Assembly (NCBI RefSeq): GCF_026410285.1
Contig: NZ_JAPMLP010000009.1
Location: forward strand, 1 to 64,000
Source of the DNA: Sulfitobacter sp. F26169L
GTDB taxonomy: Bacteria > Pseudomonadota > Alphaproteobacteria > Rhodobacterales > Rhodobacteraceae
DNA length: 64,000 nt
Direction: 5' to 3'
Shown: piece after piece, positions 1 through 64,000 of the stretch
Layout of the letters: each line of letters begins with the position of its first letter
Numbering within the stretch: position 1 is the stretch's first letter
Program-made: the position numbers and the translations under genes
Notes under the pieces: model-generated
The model's input: only the letters and a program-made list of their open reading frames with translations
Told to the model about the DNA's origin: nothing
Database searches by the model: none

Positions 1-53
1 GTTTCCAGCTGCTCTTCTGTCGCAGGATTGATGGTGGTGATCTGACCGGTCAT
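1..53 (-). CDS. Aldehyde dehydrogenase, N-terminal start only (cut by window edge)
   Basis: Only the first 17 codons are inside the window. They read MTGQITTINPATEEQLE, and the INPATEE motif is the usual opening of NAD(P)-dependent aldehyde dehydrogenases of the succinate-semialdehyde dehydrogenase type. The ATG at 53 is preceded by a clear ribosome binding site, GGAG, seven bases upstream. The family would oxidise an aldehyde to its acid; the substrate cannot be told from this stub. The catalytic Cys and Glu lie outside the window. Confidence 0.6.
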   Translation of the reverse strand, partial: MTGQITTINPATEEQLE

Positions 54-717
54 AAATTTCTCCAAAATTTGGTAAACTAATCTTGGAAACGCAACGTATC
101 GCGTGATGAAAAAGTTCCTTATATGCGGTCATAGTGCATGAAGTTAACTGGTGAGTTAGGTGACCTGCTTTTACCAACGCTGGTGCTGTGTTGAAGCAGG
201 CCCAAGATGCGGTAACTGACAGAAGTGACTTCACATCCGGAAAAAACGGGCTTGTTGCGCTCCTTGCGTAACTTTGCGTTCCGCCACACCTCGCGTCAAA
301 CTTCATTTCATAACTGCATCCATGACCGGAGGCTGTCACAATGTGAATGCATTTTTACCGCATCGAAGTGCGATACCGCCTTCGCAAGCCGCGCCAGAAA
401 TTGTGTTTTAGGACGCGGCGACCTCATCAGCGGCAAACCTCCGCAAGATGGTTCCTCAAACCCACTCCAGCGAAAGCCTGACAAAACGAGCCAACGGACT
501 GATACCGCTTGAAATTGGAACTTTGAACCGTGTCTTTTTGATTGTTTGCGCGCCGGCCCACGCCACATCTGCGGGCGTCAAGACCCTTTACGGCCGTTCT
601 CATATGGTGTCAGCCGCAAGCTGAGCGCTGAAAAATAGCGCCCAGATTGACGTAAATCATCCCGTCTGTGGCAGCCTCGGGGTCTTCGGCAAAACCGGAC
701 CGACGCACATATCGCAT
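54..717. other. Intergenic region, no supported gene
   Basis: About 660 bases between the divergent start of the aldehyde dehydrogenase and the 3' end of the nitronate monooxygenase-like gene. Open frames of 86-95 codons exist on both strands (225-512 plus, 308-568 minus), but they overlap each other, resemble no family I know and lack a good ribosome binding site. The part nearest 54 should carry the aldehyde dehydrogenase promoter. Confidence 0.5.
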
Positions 718-1983
<1,266 letters not shown>

Positions 1984-3090
1984 ATGACCGACACCTCAAT
2001 CCTCTTCAACCCCTTGAAAGCCGGCGATCTGGAGCTTCCCAATCGCGTAGTAATGGCGCCCCTCACCCGCAACCGTGCGCACGGTGACGGCACGCCTTGC
2101 GCGATGGCGGCAACCTATTACGCCCAGCGGGCCAGTGCGGGCCTGATCATCAGTGAAGCCACACAAATTAGCGAAATGGGGAAGGGATATCTCGACACCC
2201 CTGGGATCTATACGCAAAAGCAGGCCGATGCGTGGGCGCGGATAGTTGAAACTGTTCATGCAGCTGGTGGAAGGATTGCCCTGCAACTGTGGCATGTTGG
2301 GCGCATCAGTCATGTTTCCCTTCTTCCTCATGGCGCACAGCCGCTGTCTTCCAGCGCGATACGCGCCAATACCAAGACCTTTACAGAAAACGGATTTGAG
2401 GACTGTTCGGAGCCGGTGGCGATTGGTAAAGACGATATCGCGCGCACACTGGATGGCTACGCCACAGCTGCGCAGTTCGCAAAGCAGGCCGGATTTGATG
2501 GCGTCGAAATCCACGGCGCAAATGGCTATCTTCTTGACCAGTTTCTTCAGGACGGCGTAAATCGGCGCGAGGATGAATATGGCGGATCTGCGGAAAACCG
2601 CATGCGTCTGTTACGGGAAGTGGTAGTGCGCGTTGCGGATGTCTATGGCGCTTCTCGTGTGGGTGTGCGTCTGTCGCCGCTGGGTCAGGCCAATGACATT
2701 TCGGACAGCGATCCAGAAACACTTTTCGGCGCTGTTGTCGACATGCTATCGCAGCGTGGCCTCGCATATCTCCATTTTGTGGAAGGTTTTTACGGGAACA
2801 ATGCAACTGACGCCGACCGCGCCATGTTAAAGCGCCTGCGCGCACGGTTTGATGGGACCTATTTCGGAAATGGCGATTATGATGCGAAAAAAGCTTCGGA
2901 TGCCATTGGGGCAGGGCACGCGGATGCTATTACGTTTGGCCGACCGTTTATCGCCAACCCTGATTTGCCAGAAAGATTCCGTCGCGGCGCGTCTTTGAAT
3001 GATGCTGACAAGCGTCGCTTTTACGGCGGCGGTGCGGAAGGCTATATTGATTATCCTTTCCTTAAGAAAATGGCGCATGAAGAAACTTGA
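1984..3090 (+). CDS. Old Yellow Enzyme family alkene reductase (NemA-like)
   Basis: FMN-dependent ene-reductase of the Old Yellow Enzyme family, 368 residues. The family reduces activated C=C bonds (for example N-ethylmaleimide, enones) or nitro compounds with NAD(P)H. Visible motifs are NRVVMAPLTRNRA near the N-terminus, LQLWHVGRISH around residues 100-110, the substrate-binding pair in EIHGANGYLLDQFLQ (His and Asn), the NRREDEYGG signature, and FGRPFIANPDLPERF near the C-terminus for phosphate binding. The ATG at 1984 follows an AAAGAG site. The combination with a divergent nitronate monooxygenase-like gene suggests detoxification of nitro or electrophilic compounds; that is inference. Confidence 0.92.
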   Translation: MTDTSILFNPLKAGDLELPNRVVMAPLTRNRAHGDGTPCAMAATYYAQRASAGLIISEATQISEMGKGYLDTPGIYTQKQADAWARIVETVHAAGGRIALQLWHVGRISHVSLLPHGAQPLSSSAIRANTKTFTENGFEDCSEPVAIGKDDIARTLDGYATAAQFAKQAGFDGVEIHGANGYLLDQFLQDGVNRREDEYGGSAENRMRLLREVVVRVADVYGASRVGVRLSPLGQANDISDSDPETLFGAVVDMLSQRGLAYLHFVEGFYGNNATDADRAMLKRLRARFDGTYFGNGDYDAKKASDAIGAGHADAITFGRPFIANPDLPERFRRGASLNDADKRRFYGGGAEGYIDYPFLKKMAHEET

Positions 3091-3226
3091 AAGCCGTGTT
3101 CAAGATCATGCACTTCAGTCGCGAACCGGCACATTAAACACGATTGCGTACCGCTTTCCGTGAGTTCCAAAGAGTTGGTTCTATTAAATACTCTCTCTGG
3201 CACGATGCCGATCCATACAGGATTTT

Positions 3227-3304
3227 TTGAGCGTTATTCGACGCTGGTCATTGCGTGACAAAATGCCAATACGCGAGATTGCGCGACGCTCGGGTTTGGC
3301 AACA
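3227..3304 (+). pseudogene. IS21-family istA transposase remnant
   Basis: A 26-codon open stretch reads RRWSLRDKMPIREIARRSGL in one frame, which matches the N-terminal helix-turn-helix of IS21-family IstA transposases. No catalytic DDE core or istB follows. It is therefore a scar of an insertion element. Confidence 0.6.
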
Positions 3305-3311
3305 ACACAAC

Positions 3312-3336
3312 GTCAACACCAGACGCTGGCGTTGAC
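3312..3336. repeat. Hairpin GTCAAC(A)CCAG-acg-CTGG(C)GTTGAC
   Basis: Inverted repeat with 11-base arms and one A:C mismatch around a 3-base loop, directly after the IstA scar. It may be a remnant of the element or a transcription stop. No T-run follows. Confidence 0.45.
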
Positions 3337-3579
3337 ATTATTGAGGAACCGTTCGTGATCTATCGCCCGATCGGCCAGATCGTGTGGGCTTTGATAGATC
3401 GGGATGTTCAGGACGAGATCAACTTGCGCATCGGCGGTGATATGTTTGACCTGACGGCCTAAAACATCGAAGGAAGCAGGCTACCCGCGCAACGCGTATA
3501 CTCTGGGCAAAGCTTGAAGCAACCGCAAATTGCGATAAGTATGTTCTGCATGCGTAAGCTTAGATTGGAAGGATACGAC
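3337..3579. other. Intergenic region with an unidentified coding tail
   Basis: An open stretch at about 3355-3462 on the plus strand ends in a stop after IGGDMFDLTA. It has no visible start and looks like the C-terminal piece of a lost gene; I do not recognise it. The remainder leads into the GlsB-type gene. Confidence 0.35.
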
Positions 3580-3825
3580 GTGGGAATTGGATTGATTGGT
3601 GCGATTATCATTGGCGGTCTGGCGGGGTGGATTGCCAGTATGATAATGAAAGTCGATACTGGCTTGTTCGCTAATATCGGGCTCGGGATCATTGGCGCAG
3701 TTGTGTTGAATTTGATCTTGGGTGCGTTGGGTATTTATGCTGAGAAAAGCTGGCTTGCGCAATTGGTTGTTGGACTGGTTGGGGCTTGCGTCTTGATTGC
3801 AGGGTGGCGAGCAATCAAACGGTAG
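3580..3825 (+). CDS. GlsB/YeaQ/YmgE family stress-response membrane protein
   Basis: Small inner-membrane protein of 81 residues, the normal size for the transglycosylase-associated (GlsB/YeaQ/YmgE) family. It opens with GIGLIGAIIIGGLAGWIAS, followed by two more hydrophobic glycine-rich segments, giving three predicted membrane helices. The start is a GTG at 3580 with a strong site, GGAAGGA, six bases upstream; longer versions starting further upstream would add a non-family leader. Family members are linked to envelope or general stress; the molecular role is not established. It stands alone with no operon partner. Confidence 0.85.
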   Translation: MGIGLIGAIIIGGLAGWIASMIMKVDTGLFANIGLGIIGAVVLNLILGALGIYAEKSWLAQLVVGLVGACVLIAGWRAIKR

Positions 3826-4573
3826 CCATTTAAATGGAGTTGTGACGGTTACTGCTTCCGATTGCCGATTCCACGGTATGAAAGTAACCGGTGCTGATAC
3901 AAACACCTTCCATCAGTGATAATGTTGCTGCTCTCCGCCGTGGATCACTGTGCATGCGGTCCGTAGTTGCGCGTGATGCTTGTCTGACATCAGCACCCGT
4001 AGGACATATTTAGGGATTTGGACTGTGGGTGATTTCTGGTTCATGTCATCAATCAGGAGATCGAGACCACAAACATCGACGTAGGCCGCCGAGAAGGTGG
4101 TTAGGAACATCCGCCGTAGGACATGGCAGACTTACTCAGCCGGGGAAAAGATCCGCATTGTTTTGACAGAGCTTCGCGGCGAAAAGTGCATCTGAGTGCT
4201 GCACCGAGCTTTCAGGGACCGCTGAACTATGGGATGGCGTCGATCTTAGAGGTTTTGAAAACCTCCTACAAAGTGCTAATTGGATCCCGTCTGCCGATCT
4301 TCACCCTCGCGAAATAAATCAAGTAGAACTGAAAGTAGCGGCCATTTCGGCTGCAAGAACTGCTATTGTAGCGGCAAGATTTCAATTCTGTTTAGATATA
4401 TATAACGAAGAATGGCAAATCCATCCCAGGACGCTCTACGCCACGCAAATTCGAACATGGTACGGTCTTCATATCCCTAACCGACAACTACAGGCAAAGC
4501 TTGCGGAATAATATTGCAGGTCGACCCCGGGGTCAAGAGACGTCTGCGACAAGTGCTGCAGTGACAACCTCCG
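3826..4573. other. Intergenic region, no supported gene
   Basis: About 750 bases between the GlsB-type gene and the DUF3253 gene. Open frames (3913-4110 minus, 4123-4317 plus) are short and match nothing I know. The only distinct structure is a 17-base palindrome, GAGGTTTTGAAAACCTC, at 4249-4265 with no T-run after it. This could be an old gene remnant. Confidence 0.4.
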
Positions 4574-4843
4574 CTACACTTGATCCTTTTCGCTAACTGT
4601 AATGCGATAGATGCCATGGAAGTCATCGAAATCAATAATCTGACCTCCTTTTTTAATCATTATCTTGCCACTCCTCGCAAGCTTGATTGCGCGCTCTTTG
4701 ACTTGATCCATCAATGGACGCCAATCGGCTTCATCACGTCCCCCAACATGACGCGCAACTTCTGACGGGCAAATTGTTTTGCCCATTCCCCGCTCGGCGG
4801 CAAGTTTCAAGATGGCATTGTCGATTTTATCTATTTGTTTCAT
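4574..4843 (-). CDS. DUF3253 domain-containing protein
   Basis: Protein of 89 residues that is almost entirely a DUF3253 domain. The diagnostic stretch is GKTICPSEVARHVGG followed by DWRPLMDQVKERA and a basic, winged-helix-like C-terminal part (GKIMIKKGGQIID). The fold suggests a small DNA-binding or winged-helix protein, but no function is established for the family. It is alone between two gene-poor stretches. Confidence 0.8.
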   Translation of the reverse strand: MKQIDKIDNAILKLAAERGMGKTICPSEVARHVGGRDEADWRPLMDQVKERAIKLARSGKIMIKKGGQIIDFDDFHGIYRITVSEKDQV

Positions 4844-5188
4844 AGCGGTAGTGCTTGCATAGATGTCTCAAAAAAAATCGGTGAGCCGTGGGGTATGTCA
4901 GTTTTGACAGTCTCAATGTTTGCCCAGTGTTTAATCCAGTCCAGCGCACTAGCCTCCATTCAAATAGCAGTTTCAGATCTGGGCGTTATCCATAGTTACA
5001 TTGGTTATTCTTTCCAGCTTCATGCCATTCGACAAATAGCTCCTGCTCTTCTAATATTGCGTTCACCTACTTCAGAATTTGCAATTTATAAGGTAAATTA
5101 TGTTAACTTTTCGCGACGTAAGATCGCGCTGAACCATATGGCCGGAGCAGAGAGTATGCCATAACGGCAAACAGTTCATGCAATCGAC
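4844..5188. other. Intergenic region, no supported gene
   Basis: About 345 bases, noticeably AT-rich. It lies upstream of the DUF3253 gene and downstream of the GMC oxidoreductase gene. A 109-codon plus-strand frame (4835-5164) crosses it but has no family resemblance and overlaps the DUF3253 start. Confidence 0.4.
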
Positions 5189-6805
5189 CTACCGCGCTGT
5201 TTTCAGGATCATGTCGGCAGCTTTCTCGGCGATCATCACCACCGGAGAGGCTGTATTGCCCGACACAATTTTCGGCATGATCGAGGCATCGATAACCCGC
5301 AGGCCGGTCAGCCCGTGCACTTTTAAATCCACGCCCACGACCGACATCGGGTCGCTGCCCATTTTGCACGTTCCGACCGGGTGAAAGATGGTTGTGGCGA
5401 TATTGCCAGCCTGTTCAAGAAGATCTTCGTCGCTCGTGTGCGCCGGTCCGGGAAGGATCTCCTCGGGCGCGTGCGGTTGCAGTGCTTTGGCGGTCATGAT
5501 CCGGCGCGCCTGCCGGATGGATTCAACCGCAACGCGTTTGTCATTCTGTGCAGACAGATAATTTAGCCTGATGTCGGGCTGTTCGTAATGATCCGCCGAC
5601 TGCGCGTGGGTTGATCCAATGCTTTCGGGGCGAAGATTACACACCGACACCGTAATTGCAGGGAATGGGTGCAGCGGATCACCCAGCTTGTCGGTCGACA
5701 GCGGCTGTACGTGGTATTCAAGGTCCGGCGTTTCAAGCGAAGGGTCGGATTTGCTGAACATGCCAAACTGGCTGGGCGCCATGGACAGTGGGCCGCTTTG
5801 TTTCAGCAAATATTCCAGACCCATCCGCGCCTTGCCCGTCATTGAATTTGCCATTGTGTTCAGCGTCTTGGCGTTGCGCACTTTATACACCGTGCGGATT
5901 TGCAGATGGTCTTGCAGGTTTTCACCCACGCCGGGACTGTCGTGCTGTGGCGTAACGCCCAGACCGGCAATCACATCCGGCTGGCCGATTCCCGACATCT
6001 CAAGAATTTTGGGCGAGTTGATGGCACCGGCCGCTAACAGCACCTCAGCGCTGCACCGCGCCTCACAGATTTTGCCGTCTTTGGCAAACCGCACGCCAAC
6101 CACCTTTTTACCCTCAAGGATCAGGCTTTCGGTATGGGCCTGTGTCAGAACCCGCAGGTTCGGGCGTTTCATCGCAGGGCGTAAAAACCCGCGCGCCGTG
6201 CTCCACCGCACACCGTTTTTCTGGTTAACCTCGAAAAACCCCGATCCCTCGTTATTGCCATCGTTGAAATCATCGCGCGGATGAATTCCGAATTCTTTTG
6301 CGCCCTCCTGAACCGCTTTCAGGATGTCCCAGCTGAGTTTCTGCTTGCTGACCTTCCATTCGCCGCCCGCACTGTGCAGACCGGTTTTGCCGCCGTGGTG
6401 ATCCTCCGATTTCAGGAAATACGGCAGCACATCGTCCCAGCCCCATCCAGTGTTGCCGAGCTGGCGCCAGTGATCGTAATCCGCCGCCTGCCCGCGCATA
6501 TAGATCATGCCGTTTACCGACGAACACCCGCCCAGAACCTTGCCGCGCGGATAGACCAGCGCACGCCCGTTCAGCCCCGCTTCGGGGGCGGTTTTCATCA
6601 TCCAGTCGGTGCGCGGATTGCCGATGCAGTACAGGTATCCAACAGGAATTTTCACCCAGTGATAATTGTCCTTCTGCCCCGCTTCCAACAGCAGAACACG
6701 GGTTTTCGGATCGGCGCTCAGCCGGTTGGCCAGAACACACCCCGCCGTGCCGGCACCGACAATAATATAGTCATAGCTGCCGACCAGCGTCTCGGTATGT
6801 GTCAT
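5189..6805 (-). CDS. GMC family FAD-dependent oxidoreductase (choline/alcohol dehydrogenase-like)
   Basis: Flavoprotein of the glucose-methanol-choline family, 538 residues, the usual length for BetA/AlkJ-type alcohol dehydrogenases. The N-terminal dinucleotide-binding motif is YDYIIVGAGTAGCVLANRLS; GKVLGGCSSVNGMIYMRG is the first GMC signature and GAINSPKILEMSGIG the second. Near the C-terminus, FHPVGTCKMG carries the active-site His and GNTASPVVMIAEKAAD closes the FAD site. The family oxidises primary alcohols to aldehydes and passes electrons to quinone or oxygen. The start at 6805 has GGAG nine bases upstream; an upstream ATG at 6853 would add a 16-residue leader without a site. Substrate unknown. 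Confidence 0.9.
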   Translation of the reverse strand: MTHTETLVGSYDYIIVGAGTAGCVLANRLSADPKTRVLLLEAGQKDNYHWVKIPVGYLYCIGNPRTDWMMKTAPEAGLNGRALVYPRGKVLGGCSSVNGMIYMRGQAADYDHWRQLGNTGWGWDDVLPYFLKSEDHHGGKTGLHSAGGEWKVSKQKLSWDILKAVQEGAKEFGIHPRDDFNDGNNEGSGFFEVNQKNGVRWSTARGFLRPAMKRPNLRVLTQAHTESLILEGKKVVGVRFAKDGKICEARCSAEVLLAAGAINSPKILEMSGIGQPDVIAGLGVTPQHDSPGVGENLQDHLQIRTVYKVRNAKTLNTMANSMTGKARMGLEYLLKQSGPLSMAPSQFGMFSKSDPSLETPDLEYHVQPLSTDKLGDPLHPFPAITVSVCNLRPESIGSTHAQSADHYEQPDIRLNYLSAQNDKRVAVESIRQARRIMTAKALQPHAPEEILPGPAHTSDEDLLEQAGNIATTIFHPVGTCKMGSDPMSVVGVDLKVHGLTGLRVIDASIMPKIVSGNTASPVVMIAEKAADMILKTAR

Positions 6806-6925
6806 TGAAAATGCTCCAGAAGCCGCGAATCCGCGTGATGTCGCGATCAACATAGAACGCCAGTACCGTAAGGTCAGGGGGTAATTTTCCCGGATGCGCC
6901 AATTGGCCCCCCTGCCCCGCCGGAA

Positions 6926-6945
6926 CGCCCCTTTGTCAAGGGGCG
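6926..6945. terminator. Hairpin terminator after the catalase gene
   Basis: CGCCCCTT-TGTC-AAGGGGCG forms a perfect 8-bp stem just past the catalase stop at 6960. There is no long T-run, so termination efficiency is uncertain. Confidence 0.5.
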
Positions 6946-6959
6946 GCCGGTTTCATGGA

Positions 6960-8414
6960 TCAGCTTTCGCGCACGCCTCTTTCGATGCGATCACCCAGCG
7001 TCTTGTCGACGTTACGCCAGTATTCAAATGCACGTTTCAGGATCGGCTCGGACACACCGCCCTTAAGGTGACCGACAACGTTGCTGACCAGACGGTCCCG
7101 TTCGCCGTCATCAAGGACATCGCGCACCAGCGTACCCGCCTGCCCCCAATCATCATCATCCTCGCGCAGCGTATAGGCGGCGCGTACCATGTCTCCGTCA
7201 GCGTGCCATTTCCCCGCATCATCGGTCAGCGACGGATCGGCGTGCGGCCCGCCGTAAGAGTTGGGCGCGTACACCGGATCGCTGACGTTATCGACACGCA
7301 TTGCGCCGTCCTTGCTGTAGCTGTGCACCGGGGCGATCGGGCGGTTTACCGGGATCTGGGCAAAGTTTGCGCCCAGCCGAGCGCGGTGCGCATCGGAATA
7401 GGAAAAACTGCGCCCCAGAAGCATTTTGTCCGGGCTCAGGCCAATGCCGCGTACCAAGCTGTCAGGCGCAAAAGCGGCCTGTTCGATCTGGGTGTGGAAA
7501 TCGGTCGGGTTGCGATCCAGTGTCAGTCTGCCCACCTCGATCAGCGGATAATCGGCATGAGGCCAGACTTTGGTCAGGTCAAACGGGTTGAAGCGATATG
7601 TCTTGGCCTCCTCGAACGGCATCACCTGCATGTGCAAGGTCCATGTGGGGAAGTTCCCCTCCTTGATGGAGTTGAACAGATCGCGGCGGTGATAATCACC
7701 ATCTTCACCGGCCAGCTTGTCCGCTTCGGCCTGTGTCAGAAAATCGTTACCCTGATCTGTCTTGAAGTGATACTTGACCCAGAATTTTTCGCCATCGGCG
7801 TTGGCCCAGCTATAGGTGTGACTGGAAAACCCGTCCATATGGCGCCACGTTTTCGGGATGCCACGATCCCCCATCAACCACGTGACCTGATGCGCGGACT
7901 CTGGTGAAAGTGTCCAGAAATCCCACTGCATATCATGGTCGCGCAATCCGCTGTCCGCGCGGCGTTTCTGCGAGCGGATGAAATGCTGGAACTTCATCGG
8001 GTCGCGAATGAAAAACACTGGTGTGTTGTTCCCGACCATGTCGTAGTTGCCCTCGGTCGTGTAGAATTTCAGCGAGAAACCGCGCGGGTCGCGCCATGTG
8101 TCCGGGCTACCGCTTTCGCCTGCCACAGTTGAAAAGCGGATCAAAATATCGGTCTTGGTGCCGGGCTGGAAGACGGCAGCGCGGGTGTATTTGCTGACAT
8201 CCTGAGTTACTTCGAAATGACCGAATGCACCGCCGCCTTTCGCGTGGGGCTGGCGCTCGGGGATACGCTCGCGGTTAAACTGCGCCATCTGTTCAATCAG
8301 ATAGTGATCATGCAACAGGATCGGCCCGTCGGGCCCGATGGTAAGCGAGTGTTCATCGCTGGCGACAGGTGCGCCACCATCAGTTGTGGTAAACTTTCCC
8401 TTATCCTTAGTCAT
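6960..8414 (-). CDS. katA: Catalase (small-subunit, clade 3 type)
   Basis: Heme catalase of 484 residues that converts hydrogen peroxide to water and oxygen. The distal His lies in [14 protein letters not shown], the distal Asn in [15 protein letters not shown], the substrate channel signature in [20 protein letters not shown], and the heme-ligand Tyr in [14 protein letters not shown]. The length without a C-terminal flavodoxin-like domain places it among small-subunit catalases. The start at 8414 has GAGGAG upstream; a 30-residue upstream extension is unlikely. No oxyR gene is next to it, so its control must come from elsewhere. The neighbouring flavin oxidases could be a peroxide source. 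Confidence 0.95.
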
Positions 8415-8741
8415 AGTCAGTACTCCTCTGTAATTCTCTGCGCAGAAATGTCGTGTCGTAACCGCCATCGATTTCGCGCGGGCTGACCGCAGCGTTTTCC
8501 GCAATCATCGGATGAATCGCTGGGATGCGAGACTTCCTTTCCGGTTAGCTCTGGATACTAGCCATGTTCCCGGATCTTTCAACCGGCGACAGCAAAGCAG
8601 CCAGCACCCTACAAATGAAGATCACCAACCAAAAAGGAACGGATTTCAGGTCACTATTGTTGCAATCCCATCTATCGGTGTGTCCATACCCATGAAGTCA
8701 TCGCGATTTGATCGCTTCTCACAGCGTGCGATGAGAATGCT
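8415..8741. other. Intergenic region between catalase and TRAP permease genes
   Basis: About 330 bases that must hold the catalase promoter. The inverted repeat TCATCGC (8698-8704) / GCGATGA (8728-8734) lies just beyond the permease stop and may help end that transcript. No gene is seen. Confidence 0.4.
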
Positions 8742-10661
8742 CTATCCTCCGACCGACGTCGCTGATCGAAGTCTTATCAAGGAAACGCCCGCGCCTACCG
8801 CAACGATACACAATCCCGCCAATTCGAACGAGCGGTCTGGCACCATCAGGCCTAAAGCTCCCGTTCCTACAATCACACGTTCGATCAGATTTATTCTGCC
8901 AACTTTGTAAAGATAACCTTCAAGCGAGCACGATAGCGCGACCAGTGCAAGTATTGCGGTAGTAACTGCCAGCACGATTGCAACGATGTCACCGCCCTGA
9001 AGCAGCAGCGCAGGTTCATACACAAAGACAAACGGAAGGATGAACAACGCTATCCCCAACCGCATAGAAGTAAAGCCGGTAGCCATGCCCTTCGCACCTG
9101 AAATCTGCGCTGCTGTAATGGATGCAAGCGCGACCGGCGGCGTGATGTATGACAGCATCCCCCAGTACAGCACGAAAAGGTGGGAACCGATGGGCGACAG
9201 ACCCAGCTTGACCAATGCTGGCGCTAAAATGGTTGCAAGGAAAATGTAGCAAGCCGAAACTGTCATGCCCATGCCCAAGACAAAGCTGGTGATCGCGCCA
9301 AGGACCAGCAGCAGGAATGTGCTTTGCCCCCCGTACTGGACCAGTTCGCGGGAAAATGCGCCCCCTACACCGGTGATTGCCAGCGATCCAACCACAAGCC
9401 CGACACCGCACAACGTGGCGATAAGATAGGCGATATCCTTGGTCACCCCCTCCACCAGCTTGCGCGCTGCGTCCAGCGCGGGTATTTCGCGGTACCGCAC
9501 CAACGAGAGCAACAACATCAACGCCGTAGCATAATAAGCCGCGCGTGCGGGACTGATCACAAACAACAATACCACCAACGCAACCAGTGACATCAGATGA
9601 TGCCAGCCTTGCGAAACCACCACACCCAGAACCGGAATTTCCTGATCGAGCGGTGTTGTAATGTTATTGCGCGCAGCAAACAGATCAACTTGTAGAAGCA
9701 GAGCCAGATAATACAGCGCCGACGGCACAATCGCAGCGACAATGATTGTGGTATACGAAACGTCAAGAAATGAAGCCATAATAAACGCGACCGCGCCCAT
9801 AACAGGCGGCATCAAAGTGCCGCCAGTGGATGCACAGGCCTCAACTGCACCAGCATATCGCGCGGGATAACCTGCTTTTTTCATCGCCGAAATTGTCATA
9901 CGTCCGGTGGACAGAACATTTGAGATGACCGAACCTGAAAGCGAGCCGAACAGGGCGCTGGACATAATTGCCACCTTGGCCGACCCACCACGGCGGCGGC
10001 CCATCAAGGCCATCGACAGCTCCATAAAGAAACGTGCCCCGCCAATTGCGTTCAGCACTGCACCAAAGATGATAAAGCCGACGAGCGTATCCGCAACAAC
10101 TCTGAGAGGGATGCCGATAAGGCTTTCCATGCCCATAACATGCGCCGCAGCAGTTTCAGGAAGGGTAAGCGCCGGACCCCACAAAAAACCGGGCATGTAT
10201 TCCGCGAACAGCGGATAGGCCGCAAAAAACGTACAGATAATCAACAAAAGTAGCCCACCGGAGCGCCGAAGCGCCTCAAGTGCAAGCAGTACCATGATGA
10301 CAGACACCACCGCAGGCACGGTGGGCGCAACTACATCCCAGCCTTGAGTGATAATATTTTCAGCATTTACTGCTAGATAAATGCCTGCCCCCAACGACAG
10401 CGCAGAAAACAACCAGTCAAACGGGCTGACGCGTACCACGGCGCTGTCCGCACGGGCGGGAAGTAAAAGGAAGGATGTCGCGAGGAATAACGCGATGAGC
10501 AGATAATAATATCGGTTCGACAACAGCGGAAAAAGGCCCAGCAGCTCGATGTTAAAGGTTTGCAAAACAATGCCAACTAGCCCGACCGCACCGAGTATGC
10601 CGACAACAACACGGGCCGGACCGTTCAACCTGTCGGGGATAGCTTCTTTTGAATCAGACAT
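8742..10661 (-). CDS. TRAP transporter fused permease (4TM/12TM, TAXI type)
   Basis: Fused small and large membrane subunits of a tripartite (TRAP) transporter, 639 residues, nearly all hydrophobic helices. The N-terminal third has the four-helix small-subunit part; the DctM-like part contains the signature SSALFGSLSGSVISNVLSTG and ASTGGTLMPPVMGAVAFIMA. The start at 10661 is preceded by AAGGG. The gene follows the TAXI binding-protein gene with a 70-base gap that carries a hairpin. Such systems use a sodium gradient to import organic anions caught by the periplasmic protein. The linked CoA-transferase and acyl-CoA dehydrogenase suggest a carboxylic acid substrate. Confidence 0.92.
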   Translation of the reverse strand: MSDSKEAIPDRLNGPARVVVGILGAVGLVGIVLQTFNIELLGLFPLLSNRYYYLLIALFLATSFLLLPARADSAVVRVSPFDWLFSALSLGAGIYLAVNAENIITQGWDVVAPTVPAVVSVIMVLLALEALRRSGGLLLLIICTFFAAYPLFAEYMPGFLWGPALTLPETAAAHVMGMESLIGIPLRVVADTLVGFIIFGAVLNAIGGARFFMELSMALMGRRRGGSAKVAIMSSALFGSLSGSVISNVLSTGRMTISAMKKAGYPARYAGAVEACASTGGTLMPPVMGAVAFIMASFLDVSYTTIIVAAIVPSALYYLALLLQVDLFAARNNITTPLDQEIPVLGVVVSQGWHHLMSLVALVVLLFVISPARAAYYATALMLLLSLVRYREIPALDAARKLVEGVTKDIAYLIATLCGVGLVVGSLAITGVGGAFSRELVQYGGQSTFLLLVLGAITSFVLGMGMTVSACYIFLATILAPALVKLGLSPIGSHLFVLYWGMLSYITPPVALASITAAQISGAKGMATGFTSMRLGIALFILPFVFVYEPALLLQGGDIVAIVLAVTTAILALVALSCSLEGYLYKVGRINLIERVIVGTGALGLMVPDRSFELAGLCIVAVGAGVSLIRLRSATSVGG

Positions 10662-10690
10662 TGCAAAAACCCTTGCCAAAAACAGTCAGC

Positions 10691-10716
10691 CCCCACCCGC
10701 AAAATCGCGGGCAGGG
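10691..10716 (-). terminator. Attenuator hairpin between binding-protein and permease genes
   Basis: On the transcribed strand CCCTGCCCGC-gatttt-GCGGGTGGGG forms a 10-bp stem with two G-U pairs, followed a few bases later by TGTTTTTGG. It lies between the TAXI binding-protein stop and the permease start, where it could stop most transcripts and leave excess binding protein. Confidence 0.55.
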
Positions 10717-10731
10717 ACAAGTATCACAAAA

Positions 10732-11865
10732 TTATTTCAAGGACTTTGCGCGGTGATCTGCCCAGAAGGCAGGCCAGTCTTTTGCAGACACGTTCTGGTC
10801 AAATGCCGCCTCAGTGGCTTCTTCCCACGCAGCCTGAACTTTTTGCATCCGTTCAAGGCGCTCAGTATGCCATTTCTGATCATTTTCGGACCAGACGCCG
10901 ATTTCTTTCAGGTATTTTATAGCACCAGGGTGGAATGGTGCATCCTGCGGAGTTGTGCCGGACTTATCTGTCGCCCAGTTGGGCATCGCTGATGTTGCGT
11001 CTTTGTAAATATCAAATGACGTGTCCAGCGCTTTGATAAAGTTATACACCTCGGTCTCGTCCGCTTCGGCGTAAACAGTAACCATCGGATAGCGTACGGC
11101 AAAAATCTCGGCAGGATTTTCTTCGGAGATGCCTGCACCGCTGGTAGCGGTAGTAGGAGCGAAAAAGCTTGCGACTTTGGTAATCGCGTCCCAGCCTTCG
11201 GTATTATCCTTATTTAGCGGCGCCCAGCTAAGCCCACGTGAAGAGCCTTCAAGCTCGTACAGGGTTGCCGCAGTGGGAGTCGTGCCTGCTACATCTGCCT
11301 GACCATCGACAACTGCGCGCAAGGCCGCACCGTATGAAGGCACTTCAACAACCTCAACATCATCCCACGTCAATCCGGCAAACGCCAGCATCGCTTCGAC
11401 CTTGATGTTGATTGATGGATTGGCTTTGATCCGTGGCACCCGCTTGCCGCGAATATCCGCAATCGTTTTGATGCCGCTGTCTGTTGCGATGGCCATACCA
11501 AAAGTTGACGGACGACCGGCAACAATGCGCAAATCTTGCGGCCCCCATTCCTGCGCTTCAAAATCATACAGCGCCTCGGTCGCAAAATAGACCTCGTTGG
11601 CCAGCCAGCCGTATTGCACGCGGCCCGTTTTAAGGGGGAGAAGGCGACCGATGGACGTACCCGATGGCGTAATCCGCACGCGTGTTCCGAACTCCTTGCC
11701 AAAAGCATCAGCAATCGCAGATGCTTCGGCATAACCACTAGAGCCGACATCGTAAGTGGACCAAAGCATTGAACGCGGCAGTTCGACGTCTTGAGCAGCG
11801 GCGGGGAATGCTGCGGCTACCGCCAAAGCGGCCGCACCAAGGGTAGCGGTAAATTTGAAAGTCAT
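10732..11865 (-). CDS. TAXI family TRAP transporter solute-binding protein
   Basis: Periplasmic binding subunit of 377 residues. A Sec signal peptide is visible (basic start, hydrophobic stretch AALAVAAAFPAAAQ, cleavage after AAAQ). The TAXI-type features follow: SSGYAEASAIADAFGKEFG near residues 40-60, RVRITPSGTSIGRLLPLKTG, and GRPSTFGMAIATDSGIKTIADIRGKR in parts. The ATG at 11865 has GGAGG upstream. It is the first gene of the transporter pair and would deliver an organic anion to the fused permease. Ligand unknown. Confidence 0.9.
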   Translation of the reverse strand: MTFKFTATLGAAALAVAAAFPAAAQDVELPRSMLWSTYDVGSSGYAEASAIADAFGKEFGTRVRITPSGTSIGRLLPLKTGRVQYGWLANEVYFATEALYDFEAQEWGPQDLRIVAGRPSTFGMAIATDSGIKTIADIRGKRVPRIKANPSINIKVEAMLAFAGLTWDDVEVVEVPSYGAALRAVVDGQADVAGTTPTAATLYELEGSSRGLSWAPLNKDNTEGWDAITKVASFFAPTTATSGAGISEENPAEIFAVRYPMVTVYAEADETEVYNFIKALDTSFDIYKDATSAMPNWATDKSGTTPQDAPFHPGAIKYLKEIGVWSENDQKWHTERLERMQKVQAAWEEATEAAFDQNVSAKDWPAFWADHRAKSLK

Positions 11866-11911
11866 TGGGTGTCCTCCGTTAGGTTTCTTGATTTATTGCT
11901 GCAATTTATCG

Positions 11912-13114
11912 TTAGGTGCCGCCGCCCTTGTCAGGTGTGATTCCGTCCGCGGTGAGTTTCGCAATTTCCACTTCAGAAAATCCCGCCTCAGCCAAAATTT
12001 CACTCCGGTGCTGTGCAAACTTCGGGGGCTTGCGCCGAAAGCTAGCTGGCGTTGCAGTTGCCTTTACCGGCGCGCCAAGGCCGCGATACTCGTCTATACT
12101 GACGGTCATTTCACGATGCGCAGTATGCGGATGCGCCAACGCCTCACCCACGTCCAACACCGGACCAGCCGGCACGCCTGCGGTGATCAGTCTGTCAGCC
12201 AGATCGGCCCCGTCAAAACCTGCAAGTACGGCTTCAAGTGCGCCGCGCAGCTCTGTCCGGTTTTTGACCCGCAACCCGTTAGAAACAAAGAGTGGATCGG
12301 ACGCTATGTCGGGCGCCCCGATCACCTCGCATAAACGGGCAAACTGCCGGTCGTTGCCAACTGACAGATAAATCGGGCGATCCCGCGTGGCGTATGTAGA
12401 ATAAGGCGAGATATTGGGGTGATCGTTGCCTGTTCTACGGGGCAGATTCCCCGACATTGTATAGTTTGCCGCATGGGGATGCAGCAGCGACAATGCGCTG
12501 TCGAACAATGCTGCCTCGACGAACTGGCCCTTACCAGAGGTGCTGCGGTGATGCAGTGCCAACAAAATGCCCTGAACCGCATTCAACCCTGTCACCATAT
12601 CCACAACAGGCAAACCCACTCGCGTAGGGCCGGTTTCTTCAGTGCCATTCACGCTCATTAAACCGCCCATGGCCTGAAGAATTGCATCGTAACCCGGCAT
12701 GCCGCCCAACGGCCCATCCGCACCAAAGCCGCTAACCCTGCAATGGATCAGCTTTGGAAACCGCACAGATAAGGTATCATACCCGATGCCCCATTTTTCC
12801 AAGGTGCCTGTTTTGAAATTCTCCAGCAGGACGTCGGCATCTTCAAGCAGGCGCATCAAAACCTGCTGGCCGTCTTCATGGCGCAGATCAAGCGCAAGCG
12901 CGCGTTTGTTGCGGTTGATCCCGATAAAATACGAGGCGGTGTCTTCATGGAATGGTGGCCCCCATGCGCGTGTTTCATCGCCCATGGGAGGTTCAATCTT
13001 TATCACATCCGCGCCGTGGTCACCCAGTATCTGCCCCGCAAACGGCCCCCCCAGAACGCGAGACAAGTCGATGACCTTCAGGCCCTTCAACGCACCGGTG
13101 TTTGCAGTGCTCAT
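11912..13114 (-). CDS. CaiB/BaiF (family III) CoA-transferase
   Basis: Family III CoA-transferase of 400 residues, the usual length. Visible features are the N-terminal LKVIDLSRVLGGPFAGQILGD, ADVIKIEPPMGDETR, and the catalytic-Asp region GLPVVDMVTGLNAVQG near residue 170. C-terminal HPHTAHREM is also typical. The enzyme would move CoA between carboxylic acids to activate the imported substrate. Its start overlaps the stop of the acyl-CoA dehydrogenase gene by four bases (ATGA), so they are translationally coupled. The TAXI transporter genes follow in the same direction, which supports one uptake-activation-oxidation unit. Confidence 0.92.
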   Translation of the reverse strand: MSTANTGALKGLKVIDLSRVLGGPFAGQILGDHGADVIKIEPPMGDETRAWGPPFHEDTASYFIGINRNKRALALDLRHEDGQQVLMRLLEDADVLLENFKTGTLEKWGIGYDTLSVRFPKLIHCRVSGFGADGPLGGMPGYDAILQAMGGLMSVNGTEETGPTRVGLPVVDMVTGLNAVQGILLALHHRSTSGKGQFVEAALFDSALSLLHPHAANYTMSGNLPRRTGNDHPNISPYSTYATRDRPIYLSVGNDRQFARLCEVIGAPDIASDPLFVSNGLRVKNRTELRGALEAVLAGFDGADLADRLITAGVPAGPVLDVGEALAHPHTAHREMTVSIDEYRGLGAPVKATATPASFRRKPPKFAQHRSEILAEAGFSEVEIAKLTADGITPDKGGGT

Positions 13115-14859
13115 TGTGCTGCAACCTTATGCGTTGTCTCACCATTATCGGCAAGAGCACGGTCCAGAAGCGCTGCGATATCGGCCTCTGTTTCGCCCTC
13201 TGCATCGGTCTTTGCCAGTGGATCGCGTGTGCGCAGCTTATGGGCGATAACCGCATTTGCCAGCGCTTTGCGATCACCGCTGTACCCTGACCTACCGGCC
13301 AGTTGCGCATCTTCCCAAATCATCACTGCCGCCGAGGTTGCGTTATAAACGGCTGAGGCCGCAACACGCACGTCAACTTCAAGAGCGCGATCATTTGCAA
13401 CGGTTTCCAGCAAATCGGTGGCGCGATTGAACATCTCGGCGACAGTTTTGGTATCGTCGCCTTTAGCGTCAACGTCTGCCAGCAACCGTCCGACATAGGT
13501 GCGCAACGCATCCAGCGATCCGGCACGGCGCACGGCGCGGGTCACATCCAGCGCTACGATGTTGCTGGTGCCTTCCCAGATCGACCCAAGGTGCGAGTCG
13601 CGCAGCACCCGAGCATCAGACCACTCTTCAATATAACCACAGCCGCCACGTACTTCCATGCCGTCACCCGCGACTTTGCGTGCGTCGCGACAGGTTCGGA
13701 ACTTGATCAAGGGTGTCAGGATACGCAGCACCTTGGCCATTTCCGCATCACCCGCATCAGCGGCCTGCAAAACCTGCGCTGTGTGGAACACCATCGAGCG
13801 CCCCTGCTCGGCGGTGACCATCATCTTCATCAGCTGGCGGCGCATCAACGGCAGATCAATCAAACGCTTGCCGAAGGCAGTGCGGTTTTTGGAGATAAAC
13901 AGCGCCTCAGACACCGCGCGTCGCATCATTCCGGCAGAGCGCACGCCATTGGCCAGACGAGACATGTTGATCATATCCGTCATCTGTTTGAACCCCTGCC
14001 CCGGATCACCCACAAGGTATGCGGTAGCACCCTCCATCACGATTTCACCGCTGGCCATTGATTTGGTGCCCATCTTTTCCTTCAGGCGCAGGATGCGATA
14101 GTTATTTTTGGTGCCATCAGGCAGAACACGCGGCAGCAGGAACAACGACAGGCCACCCGTGCCCGGTGCGCCCCCCTCGGGACGCGCCAGAACCATGCCA
14201 AGTGCGGCGTCAGGGTTTGAGCAGAACCACTTGTCGCCCGTCAGCTTCCATTCACCGTCAACCAGCTTTGCAGTTGTTTCAATCGCGCCCACGTCTGATC
14301 CGGCGACTTGTTCCGTCATAAACATCGAGCCTTGGAAAAGCTCATCCATGTCCTGACTCGTCAGGCGTTCGAAGTATTCGTCGATCAGTTCTTTGGAGCC
14401 GAATTTCACCAGTGTACGCGTCAAAGAGTCTGTCATCGACAGTGGGCAACAAAGGCCGAATTCAGCCTGCACAAACAGATAGACTAATGCGTACTTGATC
14501 ATTGGGGGCAGTTTCGCGTCCGCACCGAACACGCCACCACGGTGTGACATTGCGGCAAGGCCAAATTCACCAAAGGCGTAACGCTCAAGCTCGACATAGG
14601 AGGGGTGCTTGTGAATTACTTCTAGATCAGCGCCGTTACGGGCGCGAATTTGCAGGGTCGGCGGGTTTTTATCTGCTGTCAGCGCCAGCGTTTCCAAATG
14701 TCGCCCGACAAGATCCCCCATGCGGTCCAGCTCCGGAAGCAGGCGGGCCTGTACATCTTTGTCCAGATACAACCATGCGAGATCCTGCAAAGCGATATCT
14801 GTGGCGTAGGCGTTCATTCCGGCACTGTCAGGAATGTTTTTATGGATAAGCGGTGTCAT
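13111..14859 (-). CDS. AidB-like acyl-CoA dehydrogenase
   Basis: FAD-dependent acyl-CoA dehydrogenase of 582 residues, longer than the 380-residue core family and similar to AidB-type members. The middle domain shows FMTEQVAGSDVGAIETTA and WKLTGDKWFCSNPDA; the catalytic region is HLGSIWEGTSNIVALDV, where the Glu of IWEGT is the expected base. GGCGYIEEWSDARVLRD precedes it. An extra C-terminal helical part follows. The start at 14859 has AGGA upstream. It is first in the operon with the CoA-transferase and the TAXI transporter and divergent from a LysR regulator, so it probably oxidises the CoA ester of the imported acid. Confidence 0.9.
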   Translation of the reverse strand: MTPLIHKNIPDSAGMNAYATDIALQDLAWLYLDKDVQARLLPELDRMGDLVGRHLETLALTADKNPPTLQIRARNGADLEVIHKHPSYVELERYAFGEFGLAAMSHRGGVFGADAKLPPMIKYALVYLFVQAEFGLCCPLSMTDSLTRTLVKFGSKELIDEYFERLTSQDMDELFQGSMFMTEQVAGSDVGAIETTAKLVDGEWKLTGDKWFCSNPDAALGMVLARPEGGAPGTGGLSLFLLPRVLPDGTKNNYRILRLKEKMGTKSMASGEIVMEGATAYLVGDPGQGFKQMTDMINMSRLANGVRSAGMMRRAVSEALFISKNRTAFGKRLIDLPLMRRQLMKMMVTAEQGRSMVFHTAQVLQAADAGDAEMAKVLRILTPLIKFRTCRDARKVAGDGMEVRGGCGYIEEWSDARVLRDSHLGSIWEGTSNIVALDVTRAVRRAGSLDALRTYVGRLLADVDAKGDDTKTVAEMFNRATDLLETVANDRALEVDVRVAASAVYNATSAAVMIWEDAQLAGRSGYSGDRKALANAVIAHKLRTRDPLAKTDAEGETEADIAALLDRALADNGETTHKVAAQ

Positions 14860-14954
14860 GACGGTTCCTCTCGAAAAGTAGTTCATCAGCCGGATAATGA
14901 ATCATCGGCACGGCAGCATTTCGGGAAGGGTGACGCAAAGGCAATTCCATTTCC

Positions 14955-14971
14955 AATACCATTACAGTATT
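14955..14971. promoter_or_regulatory. LysR-type operator candidate ATAC-N7-GTAT
   Basis: AATAC-cattaca-GTATT is a perfect inverted repeat of the spacing LysR regulators prefer. It lies in the 146-base divergent region between the acyl-CoA dehydrogenase and lysR genes. Confidence 0.55.
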
Positions 14972-14975
14972 CTGC

Positions 14976-14993
14976 GATAGCGAAAAGGCTATC
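14976..14993. promoter_or_regulatory. Second inverted repeat, GATAGC-N6-GCTATC
   Basis: Perfect 6-base arms just upstream of the lysR ribosome binding site (AGGAG at 14996-15000). It could be an autoregulatory site or a small hairpin that hides the start. It is five bases from the first repeat. Confidence 0.45.
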
Positions 14994-15005
14994 ACAGGAG
15001 CATTT

Positions 15006-15896
15006 ATGGCCATTACATTCCGCCAGCTTCAGCAATTTCTTGTGCTCAGCAAAGAGTTACACTTTGGCCGCGCGGCAAAGCGGCTGAACATTTCCCAGCC
15101 GCCGCTGAGTACCAGCATCAAACAATTAGAAGAGAATTTGGGCTTTCGACTTCTTCACCGCGATAAGCGGGGGGTCAGGCTTACCTCTGCAGGCGCCGTT
15201 TTTGCAGATCACTGTACGCGGATTCTGGGTCAGCTTGATGCGGCGCGCTCGCTTGCAGAACAGCAGGCAAAGGGGGTCGCCGGTACGCTCTCCGTACACT
15301 TTGTGCCCTCTATGCTATTTCGCAATCTACCTCGCACCCTGCGCAACTTTGAAGAATCCTATCCCACCGCCGGTCTGGACCTGCACGAGATGAACACCAA
15401 CCGGCAAATCGAAAGTTTGCTGCAAGGCAAGGCGGATGTGGGATTCATTCACGCTGTTCCGCTACCGCCCGAATTGCAGTCTCATACTATCGAAACAGAA
15501 CGGCTGATGTGTTGTGTGCCGCGCCAGCATCGTCTGGCCGGACGCAGCCGGATTTCAATATCCGAAATGGCAGGCGAAAAGGTTTTGGTATTTTCCCGCG
15601 AATTTGCCGCCCATTACCACGACCGTATCGTCGCCCTTTTACGCGCTGCGGATGTGGAACCCTATTCGCCCTACCGTGTACAGCACTGGTTCACCGTCAT
15701 CGCACTGGTTGCACAAGGTATGGGTATTTCGCTGGTGCCGCGCTCCCTGTCCCGCTCGTCAATGGCCGATGTGATCTATATCGAGATCGAAGAACCCAAT
15801 GCGGAACACGAAGTACAAATGATTTGGCAAGCCAATAGCAGTAATGATCTTACCGAGACGTTTGTGCGCTATGTGCAGATTAACGGCTTGGTATAA
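15006..15896 (+). CDS. LysR family transcriptional regulator
   Basis: LysR-type regulator of 296 residues. The N-terminal winged helix-turn-helix is plain: FRQLQQFLVLSKELHFGRAA then LNISQPPLSTSIKQLEENLG and RRxxRGVRLTSAG-like text (HRDKRGVRLTSAGAVFADHC). The rest is the effector-binding domain with two alpha/beta lobes. It is divergent from the acyl-CoA dehydrogenase, CoA-transferase and TAXI genes, the standard arrangement for a regulator of the opposite operon. Two inverted repeats sit in the shared promoter region. Confidence 0.95.
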   Translation: MAITFRQLQQFLVLSKELHFGRAAKRLNISQPPLSTSIKQLEENLGFRLLHRDKRGVRLTSAGAVFADHCTRILGQLDAARSLAEQQAKGVAGTLSVHFVPSMLFRNLPRTLRNFEESYPTAGLDLHEMNTNRQIESLLQGKADVGFIHAVPLPPELQSHTIETERLMCCVPRQHRLAGRSRISISEMAGEKVLVFSREFAAHYHDRIVALLRAADVEPYSPYRVQHWFTVIALVAQGMGISLVPRSLSRSSMADVIYIEIEEPNAEHEVQMIWQANSSNDLTETFVRYVQINGLV

Positions 15897-15980
15897 CACC
15901 CAGGATATGCCTAAGGATTATGCGCATGATTGACACGCATACGGTACGGCCATACCATCGTTAAGAACGGAGGCCCGATC

Positions 15981-16211
15981 ATGAATGCCCAATCACGCAA
16001 ACCGACAAATCTGTCCTTGGACAGTTTGCTGCTTTCCGAAGCGAAATCGCTTAAAATAAACTTGTCACGCGCCGCAGAAGAAGGGGTTCGTTCTGCAGTT
16101 GCCGCAGCCAAAGCGGAGCAGTGGCAAAGGGAAAATGCCAGCGCACTGGAAAGCTCGAACGCTTACGTCGAACAGAACGGGCTGCCCCTTGACCGGTTCC
16201 GGCAATTTTAA
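15981..16211 (+). CDS. ccdA: Type II antitoxin, CcdA family
   Basis: Antitoxin of 76 residues. The N-terminal half resembles the ribbon-helix-helix DNA-binding part of CcdA (NLSLDSLLLSEAKSLKINLS), and the C-terminal WQRENASALESSNAYVEQNG and LPLDRFRQF fit the toxin-binding tail, which is usually disordered until bound. The start at 15981 has GGAGG upstream; an upstream ATG would add 17 residues. Its TAA stop shares one base with the ccdB ATG. CcdA normally represses its own operon together with CcdB. On a repABC replicon the pair would act as a plasmid-maintenance module. Confidence 0.9.
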   Translation: MNAQSRKPTNLSLDSLLLSEAKSLKINLSRAAEEGVRSAVAAAKAEQWQRENASALESSNAYVEQNGLPLDRFRQF

Positions 16212-16510
16212 TGGCAAAATGCGACGTATTTCCCAACCCGTCCGGTAACGGCCTTCTTCTGGATGTGCAGACCGACCTGTTGGGCGTGCTGAACACACGG
16301 GTTGTCGTGCCGCTTTTGCCCCGTGTTATGGCACCTGAACCCGCAAGCAGGCTCAACCCGATATTCGAAATCGAGGGGCGCGAAGTCGTCATGGTAACCC
16401 AGTTTCTCGCAGCGGTGCCGGCACAAATCCTCAGACAGCCTGTTACAAACATCAGTGATGAATCCGACAAAATAACCGCAGCAATCGACATGCTGATGCA
16501 GGGATTTTAG
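16211..16510 (+). CDS. ccdB: Type II toxin, CcdB family
   Basis: Toxin of 99 residues, close to the 101 of F-plasmid CcdB. Family features are FPNPSGNGLLLDVQTDLLG, LNTRVVVPLLPR near residue 35 and VMVTQFLAAVPAQIL. CcdB poisons DNA gyrase through GyrA. The C-terminus here ends MLMQGF and lacks the Trp-Gly-Ile end that contacts gyrase in the F-plasmid protein; other CcdB lineages vary here, so activity cannot be judged. It overlaps ccdA by one base (TAATG). Confidence 0.9.
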   Translation: MAKCDVFPNPSGNGLLLDVQTDLLGVLNTRVVVPLLPRVMAPEPASRLNPIFEIEGREVVMVTQFLAAVPAQILRQPVTNISDESDKITAAIDMLMQGF

Positions 16511-16604
16511 AACCGGAGACTAACAGGCGACATATGGAAGGTATTACCTTCGTCTAAGACCGTTGCCAGAACAAAAATACGCACCGCCAAAACAGGAGAG
16601 CCAG

Positions 16605-17648
16605 ATGAACAACTGGGTCGTTGACGCAATCGGAAAGATCAATGCAGATGCGCACAGATCGGCTGACACCCATCTGTTCAAACTTCCTCTGCCGCGCCTT
16701 GCGGGCGTTGATATCTACCTCAAGGATGAAAGCACCCACCCCACCGGCAGCCTCAAACACCGGCTGGCGCGATCGTTGTTTTTGTACGCGCTATGCAATG
16801 GCAAGATCACGCAGGGCACCACCGTAGTGGAGGCATCATCGGGCAGCACAGCCGTGTCCGAAGCATACTTTGCCCGCATGATTGGCGTGCCCTTTATTGC
16901 TGTTGTTCCCAAAAGCACAGCACGCAGCAAGATCAAGCTGATTGAATTTTATGGCGGCAAGATCCACTTCGTCGACTCTGCACCGCAGATGCACGATGCA
17001 TCGGTCGAACTGGCGCGTTCAATCAGTGGCTATTTTATGGATCAGTTCACCTACGCAGAACGCGCGACAGACTGGCGCGGTAACAACAACATCGCCGAAA
17101 GCGTCTTTACCCAGATGGAGAGGGAGCCACATCCGATCCCTTCAATGCTGGTGATGAGCGCGGGAACCGGCGGCACCTCGGCCACATTGGGCCGCTACAT
17201 CCGCTATAGGGGATATGATACCGAACTGACGGTCGTTGATCCCGAGAATTCGGTTTTCTATGACAGCTACATGACGTGTGATTGCAATCTGGTCTCTGAC
17301 AAATCCAGCCGCATCGAGGGGATCGGCCGCCCCAAGGTTGAACACTCCTTCCAACCCGGGGTAATTGACCACATGCTACAGGTGCCGGATGCCGCAAGCG
17401 TTGCAACAATGTTGTGGCTGGAAAAGCTGATCGGGCGAAAGGCGGGGCCATCCACGGGCACAAACCTTTGGGGTGCGTTGCAGTCTGCACAGACGATGGT
17501 GGCGAAGGGGCGCACAGGGTCTATCGTGACGCTGTTGTGTGACAGCGGAGAGCGTTACCTGGACACCTACTACAACCCTGAATGGGTGGGTAAATGCATC
17601 GGGGATCATCAGAAATTTTCTGATGAACTGGACGCCAGTTTCACCTGA
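16605..17648 (+). CDS. PLP-dependent cysteine synthase / L-cysteine desulfhydrase-like protein
   Basis: Fold-type II PLP enzyme of 347 residues, in the cysteine synthase superfamily. The PLP lysine is in [13 protein letters not shown] near residue 50; [18 protein letters not shown] is the substrate loop and [16 protein letters not shown] the phosphate-binding loop. [16 protein letters not shown] follows near the C-terminus. Members of this branch cleave L-cysteine to sulfide, pyruvate and ammonia, or synthesise cysteine. The start at 16605 has GGAGAG four bases upstream. It stands between ccdAB and the respiration island, and a hairpin closes it at 17666. Confidence 0.82.
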
Positions 17649-17665
17649 CTGAATTCAAAGAGGTT

Positions 17666-17695
17666 CAGGCACCATTGCACCAGCAGCGGTGCCTG
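17666..17695. terminator. Bidirectional hairpin between convergent genes
   Basis: CAGGCACC pairs with GGTGCCTG over a 14-base loop, followed by ATTGGTTT on the plus strand. It sits between two convergent genes, so it can serve both. Confidence 0.55.
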
Positions 17696-17701
17696 ATTGG
17701 T

Positions 17702-18019
17702 TTAGTCTTCGTCGGTCACGTCGGATATCCATGTTCCCGCAGCGACTGCACGTGGCAGGCCAAGCGGGCCGATGGCCAACAATGCAACCTGATGCAGGTC
17801 ATCCGCCGCTATACCCTCACTGACACCGCGGCGCGTGTGCGAATGTACGGCGCCTTCGGAGCCTGCGCCAATTGCAAGGGCCAGCTTGACCAAGCGACGC
17901 TCGCGCGCGCTCAGCCCGCCTGCATCAGCCGTGGCGGCCCCCAGTTCGGCATAAGCCGACCAGATCAACGGAAATTTTCGGGCGAGGTCACCGGCGGCGC
18001 CTGGTAAATCTTTGCTCAT
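17702..18019 (-). CDS. Carboxymuconolactone decarboxylase family protein without CxxC
   Basis: Small all-helical protein of 105 residues of the carboxymuconolactone decarboxylase/AhpD-like family. The core is LSARERRLVKLALAIGAGSE then GAVHSHTRRGVSEGI. AhpD-type members carry a CxxC redox pair at this place; here there is no cysteine, so a thiol peroxidase role is unlikely. The His residues remain. It starts the gene group that runs beside the pseudoazurin and TMAO reductase genes, and its role there is unknown. Confidence 0.8.
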   Translation of the reverse strand: MSKDLPGAAGDLARKFPLIWSAYAELGAATADAGGLSARERRLVKLALAIGAGSEGAVHSHTRRGVSEGIAADDLHQVALLAIGPLGLPRAVAAGTWISDVTDED

Positions 18020-18033
18020 TTTATCTTCCCTAT

Positions 18034-18471
18034 TCAGCTTGCCGCACCTTCGGCCAGTATCTCCTCAAAGGTTGATTTCGCCTTTTTGGGCATCTTCGCG
18101 TCAAGAAAACCTTCGGGCGCTTCCGCGTCGCCAACCTGAATTACCATAACCATTCCCATGGCAAGGTGCGGTTTGCAGATCACGCCAATCATTCCTTCTG
18201 TGGTCAGTTCGACAGAAATTTCCTTGTTAATCTTGCCCTTAAAACCCTCCTGCCCTTCTGGCAGCATATCCTTCATGGATTCAGCATTGTGGCTTTTATC
18301 GGTGGGCACAAAAACAACGGTATCGCCAACCTGTGCCGACACGAAACGCGGTTCAAATACCATCGATCCGGTTTCGCCTTTGTTAAGCATCTTTACCTCG
18401 ATGGTTTCAGCCAGTGCTGACAGCGGCGCGATCGCAACCAATGCGGCAAGAGCAAGAGATGTAAGTTTCAT
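18034..18471 (-). CDS. Pseudoazurin (periplasmic blue copper electron carrier)
   Basis: Type 1 copper protein of 145 residues. A Sec signal peptide is visible (hydrophobic LALAALVAIAPLSALA, cleavage after ALA). The mature protein shows the four copper ligands: His in DKSHNAE, then Cys, His and Met in ICKPHLAMGMVMV with the C-x2-H-x4-M spacing of pseudoazurins. It carries electrons between periplasmic redox partners, usually cytochrome bc1 and denitrification reductases. No nitrite or nitrous-oxide reductase lies here; the nearest redox enzyme is the TorA-heme fusion, which makes it a candidate donor by position only. Confidence 0.93.
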   Translation of the reverse strand: MKLTSLALAALVAIAPLSALAETIEVKMLNKGETGSMVFEPRFVSAQVGDTVVFVPTDKSHNAESMKDMLPEGQEGFKGKINKEISVELTTEGMIGVICKPHLAMGMVMVIQVGDAEAPEGFLDAKMPKKAKSTFEEILAEGAAS

Positions 18472-18565
18472 TTCAATTTCCTTTCAAGGATTTAGGTTTT
18501 TTCGTTTGTGACGAACATAAGACGCAGCATGGCAATACGCGGCCATTTGCGACATTCGGGGAGGT

Positions 18566-19093
18566 TCAGGCGGCTATACGGGCCTCCTGAACAGCCGCAA
18601 ACCAGTGCAGAACGGCAGCGCGATCCATCGGTAAATCACACGCCACATCCGCGCCAAATTCCCTCCAGCTTTGTGCATAGGTCGGGCGAACAGCGGTCAA
18701 AACGGGCACGTCAAGCGCCATGGCTTTTGCCATCAAATCACGAAATCCGCGGCCCTCGCTTTCGCCACGGCCAAACCGGTTGAGGATTAGCAGGTCGGCC
18801 CCCTGCTCCAGTTCCGCTTCGATAAACGAAGAACATTCCGCCAGCGCGCCGGGGTGCAGGCGGCACCCGTGAGAACCGTTGCCCAGAGGCTGGGAAATGC
18901 GGAAAATCCGGTTAGACCCAAGCGTCGTCAGGTCCATATCGGCACAATGACATTCACCGCCGACGGCACCACGGGTCTGCACAGCGCCACGCACCTGTAG
19001 ACCGCGCGCACCCAGTATCTGCGCGATATCGTGTAGAAACGTGTCGATATCGCCATCATCAAAACGGATTGCTGAAAGGGGTGACAAGCTCAT
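18566..19093 (-). CDS. DUF2478 protein, possible NTPase linked to molybdenum genes
   Basis: Protein of 175 residues matching the DUF2478 family, a THEP1-like nucleotide-binding fold without an obvious classical P-loop here. Recognisable parts are GSHGCRLHPGALAECS, ADLLILNRFGRGESEGRGF and DVPVLTAVRPTYAQSWREFG. Members are often encoded with molybdenum cofactor or molybdate transport genes. Its start overlaps the moeA stop by four bases, and torA precedes moeA, so it is the last gene of a torA-moeA-DUF2478 unit. A role in molybdenum handling is inferred from this setting. Confidence 0.82.
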   Translation of the reverse strand: MSLSPLSAIRFDDGDIDTFLHDIAQILGARGLQVRGAVQTRGAVGGECHCADMDLTTLGSNRIFRISQPLGNGSHGCRLHPGALAECSSFIEAELEQGADLLILNRFGRGESEGRGFRDLMAKAMALDVPVLTAVRPTYAQSWREFGADVACDLPMDRAAVLHWFAAVQEARIAA

Positions 19094-20361
19094 GTGATAT
19101 CTCCTGTCCGGCAGAAGGGGCGCCAGAACAGCGGCGCGCCGGTTTGAATTTCGCTGGCATCGGCTGGCACTATGGCAAGACCGTCCGCATCGCTGAGGGG
19201 AAGCAAGGTGGCTGACACGCTTTGGCCCAGGCGCTGCAACACGGGCAGGCCATGATCGTCATGCCCCAAAAGGCGCACAGGAAACACTTCGGCGCGGCCT
19301 GCCTTGCGGATCCAGTTAAATCCGGCAACGGCAGGAACGGGCGCAAACGGTTCGATGCGTGCGCCCAACAGGCGATTGATCTGCGGCAGAACGAACATGT
19401 GAAACCCCACATGCACGGCAAACGGATTGCCTGGAAGACCCGTAAACGCGGCCCCTCCCAATCTGCCGAACATCACAGGCTTGCCGGGCTTCAACGCCAC
19501 ACGCCAGCCGTGGACTTCCCCTCCCGCTGCCGCAAGCGCATCGCGGATGTGATCTTTGCCACCCATCGAAACCGCGCCCGACGACAGGATCAAGTCATAA
19601 CCATCACCAATCCCGCGCAATGCCGCAGCGGTCGCCGTGGCATCATCAGGCAAAATACCCAGATCAATCGCCTCTGCCCCCGCCTGCGCCAGTAGCGCCA
19701 AAAGCATCGGGCGGTTTGCATCGGGGATCTGGCCGGTTGCACGAACACCGCGGCACAGCTCGTCGCCCGTTGAAAAGACAGCGACACGTGGACGGCGGAC
19801 AACATCGATTTCCGCAATGCCGTTTGCGGCAAACAGACCGATGTGATGCGCGCCAATGCCCGTTCCTGCGGCGACCAGCCCCTGCCCTGCCGCCTGATCA
19901 CTGCCCGCGCGGCGGATGTTCTGACCGATTGCAGGCGATTGATTGAAATGGACCGTTCCGGCCTTTTCAGTACAGGCCTCGACCATCACAACAGCATCAG
20001 CACCGGCAGGCAACGGCGCGCCTGTAAAAATACGCAACGCTGCGTCTTTTGGCTGTACACCCGGCAGATCACCAGCCGCGACAGTGCCCGCAATTGGCAA
20101 GCAGCAACCGCCGTCCAGATCAGCGCAGCGCAGGGCAAATCCATCCATCGCGGAATTGTCGAAAAACGGCATCGCCTCGGCTGCGTAGACGGTATGTGCC
20201 ATCGTGCGGCCCAAAGCATCAGATACACAAACCGACTGGCAGTTGGTTATCGGATGCACCTGTGCCAGTGCACGTTTCTGCGCCTCGGCAATGTCCATCA
20301 TACCGGTCGAGGGTGCAAGGCTGTCACAGCCACACCCGGCGTCAACGCGTGCCATGTGCAT
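19090..20361 (-). CDS. moeA: Molybdopterin molybdotransferase MoeA
   Basis: Enzyme of 423 residues that inserts molybdate into adenylated molybdopterin. The signature PFFDNSAMDGFALR lies near the N-terminus; GAPLPAGADAVVMVE, RRPRVAVFSTGDEL, SSGAVSMGGKDHI and FTGLPGNPFAVHVGF follow in the expected order of MoeA domains. The start at 20361 has AGGA eight bases upstream; the longer frame would begin inside the intergenic hairpin. It lies between torA and the DUF2478 gene. A dedicated MoeA next to a molybdenum reductase suggests that cofactor supply travels with the enzyme. Confidence 0.95.
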   Translation of the reverse strand: MHMARVDAGCGCDSLAPSTGMMDIAEAQKRALAQVHPITNCQSVCVSDALGRTMAHTVYAAEAMPFFDNSAMDGFALRCADLDGGCCLPIAGTVAAGDLPGVQPKDAALRIFTGAPLPAGADAVVMVEACTEKAGTVHFNQSPAIGQNIRRAGSDQAAGQGLVAAGTGIGAHHIGLFAANGIAEIDVVRRPRVAVFSTGDELCRGVRATGQIPDANRPMLLALLAQAGAEAIDLGILPDDATATAAALRGIGDGYDLILSSGAVSMGGKDHIRDALAAAGGEVHGWRVALKPGKPVMFGRLGGAAFTGLPGNPFAVHVGFHMFVLPQINRLLGARIEPFAPVPAVAGFNWIRKAGRAEVFPVRLLGHDDHGLPVLQRLGQSVSATLLPLSDADGLAIVPADASEIQTGAPLFWRPFCRTGDIT

Positions 20362-20395
20362 ATTTCCGGTCCTGTCAAATTTCGAAACAGAGTGC

Positions 20396-20418
20396 AGGGG
20401 CCGGATCATCCGGCCCCT
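20396..20418 (-). terminator. Strong GC hairpin between torA and moeA
   Basis: AGGGGCCGGA-TCA-TCCGGCCCCT forms a perfect 10-bp stem 20 bases past the torA stop. No T-run follows, so it may protect the torA message or weaken read-through into moeA rather than stop transcription fully. Confidence 0.55.
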
Positions 20419-20437
20419 ACGGTTTGGGGCTAAGAGC

Positions 20438-23110
20438 CTATTTCGGCGCGTCCGAAGCGTTCTTCATCAGGAATTCCATGACAAGATCGGCTTCTTCGCC
20501 TTCCAGTCCGGCACGTGGGAACATCGATGGTGTGATGCCTTTCCACTGCTGCTGGCTGAAGTGGGTGACCTCACGTGGCGCGTGACAAACAGTACAGCGC
20601 TCGTAGTACATTTTTTCACCCGGCCCCATATCGGCATAGAGTTTCTCGGTCAGCGCTTCGAGACGATCAAGACCTAGCTTGTCCTCGTCAATTTCAGCGA
20701 TTTCCATGTCCTCGATGATCGCAGGCTTTTCATACGCCATGTTCGGCCCGTCAGGGTCTTCGCATTTGCGCATGCTGCACAGGACGGTGTTTGCAGTTGT
20801 CGCCTGCGCCAGACCGGAGGAAGGCTGTGTAGAGGTCAGGAAATTAACAAGTCCCGAGTTACAGCGCCCCTTGCTGTCCAGCGATGGCCATGCACCTTCA
20901 TAGATCGAGACAACGCCCGGCATAATATTATCGCTGATCACCGCGCCGGCAATCACTGTACCACGGTCGTTATACAGCTCGACCAGATCGCCATCTTCGA
21001 TGCCGCGCGCGGCAGCGTCTTCGGTATTGATCCGTACCGGCTCACGGCCCTGGATTTTATAGAGCGCGCGCAGGTTTTCGGACTGGTCCATCTGGCTGTG
21101 CAGGCGGAACCACGGGTGCGGCGATACAACGTGCAACTGCCCTTCCTTGGCGTTGCCGAGGTATTCGTGCTTTTCCATCCACATCGGCATGCCCGGACAA
21201 TCGTCAAGCTCAAGCTTGGCAAAATCTTCGCAGAACATCTCGATCTTGCCTGACGCGGTGTGCAATGGCGCGCCTTCCGGGTCTTCGTAGAACGCGCCGT
21301 GACGGGTCCACTTGTGCGCCGCTTCCGGCACCTCCATACGCGCATAACCCTTCTCCCAGAACTCCTCGAACGGGGTGTGGGCGGCTGCGCCGGACGCTTC
21401 ATAGGCGAGCTTGATGTGGTACATCTTGTCTTCGCTGTCGGTGAACTGGGCCCAGATGCCCAGCTTGTCGGCCAGCCCTTCAAAGATTTCGTAGTCCGGC
21501 AGGCTGTCGCCGATCGGTTCGATCACCTTTTTCATCGCGTAGACTTTATCGTTGGAATAGGTGCCGCCGACACTGATGTCGTCCTGTTCCAGAGTAGACG
21601 CCGCAGGCATTACGATATCCGCCCAGCGTGTTGCCGCAGTCCACCAGACATCCACACTTACGATGGTTTCAACTTTTTCAAGCGCACGGATCAGGCGGTT
21701 GGTGTCCTGCTGGTGGCTCATAAAGTTGTTACCGGCGTTGAAGATCATTTTCACGTCGGGATAGGTGTGGGTGTTGCCGTTGTAGAAGACCTCTTTGCCA
21801 GGGTTCTCCAGCATATCGGTAATCCGGCTGGCAGGGCAGATCCCTCTGACAAAGTTACGCCCCTGCGACATACCAACCGGAGTCGCTTTGCCGGATTGTG
21901 GCATACCGCCACCGCCGTAGTGCCAGGAGAATCCTACGCCAGAGCCCGGCTTGCCGATTTTGCCTGTCAAAGAGGCAAAGTTGATGATCGCCCAGTGGGT
22001 CATCTCGCCGTGCTGGGCCCGCTGAAGCGACCATGCGCCGGCGATGTTGGTGTTTGATTTGGCGAACAGTTCGGCCAGTTCGCGGATTTTTTCCGCGTCG
22101 ATGCCGGTAATCCCTGCCGCCCACTCAGGAGTTTTTGGCGTGCCGTCGGTTTCGCCCTTTACATAGGCGATCCATTTGTCAGCACCGACTGTGTATTTAT
22201 TCATATAGGCGCGATCTTCCAGTCCCTGCGCAAGAACGTGGTTTGCCATGGCAAGGAACAACGCAACATCGGTGTTGGGAACGATCTTGACCCAATCGGC
22301 ATTCAAGACCTCGTCAGATGCGGTTTTCTGCGGGTTGATCGAGATGAACTTGACGCCTGCATCGCGGATCATTTCCCAGCGTGACGACATATCATGGTCG
22401 GCCACAGTAAATTCGATACGGTTGTTTTTGACCGGATCACATCCGACCAGAACAAACACGTCACATTCGTCGCGGATGGTTTCCCACGCGGACTGTGGTG
22501 AATAGACTTCCATATCACCGATAATATGGGGCAAGGAAACCTGCGAGGCACCGGCAGACCAGTCGCCCGCCGTGTTGGTGCAGCCCCCGATCAGGTTGAT
22601 CAAACGGCCCTGAAGCACGTTAGGGCGGAAGCTACCCGCGTTTGACCAACCGCCATAGGACGAGCTGAAGATCGCTTGGTTGCCGTGGTTGGCGGCAGTA
22701 TCCAGCAGCGCCTTGGCGGTCAGACTCCATGCGGTATCCCAGTCCACCCTGACGTATTCTTCCTTGCCGCGCAGCTCAGGCTTGAAGTCTCCGGTTTCCC
22801 AACCTTCCAGATAGGATTTGCGCACCATTGGATAGTTGATGCGGGATTTGTCATAGGTCCGGTCCATCACACCGATGTTCAGCATCGCAGTCGGGCGTTT
22901 ATCGACATCTTCAACAGAGTCGATGGCGATCATCTTGCCGTCGCGTACGATCGCTTCGAACGATCCAAAGTGGGTTGCGTGGAAAACACGGCCGCTGAAA
23001 GAGTTTGGATCAAGTGCGGCAAGTGCGGTTGACCCCATCAGACTTGTTGCGCCCACCGCAGCTGCGCCACCTTGCATAAAGCTACGGCGTGTTGGTTGAG
23101 TGAATGACAT
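20438..23110 (-). CDS. torA: TMAO reductase TorA with C-terminal c-type heme motif
   Basis: Periplasmic molybdoenzyme of 890 residues in the TorA/DorA/BisC branch of the DMSO reductase family. A twin-arginine leader is plain (TRRSFMQGGAAAVG). No N-terminal [4Fe-4S] cysteine motif is present, as expected. The Mo-ligand Ser is in AIFSSSYGGWSNAGSFR; bis-MGD contacts follow, ending in the SASGKIEMFCED region. After the usual end of the family, residues about 839-843 read CTVCH, a c-type heme site, with a Met in TPSMFPRAG as possible sixth ligand. This resembles the C-terminal domain of TorC fused on. The ATG has GGAGG upstream. Divergent torR, then torS and torT, support TMAO as substrate. No torC or torD gene is in the window. 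Confidence 0.92.
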   Translation of the reverse strand: MSFTQPTRRSFMQGGAAAVGATSLMGSTALAALDPNSFSGRVFHATHFGSFEAIVRDGKMIAIDSVEDVDKRPTAMLNIGVMDRTYDKSRINYPMVRKSYLEGWETGDFKPELRGKEEYVRVDWDTAWSLTAKALLDTAANHGNQAIFSSSYGGWSNAGSFRPNVLQGRLINLIGGCTNTAGDWSAGASQVSLPHIIGDMEVYSPQSAWETIRDECDVFVLVGCDPVKNNRIEFTVADHDMSSRWEMIRDAGVKFISINPQKTASDEVLNADWVKIVPNTDVALFLAMANHVLAQGLEDRAYMNKYTVGADKWIAYVKGETDGTPKTPEWAAGITGIDAEKIRELAELFAKSNTNIAGAWSLQRAQHGEMTHWAIINFASLTGKIGKPGSGVGFSWHYGGGGMPQSGKATPVGMSQGRNFVRGICPASRITDMLENPGKEVFYNGNTHTYPDVKMIFNAGNNFMSHQQDTNRLIRALEKVETIVSVDVWWTAATRWADIVMPAASTLEQDDISVGGTYSNDKVYAMKKVIEPIGDSLPDYEIFEGLADKLGIWAQFTDSEDKMYHIKLAYEASGAAAHTPFEEFWEKGYARMEVPEAAHKWTRHGAFYEDPEGAPLHTASGKIEMFCEDFAKLELDDCPGMPMWMEKHEYLGNAKEGQLHVVSPHPWFRLHSQMDQSENLRALYKIQGREPVRINTEDAAARGIEDGDLVELYNDRGTVIAGAVISDNIMPGVVSIYEGAWPSLDSKGRCNSGLVNFLTSTQPSSGLAQATTANTVLCSMRKCEDPDGPNMAYEKPAIIEDMEIAEIDEDKLGLDRLEALTEKLYADMGPGEKMYYERCTVCHAPREVTHFSQQQWKGITPSMFPRAGLEGEEADLVMEFLMKNASDAPK

Positions 23111-23148
23111 ACTTGCCTCCTACGGCTGATCAATTTGGGCTAAATGTA

Positions 23149-23154
23149 TGTCAA
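23149..23154 (-). promoter_or_regulatory. Candidate torA -35 element TTGACA
   Basis: On the minus strand TTGACA lies about 40 bases before the torA start. The matching -10 region is weak (near GATCAG), which fits a promoter needing activation by TorR. Confidence 0.4.
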
Positions 23155-23191
23155 CCGACTGCCGCCCTCCTTGATCCGGCGCAAAGTAGCT

Positions 23192-23218
23192 TGTTCAAAG
23201 ATGTAAAGAATTGTAAAG
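23192..23218. promoter_or_regulatory. Candidate TorR boxes: three direct repeats with 10-base phase
   Basis: TGTTCAAAG, TGTAAAG and TGTAAAG begin at 23192, 23202 and 23212, exactly one helix turn apart, in the 115-base region between torA and torR. In E. coli, TorR binds direct decamer repeats (CTGTTCATAT) upstream of torCAD. The position and phase suit an OmpR-type regulator controlling torA, torR or both. Confidence 0.6.
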
Positions 23219-23225
23219 ATGCCGC

Positions 23226-23930
23226 ATGTCCCAACATATTCTCATTGTCGAAGACGATCGAACCACGCGGATGCGGCTTGCCGCCTACTTGCGCGAACGG
23301 GGCTATCGCGTCAGTGAAGCAGAGAATGCTGACGAGATGGAAAAGGTCATCAGCGCCGATCCCGCAGAGCTTTTGCTGGTTGATATCAATCTTGAGGGGA
23401 AAGACGGGCTGACCATCACCCGTGAACAACGTGCATTGTCGCGGATTGGAATTATCCTGCTGACAGCGCGCGATGATCAGGTCGATAAAATCGTTGGTCT
23501 GGAAATGGGTGCGGATGACTATGTGACCAAGCCGTTTGATAAACGCGAACTGGCTGCGCGGGTCAAAAACCTGTTGGCGCGGATTGCAGACATCGGGCAA
23601 GCCCCCCAAGGGGCACCGCCGGTCGAAAATTTCGGCCCGTGGTGTTTTGACAGAATCCGGCGCAGACTGGTTTCCGCCGCCCGTATCGAAAGCCTTACAA
23701 GACAGGAATTTGACGTGATGAGCGCCCTCGCCGACCATCCGGGCCAAACCCTTGGCCGTGCGCGTCTGGCCGAGATAATGGGGCGCGCTTCTCTGCGCGC
23801 GAACGACCGGATGATTGATGTTATCGTCGGCCGCCTGCGCAAGAAGCTGGAAACCGATCCGGCAAACCCCGAATGGATATTGACCGAGCACGGGCGGGGA
23901 TACCGCTTTGTCGATCCGTCCGCCGCCTAG
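23226..23930 (+). CDS. torR: Response regulator TorR (OmpR family)
   Basis: Two-domain response regulator of 234 residues. The receiver domain shows ILIVEDDRTTR with the acidic pair, phospho-acceptor Asp in LLLVDINLEGKDG near residue 53, the Thr in ILLTARDD and the Lys in DYVTKPFDKREL. The C-terminal winged helix has LTRQEFDVMSALADHPGQTL and DVIVGRLRKKLETDP, typical of OmpR proteins. It is divergent from torA and overlaps the 3' end of torS by four bases in convergent orientation. It should activate torA when TorS is stimulated by TMAO-bound TorT. Confidence 0.93.
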   Translation: MSQHILIVEDDRTTRMRLAAYLRERGYRVSEAENADEMEKVISADPAELLLVDINLEGKDGLTITREQRALSRIGIILLTARDDQVDKIVGLEMGADDYVTKPFDKRELAARVKNLLARIADIGQAPQGAPPVENFGPWCFDRIRRRLVSAARIESLTRQEFDVMSALADHPGQTLGRARLAEIMGRASLRANDRMIDVIVGRLRKKLETDPANPEWILTEHGRGYRFVDPSAA

Positions 23931-26683
23931 AGCCCGGCAGCATCGGCAGCCGCGCGCAACTCATCTCGCGCGATTTCCGCCTGCCCTCGCAACTGCGCAA
24001 GCAACGCCTCATCCGCCCTGCCCTTTGCCGCCTCTATCCGCGCAAGCACAGAACACAGCTTATCAAGCCTGAAATTTGACGCCGCACCTTTCAGTTTGTG
24101 CGCCGCCTTGCGCTGGCCTTCGGGCGGCGCTGCAAGAATTGTTTCAACAGCAACAGGTAGATCATCCAGAAACTCTCTGACAATCTGCGCGGTTGTCTCC
24201 CCCCCCAAATCAACGACATCGCCGCGCAGGCTTTCAAATACTGCATCGGTATCCTGATCGTTCAAATCCTGTCCACTTCCCTGCAAAACATCAGCCAATG
24301 AACGAGGTGAAATCGGCTTTGATAAAATACACGTCACGCCCAGCCGTTTGCGGTTTTCCGGCGTATCGGCAATCATATGCGCCGTTAGCGCAACCAGCAC
24401 TGGATTGGCATCAATCGCACCGATCCGTCGCGCCACCTCATCACCACCAATGTCGGGCAGGTCAAGGTCGATCAGGATCAGATCAAAGCTTTGCTCTGCT
24501 GCCGCCTTGACCCCATCTGTTCCGTTCGACGCCTCACTCACCCGGCACCCCAAACGCTCCAGATATCCACGCGCGACGATCAGGTTTACGGCGTGATCAT
24601 CAATTACCAATACATCACGCGGTGCCGATATGTGCGGCGCGTCCTCTTCATCTTGTGCCGCCAATTCAGGATTACCAAGCAGTAGCGGCACAGTAAGCGT
24701 AAAGCGGCTTCCTACACCGTATTCACTTTCGACACTTAAGCCCCCGCCGAGGCTTTCGGTCAGATTACGTGAAATCGCCAACCCAAGGCCCAGCCCCTCG
24801 ATCCCTGCAAGTCTCGCCGAGTCTGCGCGCGTATAGGCATCAAACGCGTGCGCTATCGTTTCGCGGCTCATCCCGATGCCGGTATCCGCGACGGTGAAAC
24901 TTAGCACCGGCTGACCGGTTTGCTCATCCTTGGCGTGGTCAACCGTCAGCGTCACGGTCCCCCGTTTGGTATATTTCACCGCGTTCGAAATCAGGTTACC
25001 GACAATCTGGCGGATTTTCACTACATCACCCAACAGCACCGGCGGCGCCGAGGCCGAAAGATCAACCGCGACTTCAAGTCCCTTCGTAGTGGCAACCGAT
25101 TGCAACTGGTGCCCCATCTGTCCCACTAGATCGCGCAGCGAAAAATGGACAAGATTGCCGCGGCTGCTGCGGTCTTCGCCGCTGGCGAAGCTTAATATGT
25201 CATTGGTAATTTCAAGCAGATCACGGGCAGAACGGCGCGCCAAGCGTGTCTGCTCTTTACGAACTTCGTTGCGTTCTCCCGCCTCAAGCATATCAAGCAT
25301 CCCGATGACACCGTTCAGGGGGGTGCGGATCTCGTGACTCATCCGGGCAAGAAACTCGGTCTTGCTGCGGTTGGCCGCCTCGGCTTCGGCGCGCGCGGCG
25401 TCTGATGCCTGCATCTCCCCCACCACATCGCCCGTTCGCGCAATGACAGCGTCTTCCAGACTGTCGCGCAGTCGCGCGGCATCAACAGCGCGCCGGCGCA
25501 GAATGTTCAGCGCCTTTTCCATCCGTCCGATCTCGTCATGTCCGCTAATCGGAACCGGTGCGCCATATTCCCCCCTGGCGACAGAAACGATACGCCTTGA
25601 GATATTGCCAAGCCGTGCAATAAGCTCCTTTCGCGCGTAAGCCCACAGGAGCGCACCCGCAATCACCGCACCGGTTGTGAGCAGGAGTAAACCCGTCAAC
25701 AATCGCGTTGATTGCTTTTTCGATATAGCGATCTGCGCAAACCCTTCGGCCTGAACAGTATCACGGGCCTGCCGCGCGCGGGCTGATAGGTCAGCAATGT
25801 TGACCTGTAATTTCGAACTGTCCTCGGTGATAGTTTCGCGCAGCGCGATCCGTTCGCGTTGAAGCGAAAGAATTCCTCCTGCCGCCAACGCGGCCTCGTG
25901 CTGTTCCAAAAGTGCCCCTGCTTCTTCCGAAGCCGTCTGCGAAGGCAAAAAAACAATGCGGCGCAACGCCAGAGATAAAAGCGATGATATATCGCTTTGG
26001 GCCATTTGAAGCGTCTCTATTGAATCCGCTGACGGCACTTGCTGCAACCGCAACCGGATTGCGTCAATTGTTCCGGCGAGCTCGCTCACCCGCTCGAAAG
26101 CAAAAAAGTACCGATCTGCCAACGCATCCAGCGTGGAACGCGCGTTACCTTGTGGGATTGAGTATAATTCAGCAATTGCAGAGGTGACACGCAACCGCGC
26201 AAGTTCCGTCTCGGAATCGACGAGCGCGCCAAGACGTGTGCCTTGCTCTGAGAGTGTCGCCGCGATCGTTTTTGCATCTTCGGCGAGTTGCAGTTCTGTC
26301 GCGGCATTAACACGCATCCGCGCCACGATGTCTCCCGCTTGCGAGCGGTTGGGCGAACCGGTTTTTGACGGGTTCATCCGCTCCAGCGCCCCTGCCCCAT
26401 CCTCGATATTGCTCACAGCCTGTTCAAGGTCGTTGGCAATCTGTTCAAGATCGTCAGAGGTGTTGGCTTGCACAAATGCAAATGCCAATGCTCCGACAAC
26501 CTCCGCTGATGCACCGACTTGACTAGCAAGCGCGATCGCTGGCAAATTTTTCTCCACCAGTTGTTCTTGTGCGCGGATCAGATACCAGTTGACGCCAATA
26601 GCGGCCACACCCACCATGATAGCCAAGACCCCAATCGCGCTAAGTATTCGGATCAATCTTGTGTCAAAACTTGTTCGCTGCAT
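23927..26683 (-). CDS. torS: Hybrid sensor kinase TorS
   Basis: Membrane sensor of about 918 residues with the full phosphorelay. Order: N-terminal transmembrane helix (IGVLAIMVGVAAIGVNWYLI), a long periplasmic helical sensor of about 290 residues, second helix (LLTGLLLLTTGAVIAGALLW), HAMP, HisKA with MSHEIRTPLNG, ATPase with NLISNAVKYTKRG and the GLGLGLAISRN box, receiver with LILIDLDLPD, and an HPt domain with AAHKLKGAASNF. This layout matches E. coli TorS. The start is uncertain: ATG 26683 fits the family, while ATG 26722 would overlap torT. It lies convergent to torR and divergent from torT. Confidence 0.9.
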   Translation of the reverse strand: MQRTSFDTRLIRILSAIGVLAIMVGVAAIGVNWYLIRAQEQLVEKNLPAIALASQVGASAEVVGALAFAFVQANTSDDLEQIANDLEQAVSNIEDGAGALERMNPSKTGSPNRSQAGDIVARMRVNAATELQLAEDAKTIAATLSEQGTRLGALVDSETELARLRVTSAIAELYSIPQGNARSTLDALADRYFFAFERVSELAGTIDAIRLRLQQVPSADSIETLQMAQSDISSLLSLALRRIVFLPSQTASEEAGALLEQHEAALAAGGILSLQRERIALRETITEDSSKLQVNIADLSARARQARDTVQAEGFAQIAISKKQSTRLLTGLLLLTTGAVIAGALLWAYARKELIARLGNISRRIVSVARGEYGAPVPISGHDEIGRMEKALNILRRRAVDAARLRDSLEDAVIARTGDVVGEMQASDAARAEAEAANRSKTEFLARMSHEIRTPLNGVIGMLDMLEAGERNEVRKEQTRLARRSARDLLEITNDILSFASGEDRSSRGNLVHFSLRDLVGQMGHQLQSVATTKGLEVAVDLSASAPPVLLGDVVKIRQIVGNLISNAVKYTKRGTVTLTVDHAKDEQTGQPVLSFTVADTGIGMSRETIAHAFDAYTRADSARLAGIEGLGLGLAISRNLTESLGGGLSVESEYGVGSRFTLTVPLLLGNPELAAQDEEDAPHISAPRDVLVIDDHAVNLIVARGYLERLGCRVSEASNGTDGVKAAAEQSFDLILIDLDLPDIGGDEVARRIGAIDANPVLVALTAHMIADTPENRKRLGVTCILSKPISPRSLADVLQGSGQDLNDQDTDAVFESLRGDVVDLGGETTAQIVREFLDDLPVAVETILAAPPEGQRKAAHKLKGAASNFRLDKLCSVLARIEAAKGRADEALLAQLRGQAEIARDELRAAADAAGL

Positions 26684-26708
26684 CACCAGACAATACGGGG
26701 CAGCCTTA

Positions 26709-27665
26709 GTGGGCACAATCATTCCCTGTGTAATTTCCGTGTTTGCTGCATCCCTCCCGGCGGACGCACAACACAGACCGGAATTTTGTGTATTGGTGCC
26801 TCATTTCAAGGACGAATACTGGCTTAGCGTTGGCTATGGAATTGAACAGGAAGCAGCGCGCAAAAACGTGGATCTGCTAATTTTCGAAGCAGGAGGATAT
26901 CATGCACGGATTGCGCAGATAGAGCAGTTGAAAGCCTGTGCCAAAATGAATGTCGACGCTATTCTCATTGGGGCAGTTACGTTTGATCACCCCGATCTGA
27001 CTTCCGTTGTAACGGAGATATCCATGCAAGTACCGGTATTCGGACTTGTGAACGCGCTGGACGTTGAAACATTGCACGGAAGAGTTGGTGTTGATTGGAA
27101 AGAGATGGGACGCGGGCTTGGTGAACATCTTGCCCTGCGTCATCCGGTCGGTTCAGCGCCAAAAACAGCGGTGTTCCTCACTGGTCCACGAGAAGCGGGA
27201 TGGACCAGTCCATTGCAAAATGGACTAGTGCGGGGTTTGAGCCGGAGTTCGGTCGAAATTATAGGAACTTTCGAAGCAGACACCGGGCTTCGCAATCAAC
27301 TTGAACTAGCGGAAAATGCCCTTTCCCAGCATCCGAATGCTGATTATTTGATTGGTAGTGCCCCTGCCGTGGAAGCCGCGTTTGGGTTGTATGGCGTGCA
27401 TGACGGTGGGAATTTGCCGTTGCTCATTTCCACTTATGTAAATCATTCGATCTTAAGGGGACTGAAAAATGGCAATGTGATTGCTGCCAGTTTTGATGAT
27501 CCCGTAAAGCAAGGTATTATGGCGTTAAATCAGATGATGATGTTTGAAAGTAATCCTGGGGAAAATGTGATGATCGGTCCGCAGATCAGGATATTGACGG
27601 GTAGGGACAAAACTTTATCTGACGCTCTTTTGTCCCCGGCGGATTATTTTCCTGAAATTCGTTAA
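26709..27665 (+). CDS. torT: TMAO-binding periplasmic protein TorT
   Basis: Periplasmic sugar-binding-like protein of about 318 residues. It closely follows the TorT pattern: FCVLVPHFKDEYWLSVGYGI, LLIFEAGGYHARIAQIEQL, AILIGAVTFDHPDLTS, VNALDVETLHGRVGVDWKEM and LTGPREAGWTSPLQNG. TorT binds TMAO and passes the signal to the TorS sensor domain. The start is taken as GTG at 26709, which gives a compact signal peptide ending PADAQ; the frame is open further upstream and would then overlap torS. It is divergent from torS by only about 25 bases and convergent with repC. Confidence 0.9.
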   Translation: MGTIIPCVISVFAASLPADAQHRPEFCVLVPHFKDEYWLSVGYGIEQEAARKNVDLLIFEAGGYHARIAQIEQLKACAKMNVDAILIGAVTFDHPDLTSVVTEISMQVPVFGLVNALDVETLHGRVGVDWKEMGRGLGEHLALRHPVGSAPKTAVFLTGPREAGWTSPLQNGLVRGLSRSSVEIIGTFEADTGLRNQLELAENALSQHPNADYLIGSAPAVEAAFGLYGVHDGGNLPLLISTYVNHSILRGLKNGNVIAASFDDPVKQGIMALNQMMMFESNPGENVMIGPQIRILTGRDKTLSDALLSPADYFPEIR

Positions 27666-27688
27666 CTTGGGTTTTCATGCTTACCATC

Positions 27689-28774
27689 TCAAATTGTCCG
27701 CGGACAATTTTGTGCCGCAACCAAACGCTTGATCAGCTTCTCTGGGCTGAATCCGCTGCTTTTCTTCCCAATTGTGATCGAGTGGAAATATGCACCGACA
27801 GCTTTGATCTTTTCATGAAACTGCATGATTGCCCAAACTGTTGCCGCTGCGCGAAGTTGGCCGAGGTGTTCAACGGCTGCGTTGTAGGATTGATTATTGA
27901 TCCCCAACATCGGCGCAAGCGTGCGTGCATGTGCAACTACGTCATGTGAAGTCTCAATTTTGTTCAAAGCAAATTCCATGGCTGCGGGACAGGCGGTTTT
28001 TAATTGGGACACACTGATGTCTACCTCGGCATCAGGTGAACTGGATGGCGGATTTCTATCAATATCTTCTTTATTAGACCTATGATGGTGCCGGACATTT
28101 CGACCGTCGTTGTCGGCCATTTGAGTTGTATCCGAGGTGTAAGAGCCATCAACTGTTTCCGCTGCAAGGGTCGTTTCCTGCAAACTCATCAACATTTCTT
28201 CGCAGTTCTGAAGACTCAGCTTGCGGCGGAGTTTTTTGAAAATCGCTAGTGCTAGATGATCTTCGGGGTCCACGTTTATCCTGTTGTTAGCAATGGCACG
28301 CAGTTTTGTCCGTTGGTATTTGATCTGGGCTTTCTCCTCAATAACCTCCGCCGCGAGTGCTGAAATTTCGAACAGCCGTGAAAAAAGGGGGGAGAGATCA
28401 AAACCGAAGCGGAGTGTTTTGCCTTCCATTTTGCTGTGCCTTGTGAATCGCTTCTTATTAGGGCTGTCATTGCGTTGCAGGAGGCCGGCGTCCTCCAGGA
28501 TTGCAGCGTGACGCCTGAGCGTTCTGTCGGAGATACCGTTGCGCCGGAATGTGAGCGTTGAGTTTGACGCAAAAACGGTGTGGTGGTTGCGTTTTGGCGC
28601 GAGGCACGACAGCATCGCATCCAGTGTCGTGATCACTGTTGGGCTCAGGCCTAGCCTCGGTGCCGCATTGCGGATCGTTTCGATAACGATATGCCGTTCT
28701 GGCACTACATTGTCCGCGGACAATACTTCATCAGTCCGCTGGCCATCGGCCGCAGTTGCTTTGATAAATGTCAT
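27689..28774 (-). CDS. repC: Plasmid replication initiator RepC
   Basis: Replication initiator of repABC plasmids, 361 residues. The N-terminal winged-helix part reads LGLSPTVITTLDAMLSCLAP then SNSTLTFRRNGISDRTLRR and HAAILEDAGLLQRNDSPNKK, which is the RepC DNA-binding region. The C-terminal part contains the smaller RepC C-domain, ending near QLRAAATVWAIMQFHEKI. In this plasmid class the origin lies inside repC. It is third in the repA-repB-repC order, separated from repB by a 225-base gap where a control RNA is expected. Two palindromes are embedded in the gene, near its start and at its stop. Confidence 0.93.
   Translation of the reverse strand: MTFIKATAADGQRTDEVLSADNVVPERHIVIETIRNAAPRLGLSPTVITTLDAMLSCLAPKRNHHTVFASNSTLTFRRNGISDRTLRRHAAILEDAGLLQRNDSPNKKRFTRHSKMEGKTLRFGFDLSPLFSRLFEISALAAEVIEEKAQIKYQRTKLRAIANNRINVDPEDHLALAIFKKLRRKLSLQNCEEMLMSLQETTLAAETVDGSYTSDTTQMADNDGRNVRHHHRSNKEDIDRNPPSSSPDAEVDISVSQLKTACPAAMEFALNKIETSHDVVAHARTLAPMLGINNQSYNAAVEHLGQLRAAATVWAIMQFHEKIKAVGAYFHSITIGKKSSGFSPEKLIKRLVAAQNCPRTI
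27691..27710. other. parS: parS-like palindrome at the 3' end of repC
   Basis: AAATTGTCCGCGGACAATTT is a perfect 20-base palindrome covering the last codons of repC (reading CPRTI). It shares its 16-base core with the copy at 28709. RepB (ParB-like) proteins bind palindromes of this kind as centromeres in repABC plasmids. Confidence 0.75.
28709..28724. other. parS: parS-like palindrome near the 5' end of repC
   Basis: ATTGTCCGCGGACAAT, a perfect 16-base palindrome identical to the core of the 27691 copy, lies within codons reading LSADN near residue 20 of RepC. Two identical sites, one at each end of repC, mark it as the likely partition site of this compatibility group. Confidence 0.75.
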
Positions 28775-28999
28775 GTTTTTTCACGACAACCTGTTTGGAA
28801 AGGCTCCGTAATTTCTGAAAGGCAGAAAAAGGCCGCAAATCTTCGTCAACCGAATCGGTTGTTGTTGACTGGCGTTGAGAAGCTGTTAAATCTGAAAGTG
28901 CAAAGAACAGATTGGGCTCTCTTGGGAATACCTTGGGGGCTCTTTCTTTTTCGGGTTGTGGGCCGTGCTCCTCTTGTTATGTTTCTGCTCTGTCGTTTA
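28775..28999. ncRNA. repB-repC gap, expected site of the antisense incompatibility RNA
   Basis: In repABC replicons the repB-repC gap encodes a small countertranscribed RNA that limits repC expression. This gap has the usual size. On the plus strand, opposite to the operon, TTGACT (28865-28870) and TAAATC (28887-28892) are spaced 16 bases and could drive it. A hairpin CAACC-gaatc-GGTTG lies at 28847-28861, and CAGTCAG/CTGACTG (29001-29023) spans the repB end. I see no clear terminator, so the RNA ends are not defined. Confidence 0.45.
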
Positions 29000-29977
29000 T
29001 CAGTCAGTACTTTGATCTGACTGCCACGCCTGATAAAGGCGTGCTAGCTCGGTTTCGGCGTTGTCACGCATCCATCGGGCAAATTCGGGTGTGCTGGCCT
29101 TTGACAGTTTAAAGGTCAAGGCGCGCGCGGTTTCTTTCATTTCCGCTAATGCGGTTCCGTCATCAAGGTTGATTGAACGGGGAGGGTATCGCGTCGGTTG
29201 ATCGATCAGCTCCGCCAGCAAAGCCTTCCTAACTGCTTCACTCACCCGCGCGAACCTCTCGTCAGAGGATCTTGCGGCCTCTAGATCTAGAGTTTCGGTC
29301 AACCGGTTCACATCGATGTTTCCGTTACGGCATTGATCAGCCAGTTCCTCCCAACGGCGCCGGCCAATACTGTGCGCTGAACCGATCTTTTCGATCACCG
29401 GCGTGGGAACGGACCGCGCGACCTTGGTCATACGCGACAGCATTGGTTTATCCACTGCAAGGGCGTCCAGAATAACCGATTGCTCATAACCACTGGTTGC
29501 CAGTTCGGCTGCAAATAGCGCTTTCTCGATAAAACTCGGATCAAGCCGTTGGGTGTTCTCCTGCCCCTGCGCCAGAATGGCCTGCTCATCCGAGAGCGAT
29601 CTGACAAGTGCTTTCGCCGGAATGCCAAGTGACCGCAGCGCCTGCAATCTGCGCCGTCCGTACACGATACGGTATCGCCCGGGGCGGTCCGCTATGGGGC
29701 GAACCATAATCGGCACTTGCTGGCCATGCGACTTGATGCTGTCGGCCAGCGGTTTAACATCCGTATCAGCAAACGAAAGCCGGTCCTTCGGACCGTCCTC
29801 TTCAATAGCGTCTACCGGAATTTCGCGTACGGCGTTGCTGGCAACATCTTTTAGTGTGGATTTCACGCCGCTCATTGCACCCGTGTTAGGAAAGCGGGAT
29901 TTCTGCTTGGCTGTGCCGGGGATCTTTCCTTCGGCATCCGGTGGGGCAGGGGGTTGGAACAGATTTCTACGGGCCAT
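29000..29977 (-). CDS. repB: Plasmid partition protein RepB (ParB family)
   Basis: ParB-like centromere-binding protein of 325 residues. The N-terminal ParB/Srx domain includes DTDVKPLADSIKSHGQQVPI, ADRPGRYRIVYGRRRLQALR and the arginine box, then the helix-turn-helix part LDPSFIEKALFAAELATSGY and DALAVDKPMLSRMTKVAR. The C-terminal part is the dimer domain. The ATG at 29977 shares one base with the repA stop (TAATG), so translation is coupled. It should bind the palindromes within repC and work with RepA in segregation. Confidence 0.95.
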   Translation of the reverse strand: MARRNLFQPPAPPDAEGKIPGTAKQKSRFPNTGAMSGVKSTLKDVASNAVREIPVDAIEEDGPKDRLSFADTDVKPLADSIKSHGQQVPIMVRPIADRPGRYRIVYGRRRLQALRSLGIPAKALVRSLSDEQAILAQGQENTQRLDPSFIEKALFAAELATSGYEQSVILDALAVDKPMLSRMTKVARSVPTPVIEKIGSAHSIGRRRWEELADQCRNGNIDVNRLTETLDLEAARSSDERFARVSEAVRKALLAELIDQPTRYPPRSINLDDGTALAEMKETARALTFKLSKASTPEFARWMRDNAETELARLYQAWQSDQSTD

Positions 29978-31179
29978 TAGTTAGTTTCCCTTCCCCACGC
30001 CTGCTGAATTGTCTTTTCAAATTCGTCAGCCACACCGTTTACGCTCTCTAAAATGCGGATTAGGGTCTTCTTGACAACCTGCGACGGGTCCAGTTCATAA
30101 ATGGTTTGTTGGGTCATTCCCGCATCGGAAATCGCTGTGGATTTCAGCATCGGTGTGGTGAGGACTTGATCCAACAGAATTGACCGCAAAAATCCCGCCA
30201 TCTGAGATTGCGGAACATCGGTCGGCTCGTACCGTGCGATCAAAAACTTCAGGAAATTCCAGTCGATCGGGCCCGCAGCCTCTTCAAGCGTTTGAACGGT
30301 TTCACCGGCCATCTCAAGAAACTGTGCCATGGATGCTACGTCGAGCATGCTGGGAACAACGGTGATCAACAACCCTGTCGAAGCCAGAAGCGCTGTCATC
30401 GTCGTAAATCCGAGTTGCGGCGGGCAATCAATGATCGCCAGGTCATAGTCGGCCTCGACCTCGTCCAGCGCGATTGCAAGGCGCTGAGTAAAAGGCGGAT
30501 CGATCTTGTGCTGCAAGGCATAGGCCGTCTCGGTCTCGTATTCAGACAGCAGAAGACCGGCAGGGGCCAGATCAAGGTTGTGAAAATAGGTTTTCCGGAT
30601 GATCTGGCTTAGCGGGACGGGGTCTTGGTACCTGAGCGCATCATATACCGTGCCGCTTTCCGCGAATTCGATCTCGGGGCGGTATCCGAACATTGTTGTC
30701 AGGCTTGCCTGCGGGTCCATATCAATCGCCAGTACACGATATCCTCGCAAGGCATAGCGTTGCGCCAGATGAATTGCGCTGGTTGTCTTGCTGCTGCCGC
30801 CTTTGAAATTAACAATCGAAATCACCTGAAGCGCGTCGCCTTCACGCCGACCGGGCAAATACGCATCACCGTTGCGTCCGGTGCGTGCCATTACATGACG
30901 GATCTGGTCAATCTCCGCAGCGGTGTAGAGCCTGCGCCCTCTGGAATCAGTCTCTACATCTGGGAAATCGCCTTCTTGATGGCGTGTTCTAAGGTTCGAC
31001 ATGCTAATGCCCGTCATCTCGGACACTTCGGCGGGGTGGAATTTGCGGAGAGACTTTCTGCTATCGGGCTGGAAACTGTTGCGCATATGGTTGTTAAGCG
31101 CTTCCGACAGGCGGGAAGCATTCGAAGCGATAGATGCCGCGATTGAACTGTTTTCGACAGTTTTCATATCCGAATACAC
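29977..31179 (-). CDS. repA: Plasmid partition protein RepA (ParA family ATPase)
   Basis: ParA-type ATPase of about 400 residues. An N-terminal helix-turn-helix region (EVSEMTGISMSNLRTRHQEG) fits autorepression. The Walker A-like motif is NFKGGSSKTTSAIHLA near residues 125-140, the switch I Asp region LAIDMDPQASLT, and the Walker B-type DLAIIDCPPQLGF. It drives plasmid segregation with RepB and represses the operon. The first codon is GTG at 31179 with AGAG close upstream; an ATG at 31167 is a possible alternative. It is the promoter-proximal gene of repABC. Confidence 0.95.
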   Translation of the reverse strand: MYSDMKTVENSSIAASIASNASRLSEALNNHMRNSFQPDSRKSLRKFHPAEVSEMTGISMSNLRTRHQEGDFPDVETDSRGRRLYTAAEIDQIRHVMARTGRNGDAYLPGRREGDALQVISIVNFKGGSSKTTSAIHLAQRYALRGYRVLAIDMDPQASLTTMFGYRPEIEFAESGTVYDALRYQDPVPLSQIIRKTYFHNLDLAPAGLLLSEYETETAYALQHKIDPPFTQRLAIALDEVEADYDLAIIDCPPQLGFTTMTALLASTGLLITVVPSMLDVASMAQFLEMAGETVQTLEEAAGPIDWNFLKFLIARYEPTDVPQSQMAGFLRSILLDQVLTTPMLKSTAISDAGMTQQTIYELDPSQVVKKTLIRILESVNGVADEFEKTIQQAWGRETN

Positions 31180-31490
31180 TCTGCTCTTGTGGCCTCTTGG
31201 CGGGCCTACTTGTTTCGTCGCTAAACCGCGTGAATTGCGTCAGCTTGCGACAATTAAACTCATGACACGCAACTTATCAACAGGCAACATTTTTTTGCCT
31301 TCAGGATTCCGTTGAGTCGGGCAGATCGTTGCAACAAATAACCTTAGTCAGCGCTAAGTTTTTGAAAATTGACGGTTTTCAGGATTTAGCGGTTTCACAT
31401 ATTGGTCCAATCTGCATCAAAGTTATTAGAGGCTGCATTGCCGACCTTGCGGCAACCGGAAATTGTCGATTCTTCCCAAGGAACGGGCGC
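31180..31490. promoter_or_regulatory. repABC upstream control region
   Basis: About 310 bases upstream of repA. It holds a DnaA-box-like TTATCAACA (31274-31282, one base off TTATCCACA) and an imperfect inverted repeat CTTAG-tcagcg-CTAAG near 31345-31362. The repABC promoter and RepA operator are expected here. No gene is seen. Confidence 0.45.
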
Positions 31491-33536
31491 CTACAGGTCT
31501 TTGACAAGGCGCAGTGCATCGTAAATCGCTGCATGAGTGTTGCGCGCAGATACAGCATCCCCGATGCGGAACAATTGGAAAGAGCCGTTTTCGTTGCGGA
31601 TCACAGTTTGCGGAGTTCCGGCAATCAGCGCATCATGATCCAGCGCGCCGCCGTTTGAACTGAGCGGTTTGAGATTGAAATAGAGCTCGTCCAGCGGCAA
31701 AGTTCCATAGTTCACGATAACCTGATCATATTCTTTGTCTTCGGTGAAGTCGCTGTAATCTGTCCCGATGGTTGCAGTAAGCTTGTTACCGCTACGGGCA
31801 ACGCCCAGCAGGCGGCGGGTTACTGTGAAGGTCACGTCTTTCTCTTGTAGCGACCGCATATACGGAACCAAATTCATCGCCATTATTTCCGGTGAAAACG
31901 TACGGTCAGGTGTCATCACTTCGACACTCGATCCGGTAGTGGCGGCTATTTCGGCGGCTTGCAGGGCAGGGTGGTCGCCGCTTTCATCGTAGATCAGGAT
32001 GTTTTGTGCGGGCTTTACATCGCCTGCGATGATGTCCCATGCACTGACGACTTCGGTTGCGTCCTTGCCTGTTTCAAACAGCTCCAAGTTAGGTATGCCA
32101 CCTGTCGCCACAATCACGACATCGGGGTTCAAGGCGGTCACGTCCTCTGCCTCAGCCCATGTGTTGAAATGAAACACCACATCACGGGCCGCACATTGGG
32201 CCATCCGCCAGTCGATAATCGAAATCATCTCCCGCCGTCTGGGGCTTTGCGCTGTCAGGCGAATCTGACCGCCCGGAGCGGGTTGGGCTTCAAAGACTAT
32301 AACCTGATGGCCCCGCTCGGCTGCGACCCGCGCAGCTTCCAGCCCCGCAGGCCCCGCGCCGATAATCACTACTTTGCGTTTCGTTTGGGCAGGGGGGATA
32401 TCGTGCGGCATTGTCAATTCACGACCCGTTGCAGCATTGTGAATGCACAGGGCGTCTCCCGCCTGATAAATCCGGTCAAGGCAATAGGTCGCGCCGACAC
32501 AGGGGCGGATGTCTTCTTCGCGCCCTTCCATAATCTTTCTGACGATATGCGGGTCAGCCATGTGCGCGCGGGTCATGCCGACCATATCCAGCAACCCCGC
32601 CTCTATCGCGTGGCGGGCGGTGGCCACATCGGGGATGCGGGCGGCGTGGAAGGTCGGCATGCCGGTCAGCTTTTTGACCTCTCCTGCAAAATCCAGATGC
32701 GGTGCGCTGGCCATGCCCTGAACGGGGATCAGATCTGTCATCGCGGGGTCTGTATGGATGCGCCCGCGGACCACATTCAAAAAATCAAGCTGGCCCGTTG
32801 CGGCCAAGCGTTTTGAAATTTCCAGACCGTCCTCGGCAGTTATGCCACCCTTTTGTGCTTCGTCAGCAGTGTAGCGGAACCCGACGATAAATTCAGCACC
32901 GACCCGCTTTCTGACTGCGGCCAATACATCCAGCGGGAAGCGCATGCGGTTTTCCAACGTATCGGCACCGTAGGGGCCGACCAGATCGTTGGTCAGGGGC
33001 GACCAGAACTGATCAAGCAGGTGGCCGTAGACTTGCAGTTCAATCCCGTCCATCCCGCCTGCTTTCATACGTTCGGCAGCATCTGCAAAATCCGTGATGA
33101 TCCTTTCGATGTCCCAATCCTCGATCAGTTTTGGAAATGCACGGTGCGCGGGTTCGCGGTGTTTTGAGGATGAGACCGACGGCAACCAGTCGCCCTTGTT
33201 CCATGTTGTGCGCCGCCCCAGATGGGTAAGCTGGATCATCACGGCACATCCGTGTTCATGGCAGCCGTCCGACAGGTTTTGGATCCACGGCACGACCTCA
33301 TCTTTATAGGCAAGGATGTTGTTGAATACCGGTGGGCTGTCTTTTGATACCGCAGCGGATCCCGCTGTCATCGCCAGCGCAACTCCCGCTTTCGCGCGCT
33401 CTTCGTGGTAGGCGCGGTAACGCTCTTTGGGCATACCATCTTCGGGATAGGCAGGTTCATGGCTGGTTGTCATGATCCGGTTTTTCAGCGTCAGGTGTTT
33501 GAGTTTGTACGACTGTAGCAGCGGATCTCTGGACAT
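31491..33536 (-). CDS. FMN/FAD oxidoreductase of the trimethylamine dehydrogenase / N-methylproline demethylase type
   Basis: Two-part flavoenzyme of 681 residues. Residues 1-370 form an Old Yellow Enzyme-type FMN barrel (LKNRIMTTSHEPAYPEDGMP, MIQLTHLGRRTTWNKGDW, ELQVYGHLLDQFWSPLTND). The cysteines around RPCVGATYCLDRIYQAGDAL resemble the [4Fe-4S] site of this class but are fewer than usual in the text I can read. From about residue 390, VVIIGAGPAGLEAARVAAER starts an FAD/NAD(P) domain. The subgroup includes trimethylamine, dimethylglycine and N-methylproline demethylases. It lies upstream of and divergent from the GntR regulator, without other demethylase subunits. Exact substrate unknown. 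Confidence 0.82.
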   Translation of the reverse strand: MSRDPLLQSYKLKHLTLKNRIMTTSHEPAYPEDGMPKERYRAYHEERAKAGVALAMTAGSAAVSKDSPPVFNNILAYKDEVVPWIQNLSDGCHEHGCAVMIQLTHLGRRTTWNKGDWLPSVSSSKHREPAHRAFPKLIEDWDIERIITDFADAAERMKAGGMDGIELQVYGHLLDQFWSPLTNDLVGPYGADTLENRMRFPLDVLAAVRKRVGAEFIVGFRYTADEAQKGGITAEDGLEISKRLAATGQLDFLNVVRGRIHTDPAMTDLIPVQGMASAPHLDFAGEVKKLTGMPTFHAARIPDVATARHAIEAGLLDMVGMTRAHMADPHIVRKIMEGREEDIRPCVGATYCLDRIYQAGDALCIHNAATGRELTMPHDIPPAQTKRKVVIIGAGPAGLEAARVAAERGHQVIVFEAQPAPGGQIRLTAQSPRRREMISIIDWRMAQCAARDVVFHFNTWAEAEDVTALNPDVVIVATGGIPNLELFETGKDATEVVSAWDIIAGDVKPAQNILIYDESGDHPALQAAEIAATTGSSVEVMTPDRTFSPEIMAMNLVPYMRSLQEKDVTFTVTRRLLGVARSGNKLTATIGTDYSDFTEDKEYDQVIVNYGTLPLDELYFNLKPLSSNGGALDHDALIAGTPQTVIRNENGSFQLFRIGDAVSARNTHAAIYDALRLVKDL

Positions 33537-33685
33537 CAGGACATTCTCACAATCATCATTCCATGTGTGCTTGTAAATCTTCTCTCGGCCAGCCTGCCGC
33601 AGAATCGGCATGTGTCAAGTTTTCTGTGACGCCGGCATGCACAAAGGCAGGTAGCACTTGTTGCTTGAAGGTCTGCGCAAGCGAG

Positions 33686-33714
33686 TTGACACGAATTGAA
33701 TAAGTGGTCTAGTC
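33686..33714 (+). promoter_or_regulatory. Promoter of the GntR-tetronate operon
   Basis: TTGACA at 33686-33691 with a 16-17-base spacer to TCTAGT/CTAGTC. The -10 region lies inside the operator described next. Confidence 0.45.
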
Positions 33715-33726
33715 ATTAGACCACTT
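33702..33726. promoter_or_regulatory. Operator of the GntR regulator, perfect inverted repeat
   Basis: AAGTGGTCTA-gtcat-TAGACCACTT: 10-base perfect arms and a 5-base centre. It contains the TGGTC...GACCA pattern common to FadR-subfamily GntR operators. It overlaps the putative -10 and transcription start of the gntR gene, as expected for autorepression and control of the downstream tetronate operon. Confidence 0.75.
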
Positions 33727-33764
33727 GCGAAACGATGGTACGAATACGTTATCTAGGGGGGGAT

Positions 33765-34517
33765 ATGGGCGACGCTGCATTTTTGACTGCCCCGACCACA
33801 CCTCTGGAAAAGGTTGCCCATCGCTCCATCAAAGACGAGGTGGCAGAGCGTTTTGCCACGTTGATCGCATCGGGTGTCCTGAATGTCGGCGACAGCCTTC
33901 CCAGCGAACGCGATCTAGCGGCAACGATGGGCGTCAGCCGTGAAACGATCCGCGGGGCGTTGATGATTCTGTCATCCAAAGGGATTGTCACAATCGTTCA
34001 GGGCGCGCGCACCAGAATTGCTTCGGTAGATGTCGGTGGTCTTGGAGTGTCGGCATTGTCGAATGGACGCGTGACTGACTATACGCTGGAGGATGTTCAT
34101 GAAGGGCGGCTGATGGTGGAGGCACGGGTGGCTGTTCTGGCGGCTGGTCGGGTCGAAAAATCAACGCTTGCCCATCTTCGTGATTTGATCACCGCGCAAG
34201 AAGCGGCACTGCATGATCCGGTACGCTTTTTGATCGCGGACCGTGCGTTTCATACGGCCGTCTATCAATCATGTGATAATGCGGTTTTATCTGATCTCGC
34301 TACAACGCTTTATTCCTACCAGATGGATCACCGCCGCCGTGCAGTCGCCAAACGGGGTGTCATTGCGCAAAGCATTGCAGATCACCGCGTAATCCTGTCT
34401 TCACTGGAAGCAGGGGATGGGGACGCACTGGTCGCGGCGCTTGGGATACATGAAAACCGGATTTATGACAGCACGCGCGCGCTGCTGGCAGCATCAACAA
34501 CAAGGGCAACAGAATGA
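33765..34517 (+). CDS. GntR family (FadR subfamily) regulator of the tetronate operon
   Basis: Regulator of 250 residues. The winged helix-turn-helix is VAERFATLIASGVLNVGDSL, PSERDLAATMGVSRETIRGA with VTIVQGARTRI; the C-terminal all-helical FCD domain contains the His-bearing DRAFHTAVYQSC and ADHRVILSSLEAGDGDALV. The start at 33765 follows AGGGGGG; the frame also opens at ATG 33735, which has no such site. Its stop overlaps the denD start (ATGA), so it is co-transcribed with the pathway. The operator at 33702 is upstream. The effector may be an acid sugar or pathway intermediate. Confidence 0.9.
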   Translation: MGDAAFLTAPTTPLEKVAHRSIKDEVAERFATLIASGVLNVGDSLPSERDLAATMGVSRETIRGALMILSSKGIVTIVQGARTRIASVDVGGLGVSALSNGRVTDYTLEDVHEGRLMVEARVAVLAAGRVEKSTLAHLRDLITAQEAALHDPVRFLIADRAFHTAVYQSCDNAVLSDLATTLYSYQMDHRRRAVAKRGVIAQSIADHRVILSSLEAGDGDALVAALGIHENRIYDSTRALLAASTTRATE

Positions 34518-35500
34518 AAGTAACGATCATCGGTGCAGCGGGCATGATTGGCCGCAAACTGGCAGAACGGATCGCGGCATCGGGCCAGATCAACGGGCAA
34601 AGCGTCGATGCATTGACCTTGGTTGACGTGGTCACGCCCGAAGTTGCCATCGATTTTACCGGCAAGCGGGAGGCATACGCGGCCGATCTGGCACAAGCGG
34701 GGATCGCTTCACGCGTGGTTGCGGACAAACCGGATGTGATTGTGCATCTCGCGGCCATTGTCTCGGGTGAAGCGGAGGCGGATATGGCGAAAGGCTACCG
34801 CGTCAATCTCGACGGCACCCGCGCTCTGCTGGAAGCGATTGCTGCGCATGAGGGGTATTGCCCTCGCGTGATATATGCGTCTTCGCTGGCAGTGTTCGGT
34901 GCACCGTTTCCCGACAAAATTCCTGATGATTATCATCTGACCCCGCTGACCAGCTACGGCGCGCAAAAGGCGATGGGTGAAATGCTGCTGAACGATTATT
35001 CCCGTCGAGGTCTTCTGGATGGGGTCGGCATCCGTTTTCCCACGATCTGCATCCGGCCCGGAAAGCCGAACAAGGCCGCATCGGGCTTTTTCTCGGGCAT
35101 CCTGCGGGAACCGCTGAACGGGCAAGAGGCGATTTTGCCGGTGGATAGGGATGTGCGCCACTGGTTCGCGAGCCCGCGTTCTGCTGTCGGCTATATCGAA
35201 CATGCGGCCACGATGGACACGGCACCGCTGGGCGCGCAGCGGTGCATGACCATGCCGGGAGTGAGCGCCACGGTGGGCGACCAGATCGAAGCCTTGCGCG
35301 CAGTTGCGGGTGACGGGGCTGTTGCATTGATCCGCCACGAAGCCGATGCGACAATTGCCAATATCGTAGCCGGCTGGCCACGCGATTTTGATACCGCACG
35401 CGCTCTTGAAATGGGCTTTCGTGCAGAAAATTCCTTTCAGGAAATCATCGAGATTTATCTGGAGGATGAGATGGGCCAAAAAACCCTGAACGGTGCGTGA
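34514..35500 (+). CDS. denD: D-erythronate dehydrogenase DenD
   Basis: NAD-dependent short-chain (extended SDR) enzyme of 328 residues. VTIIGAAGMIGRKLAERIA is the Rossmann NAD site; the catalytic Tyr and Lys are in TSYGAQKAMGEMLL; VGIRFPTICIRPGKPNKAAS is typical of the DenD group. It oxidises D-erythronate at C3 to 3-oxo-tetronate. The assignment rests on family features and on the company of LtnD, OtnK, OtnC and OtnI, the enzyme set described for four-carbon acid sugars. It overlaps gntR by four bases. Confidence 0.88.
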   Translation: MKVTIIGAAGMIGRKLAERIAASGQINGQSVDALTLVDVVTPEVAIDFTGKREAYAADLAQAGIASRVVADKPDVIVHLAAIVSGEAEADMAKGYRVNLDGTRALLEAIAAHEGYCPRVIYASSLAVFGAPFPDKIPDDYHLTPLTSYGAQKAMGEMLLNDYSRRGLLDGVGIRFPTICIRPGKPNKAASGFFSGILREPLNGQEAILPVDRDVRHWFASPRSAVGYIEHAATMDTAPLGAQRCMTMPGVSATVGDQIEALRAVAGDGAVALIRHEADATIANIVAGWPRDFDTARALEMGFRAENSFQEIIEIYLEDEMGQKTLNGA

Positions 35501-35557
35501 TGCTGCCGCTTCACCACATTAAAACGACGTAACCAGACACTTTTGGGAGGAACCAAA

Positions 35558-36529
35558 ATGAAACATACAATTTTTGCAGTTGCAGGCGCGATTGCTACTT
35601 TTGCCTTCACATCCGCACAGGCGGAGCAATCCATCGTGATCGGTCATTCGCTGTCACCCACTTCGCACTACGGTCTGGGCGCGGATGCCTTCATCGCCAA
35701 GCTCGAGGAGCTGTCGGGTGGTGAATTCACCGGCGAGCAGGCCCCCGCTGGCCAGTTGGGCGGCGAGCGTGACATGATCGAAGGCTTACAGATCGGCTCG
35801 CTTGATGTCGTCATTACATCCACCGGCCCCTTGGGAAACTTTGTTCCTGAAGTCTATGCGTTGGACCTGCCTTTCCTGTTCCGCGATTATGATCACGCCC
35901 GGGCGGTGCTGGATGGTGAAATCGGTCAGGAACTGCTGAAAAAGATCGACGAAAACCAGTTGGTTGGTCTTGCATGGTCTGAAAACGGTTTCCGCCATGT
36001 GACAAACTCCCAACGTCCTGTTCGCACACCTGCCGATCTGGAGGGGCTGAAACTGCGCACCATGGAAAACAAGGTTCATATGGAAGCGTTTTCCCAGATG
36101 GGCGCAGCGCCGACACCAATGGCATTCCCCGAGCTGTTTACAGCACTCCAGCAGGGTGTTGTTGACGGGCAGGAAAACCCTGTGACGGTTATCACCGCAT
36201 CGAAGTTCTGGGAGGTTCAGGGCCACGTATCTCTGACCGGCCACGTCTATTCACCGGTTGCCGTTCTGGCATCGCCGGTTCTGATCGACGGTCTGAGTGA
36301 CGAGCAGAAAGGCTGGTTCTACGAGGCGGCCAAGGCATCGGCAGTGGCCACACGTGCCGAAGTGAACCGGCTGGAAGATGCGGGCGTTGCCCTGCTGCGC
36401 GAGAACGGTATGGAAGTCATCACCGACATCGACAAGGCACCATTCGCCAAACTGGCCGAGCCTGCATACAAGGTTTACACCGATCAGTACGGAACCGAAC
36501 TGGTCGAGCGTATTCAAGCCGTAAAATAA
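35558..36529 (+). CDS. TRAP transporter solute-binding protein DctP (acid sugar)
   Basis: Periplasmic DctP-type protein of 323 residues with a signal peptide (IFAVAGAIATFAFTSAQA). Features are IVIGHSLSPTSHYGLGADAF, GQLGGERDMIEGLQIGSLD, LPFLFRDYDHARAVLDG and the arginine-containing GLKLRTMENKVHMEAFSQMG, where the Arg contacts the carboxylate ligand. GGAGG lies upstream of the ATG. The ligand should be erythronate and/or threonate given the operon. A strong terminator-like hairpin follows. Confidence 0.92.
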   Translation: MKHTIFAVAGAIATFAFTSAQAEQSIVIGHSLSPTSHYGLGADAFIAKLEELSGGEFTGEQAPAGQLGGERDMIEGLQIGSLDVVITSTGPLGNFVPEVYALDLPFLFRDYDHARAVLDGEIGQELLKKIDENQLVGLAWSENGFRHVTNSQRPVRTPADLEGLKLRTMENKVHMEAFSQMGAAPTPMAFPELFTALQQGVVDGQENPVTVITASKFWEVQGHVSLTGHVYSPVAVLASPVLIDGLSDEQKGWFYEAAKASAVATRAEVNRLEDAGVALLRENGMEVITDIDKAPFAKLAEPAYKVYTDQYGTELVERIQAVK

Positions 36530-36538
36530 CACAACATG

Positions 36539-36569
36539 AACAGGCGCGGAAAACACCGCGCCTGTTTTT
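36539..36569 (+). terminator. Hairpin with T-run between dctP and dctQ
   Basis: AACAGGCGCGG-aaaaca-CCGCGCCTGTT, an 11-bp perfect stem followed by TTT. It sits between the binding-protein and small-permease genes, so it should act as a partial terminator that lowers downstream expression. Confidence 0.8.
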
Positions 36570-36600
36570 CCGATTTCTCCAATCTCCATGAGGCACCGCA

Positions 36601-37107
36601 ATGCGCTATTTCCTGCGTCTCGAAGATTTTACGACAGGGCTGGCGCAAAGGCTCTCTATTGCATTTCTGGTTATCGCCGCTGCGCTGGCGCTATATCAGG
36701 TTGTTACGCGGTTCGCCTTTGGCGCGCCTTCGACCTGGTCAGAGGTGATCACCCGCTCCGCGATGATCTGGTCGGTGTTCTTGGGAGTTGCCGTTGCCTT
36801 CAGGCACGGCGCGATGATTTCGGTTGATGTGATCCAGAACGCACTGCCGCCCCGTCTGGGCCTTTGGGTCTATATTCTGGCCAGTATCGGCTCTTTGATA
36901 TTTTTCTCTGTCTTGCTGTGGCAAGGGTATCTGATGACCCTGCGGGTTATTCCGCAAAGCCTTGCCGCGCTTGAAGTTTCAATCGCTTGGGTTTACGCCG
37001 CTTTGCCTGTCGGCTCCGCATTCATACTGGTCGCCATTCTGGCGGCAATGGTGCGCGCTGTGCAGGGTGACTGGCTGATCGCGCGCAACGCGGAAGATGT
37101 ACAATGA
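36601..37107 (+). CDS. TRAP transporter small permease DctQ
   Basis: Membrane protein of 168 residues with four hydrophobic helices. Typical DctQ features are FGAPSTWSEVITRSAMIWSV and GVAVAFRHGAMISVDVIQ in the middle. GAGG precedes the ATG. Its stop overlaps the start of the large permease gene by four bases. It links the large subunit to transport of the acid sugar. Confidence 0.9.
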   Translation: MRYFLRLEDFTTGLAQRLSIAFLVIAAALALYQVVTRFAFGAPSTWSEVITRSAMIWSVFLGVAVAFRHGAMISVDVIQNALPPRLGLWVYILASIGSLIFFSVLLWQGYLMTLRVIPQSLAALEVSIAWVYAALPVGSAFILVAILAAMVRAVQGDWLIARNAEDVQ

Positions 37108-38384
37108 ACAGCGCACTTGGTCTTTCACTCGGTATTCTTTTTGTCCTTGGCGTACCTATTGCGGTCGCTATCGGACTTGCGTCAGTCATCGGGATCGAGG
37201 CAAGCGGGCGCTTGCCGCTGTTGCTGGTGGCGCAGCGCATGTTTACCGGCATCGACAGTTTTCCCCTGATGGCGATCCCGCTGTTTATCCTTGCAGGGAA
37301 TCTGATGTCGGCGGGGGGTATTTCGCACCGCCTGGTAGAACTGGCAAAATCACTGGTTGGCGGGATACAGGGCGGTCTGGCCTGCACGTGTGTTCTGACG
37401 TGCATGTTGTTCGCCTCTGTCTCCGGATCATCCGTGGCAACAACTTTTGCGATCGGTGCAATTCTGATCCCCGCGATGGTGAAACACAATTATCCCAAAC
37501 CGCTTGCCGCTTCTATTCAGGCGTCCTCGGCAGAGCTGGGCGTTTTGATCCCGCCATCTATTCCGCTGATCCTTTACGGTGTCTCGACAGATACCTCGAT
37601 TGGTAAGTTGTTTGTCGCGGGGCTTGGACCTGGATTGGTTGTAGCTGGCTCTCTAATGGCGCTGGTTCTGGTCATCTGCCGCGTGCGCGGCATTGGCAAG
37701 GAGGACGGCATGGGCCGCTCCCGCCCAGGTGCCGCGCTGTGGGCCGCGCTGCCCGCTTTGATGGTCCCTGTTGTGATCCTCGGTGGTATCTACTCCGGCA
37801 TTTTCACGCCGACCGAGGCAAGTGCCGCCGCCGTTGCTGCCGCACTGATTGTGGGGATGGGCATTTATGGTGAGCTGAAATATCACGATCTTCCTGAAAT
37901 TCTGAAGAAAACGATCATCTCGACTTCCGCGATTATGATTATCATTTCGGCGGCGGCGTTGTTTTCGTTCCTGATCACACGCTCCGGTCTGCCCAATGAA
38001 ATCGCGGCATGGTTCCGCGACGTATTCGAAAGCCGCATTGCATTTCTGCTGGCGGTGAACTTCCTGCTGCTGATCGTGGGCATGTTCATTGAAACTTCGG
38101 CGGCGATCCTTGTTCTGGCCCCAATCCTGACGCCAATCGCGCTCAGTTACGGTGTCGATCCTGTGCACTTCGGTCTGATCATTGTGGTCAATCTGGCGCT
38201 GGGGATGATCACGCCACCGCTGGGGGTGAACCTGTTTGCCGCCTGCGCCGTCGCCAACCTGCGGGTGGAAAAAATCATCCCGCAACTCGTCTGGTTTGTG
38301 CTGACCGTTTTCGCGGCGTTGATGGTTATCACCTACGTTCCTGCAATCACGCTGTGGCCTGTCGAATGGGTATTTGGAGAATAA
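37104..38384 (+). CDS. TRAP transporter large permease DctM
   Basis: Membrane protein of 426 residues with about 12 helices. DctM signatures include FPLMAIPLFILAGNLMSAGG, LFASVSGSSVATTFAIGAIL, ASSAELGVLIPPSIPLILYG and GIFTPTEASAAAVAAALIVG. It forms the ion-coupled channel that takes the substrate from DctP. It overlaps dctQ by four bases and is followed three bases later by ltnD. Confidence 0.95.
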   Translation: MNSALGLSLGILFVLGVPIAVAIGLASVIGIEASGRLPLLLVAQRMFTGIDSFPLMAIPLFILAGNLMSAGGISHRLVELAKSLVGGIQGGLACTCVLTCMLFASVSGSSVATTFAIGAILIPAMVKHNYPKPLAASIQASSAELGVLIPPSIPLILYGVSTDTSIGKLFVAGLGPGLVVAGSLMALVLVICRVRGIGKEDGMGRSRPGAALWAALPALMVPVVILGGIYSGIFTPTEASAAAVAAALIVGMGIYGELKYHDLPEILKKTIISTSAIMIIISAAALFSFLITRSGLPNEIAAWFRDVFESRIAFLLAVNFLLLIVGMFIETSAAILVLAPILTPIALSYGVDPVHFGLIIVVNLALGMITPPLGVNLFAACAVANLRVEKIIPQLVWFVLTVFAALMVITYVPAITLWPVEWVFGE

Positions 38385-38387
38385 TCA

Positions 38388-39272
38388 ATGCTGGTTGATT
38401 TTGTAGGCTTGGGGTCAATGGGCCTTGGCATGGCGGTCAGCCTTGTGCGGGCAGGCCATATCGTTCGCGGTTATGATCCTGATACCGCACGCGTTGACAT
38501 GCTATGTGCGCAGGGCGGGTCACCCTTTGGTGAAGATGACGCGCAGGCAGATGCGCTTGTCAGTGTTGTTCTGAATGCCGATCAAACCCGTGCTGTGCTG
38601 TTTGGTGATCAAGATGTGTCACAGCGGCTGCGTGCAACCGGCGTGATCCTCTCTTGTGCTACGGTGTCGCCTGCGTTCGCAGCCGAGATGGAAGCAGTGG
38701 CGAAGGCGCGTGGATTTTCATATCTGGATGCGCCTATTTCCGGTGGCGCGATAAAGGCCGCTGCGGGACAGCTTTCAATCATGGCGTCAGGTTCGGCGGA
38801 TGCGTTCACCACGTCAGCGCCTTTGCTAGAGGCTATGGCAGAGACTGTTCATCGTCTGGGTGATCATGCTGGCGCAGGCTCTGCGATGAAGGCGGTAAAC
38901 CAGCTGTTGGCGGGGGTTCACATCGCCGCGATGGGCGAGGCGATGGCATTTGGCGCGTCACAAGGTTTGGACGCCGCACAAGTGGTTGAGGTGATCTCGG
39001 CCTCTGCAGGAACGTCATGGATGTTCGAAAACCGCGCGCCCCATGTAGTGGAGGGTGATTACACCCCGCGCTCCAAAGTCGATATCTGGCTGAAAGATCT
39101 GGGCATCGTGGGCGATATCGCGGCGGCATCGGGCTTGCCTGTGCCAATCAGCGCCAATGCGCTGGCGCAGTTTCGCGCTGCGTCAGAGGCGGGGCTGGGG
39201 CAGGAAGATGATGCCGCGATTGCCAAGTATTTTGCCCGTCAGGGCGGTGTAAAGCTGGTTGGAGATAGCTAA
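38388..39272 (+). CDS. ltnD: L-threonate dehydrogenase LtnD
   Basis: Beta-hydroxyacid dehydrogenase family enzyme of 294 residues. GLGSMGLGMAVSLVRAGHIV is the NAD site; DAPISGGAIKAAAGQLSIM is the substrate-binding segment and GSAMKAVNQLLAGVHIAAM contains the catalytic Lys. It oxidises L-threonate to 2-oxo-tetronate, which OtnI then isomerises. GGAG lies before the ATG. Its TAA stop shares one base with the otnK start. The family also includes 2-hydroxy-3-oxopropionate reductases; the neighbours decide for LtnD. Confidence 0.88.
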   Translation: MLVDFVGLGSMGLGMAVSLVRAGHIVRGYDPDTARVDMLCAQGGSPFGEDDAQADALVSVVLNADQTRAVLFGDQDVSQRLRATGVILSCATVSPAFAAEMEAVAKARGFSYLDAPISGGAIKAAAGQLSIMASGSADAFTTSAPLLEAMAETVHRLGDHAGAGSAMKAVNQLLAGVHIAAMGEAMAFGASQGLDAAQVVEVISASAGTSWMFENRAPHVVEGDYTPRSKVDIWLKDLGIVGDIAAASGLPVPISANALAQFRAASEAGLGQEDDAAIAKYFARQGGVKLVGDS

Positions 39273-40507
39273 TGCTCTTGGGATGTATCGGGGATGATTT
39301 CACAGGCTCCAGCGATCTGGCCAATACCCTGGCCAAGGCAGGGATGCGCACCGTGCAGTACAGCGGCATACCGTCAGTGGCTGCGGGCAGGGACGTGCAG
39401 GCTGGTGTTGTTGCGCTTAAATCCCGCTCGATTGCGCCTGCGGAGGCAGTGAAGCAATCGCTTGAGGCGTTGGAGTGGCTTCAGGCGCAGGGTTGTGAGC
39501 AGATATTTTTCAAATACTGCTCGACTTTCGACAGCACGGATCAGGGCAACATCGGACCGGTTGCCGATGCATTGGCCGATGCACTGAACGCGCATAAAGT
39601 TATCGTATGCCCAGCGTTTCCGGGAGCAGGGCGGTCGGTCTATCAGGGGTACTTGTTTGTTAAAGACGCCTTGCTGAACGAAAGCGGAATGGAAAACCAC
39701 CCGCTGACCCCGATGAAGGATGCAAGCCTGCGCCGTCTGATGGCAGCGCAAAGCGCATATTCGGTGGGCCATGTTCCTGCCGAGGTGGTGTTTGAGGGTG
39801 CGCAGGCGATTGCGGCGCGGATGGAGGAAGAACATAGCGCAGGCCACCGGATGATTATCGTTGATGCACTGCGCGATAGTGATCTGGAGCAGATCGGTGC
39901 AGCGGCCAGAGGATTGCCGCTGGTTACGGGCGGCTCTGGCGTGGCACTGGGTCTGCCTGCAAATTTCGGTATCACGCCTGCAAAAGTACCGTGGCAGCCG
40001 CAGACCGGTAAGGCGGCGATCCTGTCCGGTTCATGCTCGACCACGACACGTGCGCAGATCGACTATCATATCGCCCGCTACCCGAGCCTGAAAGTTGATC
40101 CGGCAGATGTGATTGAGGGAAGGCAAACCCCGCAAGAGGTTGCCCAATGGTTGGCTGAAACCGACGGTCTGCCCCTTGCCTACAGCTCTGCAAACCCTGA
40201 CGAAGTCGCCGCCACACAGGCGCGGTTTGGAAGTGACACAGCCGCGCATGCGTTGGAAGAGTTCTTTGGCAAAACAGCGCATATTATGGTGAAGCTCGGC
40301 GTGTCCCGCATCCTGACCGCAGGGGGCGAAACGTCCGGCGCGGTGGTTGAAGCACTTGAAATCGACAAGCTTGAGATCGGCCCCGAGATTGATCCCGGTG
40401 TGCCAGCCTTGCGCGCCAGTGATACGTTGGTGATCGCGCTGAAATCAGGTAACTTCGGCAGCGAAGATTATTTTGAAAAAGCGGCAAAAATTCTGGGGCA
40501 GGGGTGA
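39272..40507 (+). CDS. otnK: 3-oxo-tetronate 4-kinase OtnK (DUF1537)
   Basis: Kinase of 411 residues in the four-carbon acid sugar kinase family, formerly DUF1537. The N-terminal signature LGCIGDDFTGSSDLANTLAK binds the sugar acid, with YCSTFDSTDQGNIGPVADAL following; the C-terminal nucleotide-binding domain has ILTAGGETSGAVVEAL and ALKSGNFGSEDYF. It phosphorylates 3-oxo-tetronate with ATP. It overlaps ltnD by one base and otnC by one base, so translation is tightly coupled. Confidence 0.93.
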   Translation: MLLGCIGDDFTGSSDLANTLAKAGMRTVQYSGIPSVAAGRDVQAGVVALKSRSIAPAEAVKQSLEALEWLQAQGCEQIFFKYCSTFDSTDQGNIGPVADALADALNAHKVIVCPAFPGAGRSVYQGYLFVKDALLNESGMENHPLTPMKDASLRRLMAAQSAYSVGHVPAEVVFEGAQAIAARMEEEHSAGHRMIIVDALRDSDLEQIGAAARGLPLVTGGSGVALGLPANFGITPAKVPWQPQTGKAAILSGSCSTTTRAQIDYHIARYPSLKVDPADVIEGRQTPQEVAQWLAETDGLPLAYSSANPDEVAATQARFGSDTAAHALEEFFGKTAHIMVKLGVSRILTAGGETSGAVVEALEIDKLEIGPEIDPGVPALRASDTLVIALKSGNFGSEDYFEKAAKILGQG

Positions 40508-41154
40508 TGCGCGAAGCCGAACTGCGTGAGCTGATTTGCCTGTTGGCCAAATCCATGTTCGACCGCGGACTGACGGGCGGCAGCACCGGTAACATCTCGG
40601 CCCGTACAGAGGATGGCGGCCTGCTGGTGTCGCCAACCGGTACCAGTTTCGGGCGGCTTGACCCGGCGCGCCTGTCGCGGTTTGATGCCGGTGGCGCCTT
40701 GATTGACGGCGACCGGCCCACCAAGGAAATGCCACTGCACCAGGCATTTTACGACACACGCAGCACCGCCGGTGCAGTGGTGCATTTGCACAGCTGCCAC
40801 TCGGTCGCTCTGTCGACGTTACCAGAGGTGGACGCCGACAACTTCCTGCCGCCGCTAACGCCTTACGGGATTATGAAGCTGGGGCGCGTGAAGCTGTTGC
40901 CATTCTTTATGCCGGGTGATCCGGCCATGGGCGACGCGGTGCGCGGACTTGCAGGAAAGCGTAGCGCGGTGATGCTGGCGAATCACGGGCCTGTCGTTGC
41001 GGCCAAAGATATCGAGGCTGCGTGTAATGCGATTGAAGAGCTGGAAGATACCGCGCGGCTGGCGATGATGCTGCGCGGCATGAACGCACGCGGGTTGTCC
41101 GACACAGAAGTACAGGCGCTGGTAACCAAATTTGATGTAGAGTGGGATGATTGA
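40507..41154 (+). CDS. otnC: 3-oxo-tetronate 4-phosphate decarboxylase OtnC (class II aldolase fold)
   Basis: Class II aldolase/adducin family protein of 215 residues. LTGGSTGNISARTEDG and LVSPTGTSFGRL form the phosphate-binding loops; the metal-binding histidines are in AVVHLHSCHSVALS and MLANHGPVVAAKD. It decarboxylates 3-oxo-tetronate 4-phosphate to dihydroxyacetone phosphate. The ATG at 40507 shares a base with the otnK stop, and its own stop shares a base with the otnI ATG. Confidence 0.9.
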   Translation: MREAELRELICLLAKSMFDRGLTGGSTGNISARTEDGGLLVSPTGTSFGRLDPARLSRFDAGGALIDGDRPTKEMPLHQAFYDTRSTAGAVVHLHSCHSVALSTLPEVDADNFLPPLTPYGIMKLGRVKLLPFFMPGDPAMGDAVRGLAGKRSAVMLANHGPVVAAKDIEAACNAIEELEDTARLAMMLRGMNARGLSDTEVQALVTKFDVEWDD

Positions 41155-41927
41155 TGAAATTCTCGGCTAACCTTGGCTTTTTGTACACTGATCTTTCCCT
41201 GACCGATGCCGTTCACGCCGCCAACGTGGATGGGTTTGACGCGCTTGAGTGTCACTTCCCATATGATACGCCCCCCGAAAAATTGAAGGCCGCGCTGACA
41301 CAAACCGGATTGCGAATGCTGGGGATGAATACCTGGCCCGGTGATCGTGCGGCTGGTGATTTTGGGCTAGCGGCGTTGCCCGGTCGCGCAGAAGAAGCGC
41401 GCGCCGAGATTGAACGCGCATTTACCTATGCCGCCGCGACAGGAGTAGAAGCGGTGCACGTCATGGCAGGGCGCACCGATGGCGGCACAGCCACCGAAGA
41501 CTGCTTTCGCGACAACCTGAATTACGCCTGTGATCTGGCCGCGCAGCACGATATCGGTGTCCTGATTGAACCCATCAACACCCGTGACGTTGCCGGATAT
41601 CATCTGTCAGGCACCGCCCACGCCGAGCGGATTATCAACGATCTTGCGCGCCCCGAACTTAAAATAATGTTTGATTGTTATCACATGCAGATCATGCAGG
41701 GTGATCTGGCAAAAACGATTGAAGAACTCTTGCCAATAATCGGACACATCCAGATTGCCGCTGTGCCGGACCGAACAGAACCGGATCAGGGCGAGGTGGA
41801 TTACCCTTGGTTGATGAAACATTTGCAGGACCTCGGCTACAACGGTCATATCGGCGCCGAGTACCGCCCCCGCACAACAACGCAGGACGGTCTAGGTTGG
41901 ATGAGGGCGCTGAAGGGTAACGCCTAG
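41154..41927 (+). CDS. otnI: 2-oxo-tetronate isomerase OtnI (hydroxypyruvate isomerase family)
   Basis: TIM-barrel isomerase of 257 residues. Metal-ligand regions are VLIEPINTRDVAGYHLSG, IMFDCYHMQIMQGD, GHIQIAAVPDRTEPDQGEVD and HIGAEYRPR. It converts 2-oxo-tetronate to 3-oxo-tetronate, joining the L-threonate branch to OtnK. It is the last gene of the operon; the start at 41154 overlaps the otnC stop by one base. Confidence 0.9.
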   Translation: MKFSANLGFLYTDLSLTDAVHAANVDGFDALECHFPYDTPPEKLKAALTQTGLRMLGMNTWPGDRAAGDFGLAALPGRAEEARAEIERAFTYAAATGVEAVHVMAGRTDGGTATEDCFRDNLNYACDLAAQHDIGVLIEPINTRDVAGYHLSGTAHAERIINDLARPELKIMFDCYHMQIMQGDLAKTIEELLPIIGHIQIAAVPDRTEPDQGEVDYPWLMKHLQDLGYNGHIGAEYRPRTTTQDGLGWMRALKGNA

Positions 41928-42772
41928 ATCAAAGGTTGGTACGACAACAAACATAAGCGCTAGGCTTGCTCTGAACTGTGATAAGCGTTTGAGTACGCTG
42001 TAATCTAAGTGTGGAGAAACCGAACTCAATGCGGTTTAATTGATAACGGCGAAAGTATTTCGCCTGCTAATCAACCCCGAATTAGCTGCAAATTATGTTC
42101 CGCTCTAAGTTTCTGGCAAGACGGGTGCGTGGGACAGGTTGGAGAGCCGCCAGTTTTGTTCCTCTTACTTTGATCGTTCAGGATTGTGTATCGGGCGTGT
42201 TCTATCTTGGCGGGTTTCTTTCCGACGGTGGACCAATAGCTCAACTGGCATCGCGAGATCCTGTAGGGGTCACCCACCTGAACAGTGATTCATGAATTTT
42301 GAGGAGGTTTTTCAGGACGCCCCGGTACCGTACCGCAACACAAACCAACAAAGGAGAACATATCATATCAGGCCATAAAGGCACGTTGGTCTGATAGAAG
42401 AAATGCATCTGGTCTGCGTCCGGTTGTTTATCGCCATTCCCCTCTGCCTGAGTTGGCACCGTGAAGGCCAAGAACGCGATCACTTTCTTTATCCGAATTG
42501 ATCGGACCATTGTTCGGGGTACAGTCGGCGATGAAGATTTAGCAGTCATTGTTGCCGCGATCCTGTAGCGAGCGATAATGCCGCTATTTCGCAGGTGAAC
42601 CGCGCACCCTTGCGCAGAAGGTTCGGGCTGATACCCTCTGAAATAGCAAGATGATCTTTGCTCTTCCCGATTCAGAGGCTAGGTCAGTGGCGAAGATATA
42701 TGCCAAGATTGGCACACAACTCTGCTTTATGCTTGTGAAAACATTTTACAGACGATCGAAGAAAGTTTCTCC
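41928..42772. other. Intergenic region after the tetronate operon
   Basis: About 845 bases without a supported gene. A hairpin GGCGAAA-gta-TTTCGCC lies at 42048-42064, and GCCTAG/CTAGGC pair at long range near the operon end. Frames at 42071-42549 on either strand look like gene debris. The final 100 bases should hold the RND pump promoter. Confidence 0.4.
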
Positions 42773-43948
42773 ATGAAGGCGCTCAAACAAGTTGCTGCAC
42801 TTTTAATTGTTCTGGCGATTGGCCTGTATGTCTGGATCGCCTATGTGCCCGCCGCCCATCCGCTGTTGCAGCGCACGGGGCTGCTCGACCTGCTGGGCAT
42901 CGAGACAGCGGGAGAAGACAGCCAGGGTACAGCGGGCGAGCGGCGGGGCTTTGGCGGTGGGGAAACACAGGTCGTTGTTGCGCAGGTAGAGGAACAGGCG
43001 CAGACAGACCGGATCACGGCCATCGGCGACGGGCGGGCATGGCGCTCTGTGACGGTACGGTCCAACGCGACAGGGCTGATTGAAAAGCTGAACCTGACAG
43101 GCGGTGAAACCATAGATGCGGGCATCGTGATCGCGCAGCTTGACGACGAGGCCGAGCAGATCGCGCTGGAGCTGGCCCAGATCCGGCTGGAAGACGTGCA
43201 GGCAGAGACACAACGGGTCGGGCGTTTGCAAGGCACCGGCGCTGTCACCGAAGTGCGCCTGCGCGAGGCGGAAATTGCATTGCGCAATGCTGAACTGACA
43301 CTGCGAAAAGCGGAATACGATCTGTCGCAGCGCCAGATCACCGCGCCGATTTCGGGTTATGTCGGATTAACCGACATTCAGGAAGGTGACCGGCTGGCCA
43401 GTCAGGAGCAGCTTGCCACCATTACCGACCGTTCGCGCATCCTGATCGATTTCCGCGTGCCTGAACGCTTTATCGGCGCCATCGAAAGAGGGCAGCAGAT
43501 CAGGATTGTTCCGCTGGGGCTGCGCGACGTGACGCTGACGGGACAGATAGACGCGATTGACACCGTGGTTGATCGTGCCAGCCGTACAATGCTGGTGCGC
43601 GGTGTGGTCGAAAACGATCAAAACCTGCTGCGCGGGGGGATGGCCTTTTCTGTCAGATTGTCTTTCCCGGGTGAAACCCTGTTGTCGATCGCGCCGCTTG
43701 CGGTGCAATGGTCCAGCGATGGCCCGTTTGTCTGGGCCGTGCGTGAGGGCAAAGTGATTCAAATGCCGGTGGCGATTATCCAGCGCAACCAAGACGCGGT
43801 GCTGGTCAAGTCCGACGATCTGGTGGTTGGTGATACGGTTGTGACCGAAGGGGTGCAAACCCTGCGGGAAAACGCTGCGGTAACGATCCGCCAGCCGGAG
43901 GACGACGCAGACGTCCAAACCCCCGCCGCGCAGGAGGAGGCACTGTGA
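42773..43948 (+). CDS. RND efflux periplasmic adaptor (HlyD/AcrA family)
   Basis: Membrane fusion protein of 391 residues. One N-terminal anchor helix (VAALLIVLAIGLYVWIAYV) is followed by a variable stretch, then the lipoyl half-motif VRSNATGLIEKLNLTGGETI, a coiled-coil hairpin (residues about 135-185) and the second lipoyl half YDLSQRQITAPISGYVGLTD. Beta-barrel and membrane-proximal domains complete it. It bridges the inner-membrane pump with an outer-membrane channel, which is not encoded here. Its stop overlaps the RND gene start (GTGA). Confidence 0.93.
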   Translation: MKALKQVAALLIVLAIGLYVWIAYVPAAHPLLQRTGLLDLLGIETAGEDSQGTAGERRGFGGGETQVVVAQVEEQAQTDRITAIGDGRAWRSVTVRSNATGLIEKLNLTGGETIDAGIVIAQLDDEAEQIALELAQIRLEDVQAETQRVGRLQGTGAVTEVRLREAEIALRNAELTLRKAEYDLSQRQITAPISGYVGLTDIQEGDRLASQEQLATITDRSRILIDFRVPERFIGAIERGQQIRIVPLGLRDVTLTGQIDAIDTVVDRASRTMLVRGVVENDQNLLRGGMAFSVRLSFPGETLLSIAPLAVQWSSDGPFVWAVREGKVIQMPVAIIQRNQDAVLVKSDDLVVGDTVVTEGVQTLRENAAVTIRQPEDDADVQTPAAQEEAL

Positions 43949-46900
43949 GCGCAGCGGCTGATGTCACATCATCCTCGGGCACGGCGCTGTTTGTACGCCG
44001 TCCGATCCTTGCATTTGTCCTGAACGCGCTGATCATCCTTGCAGGGTTGGCCGGGCTTTTCGGCGCCGAGATCAGGGAATTGCCGAACGTGGACCGTCCT
44101 GTTGTGTCGGTCACCACGCGGTTTTCGGGTGCGTCGCCGGAATCCGTCGATCAGGAACTGACCGGACGGATCGAGGGCGCTGTCGGGCGTGTGTCTGGTG
44201 TGCGCACAATCTCGTCCAACTCGCGGTTCGGGCGCAGCCGTGTCACGCTGGAATTTGCCGATAACGTCGATGTTGATGTGGCCGCGATGGACGTGCGCGA
44301 TGCTGTGGCGCGGATTGTGAACCAGCTGCCCGAAGGGGCCGACCAGCCAGAGATCGTCAAGGCGGATGCAAACGCACAGGCGGTTATGCGGATCGCTGTC
44401 ACTTCGTCGGGCCGTTCGCCACAGGAACTGACCGAAATCGTGCGCGACCGGGTCGAGGACAGGCTGATATCGGTGGACGGGGTGGCCGATCTGCAAGTGT
44501 ACGGCGACCGCGAGCCGGTGTTTCGCGTCGATATCGACCAGCTTGAACTGGCCAGCAGGGGGCTTACGCTGGGCGATGTGCAGCGGACGCTTGCGAACGT
44601 CGCCTATGATGCGCCTGCGGGTGATCTGGCAGGCGCGCGCCAGTCGATCAACGTGCGTACGGTTGCCAGTGTCGCCACGACAGAGGCCTTCGAGGCGCTG
44701 GAGATTTCGGAAAACGTGAAGATGCGCGATGTTGCGCGCGTCACGCTGGGGCCTGCACCGGGGGAAACCGCGCTGCGCGCCAACGGTCAGCAGGGCATCG
44801 GCATGGGCATTATCCGGCAGGCCACCTCCAACACGCTGGAAATTTCCAAAAATGTGCGCGAGGTGGTTGCGGAGCTGGACCGCACCTTGCCCGATGACAT
44901 CAGCATCTTTGTCACCTCCGACGACGCGACATTTATTTCAGGTTCCATCGAAGAAGTTGTGATGACGCTGGGGATTGCGATTGTGATTGTCATCGCGGTG
45001 ATCTTCATTTTCCTGCGCGATGTGCGCGCCACACTTATCCCCGCGCTGACGCTTCCGGTGGCGTTGATCGGCACATTGGCGGCGATTTATCTAGTCGGGT
45101 TTTCCATCAACATCCTGACGCTGCTGGCGCTGGTGCTGGCAACGGGGATGGTGGTAGATGATGCGATTGTTGTTCTGGAAAACATCGTGCGGATGCGCGC
45201 CGCCGGCATGGGGCCACGGGCGGCGGCGGTGAATGGCACGCGGCAGGTTTTCTTTGCGGTTGTGACCACCACTGCCACGCTGGCGGCGGTGTTTGTACCG
45301 CTGTCATTTTTGCCGGGGCAGGCGGGTGGCCTGTTTCGTGAATTCGGCTTTACGCTGGCGATGGCGGTGCTGTTGTCATCGGTTGTCGCACTCAGCTTGT
45401 GCCCCGTACTGGCCAGCCGCCTTTTGACCAAGGCACCAGACAAGGATGCACGCGGCCCGATGATCTGGCTCGGCACGCAGCTGATGTCGTTTTACAAACT
45501 CACGTTGCGCGGCGCTCTGGCGATGCCGTATGCCGTGCTTCTGACTGCGGTGTTTGTGGTTGCAACAGCGGCGCTGATGGCAGGCAGCATCCGGCAGGAG
45601 CTGACCCCGTCCGAAGACCGCGCGGTTGCCCTGCTCAGCGTGACGGCGCCGCAGGGCGTGGCGCTGGAATACACCCAGACCAAGATGCGCCAGATCGAGG
45701 ATATTGTGACGCCGCTGTATGAAAAGGGCGAGGTGACAAATATATTCTCGATCACCGGTTTCGGTGCGGACAACCGCGGGTTCATGGTGTTTACACTGGC
45801 AAACTGGGAAGACCGCACGCGCAGCCAGCAAGACATCGTTTCCGAAATCAACGGCAAGCTGCGCGGGATCATCGGTGTGCGCGCCTTTGCCATCCAGCCC
45901 AACTCGCTTGGGATACGCGGGGCGGGCAGGGGGCTTGCGTTTGCGATCACCGGCGACAGTTATGACCAGCTGGCGGAAGTGGCGGAGATCATGGTGGACC
46001 GGATGCGTCAGATCGGGGGTATGGGGCAGGTGCGGCTGGAATATGAAACAACGCAGCCGCAGTTGTTTGTAAACATAGATCGCGCGCTGGCGGCTGATCT
46101 GGGGATTGATATCACCGGACTGGGGCAGGCCTTGCAGGCGGTGCTGGACGGGCGCACGGTGGCTTCGGTGTTCATTGATGACAGCAGCTATGAAGTGCAG
46201 GTTTTGTCCACATCGACGCCGGTGAATGATCCGGGTGATCTGGAAAATGTCTTTGTGCAGACGGGCAGGGGGCAGATGGTGCCGATGTCCAGCTTTGTTA
46301 CGCTGGAAGAACGCGCGGTTGCGCCGGAGCTGAACCGCGAAGGGCAAAACAGATCGGTGGAACTGTCCGCGGGTCTGACGCCGGAAATGTCGCTGGGTGA
46401 TGCGCTGGCGCAGGTGCGCGAAATTGGCAATGATGTGCTGGCCGAAAACAACCGCATTGTGCCATTGGCCGAGGCCGCCACGCTGGACCAGACAAACGCG
46501 GGGCTGTTTGTCACATTCGGCTTTGCCATTCTGGTGGTGTTTCTGGTGCTGTCAGCGCAATTCGAAAGCTTTATTTCCGCTGTGGTGGTGATGGCAACAG
46601 TGCCTGTGGGGCTGGCCTGTGCTGTGTTCGCGCTGTTGCTGACGGGGCAGAGCCTGAATGTCTATTCCCAGATCGGGCTGGTGATGCTGATCGGTATCAT
46701 GGCCAAGAACGGTATTCTGATTGTCGAATTCGCCAACCAGTTGCGCGACAAGGGGCAAAGCGTACATGACGCGATCCTTGATGCCTCCACCATCCGTTTG
46801 CGGCCTGTGATGATGACAATGACCTCTACCGTGTTGGGCTGTGTGCCGCTGATCCTGTCTGCGGGGGCAGGGGCCGAAGCGCGCGAGGCGTTGGGCTGGG

Positions 46901-47070
46901 TGATTGTTGGCGGTCTTGGCATGGCAACGCTGTCGACGCTCTATCTGACGCCGGTTGCCTTTTTGCTGCTGGCGCGTTTTTCAATCCCCAAAGCACAAGG
47001 CGAAGCGCGCCTGCGCGACGAGCTGCGCGAGGCGGAAAAGGTGATGGAGACAGCCACCCCCGCGCAGTGA
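43945..47070 (+). CDS. RND family multidrug-type efflux permease
   Basis: Inner-membrane proton-driven pump of 1041 residues, the family length. The N-terminus has FVRRPILAFVLNALIILAG; the proton-relay Asp pair is in LATGMVVDDAIVVLENI and the Lys in GIMAKNGILIVEFANQLR, both conserved. Two large periplasmic loops are present. The start codon is GTG with AGGAGGAGG upstream. Sequence type is closest to HAE1 multidrug pumps; substrates cannot be read. It ends five bases from the convergent beta-keto acid cleavage gene. Confidence 0.95.
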   Translation: MSAAADVTSSSGTALFVRRPILAFVLNALIILAGLAGLFGAEIRELPNVDRPVVSVTTRFSGASPESVDQELTGRIEGAVGRVSGVRTISSNSRFGRSRVTLEFADNVDVDVAAMDVRDAVARIVNQLPEGADQPEIVKADANAQAVMRIAVTSSGRSPQELTEIVRDRVEDRLISVDGVADLQVYGDREPVFRVDIDQLELASRGLTLGDVQRTLANVAYDAPAGDLAGARQSINVRTVASVATTEAFEALEISENVKMRDVARVTLGPAPGETALRANGQQGIGMGIIRQATSNTLEISKNVREVVAELDRTLPDDISIFVTSDDATFISGSIEEVVMTLGIAIVIVIAVIFIFLRDVRATLIPALTLPVALIGTLAAIYLVGFSINILTLLALVLATGMVVDDAIVVLENIVRMRAAGMGPRAAAVNGTRQVFFAVVTTTATLAAVFVPLSFLPGQAGGLFREFGFTLAMAVLLSSVVALSLCPVLASRLLTKAPDKDARGPMIWLGTQLMSFYKLTLRGALAMPYAVLLTAVFVVATAALMAGSIRQELTPSEDRAVALLSVTAPQGVALEYTQTKMRQIEDIVTPLYEKGEVTNIFSITGFGADNRGFMVFTLANWEDRTRSQQDIVSEINGKLRGIIGVRAFAIQPNSLGIRGAGRGLAFAITGDSYDQLAEVAEIMVDRMRQIGGMGQVRLEYETTQPQLFVNIDRALAADLGIDITGLGQALQAVLDGRTVASVFIDDSSYEVQVLSTSTPVNDPGDLENVFVQTGRGQMVPMSSFVTLEERAVAPELNREGQNRSVELSAGLTPEMSLGDALAQVREIGNDVLAENNRIVPLAEAATLDQTNAGLFVTFGFAILVVFLVLSAQFESFISAVVVMATVPVGLACAVFALLLTGQSLNVYSQIGLVMLIGIMAKNGILIVEFANQLRDKGQSVHDAILDASTIRLRPVMMTMTSTVLGCVPLILSAGAGAEAREALGWVIVGGLGMATLSTLYLTPVAFLLLARFSIPKAQGEARLRDELREAEKVMETATPAQ

Positions 47071-47075
47071 TCCGC

Positions 47076-47858
47076 TTACCCCGCCAGACCGGCGGCGCGC
47101 ACCTGGCCCACCAATTCCGCAACCCGTTCGGCGTTGTCAGCGGCGGTGCCGCCATCGGCGTTCTTGCGGTTGTTTTCAAAACCGATACGCGCTTTGCCAC
47201 CGTGGCGCATCGCCTCGATCAGGCAGGCGGTTTCCTGTGGTCCAAAGGCGCAGGCCGACCAATCCACATCCGGCAGCGCGGCTGTGAGGGTGGTGGCAAG
47301 AGCGGCCACGTCTGCGGGGCTGCTGACCTGCCCCGTTGTATAGCGCCCCAGAACAATCAGCGCGGTAAGGTTAGCACGCGGCACATCCCCGCGCGCGACC
47401 AGACGGGCAAGATGGGCAACATCACCGGCATCATAGAGGATATGTTGCACACAAATTCCCGCCTCGGCGCAACTGGAAAAGAAACGGCGGGTGACCGCAT
47501 CATCCTGATCCGCCGTAATCTCGCGCAGGGCGATTGAAATCGCGGCGGGTTGCAGATCGTGAACCAGTTGGCGCTGCTGCGCAGGTGTGAACACGCCCGC
47601 CGCTTCGCTGGTGACCTGAACATAAAGATCGGGCGCGCGGTGTTTCAGTTCGGCCAGCAATTCGGCGTATAGTCCGGCATCCAGCACATGCCGCTGTTCA
47701 GCGTCACGAACATGGGCGTGCAGCCCGTCCGCGCCCGCCGCGTGGCAGGCAAGCGCGCAGGTGACGATTTCGTCAAGAGAGACGGGCAGGGCAGGGTGAT
47801 CGGCCTTGGTCAGCTTTGCGCCATTGGGGGCGACCATAATATTCGGCAGGCCCCTCAT
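47076..47858 (-). CDS. Beta-keto acid cleavage enzyme (BKACE, 3-keto-5-aminohexanoate cleavage family)
   Basis: TIM-barrel zinc enzyme of 260 residues (BKACE family, formerly DUF849). Metal-ligand histidines are in GADGLHAHVRD, and the third ligand Glu in ARIGFENNRK. The family condenses a beta-keto acid with acetyl-CoA to release acetoacetate and a new acyl-CoA. The natural substrates are many; lysine fermenters use 3-keto-5-aminohexanoate. The start overlaps the aminotransferase stop by four bases. An aminotransferase that makes a beta-keto acid directly upstream would fit well. Confidence 0.88.
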   Translation of the reverse strand: MRGLPNIMVAPNGAKLTKADHPALPVSLDEIVTCALACHAAGADGLHAHVRDAEQRHVLDAGLYAELLAELKHRAPDLYVQVTSEAAGVFTPAQQRQLVHDLQPAAISIALREITADQDDAVTRRFFSSCAEAGICVQHILYDAGDVAHLARLVARGDVPRANLTALIVLGRYTTGQVSSPADVAALATTLTAALPDVDWSACAFGPQETACLIEAMRHGGKARIGFENNRKNADGGTAADNAERVAELVGQVRAAGLAG

Positions 47859-49183
47859 GCCGCGATTGCCTTGGTGATGGCGGTGGACAGCTTGCCGACC
47901 AGTTCGTCAATCTGGGCGTCCTCAATAATGAAGGGCGGCGCAAGCAAGACGTGATCGCCGTGCTGCCCGTCGATGGTGCCCGACATGGGGTAACAGATCA
48001 GGCCGGCGGCAAAGGCTTCTTTCTTAATCCGTGCCGCGATGGTGCGCTTTGGGTCAAAGGTGGCTTTTGTGTCGCGGTCTGTGACCAGCTCGATACCACG
48101 GAACAACCCGCGCCCGCGGATATCGCCCACGTGGGGGTGCTGGCCGAATTGCGCGCGCAGGGCGACGTCAAGCTTTTCGCCCTGTTCGCGCACCCGCGCC
48201 AGTAACCCGCCGTCAAGGATTTCGCCCAACACCGCATTGGCCGCCGTGGCTGCCAATGCGTGACCCATATAGGTGTGACCGTGCTGGAAAAATCCGCTGC
48301 CGGCGGCAATCGCGTCATAGATCCTGCCCGTGGTCAGCAGCGCACCAATCGGCTGATAACCCGCGCCCAGACCTTTGGCGATTGTGATCATGTCCGGCGC
48401 AACGCCGTCTTCTTCGCAGGCAAACAGATGGCCGGCACGGCCCATGCCGCACATCACCTCGTCAAGGATCAGCAGCACACCGTAGCGGTCGCAGATCTCG
48501 CGGGTGCGTTTGAGGTATCCGGGCACGGCAGGCACTGCACCCGCTGTCGCGCCGACGACAGGTTCGGCCATAAACGCCATGACGGTTTCGGGGCCAAGGC
48601 GCAAGATTTCTGTTTCCAGCTCATCCGCGACGCGCTGGCCGTAGGCCTCCTGCGTTTCGCCATCGCCACGGTCGCGGTATTCATAGCAGGGGCTGATGTG
48701 GGTGGTATCGGCCAGCAGCGGTGCAAACTGGGTGCGCCGCCATGCGTTGCCCCCCGCCGCCAGCGCGCCCAGTGTGTTGCCATGATAGCTCTGGCGGCGC
48801 GCGATGACGCGGTGGCGGTCGGGCTGCCCGATCTCGAGGAAATACTGGCGTGCAAGTTTGATCGCAGCCTCAACCGCCTCTGACCCGCCGGAGACAAGAT
48901 AGACGCGGTCGATCCCGTCAGGCGCGTTTTCAACCAGACGGTCGGCCAGTTGTTCAGCGGGTTCAGAGGTGAAAAAACCCGTGTGCGCAAAGGCGACTGT
49001 GTCAATTTGTGCATGAAGTGCGGCGCGCACGGCGGCATTGGAGTGACCCAGACAGGACACCGCCGCACCGCCGGAGCCATCGAGATAGCGGCGCCCGTCG
49101 GTATCTATAAGGTAACACCCGTCACCCTGTGCGACGACAGGCAAACTGCCTTTGGTGGATCGACCGAAGATATGGCTGCTCAT
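47855..49183 (-). CDS. Class III PLP aminotransferase (first copy)
   Basis: Omega- or beta-amino-group aminotransferase of 442 residues. RVYLVSGGSEAVEAAIKLAR and RRQSYHGNTLGALAAGG bind PLP phosphate; LLILDEVMCGMGRAGHLFAC holds the Asp that contacts the pyridine N; MITIAKGLGAGYQPIGALL carries the PLP lysine. The start at 49183 has AGGA nine bases upstream; an earlier frame opening at 49237 would add an 18-residue leader. It is first in a two-gene operon with the BKACE enzyme and divergent from the RpiR regulator. Confidence 0.92.
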   Translation of the reverse strand: MSSHIFGRSTKGSLPVVAQGDGCYLIDTDGRRYLDGSGGAAVSCLGHSNAAVRAALHAQIDTVAFAHTGFFTSEPAEQLADRLVENAPDGIDRVYLVSGGSEAVEAAIKLARQYFLEIGQPDRHRVIARRQSYHGNTLGALAAGGNAWRRTQFAPLLADTTHISPCYEYRDRGDGETQEAYGQRVADELETEILRLGPETVMAFMAEPVVGATAGAVPAVPGYLKRTREICDRYGVLLILDEVMCGMGRAGHLFACEEDGVAPDMITIAKGLGAGYQPIGALLTTGRIYDAIAAGSGFFQHGHTYMGHALAATAANAVLGEILDGGLLARVREQGEKLDVALRAQFGQHPHVGDIRGRGLFRGIELVTDRDTKATFDPKRTIAARIKKEAFAAGLICYPMSGTIDGQHGDHVLLAPPFIIEDAQIDELVGKLSTAITKAIAA

Positions 49184-49240
49184 GCTGTGCGTCCTGATTT
49201 TGCGGGGCGGCCCGTTCTGGGAATCGCGCGATTGCATTGA

Positions 49241-49260
49241 AATAATGCATATGTATTATT
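49241..49260. promoter_or_regulatory. Candidate RpiR operator, AATAATGCATATGTATTATT
   Basis: Twenty-base near-palindrome with a single mismatched base pair (position 7 against 14) in the divergent region between the aminotransferase and RpiR genes. It is AT-rich in GC-rich surroundings and suits a regulator dimer. Confidence 0.55.
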
Positions 49261-49324
49261 CGAATTGACGAAAAAACGCAAATGGTTTATCTGCATGGCT
49301 GCGGATGTGGAGCGTGCGGGATTT

Positions 49325-50182
49325 ATGGACAAGGCAGAAGAGCTAAAGCAGGGGCTGGCGCGGCTGGGCGTCGAGGGCACACCGGCTTTGCGCGCCTTTG
49401 CGCCTTGGGTGCTCGACAATCTGGCGCTGGTTGCGTTTCATTCGATCCGGGGGTTGGCAAAGCAGGCAGGAGTGAACCCCAACACTGTGACCCGTTTGGC
49501 GCGCGAGCTGGGTTACGCCGGGTTTGACGCGCTGCGCACGGACGTTCAGGCGATGCTTCATACGGGCGAGCCGACCTATGGAGAACGCGCACGCAGCCTG
49601 CGCACCCAATCGGATGGCGGCGCGTTTTCCGCGATGATGGCGGCGCACCGGCAGAACACCGATGCCCTTTTTGCGCCCGAAACGTTGGCTGTTTTGGGTG
49701 ATTGTGTCGCGCCGATGCTGGCGGCGCGCCGTATCCATACTGTTGGGGTGCGCAGCTGCTATTCCATCGCACATTACTTTTCCTATGTCGGCGGCATGGC
49801 GTTTTCCAACTTTGCCGATGTGCCTTCGTTGCCGGGGGGGATCGTTGACCAGATGTCACAGGTCACGGCGGACGATATCGTGGTTGCGATTACCTATGCG
49901 CATTATTCATCCGAGGTGGTACGCGCCAGCGAAGTGGCGCGGGGCAATGGCGCGCGTATTCTGGCGCTGACCGACAGCCACGCTTCGCCCATTGCGATTG
50001 GCGCGTGGAAGGTGCTGCGCCTGCCAATGGCGGGGCCGCATTTCATGCCGTCGCTGAACTCGGCCTTTCTGGCGGTCGAAATGCTGCTGGTGGGTATGGC
50101 CGCGCAATCGGACGGGGCGGCGGAAAATGTCACCGCGTTTGAGGAACGCATACGCAAGTACGGCGGATATTTCGGGCGCTAA
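49325..50182 (+). CDS. MurR/RpiR family transcriptional regulator
   Basis: Regulator of about 285 residues. The N-terminal RpiR helix-turn-helix reads VAFHSIRGLAKQAGVNPNTV and TRLARELGYAGFDALRTDVQ; the C-terminal SIS domain (from about residue 110) includes ARRIHTVGVRSCYSIAHYFS, DDIVVAITYAHYSSEVVRAS and RILALTDSHASPIAIGA, which bind a sugar phosphate or similar ligand. The start is uncertain: TTG 49265 and ATG 49295 are open alternatives. It probably controls the divergent aminotransferase-BKACE operon and perhaps the second catabolic gene set. Confidence 0.9.
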   Translation: MDKAEELKQGLARLGVEGTPALRAFAPWVLDNLALVAFHSIRGLAKQAGVNPNTVTRLARELGYAGFDALRTDVQAMLHTGEPTYGERARSLRTQSDGGAFSAMMAAHRQNTDALFAPETLAVLGDCVAPMLAARRIHTVGVRSCYSIAHYFSYVGGMAFSNFADVPSLPGGIVDQMSQVTADDIVVAITYAHYSSEVVRASEVARGNGARILALTDSHASPIAIGAWKVLRLPMAGPHFMPSLNSAFLAVEMLLVGMAAQSDGAAENVTAFEERIRKYGGYFGR

Positions 50183-50185
50183 CGG

Positions 50186-51031
50186 TCAGGGTGTACGGGA
50201 CAGGGGGCTGTCATAGCTGTCTCTGATGTCTTTCAGAAAGGTATAGTCGCGGCGTGCATCGCTGATGTGGTGCTGGTTGACAGTGACAAAGCGGAAATCT
50301 TCGCCGTGTTCGTCAAACCGCAGCGGCCCCTGTGTTTCGTCCATCCACGGATAGCAAAATAGGGAGTCGCCGTAATCCGTCCCTGCGCGGTTGAGCGAGA
50401 GCAGAAAGCACTGGTTTTCAACAGCGCGGGTCATGGCAAAGGCGTGCCACATGTGAAAGGAACGATCCCTGAAATTGGCAACGCTGTGCAACAGGATATC
50501 AACGCCGTGTTTCAACACTAGCGTCCGCGTCAGCTCGGGAAATCGGATATCATAGCAGATGATCGGGGACAGGGTGAAACTCTTCACCTTGAAGGTAAAC
50601 AAATGATCGCCGGTGATGAAATACTCTTTTTCCATCGACGCGCCGTATTGGCACAGGTGCAGCTTGTCATAGTGACCGGCAAGCGCGCCGTCGGGTGTGA
50701 CAACACCGATCGAGATATACGCGCCGCTCGCGTCCTTTCTGGCGAAGCCGAAGACAACATGAACGCCGAATTCCGTGGCAACGGATTGCCATGTCCGGAA
50801 GGAGGCCCCCTCCCGCGGCTCTGCTATTTCCTCGAGGTGGTCGAATGCCGCGCGGGAATAATCAATGCTGGACAGTTCGGGCAAAACCACCAGATCGGCC
50901 GTCTGCGTGCGAAGCTGCTGGCGCACTTTCGCTGCGATGGCGGCAAGGTGCCCGTCGCGCGCGGCGGCGCTCGTGGTGTGCGGTATGTCGATCTGGCAGG
51001 CCAGAAGCGTCAGGGTGTCTTGCTGTGTCAT
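50186..51031 (-). CDS. Carbon-nitrogen hydrolase (nitrilase superfamily amidase)
   Basis: Hydrolase of 281 residues with the full catalytic triad: Glu in LVVLPELSSID, Lys in GHYDKLHLCQYG, Cys in PIICYDIRFPELTR. This branch holds amidases such as omega-amidases and N-carbamoylputrescine amidases rather than true nitrilases. AGGT lies before the ATG at 51031. It ends three bases from the rpiR stop and is divergent from the second aminotransferase. In this block it may remove an amide or acyl group, which is inference. Confidence 0.88.
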   Translation of the reverse strand: MTQQDTLTLLACQIDIPHTTSAAARDGHLAAIAAKVRQQLRTQTADLVVLPELSSIDYSRAAFDHLEEIAEPREGASFRTWQSVATEFGVHVVFGFARKDASGAYISIGVVTPDGALAGHYDKLHLCQYGASMEKEYFITGDHLFTFKVKSFTLSPIICYDIRFPELTRTLVLKHGVDILLHSVANFRDRSFHMWHAFAMTRAVENQCFLLSLNRAGTDYGDSLFCYPWMDETQGPLRFDEHGEDFRFVTVNQHHISDARRDYTFLKDIRDSYDSPLSRTP

Positions 51032-51255
51032 GGGCTACCTTTCAGCGGTCGGCAATTGCGGGCGGAGCAAACACCCCCGCTTGATGCGGCCTCTTAGCAC
51101 AGCCTGCAAAAGAAACGGTGCAAAAATTTTCGCGACCGAGGTGCGACCCGTAAAGCATCTTCCGCTGGGTTTGCGGCAAAAAACGTCGGTGTTGCACTTG
51201 CGCATTGATGAAATCGCACGGAAGCTTGGGCACGGCGACCCTGAAAGGACATCGG

Positions 51256-52590
51256 ATGAAATCGTCAAACCTGTTTTATCAAACCCGTGCGCGCCGCCCC
51301 GAGGTCGAGCGGGCGGAGGGGGTCTATATCTGGGGCAACAACGGCGAGCGTTATATTGACGGATCGTCCGGCGCGATGGTCAGCAATATCGGCCATTCAA
51401 ACCCCAATGTTCTGGCCGCGATGAAGGCGCAGATGGACAGCGCGACATTTGCCTACAGGTTGCATTTTGAAAACAGCGCGGCAGAGGATCTGGCCAGCGC
51501 CATCGCCCAGCGTATGCCCGCAGGATTGAACCGCGTGTTCTTTGTCTCGGGCGGGTCCGAAGCGGTGGAATCCTGCGTAAAGTTCGCGCGTCAGTGGGCC
51601 GTTGCATCGGGGCAGGAAAGCCGCTGGAAAGTGATTTCACGCTTTCCTTCCTATCACGGATCGACGTTGGGTGCGCTGGCGATCACGGGATATGGCCCGC
51701 TGACGGATGTGTTTACGCCGCTGTTCACTGCCATGCCGAAAATCGCGGCTCCCACCTGTTATCTGGACCGTGACAACCTGAGTGATCATGCGCGCGGATT
51801 GAAATATGCAGAGCTTCTGCGCGACGAGATTATCGCTCAGGGCCCCGAAACGGTGATGGCTTTTGCCATGGAACCTGTGGGCGGTGCGTCAACCGGCGCG
51901 CTGGTGGCGCCGGACAGCTATTACACCCGCATTCGCGAAATCTGTGATGAATTCGGCATACTGCTGATCATGGACGAGGTGATGTCGGGCGTAGGGCGTA
52001 CAGGCAAATTCATGGCGTCCGAGCATTGGAATATCCGCCCCGATCTGGTGGCCGTGTCCAAGGGATTCGGTGCGGGATATGCCCCGCTGGGGGCGATGAT
52101 TGCCGATCAGGGCATGGTAGAAACGGTGCTTGATGCGGGCGGTTTTGCCCATGGCCACACCTATGCGGGAAATCCGCTGGCGTGTAGTGCGGGCCTTGCC
52201 GTGCTGGGCGAGATCGACCGCCTTGATCTGCTGTCCAACGCCGCCGCGATGGGGGATCACCTCATGCTGGGTCTGAGCGATCTGATGGCGCGCTACGATT
52301 TCATCGGTGATGTGCGCGGCAAGGGATTGCTGGCCGCCTTCGAGATGGTCGCGGACCGCGAAACGATGGAGCCGCTGCCAAAAAGCCTGAACGCCTACGA
52401 CCGCTTTGTCGAAATCTGTTATACGCGCAATCTGATCACCTATTCACGCCGCACCCGTGGCGGGATCGAGGGGGATCATTTCCTGATCTGCCCGCCAATG
52501 ATTGTGACCGCGCCGCAGGTTGATGAGATTCTGAATATTCTTGATGACAGTCTGAACGTGTTCGCGCGCGAAGCGGGGCTGGCGGGGTGA
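51256..52590 (+). CDS. Class III PLP aminotransferase (second copy)
   Basis: Aminotransferase of 444 residues, similar in plan to the first copy but clearly distinct. RVFFVSGGSEAVESCVKFAR, RFPSYHGSTLGALAITGYG, LLIMDEVMSGVGRTGKFMAS and LVAVSKGFGAGYAPLGAMI hold the PLP contacts, with the Lys in the last. The start at 51256 has AAAGGA upstream; a longer frame exists. Two such enzymes in one block suggest two amino groups or two successive steps. The deacetylase gene follows 53 bases later. Confidence 0.92.
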   Translation: MKSSNLFYQTRARRPEVERAEGVYIWGNNGERYIDGSSGAMVSNIGHSNPNVLAAMKAQMDSATFAYRLHFENSAAEDLASAIAQRMPAGLNRVFFVSGGSEAVESCVKFARQWAVASGQESRWKVISRFPSYHGSTLGALAITGYGPLTDVFTPLFTAMPKIAAPTCYLDRDNLSDHARGLKYAELLRDEIIAQGPETVMAFAMEPVGGASTGALVAPDSYYTRIREICDEFGILLIMDEVMSGVGRTGKFMASEHWNIRPDLVAVSKGFGAGYAPLGAMIADQGMVETVLDAGGFAHGHTYAGNPLACSAGLAVLGEIDRLDLLSNAAAMGDHLMLGLSDLMARYDFIGDVRGKGLLAAFEMVADRETMEPLPKSLNAYDRFVEICYTRNLITYSRRTRGGIEGDHFLICPPMIVTAPQVDEILNILDDSLNVFAREAGLAG

Positions 52591-52642
52591 GGTGCCTGTG
52601 TGGATCACCCGCCCGACGCGCAGATAAGGTGGAGTTAAAGAC

Positions 52643-53680
52643 ATGAAGGTTTTTGCAGATCAGCAGCGGCAAAGCAGGCACTACCCCACGGGGTTTCTGG
52701 TTAACGGCGTGATGCAGCCCAACCCCGAAAAACCCGAGCGTATGGCACGGTTGCTGGCCGGTGTTGCCGCGGGCGGTCACGAGGTGAGTGCGCCACAGGA
52801 TCACGGACCTGGCCCGATCTCGGCGATCCATACACCTGCCTATCTGAAATTCCTGTCTACGGTTTTCGCCCGCTGGAGCCGCATCCCCGATGCCGCGCCG
52901 GAAATTTTTCCCAACGTCCACCCCGACAGACGCACCGCCAGCTATCCGTTGTCGGTGGTAGGGCAGGCGGGATTTCACATCACCGATATGTCTTGCCCGA
53001 TTGGTGAACACACGTGGGAGGCGGCGCGCTGGTCGGCCAATTGCGCGGTGAGTGCGGCCGACGCTGTGGCACGTGGCGAGAAGGCCGCCTATGCGCTGTG
53101 CCGCCCCCCCGGACATCACTGTTTCAGCGATTTGGCGGGAGGTTTTTGTTACCTTAACAATTCAGCCATCGCGGCACAGTATTTGCGACGTACTTGTGAC
53201 CGGGTTGCGATCATCGATGTTGATCTGCACCACGGCAACGGCACGCAGGGCATATTTTATGCGCGCGACGATGTGTTTACCCTGTCCATCCACGCCGACC
53301 CCGCGCGGTTCTATCCGTTCTTCTGGGGGCACGCCCATGAAACCGGCGAGGGGACGGGGCATGGGTATAACCTGAATATTCCGCTGCCGCGCGGCACGGG
53401 GGATGACGGATTTTTGCGCGGGCTGACCGATGGTCTGGACCACGTTAGGGCGTTTGTCCCCGATGCGGTGGTGGTCGCCCTCGGGCTGGATGCGTTTGAG
53501 GGTGATCCGTTCGGGGGGCTGTCCGTTTCAACCAAGGGCTTCGCGGAAATCGCGCGGGTGCTGGCGGCGCTGGATTTGCCGACCGTGATCGTTCAGGAAG
53601 GCGGATACCTGTGTGACGCGCTTGGCGATAATCTGGATTCTTTCCTGCGCGGGTTTGAGGGCAGGGCAGCGCAAGCGTAA
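52643..53680 (+). CDS. HDAC-like deacetylase (acetylpolyamine amidohydrolase family)
   Basis: Zinc-dependent deacetylase of 345 residues. The tandem catalytic histidines are in CRPPGHHCFSD; zinc ligands are in AIIDVDLHHGNGTQGIF and LGLDAFEGDPFGG; VQEGGYLCDALGDNL ends the site. Bacterial members remove acetyl groups from acetylpolyamines or similar N-acetylated amines. It lies between the second aminotransferase and a TRAP transporter, which would suit an imported N-acetylated compound. Confidence 0.92.
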   Translation: MKVFADQQRQSRHYPTGFLVNGVMQPNPEKPERMARLLAGVAAGGHEVSAPQDHGPGPISAIHTPAYLKFLSTVFARWSRIPDAAPEIFPNVHPDRRTASYPLSVVGQAGFHITDMSCPIGEHTWEAARWSANCAVSAADAVARGEKAAYALCRPPGHHCFSDLAGGFCYLNNSAIAAQYLRRTCDRVAIIDVDLHHGNGTQGIFYARDDVFTLSIHADPARFYPFFWGHAHETGEGTGHGYNLNIPLPRGTGDDGFLRGLTDGLDHVRAFVPDAVVVALGLDAFEGDPFGGLSVSTKGFAEIARVLAALDLPTVIVQEGGYLCDALGDNLDSFLRGFEGRAAQA

Positions 53681-53904
53681 ACATGCGCAGGCGTATGGTT
53701 GGGTGAGACGCATAACAACCTGACAGGCTTTGAAAATATAGATGCAAAATAGAGCCTTAGCCAGCCATATCGTCTCGCTTCCACTGGAAGGAGAAAAAAA
53801 TTGCGGCTTGCAGATTATTTCCCTAGGCTGAAAAAATTCACAAACGGGCTGCGCGCTGACGTGCGCGCGAAGCCTGATAAAAAAAGCTCAAGGGAGAGTA
53901 TTCG
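53681..53904. promoter_or_regulatory. Leader of the third TRAP operon
   Basis: About 220 bases before dctP, AT-rich around 53750-53840, with a hairpin GCGCGC-tgacgt-GCGCGC at 53851-53868. The ribosome site GGGAGAG stands just before the dctP ATG. Confidence 0.4.
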
Positions 53905-54909
53905 ATGAATTTCACAGCAATAACCAAAATTCTGACGGTTGGTGCGGTTAGCGCGCTGATGTCGACAGCGGCGTTCGCGCAAGACAAGACGCTTCGCTTT
54001 GCGGGGGTATTCCCGATCGATCACCAAGGCACGAAGATGATGAATCAGGTGGCGGCGGATGTTGCGGCGGCGGATGTCGGCCTGACCATCGAGGTGTTTC
54101 CGGCAAATCAGCTGGGATCGGGCGAAGCGCTGTTTGAAGATGTCGCGCGTGGCAATATCGACCTTGCGGGCGCGTTTATCTACGCCGACACCGATCCGCG
54201 CCTTGAGTTTCTGTCGATGCCCTTCCTTGTGGGCGGCTGGGACGACATGAACAACATCATGCGCAATATGGAGTCCGAATATAACAAGATTCTTCAGGAA
54301 CTCACCGATGAATATGGCGTAAAGGTATTGGCCCAGAACCCCGAAGGATTTGTCGGCATCGTCGCTACCAAAGAGCCGACGAACTGGAACAACTTCGATG
54401 ACAAAGGCATGAACATCCGCGTCTGGTCGTCCAACATTGTGAAATCAATGGTTGAGGATTTCGGTTTTCAGGCCACGACAATGGCGTGGGGCGATATTTT
54501 CCCCGCGATCCAGTCGGGCATTGTGGATGGCGCGATTTGCTGCACCAAAACGGCGACCTACTCCATCTTTGCGAAATCCGATGTCGGGACGCATTTTGTC
54601 CAGTACAACGCCATTTCCGAGCTGACGACGTTCTACGCGTCACAGCGCACACTGGACAAGCTGAACGATGAACAGCGCGAGGCGCTTCAGGCGGCGATGA
54701 CAAAAGCCTCCGATGATTTCTTTGCCTACAACCGCGAAAGCGATGCGGAGTTCGAGGCGAAGCTGGTTGAAAGCGGCTACACCATTCTGGCGCTGAGCGA
54801 CGAAGAGCAGGAAAAATTCGCCGCCCGTGCGCGTGAAAAAATTTGGCCAATGATGGCCGACTCGGTCGGTGATGAAATCATCAACCGCCTGATGTCTGCA
54901 TCCGACTAA
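53905..54909 (+). CDS. TRAP transporter solute-binding protein DctP (third system)
   Basis: Periplasmic DctP-type protein of 334 residues with a signal peptide (VGAVSALMSTAAFA, cut before QDKT). FPANQLGSGEALFEDVARGN, LSMPFLVGGWDDMNNIM and the Arg-containing GMNIRVWSSNIVKSMVEDFG identify the family; an Asp-Gly in GIVDGAICCTKTATYS lies in the ligand cleft. The ligand should be a carboxylate; the cluster suggests an N-acetylated amino acid. A terminator-like hairpin follows. Confidence 0.92.
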   Translation: MNFTAITKILTVGAVSALMSTAAFAQDKTLRFAGVFPIDHQGTKMMNQVAADVAAADVGLTIEVFPANQLGSGEALFEDVARGNIDLAGAFIYADTDPRLEFLSMPFLVGGWDDMNNIMRNMESEYNKILQELTDEYGVKVLAQNPEGFVGIVATKEPTNWNNFDDKGMNIRVWSSNIVKSMVEDFGFQATTMAWGDIFPAIQSGIVDGAICCTKTATYSIFAKSDVGTHFVQYNAISELTTFYASQRTLDKLNDEQREALQAAMTKASDDFFAYNRESDAEFEAKLVESGYTILALSDEEQEKFAARAREKIWPMMADSVGDEIINRLMSASD

Positions 54910-54916
54910 GCAACGC

Positions 54917-54951
54917 AAACAGGGGCCGGTAATTTATAGGCCCCTGTTTTT
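54917..54951 (+). terminator. Hairpin with T-run between dctP and dctQ (third system)
   Basis: AAACAGGGGCC pairs perfectly with GGCCCCTGTTT over an 11-base loop, then TT. The stem is strong and lies directly after the binding-protein stop, in the same place as the hairpin at 36539. Confidence 0.8.
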
Positions 54952-54988
54952 ACGTTCTGGAACATTGCGGATGACAGGGGGCGCGGGC

Positions 54989-55606
54989 ATGTCGCAAATC
55001 ACACAAGATGAACTGCCAACATACATCGGAGAGGACGAACCTCCGGGAGCGATGAAGATCACCGAGGAGTTACCGGCGTTTATCGGCAAGCCGATGGAAT
55101 GGATACTTGTGATCATGAAGCTGATCACCACGGTGTCGGGCTTTGTGATGGCGTTTACCTTCGGCGCTGTTGTGGTCATCCGCTACGGTTTCGGGGGCGA
55201 TCTGTTTGCCTATGAGGAATGGTTGCTGGCGTTCAGCATCGTGGGGTTTTTTGCCGGTGCGGTTCTGGCGTCCGAGCGCAAGTTGCACATCAACGCCGAT
55301 ATCCTTGGCATCATCATCGAAAACCCTCGCCTGATCTGGTGGCGCGAATTTGTTGTGCTGACGATCGAGGTGCTTGTGATCGTCTTTATCGTTTATGCCT
55401 GCTACGTTTCGCTGCTGGATGATTTTTCGTTTCCGCGCCTGCGCTCCACTCCTGTTTTGCGTATTCCGTTTGTATCATGGCGCATCGCGATCATGATCGG
55501 ATTCAGCCTGATGGCGATGTTCACGGCGGCCTATCTTTATGTCCATATCCGTAAGGGGCTTGGCCTGCCCTTGAAAACGGATGCCAAGAAGGAAGCCGCG
55601 AAATGA
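54989..55606 (+). CDS. TRAP transporter small permease DctQ (third system)
   Basis: Membrane protein of about 205 residues with four helices after a 40-residue soluble leader (ITQDELPTYIGEDEPPGAMK). The helices run from MEWILVIMKLITTVSGFVM to IAIMIGFSLMAMFTAAYLYV. The start at 54989 has AGGGGG upstream; an ATG at 54971 is possible. It overlaps the large permease gene by four bases. Confidence 0.88.
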   Translation: MSQITQDELPTYIGEDEPPGAMKITEELPAFIGKPMEWILVIMKLITTVSGFVMAFTFGAVVVIRYGFGGDLFAYEEWLLAFSIVGFFAGAVLASERKLHINADILGIIIENPRLIWWREFVVLTIEVLVIVFIVYACYVSLLDDFSFPRLRSTPVLRIPFVSWRIAIMIGFSLMAMFTAAYLYVHIRKGLGLPLKTDAKKEAAK

Positions 55607-56895
55607 TCATTACCGGAAGCCTTCTTATCGTCTGTTTGATGCTGCTGCTGGGTGTCAGCGTCTATGTCGCGTTCGGATCGGTGCTGATATTTATTGCGCT
55701 CGTGGGGGACCAATCTATTTCGGGCTATCTGCCCACCGGTGCCACGGGCATACGGTCGCTGGTTTTGCTGGCGATTCCGTTGTTTATGATTGCCGGTGGT
55801 ATTATGGAAAAAGGCCGGATCGCCGCACCGCTTGTGGCGCTGGCAGAGATGTTCATCGGCCACATCAAAGGCGGGTTAAGTGCGGCGGGCGTTCTGGCCT
55901 GTGGTATCTTCGGCTCCATCTCGGGCAGTGCAAATGCAACGCTGACCTGCATCGGCGGCATTATGATGCCGCATCTGAAAAGGGCGAACTATCCTGTCGG
56001 CCAATCGGCGGCGCTGATTGTGTCGGCCAGCCCGCTGGGCCTGCTGATTCCGCCCAGCTCCTCACACATTCTCTATGGCTGGGTTGCGCAGCAGCACGTT
56101 TTGAAATGCTTTTTGTCGACGGTTATTCCCGCGATCATCCTGATCACGCTGTTGATCATCACCAACCAGTTTATGCTGCGCAAACATGACAACATCAAAC
56201 TGTCAGAGCGGCCTTCACCTTTTTTGCCCGCGTTCGGGCGGCAGGGCCGTCTGGCCGGTCCGGCGCTGATGATGCCGATCATTATTCTGGGCGGTATCTA
56301 TGGCGGCATCATGACCCCGACCGAAGCCGCAGGCATTGCCGTTGTATATGCCATTCCGGTTGCGATCTATTTTTACAAAGGTCTGACGTGGAAAACACTG
56401 TCACAGACGATCTGCCAGTCGGGCATCACCATCGGTGTGGTCATGGCGATGATCTTTATGGTGCTGATCGTATCGGACAACCTGATTGCACAGGGCGCGC
56501 CAAAGCTGGCCAAGGATATGGTTTATTCCGTTTCGGACAACCCGATTGTGATCCTGCTGATGATCAACGTTGTGATGATCCTGATCGGCATGCTGATGGA
56601 TGATATTTCAGGGCTGCTGCTGGCAACGCCGATCCTGTTACCCATCGCGCAGAGCGTCGGTGTCGATCCGATCCACTTTGCTGCGATCATCGGTGTAAAT
56701 CTTGGCATGGCAAACATCACGCCGCCTACAGCGCCGTTACTGTATCTGGGCGCGCAGATTTGTGATGTGCCGGTGTCGCGCATGCTGTGGCCCACGCTGG
56801 TGTTTATTGTGTTTGCATGGCTGCCCACGCTGATGCTGACCACGTTTATACCGGAGCTGGCCCTGTTCTTGCCCGATCTGTTGCTCGGCAAATAA
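55603..56895 (+). CDS. TRAP transporter large permease DctM (third system)
   Basis: Membrane protein of 430 residues with about 12 helices. Signatures are LVLLAIPLFMIAGGIMEKGR, CGIFGSISGSANATLTCIGG, ASPLGLLIPPSSSHILYGW and GIMTPTEAAGIAVVYAIPVA. It overlaps dctQ (ATGA) and ends before a terminator at 56917. Confidence 0.95.
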   Translation: MIITGSLLIVCLMLLLGVSVYVAFGSVLIFIALVGDQSISGYLPTGATGIRSLVLLAIPLFMIAGGIMEKGRIAAPLVALAEMFIGHIKGGLSAAGVLACGIFGSISGSANATLTCIGGIMMPHLKRANYPVGQSAALIVSASPLGLLIPPSSSHILYGWVAQQHVLKCFLSTVIPAIILITLLIITNQFMLRKHDNIKLSERPSPFLPAFGRQGRLAGPALMMPIIILGGIYGGIMTPTEAAGIAVVYAIPVAIYFYKGLTWKTLSQTICQSGITIGVVMAMIFMVLIVSDNLIAQGAPKLAKDMVYSVSDNPIVILLMINVVMILIGMLMDDISGLLLATPILLPIAQSVGVDPIHFAAIIGVNLGMANITPPTAPLLYLGAQICDVPVSRMLWPTLVFIVFAWLPTLMLTTFIPELALFLPDLLLGK

Positions 56896-56916
56896 GCTGC
56901 CCACCAAAACGACGAA

Positions 56917-56943
56917 AGACGCCCGAAGCGGGGCGCCTTTTTT
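56917..56943 (+). terminator. Rho-independent terminator of the third TRAP operon
   Basis: AGACGCCCG-aag-CGGGGCGCCT stem with one mismatch and one bulge, followed by six T residues. It lies 22 bases after the dctM stop. Confidence 0.8.
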
Positions 56944-57016
56944 GATTCAATCAGGCAAATTTGATTGCCTGCGCGTAACCTGCTCGCTGCCATCCCTGAA
57001 CGGGGGGCGCATAGGG

Positions 57017-57112
57017 TTACGCGATGAAAGCCCAAGAGTGCAGAGCCAGAAACAGGCCTGTCGCCGAAACCAAGGTAGCGATTCCCAGAGCGTCTTTTAC
57101 AACTTTTGACAT
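57017..57112 (-). CDS. Candidate 31-residue membrane peptide
   Basis: A short frame reads MSKVVKDALGIATLVSATG and continues LFLALHSWAFIA before a TAA stop. It has a basic head and one hydrophobic segment long enough to span the membrane. AGGAT stands eight bases before the ATG, a good site. It is antisense to nothing and lies alone between two plus-strand operons. I do not recognise a family. The good start site and the composition suggest a real small protein. Confidence 0.5.
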   Translation of the reverse strand: MSKVVKDALGIATLVSATGLFLALHSWAFIA

Positions 57113-57408
57113 TGTGCTGATCCTCAATCCAAGCGTTGATGTTGTACCGAGGATATAGGCAAACAGATCACCCCTGACTACTGGCACCGTACGCATAGGT
57201 GGCTTGCGGTTTCTGCATGACGATGCGGTCTGGTCAGGGCGTCTGAACGGCTGTTTTTCTACCTGAAATTAGCGATGTCCACAACCGCCACAACCGGCTT
57301 TTCAAAATTCATTACCGCCGCTTGGACGGACAAAATGGTTTCATCTCCGCACAAGTTCAAGCATCCTTACATCTGCACGCGCAGGCACCCACGACAGGAG
57401 GAAAACAC

Positions 57409-58524
57409 ATGCTCGACGGGATACGCATTATCGAGATCGAAGGCCTTGGCCCTGCACCGTTTTCGGCGATGCATCTGGCCGATCTGGGCGCGGATATCAT
57501 TGTGGTTCACCGCAAGGGCGCAAACCCTGCACCGGGGATGCCTGAACGCCCGCTGATCGACCGTGGCAAACGCTCTATCGCGCTGGACCTCAAAGACCCC
57601 GACGATGTCGAGACGCTGAAAGCACTGGTGCAAACCGCTGACGGGTTGATTGAAGGGTTCCGCCCCGGTGTGATGGAGAAGCTGGGGCTGGGGCCGCAGG
57701 AATGCCATGCGATCAACCCCGCGCTTGTATTCGGACGTATGACAGGCTGGGGGCAGGACGGCCCGATGTCGCGGATGGCGGGGCATGATATGAATTATAT
57801 CGGCCTGTCGGGCGCGCTCTGGTATGCCTCGCTGCCCGATCAGCCCCCCGTGGCCCCGCCTACGCTGGTGGGGGATATCGGCGGCGGCGCGATGTATCTG
57901 ACCATCGGGATGCTGGCAGGTATTTTGAACGCGCGCGCAACCGGCAAGGGAACAGTTGTAGACGCCGCGATTGTTGACGGCTCGGCGCATATGATGAACC
58001 TGCTGATGACCCTGCGGCAGAGCGGTGCGAAAACATCGGACCGCGGAAAAAGCCTGCTGGATGGTCCCCACTGGAGCCGCACCTACGCCTGTGCCGATGG
58101 CGGGTTTATCAGCGTGCAGTGTCTGGAGCCGAAATTTTATGCCATCTTTCTGGAGCTTCTGGGCCTGTCGGATGATCCCGATTTTGCACGACAGTTCGAT
58201 GCATCGCTATTCGCGCAGGCTACGCAGCGCCTGATTGCATTGTTTGCCACTGCGCCGCGTGATCACTGGGCCGCGCTGTTTGATGGCACAGATGCCTGTG
58301 CCGCACCGGTGCTGAGCCCTGATGAAGCGGCACAACACGCACTGAGCAAACAGCGCGGCATCTGGGAGACCGGGGGTGATCTACAGGCCGCGCCTGCCCC
58401 CCGCTTTGACGGAAAAACTCCCGCTCTGCGCACACCGCCTACACGGGGCCAGCACAATGATGAAATCCGAGCAGAGCTGGAGCAGAGCAAACTTGCCCGC
58501 TACGCAGCCGAGGGCGGCTCGTGA
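57409..58524 (+). CDS. CaiB/BaiF family protein, alpha-methylacyl-CoA racemase-like
   Basis: Family III CoA-transferase fold protein of 371 residues. It opens LDGIRIIEIEGLGPAPFSAM, and GHDMNYIGLSGALW near residue 125 carries the His of alpha-methylacyl-CoA racemases; the catalytic Asp is in VGDIGGGAMYL. The racemase branch inverts the 2-methyl group of acyl-CoA esters. The start at 57409 has GGAGG upstream at ideal distance. It is transcribed alone and is closed by a very strong hairpin at 58551. It may serve a branched acyl-CoA route not fully encoded here. Confidence 0.88.
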   Translation: MLDGIRIIEIEGLGPAPFSAMHLADLGADIIVVHRKGANPAPGMPERPLIDRGKRSIALDLKDPDDVETLKALVQTADGLIEGFRPGVMEKLGLGPQECHAINPALVFGRMTGWGQDGPMSRMAGHDMNYIGLSGALWYASLPDQPPVAPPTLVGDIGGGAMYLTIGMLAGILNARATGKGTVVDAAIVDGSAHMMNLLMTLRQSGAKTSDRGKSLLDGPHWSRTYACADGGFISVQCLEPKFYAIFLELLGLSDDPDFARQFDASLFAQATQRLIALFATAPRDHWAALFDGTDACAAPVLSPDEAAQHALSKQRGIWETGGDLQAAPAPRFDGKTPALRTPPTRGQHNDEIRAELEQSKLARYAAEGGS

Positions 58525-58550
58525 ATCGCATCGCTTAATCGCCAATATAC

Positions 58551-58599
58551 TCAAGAAACCGGTCACGATAATTTCCTGTTATCGTGACCGGTTTCTTGA
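58551..58599. terminator. Perfect 21-bp hairpin after the racemase-like gene
   Basis: Positions 58551-58571 and 58579-58599 are exact reverse complements around a 7-base loop (TTTCCTG). The arms begin TCAAGAAACCGGTCACGATA. No T-run follows the stem, but its right arm is T-rich near the end. It is the longest perfect inverted repeat I saw in the window. Confidence 0.7.
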
Positions 58600-58619
58600 T
58601 CCGCCTGATATTTCAACGT

Positions 58620-58768
58620 GTAGCGATAATGGCCACCGTCAAACTCGTTCGCAGGCTCAAGACTCTCAGTGGTCTGACGCCCTGCGAATACCTCTGCAAG
58701 ATTTGGACTTCAGAGTCCGATCGGTTTATTTAAATCCGATCCACCAAATGCCGGGACTGAGCATCTAG
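58620..58768 (+). pseudogene. IS481-type transposase C-terminal remnant
   Basis: Frame pieces read TVKLVRRLKTLSGLTPCEYL and CKIWTSESDRF, then, after a frameshift, NPIHQMPGLSI and a stop. This matches the C-terminus of IS481-family transposases (PYEYICK...HQMPGLNT type). The rest of the gene is missing. Confidence 0.65.
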
Positions 58769-58785
58769 CGCCGCCCCTTGGTGGG

Positions 58786-59793
58786 TCAGTCTTCAATGCC
58801 CTTTACAATAATCTTCCCTAGATGTGCCTGATCAGCCTGATGGTCAAAGGCTTCGTTCAATTCCGCAAAGCTAAATTCACGATCGATAACCGGGCGCAGG
58901 TCATTAGCTTCTATAGCGCGGATCATGTCGAGCTGCATTGCATGGCTGCCCACACTAACGCCTGTCATGTGTAGGTTCTTTTGGAAGAACATCGCAGTTG
59001 GAACCTCGCCCTTGATTCCGGTTAGCACGCCAATCATCGTAATATGCCCGCCCAAGCGTGCGGCCTTGATCGATTCTTTGAGCGTTTCAGGACCACCTAC
59101 TTCCACTATCTGGTCGATCCCGCCGGTCAGATTGGCCGCTTCAGCACCCCACTTTGGAGTCGAACGGTAATTGATACAGATTTCAGCACCAAGGTCGCGC
59201 ATGGCTTCCAGTTTTTTGTCCGAGGACGAGGTGGCAACCACGCGTGCACCGGCTGCACGTGCGAATTGTAGCGCAAAAACGGAAACGCCGCCGGTGCCTT
59301 GCACCAATACCCAGTCGCCAGGCTTAACCTTACCTTCAACAACCACCGCGCGCCATGCAGTCAGCGCAGCACAGGGCAAAGTGGAGGCTTCAGCATGGCT
59401 CCAACCTTCGGGTTGTCGGGTTACACCTTTTTCTGGCAGGACGATATACTCTGCCGCAACCCCGTCTATGGTGTCTCCGGTAACGTTGCGCCGCTTGGCG
59501 ATGTTGATCGTGCCGTCGGCCCAATCGGGAAAGAAGGTGGATAATACGCGGTCGCCTTCGCGCCATTGGGTGACGCCTGCGCCAATAGCCAGCACCGTCC
59601 CCGCCCCATCAGACATGGGTACCCGCCCATCGGCAGTTGGAATATCGCCTCGGATCACCGCCATGTCATGGTAGTTCAATGACATCGCACCCAAATGAAC
59701 GAGGACTTCTCCCGGCCCCGGCGTTGGACGGTCCCGCTCAACGATCTTCAATCGAACATCGCTGCCTTCTGTTTGAACTATATAGGTTTTCAT
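58786..59793 (-). CDS. MDR family NAD(P)-dependent alcohol dehydrogenase / quinone oxidoreductase
   Basis: Medium-chain dehydrogenase/reductase of 335 residues. N-terminal GEVLVHLGAMSLNYHDMAVI and PMSDGAGTVLAIGAGVTQW belong to the catalytic domain; the nucleotide site is WVLVQGTGGVSVFALQFARA. The four structural zinc cysteines of classical alcohol dehydrogenases are absent, as in zinc-independent members. The start at 59793 has GAGGGA upstream. It is a single gene between two insertion-element scars, so it may have arrived with them. Substrate unknown. Confidence 0.88.
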   Translation of the reverse strand: MKTYIVQTEGSDVRLKIVERDRPTPGPGEVLVHLGAMSLNYHDMAVIRGDIPTADGRVPMSDGAGTVLAIGAGVTQWREGDRVLSTFFPDWADGTINIAKRRNVTGDTIDGVAAEYIVLPEKGVTRQPEGWSHAEASTLPCAALTAWRAVVVEGKVKPGDWVLVQGTGGVSVFALQFARAAGARVVATSSSDKKLEAMRDLGAEICINYRSTPKWGAEAANLTGGIDQIVEVGGPETLKESIKAARLGGHITMIGVLTGIKGEVPTAMFFQKNLHMTGVSVGSHAMQLDMIRAIEANDLRPVIDREFSFAELNEAFDHQADQAHLGKIIVKGIED

Positions 59794-59839
59794 CTTTCCC
59801 TCACTACTTTTTGCACGCATGTCGAGCTCAGATCCAAAC

Positions 59840-60217
59840 TAAGTTCCCATTCCAAAAGAATTTTTGACTGCCACATTGCTTTAGTTCGCGTGAATAGCCC
59901 CAAGTTTTCTGGACACCTATCAGCTTCAGTTTCTGCTGCTGTTCGAAGTCGATCGGTGACAGCATTCCGTCCTTAACATGTTTGCAATGTCGGTTGTAGA
60001 GACAACCCGACGTAGTCGAACACGTCCTAACGGGCTTGGGCGCGGATTTATACTTTTTGCGTCGGGTGCGTTCGTGTTTGAGCAGGTTGAAGAAGCTTTC
60101 CACCAGTGAATCATCCCATCAGTTACCGCGACGGCTCATACTTTGTGTGATATTGTGCTGTTCGAGAAAATCCCGCTACTCGTCGCTGGTGAATTGTGAG
60201 CCTTGGTCCGCTGCCCG
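59840..60217 (-). pseudogene. IS3-family transposase (OrfB) remnant
   Basis: The 3' part of an IS3-type transposase in broken frames: QGSQFTSDE-stop-RDFLEQHN, ITQSMSRRGN, then ESFFNLLKHERTRRKKYKSA and GMLSPIDFEQQQKLKLIGVQ. Internal stops and at least two frameshifts separate the parts, and the N-terminal half is gone. Confidence 0.8.
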
Positions 60218-60446
60218 AAAGCGAAATGCACCTGAATGCAGGAATTGCAGCACAGATCAGGATATGTGCGGCCTTGCATGGACCAACCAACAATGCGCAG
60301 GAAAAACGGAACGATGAACAAGATCGTTATCCCGCCTCCCGACAATGCTGTCCTGAGCGCAAATGCGGGGCATGATCCGACGGTTCGTGATCTCCATATT
60401 ACCGGGATAAGCGCTCACGGTCGAATGGGAAGTATTCCAGACCGGT

Positions 60447-60691
60447 AAGGCGGACATTCCTGATGATAAGGTACTGGTGCCAGTGTTGTGGATGCCACAA
60501 CCAACTTTGGCGAACACTCACGCTTGGTGGTGCAGCGTAATCAGCGTCTTGTTTACATCGCCGGCGGTGATCGTGTGATTGGCGGATCGGACTGCGGCTT
60601 TGGTACGAATGTTGGTTTCGTCGCGGTTGATCTGCAAACCGCCTATGCGAAACTTGAGGCGATGCCAGAAGGGGCAAAGCTGATCTCGTAA
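60447..60691 (+). pseudogene. Methionine synthase II (MetE-like) C-terminal remnant
   Basis: Two frames hold pieces of one protein: KADIPDDKVLVPV, then in the next frame VVDATTNFGEHSRL, VYIAGGDRVIGGSDCGFGTN and YAKLEAMPEGAKLIS before a stop. The GSDCGFGT motif, with its zinc-ligand Cys, and the order match the C-terminus of cobalamin-independent methionine synthase-like proteins. The upstream domain is missing and a frameshift lies near 60482. Confidence 0.65.
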
Positions 60692-60835
60692 TCCCGCTTG
60701 TCCTGATCGCCGGTATGATAGGTGATGCGCCCTTTTCGTTCCGTAAATCGACCATATGTCGCCGTGCTATCAGGTTCTTCTGGCCCCGATACCCAAGCGT
60801 GACACAATCAGCGCGCGGGCCGCTGAAATACAGTC

Positions 60836-61449
60836 ATGGGCACCACAACACCTTGCGCTGGCATGGCTGAGAATGCCCGGCATCGTCGCGATGAAAATTT
60901 TGCAGCAGGCCCAGAAAGGCTATACCGGCTGGCCCTTCCGGATACCAGCCCTCGTGCCGAAACTGATGAGATACAGGCGCGCCACATGCAGTATTACCGC
61001 AATTTGGCTGATGCTCCTCAGCCGTCGGTTGCGGTAGTAGAGAAAGTTGATGTTCCGCATTACATCAGTGCCTACTGGGGCGAAATCAACACAACAGTTC
61101 AAATAGGTTTCGACATAACTGGATCGTTGACAAACGGCGTCATGCACGACCTTGACGATTTGCGTGAGGGTTTTCTTGTCGTGGCAGGATCGATCGGGCC
61201 AAGTCACGGGTTTGTTCACGTTCGCAAACTGGACACAACGGTCGAAATATTTGGCATGTGCGTAGGTAGTGACCATATGATCCACGCCGACTGCGGCGCC
61301 GCATTGTTTATCCGGCTGGATGTCATTGATGCTTTGGAGGTACTATCCTACCACTGCAAGAAACAGATAAACCGGTTTTGGAAACCGCACGCGAAGATAA
61401 TTTTACTTTTGGAAAAGTGTGGGGAGCGTTTGAAAAATCAAGAGCTTGA
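60836..61449 (+). pseudogene. RraA-like / HMG-aldolase family gene, frameshifted
   Basis: The middle part is well kept: DAPQPSVAVVEKVDVPHYIS, AYWGEINTTVQIGFDITGSL, REGFLVVAGSIGPSHGFVHV and HADCGAALFIRLDVIDALEV match RraA-like and 4-hydroxy-4-methyl-2-oxoglutarate aldolase-type proteins, which cleave or decarboxylate oxo-acids with a metal. Near 61345 the frame breaks: the family-like tail LPLQETDKPVLETAREDNFT, FGKVWGAFEKSRA continues in another frame to a stop at 61449, while the original frame runs on to 61501. The N-terminal part is also poor. It is a recent pseudogene or contains a sequence error. Confidence 0.65.
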
Positions 61450-61501
61450 AGGTAACAGCGTATCCGATACGCAAAGGCCTGCGAACAAACGGGTTCGATG
61501 A

Positions 61502-61876
61502 ACTTAATTTTGCATATACTACAGCCGTGATATTCGAAGCTGATTGAGATAGCATTTTAATACCGAAGTAAGCATCCGAATGAACCGCACCAGCCATAGT
61601 TGGGAGGTGGAATGCGAGCCCGCCCCCGAATTCATCAACACCAAAGCAACTGTCTCCTGTCGTCAGCGACTAGGCGCGCATCCGCGCGCCTGCCACTTGT
61701 TTAGCATATCCACGATCTTCAATAGTATACTGCGCGTCACAAAGGCCCGATTTAACGGGTTTTACCCGAACCGTTGCTGATCTTTGCGTTAGAAACAAAA
61801 CGGACCTTTTCTGTCTGCCCCAACGAACGGTCGCCGGACGGCACCCTGCGTTACGGTTATTCTAAATCAAAAAAAT
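61502..61876. other. Intergenic region with GC hairpin
   Basis: About 375 bases without a supported gene. AGGCGCGC-ATCC-GCGCGCCT at 61672-61691 is a perfect 8-bp stem; no T-run follows. It lies downstream of the globin gene stop at 61877 and could end that transcript. Confidence 0.45.
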
Positions 61877-62632
61877 TCACATCATCAGCACTTTGCGAAC
61901 CAGCGCATTTTTGTCTCTATATTTGGATGTATCGACGCCACGGTCGGTCAGACCTTCTCGCAGTTCAACTTCGCTCAAAGCCTGAATGGCCTCTTCGGTC
62001 ATCTTCAGAAAGTTGATCTTCTTTTTGAACGCCGGATTGGTCTCTCCGAAAAAGTTGCAGTCACCGAACGAAAATTCTTCCGCATACTTCGTCATGAAAT
62101 GGGACAGGAACGTATTGATACTTCTGCGTACCCTTGGATCATGTGGCAATAGGTCTTCAGACGCGTCAAGTGTTTCGAGCATCAGCTGCGACCACCGCTT
62201 GGCCCCCTTGTCATTCATCAATTGCATGGCGTTGTGTGTATGGTGAAAGCTCAGTCTGAATTCCCCACCGTGATAGTATGGCCCGCCGCCCATCACATCA
62301 ATCCACATAGATGCTTGGGTATTGATGTGATGGCCCAAATCGCCAACGCGCTCGAAAACCGACGTGAACCATGCTTCATCCGCAAAAACCCGTTCATAGA
62401 ATCTCTGAACGATGCCAACGATCGGATCCTGACCAAGAACCGAATAAAGCTGCCAGAACTGGATAGGCTTCGTTTGATCGCTCGGTGCGGTAAGTGACAC
62501 AATTTCAGGCATGCGGTGTGCATCGACCGGCAGCAACTTTTTCTCGCTGGCAGCAGTAATATAGTTCAACTGGATTTTTTCCGACATATAGCCATGGAAC
62601 GTTGGATACTTCGGGAGATCGATTTTCGTCAT
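61877..62632 (-). CDS. Truncated-hemoglobin-like protein with a SAP-like C-terminal segment
   Basis: Protein of 251 residues. After a 50-residue leader, residues about 65-170 look like a truncated hemoglobin: VGIVQRFYERVFADEAWFTS, HINTQASMWIDVMGGGPYYH and LSFHHTHNAMQL, where a His of the last segment is the likely proximal heme ligand. Such proteins bind O2 or NO. The last 35 residues (IQALSEVELREGLTDRGVDT, SKYRDKNALVRKVL) have the L-x3-L-x6-RG pattern of SAP/HeH helices that bind nucleic acid. The start at 62632 has GGGAGAAA upstream. It is alone; function not known. Confidence 0.72.
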   Translation of the reverse strand: MTKIDLPKYPTFHGYMSEKIQLNYITAASEKKLLPVDAHRMPEIVSLTAPSDQTKPIQFWQLYSVLGQDPIVGIVQRFYERVFADEAWFTSVFERVGDLGHHINTQASMWIDVMGGGPYYHGGEFRLSFHHTHNAMQLMNDKGAKRWSQLMLETLDASEDLLPHDPRVRRSINTFLSHFMTKYAEEFSFGDCNFFGETNPAFKKKINFLKMTEEAIQALSEVELREGLTDRGVDTSKYRDKNALVRKVLMM

Positions 62633-62972
62633 GGATTTCTCCCTTTCGAACAAATTTCATTGGTGTTTGATTAATTTGCATCTTGGCGAGCTCTCGACGC
62701 AGAAGTGGGACTTAAGTGTTGAGCTTTGCGTTTTCAATGGACACTAAAACTGCATCTCTCTGTACGATCTACGCCGCACCCATGAGGTCGCTCGCGAAAG
62801 CACTTCAACAAGTTCGAGTGTTGTCGGAGCGGGCAAAGGAACAAATAGAACCAATGCCCGCTGCCAACATCAACGCGAAGAACATGATGAATGGTTGACG
62901 ATATGAAAGGCTCTCGAATTATGTATGAAATCGGCCCTTTTCGGACGGGTCACAACGAACTTCATCTTTGGA
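62633..62972. other. Intergenic region, no supported gene
   Basis: About 340 bases upstream of the globin gene and downstream of the aldehyde dehydrogenase. Short frames on both strands (for example 62716-62898 plus) resemble no family. It must carry the globin promoter. Confidence 0.4.
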
Positions 62973-64000
62973 CTAAATGATCTTTCGCAGAATTTTTCCA
63001 ACCTTGTGCTGGTACTCGCGTACGGGCGGATTGAACAGGAATGACGCATTCAGTTTGGGCTGATAAAAGACCGATTTCAGGTGGCTGAACGTGTCGAACC
63101 CTGCCTTGCCGTGATACGATCCCATTCCGGAATCGCCCACGCCGCCAAAAGGCATGGAATCTGCCACAACATGAAAAGACGTTTCATTCACGCACGCACC
63201 GCCCGAAAGAGATTTGGACAGCCAGGCGTCACGTTCGGCGTGTTGGTCCGTGAAGATATACAGCGCCAGCGGGGATGCGCGGTCTGCCACAAACTGCATC
63301 GCTTCCTCGCGAGTGTCATAAGGTATGATCGGCAGGATCGGGCCAAAGATTTCCTCCTGCATCGCCTTGATGTCCAGCGGGGGGTCGATCAGCAGGGCAG
63401 GGGCCACTTTGCGGGTGTTTGCCTGACTTGTATCACCCACTCGCACGACATTCGCGCCGCGCTCTTCGGCCTCCTTGATCATATCCTGAAGGCGCTGTTG
63501 GTGGCGGTCCGACACGATCGCGGTGTAGTCGGTAGAATTCGCAACATCGGGAAAAAAGTCTTTCATCACACCTTCGACGGCACCTGCAAATTCGTGCATC
63601 TTGTTGCGTGGCACCAAGGCATAGTCTGGCGAAACACAGACCTGCCCGCCATTGGTTGTCTTGCCGAACGCGATCCGCTTGGCCGCGTAGGCCAGATCGG
63701 CGTGTTCACCGACGATGGCAGGTGATTTGCCGCCCAGTTCCAGCGTGACGGGGGTGAGGTTTTTCGCTGCGGCCTGTGCCACCTTGCGGCCCACTTGCGT
63801 CGAGCCGGTAAAGAGCAGATGCCCGAACGGCAGTTCCGAAAACGCAGCCGCAATCTCTGGTCCGCCGGTCAGGACCGCAACCTCGTTCGGCTCGAACACT
63901 TCCGCGATCATTTGCGCGATCACTTCGGAAGTGCGCGGCGTAAGCTCGGACGGCTTCAGCATCACGCGGTTGCCTGCCGCCAAAGCGGCGGACAACGGGC
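62973..64000 (-). CDS. Coniferyl-type aldehyde dehydrogenase, N-terminus beyond the window
   Basis: The last 340 or so residues of an NAD-dependent aldehyde dehydrogenase. LAAGNRVMLKPSELTPRTSE binds the cofactor, FTGSTQVGRKVAQAAAKN is the Rossmann glycine region, VTLELGGKSPAIV carries the catalytic Glu and GGQVCVSPDYALV the catalytic Cys. EEIFGPILPI and the C-terminal MPFGGVGDSGMGSYHGKAGF are in place. The short oligomerisation tail and the CVSPDY box fit the coniferyl aldehyde dehydrogenase branch. The gene runs off the right edge. Confidence 0.9.
   Translation of the reverse strand, partial: PLSAALAAGNRVMLKPSELTPRTSEVIAQMIAEVFEPNEVAVLTGGPEIAAAFSELPFGHLLFTGSTQVGRKVAQAAAKNLTPVTLELGGKSPAIVGEHADLAYAAKRIAFGKTTNGGQVCVSPDYALVPRNKMHEFAGAVEGVMKDFFPDVANSTDYTAIVSDRHQQRLQDMIKEAEERGANVVRVGDTSQANTRKVAPALLIDPPLDIKAMQEEIFGPILPIIPYDTREEAMQFVADRASPLALYIFTDQHAERDAWLSKSLSGGACVNETSFHVVADSMPFGGVGDSGMGSYHGKAGFDTFSHLKSVFYQPKLNASFLFNPPVREYQHKVGKILRKII

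Follow-up and report, generated by a model that had tools for sequence, protein, structure and literature searches.

The block studied here occupies positions 47076 to 56895 of the window, the whole stretch of 64,000 nucleotides from Sulfitobacter sp. F26169L that was analysed. At its left end, on the reverse strand, lie a gene for a 260-residue protein of the DUF849/PF05853 (BKACE) fold (47076..47858) and the gene for AT1, a class III aminotransferase (47855..49183) that scores over the cut-off of the NCBIfam model PRK07483 and has the PLP lysine motif; the start of the former overlaps the stop of the latter by four bases (ATGA). Divergent from AT1, on the forward strand, is a gene for a MurR/RpiR-type regulator with HTH_6 and SIS domains (49295..50182; the longest frame begins at 49265), and the same layout is seen in locus L130. 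The reverse strand then carries NIT, a carbon–nitrogen hydrolase or amidase (CN_hydrolase, PF00795; 50186..51031) in which the Glu, Lys and Cys motifs are present. The rest of the block is read from the forward strand: AT2 (51256..52590), a second class III aminotransferase, with the PLP lysine motif; 52 bases further on, HDAC (52643..53680), a putative N-deacetylase of the HDAC fold; and the TRAP solute-binding protein DctP (53905..54909; PF03480), small permease DctQ (54971..55606; PF04290; longest frame from 54965) and large permease DctM (55603..56895; PF06808). A hairpin with a T-run lies 3′ of DctM on the forward strand (56920..56935) and is suggestive of a terminator, such sites numbering 12 as against 12.3 in shuffled sequences; promoter and terminator counts in the region showed no excess over shuffles, and an Rfam scan and a tRNA scan were both empty.

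Every named gene product passed the Pfam cut-off of its own family in a profile search, confirming that the TRAP system, two class III aminotransferases, BKACE-fold protein, HDAC-like protein and amidase of the original prediction are where it placed them, as is the overlap it described between the BKACE-fold gene and an aminotransferase gene. The genes fall into four strand runs (−, +, −, +), and the block is therefore not one operon. We consider it very unlikely to be one pathway and read it instead as two neighbouring catabolic modules that differ in function: module A, consisting of AT1 and the DUF849 protein with the RpiR gene beside them, and module B, containing AT2 and HDAC.

The gene company of the two modules in other genomes speaks for this division. 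We refer to the divergent subfamily to which the window DUF849 protein belongs as DUF849′. Among 58 homologous DUF849′ loci, AT1 was present at 55% or above in 41 and RpiR at 35% or above in 19, and in none of them did AT2, HDAC, NIT or DctP of the window lie near DUF849′; as a rule, module A travels without module B. DUF849′ and AT2 occur together in 19 genomes, with no association between them (odds ratio 1.36, P = 0.33), and lie within 10 kb of one another in two of these, the window's own and G010. AT1 accompanies DUF849′ so often that it is more likely the partner of DUF849′ than the GABA transaminase of the AT2/HDAC route, the part in which the second aminotransferase had originally been cast. 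NIT, for which 5 of the 295 family genomes, this one among them, have a match at E ≤ 1e-60, sits in locus L146 beside a DctPQM TRAP system, FAD oxidases and another RpiR gene; given this rarity and grouping, it need not belong to the AT2/HDAC route, to which the amidase had also been assigned.

The window DUF849′ protein retains the fold of its family, with a PF05853 score of 175.7 bits against a cut-off of 24.8 (E = 1.6e-51) and an AlphaFold model (pLDDT 94.3) whose best fold match in the PDB is Kce (2y7e, 25% identity). Its K15, I140 and N229 correspond to E14, E143 and D231 of Kce. To compare residues, sequences of less than 36% identity, those outside 235–330 amino acids and copies were left out of the DUF849′ set (from 83 to 63 members), and canonical BKACEs were taken from AT2 or HDAC loci (34 rows, 25 distinct), of which three stop short of position 14 and one lacks the His positions. 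The Zn ligands His46, His48 and Glu230 are kept in 63/63 DUF849′ members, and position 145 is Tyr in the window protein and in 60/63. In contrast, the catalytic Glu143 (Glu171 in BKACE15) is replaced by Ile in the window protein and in 62/63 members, and Asp231 by Asn in all 63, whereas Glu143, Tyr145, Arg226, Glu230 and Asp231 are each kept in 25/25 canonical enzymes. These canonical enzymes also have Ile at the Glu14 position (all 22 that reach it), a residue that would suit an acetylated side chain; the Lys15 found at this side-chain pocket in DUF849′ would suit an anion better than an acetamide.

The E171L mutation of BKACE15, at the position equivalent to Glu143, abolished activity (PMC11961710), and because Ile occupies this position in nearly the whole subfamily, the window DUF849′ is probably not a normal BKACE; the loss of the Glu is read from sequence, and another residue could take its place. 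The protein has kept the Zn site and would probably carry out a different chemistry on an anionic β-keto acid, and module A would act on a substrate other than that of module B. Plasmid records label the subfamily ‘3-keto-5-aminohexanoate cleavage protein’, which it very likely is not, and this matters for annotation and may conceal a new reaction. As a long shot, DUF849′ might be a Zn enzyme with a new, CoA-independent activity, such as decarboxylation, on an anionic β-keto acid such as 3-oxoglutarate, which AT1 would make from the osmolyte β-glutamate, the amidase supplying β-glutamine; if so, module A and the amidase would define an undescribed route for β-glutamate and β-glutamine, with TAXI-TRAP or Gln-type uptake in the relatives.

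Module B has a conserved setting of its own. AT2 was found in 59 and HDAC in 67 of the 295 sampled family genomes, own included in both counts; in the 34 genomes (again with the window's own) in which both were above threshold, they lay no more than 6 kb apart without exception. The best 30 of the 59 AT2 loci were classed for operon type, and among the 29 besides the window a downstream ScoA–ScoB CoA-transferase was present in 19 and a canonical BKACE in 10. HDAC lay within 6 kb of AT2 in all ten BKACE genomes, and none of the 19 ScoA–ScoB genomes had an HDAC at E ≤ 1e-110. The type II operon, AT2–BKACE–GNAT–HDAC, was read directly in loci L114, L127 and L201–L205, with differing ABC systems upstream, and is exemplified by Phyllobacterium zundukense. 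The type I operon, AT2–ScoA–ScoB–M20, is exemplified by Alisedimentitalea scapharcae; in 16 type I regions that were read, the M20 deacylase was present in all and a thiolase in eight, and a GNAT occurs in just 3 of the 19 type I loci. The AT2 tree indicates that the cassettes swap, at least three changes being forced by well supported branches, as where a type II locus (L088) is nested in a type I clade.

There is further variation in gene content. One type II locus (L129) is without HDAC, another locus (L168) lacks BKACE and keeps AT2–GNAT–HDAC, and in the AT2–GNAT–HDAC operon of Rhizobium sp. CB3171 the BKACE-like piece is only about 69 residues long. Of the 29 HDAC loci other than the window, five lack both BKACE and GNAT upstream.

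Compared with this conserved and widespread operon family, module B of the window is reduced. AT2, with an intact PLP lysine, is a class III aminotransferase whose best PDB match is 3I4J, and the HDAC gene would provide the deacetylase; its product matches PF00850 and has the zinc, His-His and Tyr motifs of the acetylpolyamine amidohydrolase type. No β-keto acid cleavage system lies downstream of the window AT2, whereas one is present at the 29 others of the best 30 loci, and there is no GNAT between AT2 and HDAC, a gene that would be dispensable if the acetylated compound were imported. The claim that the gene set accounts for each step is therefore not borne out, the operon having neither a canonical BKACE nor a GNAT.

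The account that we favour, with a probability of about 55%, is that module B is a reduced operon for an N-acylated β-amino acid, most likely N6-acetyl-β-lysine, and that module A serves a different substrate; we infer the substrates and reactions from gene content, co-occurrence, operon types and residue losses. The AT2/HDAC operon types fit the logic of N6-acetyl-β-lysine breakdown, namely acetylation, transamination, cleavage and deacetylation. The TRAP system would import the zwitterion, and AT2, which we propose to be an N-acyl-β-amino acid (N6-acetyl-β-lysine) transaminase, would transaminate its β-amino group to give the β-keto acid 6-acetamido-3-oxohexanoate. In the relatives this acid would be broken down to 4-acetamidobutyryl-CoA, either by a canonical BKACE, which would use acetyl-CoA and release acetoacetate, or by the CoA-transferase, joined in some loci by a linked thiolase. 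The HDAC-fold enzyme, or the M20 deacylase in type I, would then take off the acetyl group to leave 4-aminobutyrate. As the window operon has neither cleavage gene nor acetyltransferase, cleavage would come from elsewhere in the genome, where a ScoAB pair is present, or the route would be incomplete. The second BKACE of this genome was considered as the missing enzyme and set aside, because its position, two genes away from carnitine 3-dehydrogenase, makes it most likely the dehydrocarnitine enzyme.

Lysine 2,3-aminomutase (KamA family, TIGR00238) had no match in the window's genome; it matched in 10 of the 59 AT2 genomes (7 over the cut-off), never within 20 kb of AT2 and at nearest about 27 kb away (G280), so that the tie to lysine draws on an analogy with the yod genes of Bacillus. 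No beta-lysine acetyltransferase model was among the matches listed for the two GNATs scanned. The nearest relative of the window TRAP system (DctP, DctQ and DctM 80, 74 and 90% identical) adjoins genes for the omega-aminotransferase AptA, MMSDH and alanine dehydrogenase, and TRAP relatives have β-alanine-type or hydroxyproline genes as neighbours, a context that points to a putative amino-acid transporter; in view of the 224-base gap between HDAC and DctP, it may be a unit separate from AT2–HDAC.

The original prediction had all genes of the block in one N6-acetyl-β-lysine pathway, in which the DUF849 protein would carry out the cleavage and one of the aminotransferases would use GABA. The genes are physically close, the DUF849 gene is 3.4 kb from an AT2 operon that has no cleavage gene of its own, and in G010 a piece of DUF849′ likewise lies 5.7 kb from AT2. 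However, that piece is a 102-residue fragment (matching residues 132–233), without AT1, beside an AT2 operon that carries its own canonical BKACE; in G005 the two modules are on separate contigs; and the absence of module B from all 58 other DUF849′ loci, the loss of the catalytic Glu and Asp and the basic pocket residue make a single pathway, and cleavage by DUF849′ within it, very unlikely. What survives is the N6-acetyl-β-lysine pathway for AT2, HDAC and perhaps TRAP, in line with the β-keto acid and N-deacylation steps, often with a GNAT, in the relatives' operons; the BKACE assignment is probably wrong.

A less improbable departure from our account, though still rather doubtful, is that module B handles another N-acyl-β-amino acid, for example an N-acylated β-ornithine-like compound, or polyamine-derived acids, and not β-lysine. 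HDAC is closest to acetylpolyamine amidohydrolases, the uptake protein of one relative (L203) is weakly PotD-like and KamA is not near AT2, but the β-keto acid systems in 29/29 other best AT2 loci require a 3-keto acid, and neither N-acetylputrescine nor N-acetylspermidine would yield one on transamination. That the window AT2–HDAC pair is a decaying remnant beside an unrelated amino-acid TRAP is unlikely: the canonical BKACE and GNAT are missing, the AT2 branch is longish (0.43 versus a median of 0.15) and the BKACE-like piece in Rhizobium sp. CB3171 shows that decay of the cleavage step occurs, but neither of the two frames is broken, their PLP-lysine and zinc/histidine motifs are in place, and L168 keeps its other genes without BKACE.

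The enzymes of β-lysine breakdown were reportedly measured in the early 1980s, and we know of no gene assigned to N6-acetyl-β-lysine transaminase or 4-acetamidobutyryl-CoA deacetylase. On the reading of module B as part of a β-lysine-type operon family, the AT2–BKACE–GNAT–HDAC and AT2–ScoAB–M20 operons would supply specific candidate genes for each of the steps, and in ordinary bacteria, linking methanogen osmolytes and other sources of β-lysine to their consumers.

No published operon with this gene set was among the matches listed from the open-licence literature, and comparison is with systems that share parts of it. The Pseudomonas pathway of β-lysine degradation described by Barker and colleagues (EC 2.6.1.65, EC 3.5.1.51) is said to comprise an acetyltransferase, a transaminase, an acetyl-CoA-dependent cleavage and a deacetylase, the same order of reaction types as in the type II operon of the relatives, whereas the window has transaminase-like and deacetylase-like genes alone, known from sequence. 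The Bacillus subtilis yod–kamA region shares with the window a class III aminotransferase and with type I relatives the CoA-transferase, the M20 deacylase and, in some loci, a GNAT; it differs in that KamA is not within 20 kb of AT2 in any of the 59 genomes, HDAC replaces the M20 deacylase in the window and uptake genes take the place of the mutase. PMC6522883 gives both B. subtilis KamA (BSU19690) and YodT (BSU19740) as SigE-dependent and lists 3I4J, the structure also closest to the window AT2, as a solved relative of YodT. With the BKACE family (Kce, 2y7d; P. denitrificans BKACE15, 8rip) DUF849′ has in common PF05853, the TIM barrel, the Zn ligands, Arg226 and Tyr145, but not Glu143/171 (Ile) or Asp231 (Asn), and position 14 is basic. 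Finally, HDAC resembles the acetylpolyamine amidohydrolases (3men, 6phr, 9gkz) in fold and motifs, its best PDB match being 3men over nearly its full length (331 bits, 6e-98), but the operons of its relatives hold β-keto acid enzymes.

Every gene named in the original prediction was found in the window, which belongs to a genome of 3.9 Mb. Leftmost, on the minus strand, lie the genes for a divergent protein of the PF05853/BKACE fold (47076–47858; here DUF849′) and a class III aminotransferase (AT1), which overlap by 4 bases; they are followed by an RpiR regulator, divergent from AT1, and by a CN_hydrolase amidase (NIT) on the minus strand. The right end, on the plus strand, carries a second class III aminotransferase (AT2, 51256–52590), 42% identical to AT1, then an HDAC-fold N-deacetylase (52643–53680) and the TRAP transporter DctPQM, with gaps of 52 bases between AT2 and HDAC and of 224 bases between HDAC and DctP.

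The whole block had been read as one pathway, and this reading failed on co-occurrence everywhere except in the window and in one fragmentary case. Across 295 family genomes, DUF849′ showed no association with AT2 (19 genomes have both; odds ratio 1.36, p 0.33) or with HDAC (15 have both; odds ratio 0.72, p 0.35), whereas AT2 and HDAC were strongly associated (34 with both; odds ratio 8.4, p 3e-11) and lay less than 6 kb apart in all 34. Where a genome had both DUF849′ and AT2 (19 cases), the two were on separate contigs in 14, 75 to 357 kb apart in three, and within 10 kb only in the window and in genome G010. The latter has, on contig 3, a 102-residue DUF849′ fragment (L225, 4361–4666; matching residues 132–233), 5.7 kb upstream of an AT2-BKACE-GNAT-HDAC operon, beyond the LysR gene of that complete operon and with no adjoining AT1; we take two nearby genes at the start of this contig to resemble an IS21-type transposase pair. 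The closeness of the two modules in the window is therefore an exception.

The left-hand module keeps company of its own. Homologues of DUF849′ were found at 42 loci in named genomes, and 80 of the 295 family genomes, own included, gave a match at E ≤ 1e-20. Our context set comprised 58 loci (the 42 named plus 16 from family genomes), some cut by contig ends and with the same species possibly repeated; at the thresholds used, these held AT1 in 41, a TAXI-type binding protein in 28, its fused TRAP permease in 26, Usp in 26 and RpiR in 19, while AT2, HDAC, NIT, DctP, canonical BKACE and ScoA were found in 0/58 at theirs. Weaker aminotransferases of the same class (34–35%) were present in L057–L059, L064 and L141. 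The order RpiR/TAXI/TRAP/Usp/AT1/DUF849′ recurs in many loci, and Thalassospira marina has the same gene set in a changed order. In the best-matching relative, G005 (identity 74% for DUF849′, 88% for AT1 and 68% for RpiR), contig 3 carries DUF849′-AT1-RpiR and AT2 lies apart from them, on contig 7. Three loci without AT1 (L046, L072 and L138) place DUF849′ beside a flavin reductase and a Gfo/Idh/MocA oxidoreductase, both assigned by clustering; L046 and L138 add an alpha/beta hydrolase plus an OsmC protein, and L046 a luciferase-like monooxygenase; these neighbours may represent another, oxidative pathway feeding the same enzyme type. In L060–L063, L065 and L067, which come from alphaproteobacterial MAGs including Puniceispirillum-like ones, panB or panBC-like genes (assigned by Pfam for L060 and by clustering for the remaining loci) run divergently to DUF849′, and AT1 is absent nearby.

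AT2 matched 59/295 genomes at E ≤ 1e-150, and operons were typed for the 30 best of these 59 loci. In the 29 outside the window, the gene after AT2 was ScoA-ScoB in 19 (type I) and a canonical BKACE in 10 (type II), and never neither. HDAC lay less than 6 kb from AT2 in 10/10 BKACE genomes and was found in 0/19 ScoA-ScoB genomes at E ≤ 1e-110; an ArgE/DapE-type M20 deacylase came next in all 16 type I regions read, with a thiolase as well in eight. GNAT was present in 3/19 type I against 8/10 type II loci. Short flanks were read for 29 HDAC loci outside the window: 23 had a canonical BKACE upstream, six of them with no GNAT match (L157, L158, L165, L166, L174 and L179), one had GNAT only (L168) and five had neither (L152, L153, L159, L175 and L178); one type II locus (L129) has GNAT and lacks HDAC. 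A tree built from 37 AT2 proteins showed the types clustered yet interleaved; its well-supported branches require at least three changes, possibly a single gain plus two losses. Thus, two unrelated enzyme sets serve related aminotransferases, and their common functions, breakage of a 3-keto acid and removal of an N-acyl group, point to an N-acylated beta-amino acid as the substrate. To this extent, the relatives of AT2 and HDAC lend good support to the predicted beta-amino acid role of these two. Many AT2-linked ABC transporter operons also include a creatininase-family hydrolase (L111, 11464–12255, and other loci), perhaps for ring opening of a lactam or cyclic substrate form, and the last genes of several type I operons encode an M20-type amidohydrolase and an alanine-racemase-like protein (L123, 13111–15443; L224 of Alisedimentitalea scapharcae, 12162–14437), possibly for handling the other enantiomer.

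Beta-lysine acetylated at N6 fits the operon evidence. The canonical BKACEs of AT2 or HDAC loci have Ile at the position of Glu14 of the Cloacimonas enzyme Kce in all 22 that cover it, and the one protein scanned passes a 3,5-dioxohexanoate-type model, both of which suit a neutral acetamide; uptake proteins encoded next to AT2 are similar to the Lys/Arg/Orn-binding subfamily (two scanned, under its cut-off) or, weakly, to PotD. N6-acetyl-beta-lysine also matches the known series of beta-lysine reactions. In Bacillus subtilis, KamA (BSU19690) and YodT (BSU19740) are reported five tags apart and both under SigE control (PMC6522883). Counting against N6-acetyl-beta-lysine, KamA-family genes occur in only 10/59 AT2 genomes, the closest about 27 kb from AT2, and the models listed for two scanned GNATs did not include the NCBIfam one for a beta-lysine acetyltransferase. 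One of the two most useful outcomes of the analysis is this swappable pair of operons, which offers candidate genes for the breakdown of beta-lysine.

The window itself has a reduced operon, in which AT2 and HDAC are intact and canonical BKACE and GNAT are absent. Only two PF05853 genes are present in the genome, DUF849′ and a BKACE on contig 24 (L150, 6046–8950), two genes from carnitine 3-dehydrogenase, a location from which carnitine use is probable; a ScoA homologue (39% identical to type I ScoA) with a ScoB-like neighbour lies elsewhere. Another reduced form, AT2-GNAT-HDAC without BKACE, is seen in L168, and in such a locus of Rhizobium sp. CB3171 (L223, 6974–10274) the stretch separating AT2 from GNAT retains no more than a BKACE-like remnant, about 69 residues long. 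The window TRAP occurs in 9/295 genomes at E ≤ 1e-80 (own included). Its relatives lie beside omega-aminotransferase AptA, MMSDH and alanine dehydrogenase (L192) and beside hydroxyproline epimerase and trans-3-hydroxyproline dehydratase (L195), all above NCBIfam cut-offs, and these neighbours suggest small zwitterionic amino acids as cargo. N6-acetyl-beta-lysine is described as a zwitterionic methanogen osmolyte (PMC1224877); were it imported already acetylated, GNAT would not be needed, which is a fair reading of its absence. Relatives of the TRAP and the amidase also occur together in L146 (925–8849), where two FAD oxidoreductases, one of them DAO-type, and a different RpiR accompany them.

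The proposed cleavage role of DUF849′ very probably fails, leaving the original interpretation half right. In 63 distinct members (window included) aligned to Kce (2y7d), the zinc ligands His46, His48 and Glu230 and also Arg226 are kept in all, and Tyr145 in 60; Glu143 is replaced by Ile in 62 and Ser in one, and Asp231 by Asn in 63/63. In the control set, canonical BKACEs of AT2 or HDAC loci (34 rows, 25 once copies were dropped), Glu143 and Asp231 are both present in 25/25. The position of Glu14, the residue that binds the substrate amine in Kce, holds Arg in 52, Thr in five, Lys in one (the window), Tyr in one and is not covered in four; Glu85, Glu113, Gln138, Cys203 and Glu209 are invariant, unlike in Kce. 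Kce Glu143 would correspond, from the pairing of Tyr145 with Tyr173 (PMC12871164), to Glu171 of P. denitrificans BKACE15, reported as the proposed base and dead as Glu171Leu (PMC11961710). NCBIfam BKACE models match 33/33 aligned members, the scores of the window protein all being far under cut-off. On these residues DUF849′ is not a standard BKACE, and the flag this puts on its subfamily is the other of the two most useful outcomes. Because the preceding gene is AT1 or a 3-hydroxyacyl-CoA-dehydrogenase-like gene (L057; Microvirga), the substrate is probably still a beta-keto acid, perhaps an anionic one to judge from the basic residue at the Glu14 position. Among the groups of Bastard et al., some members are reported to decarboxylate and some not to be BKACEs (PMC4922564). 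The nearest folds to the confident AlphaFold model of DUF849′ (pLDDT 94.3) are DUF849 proteins (20 to 25% identity), and next cis-epoxysuccinate hydrolase and ObcA, fold relatives whose chemistry is other than that of a BKACE.
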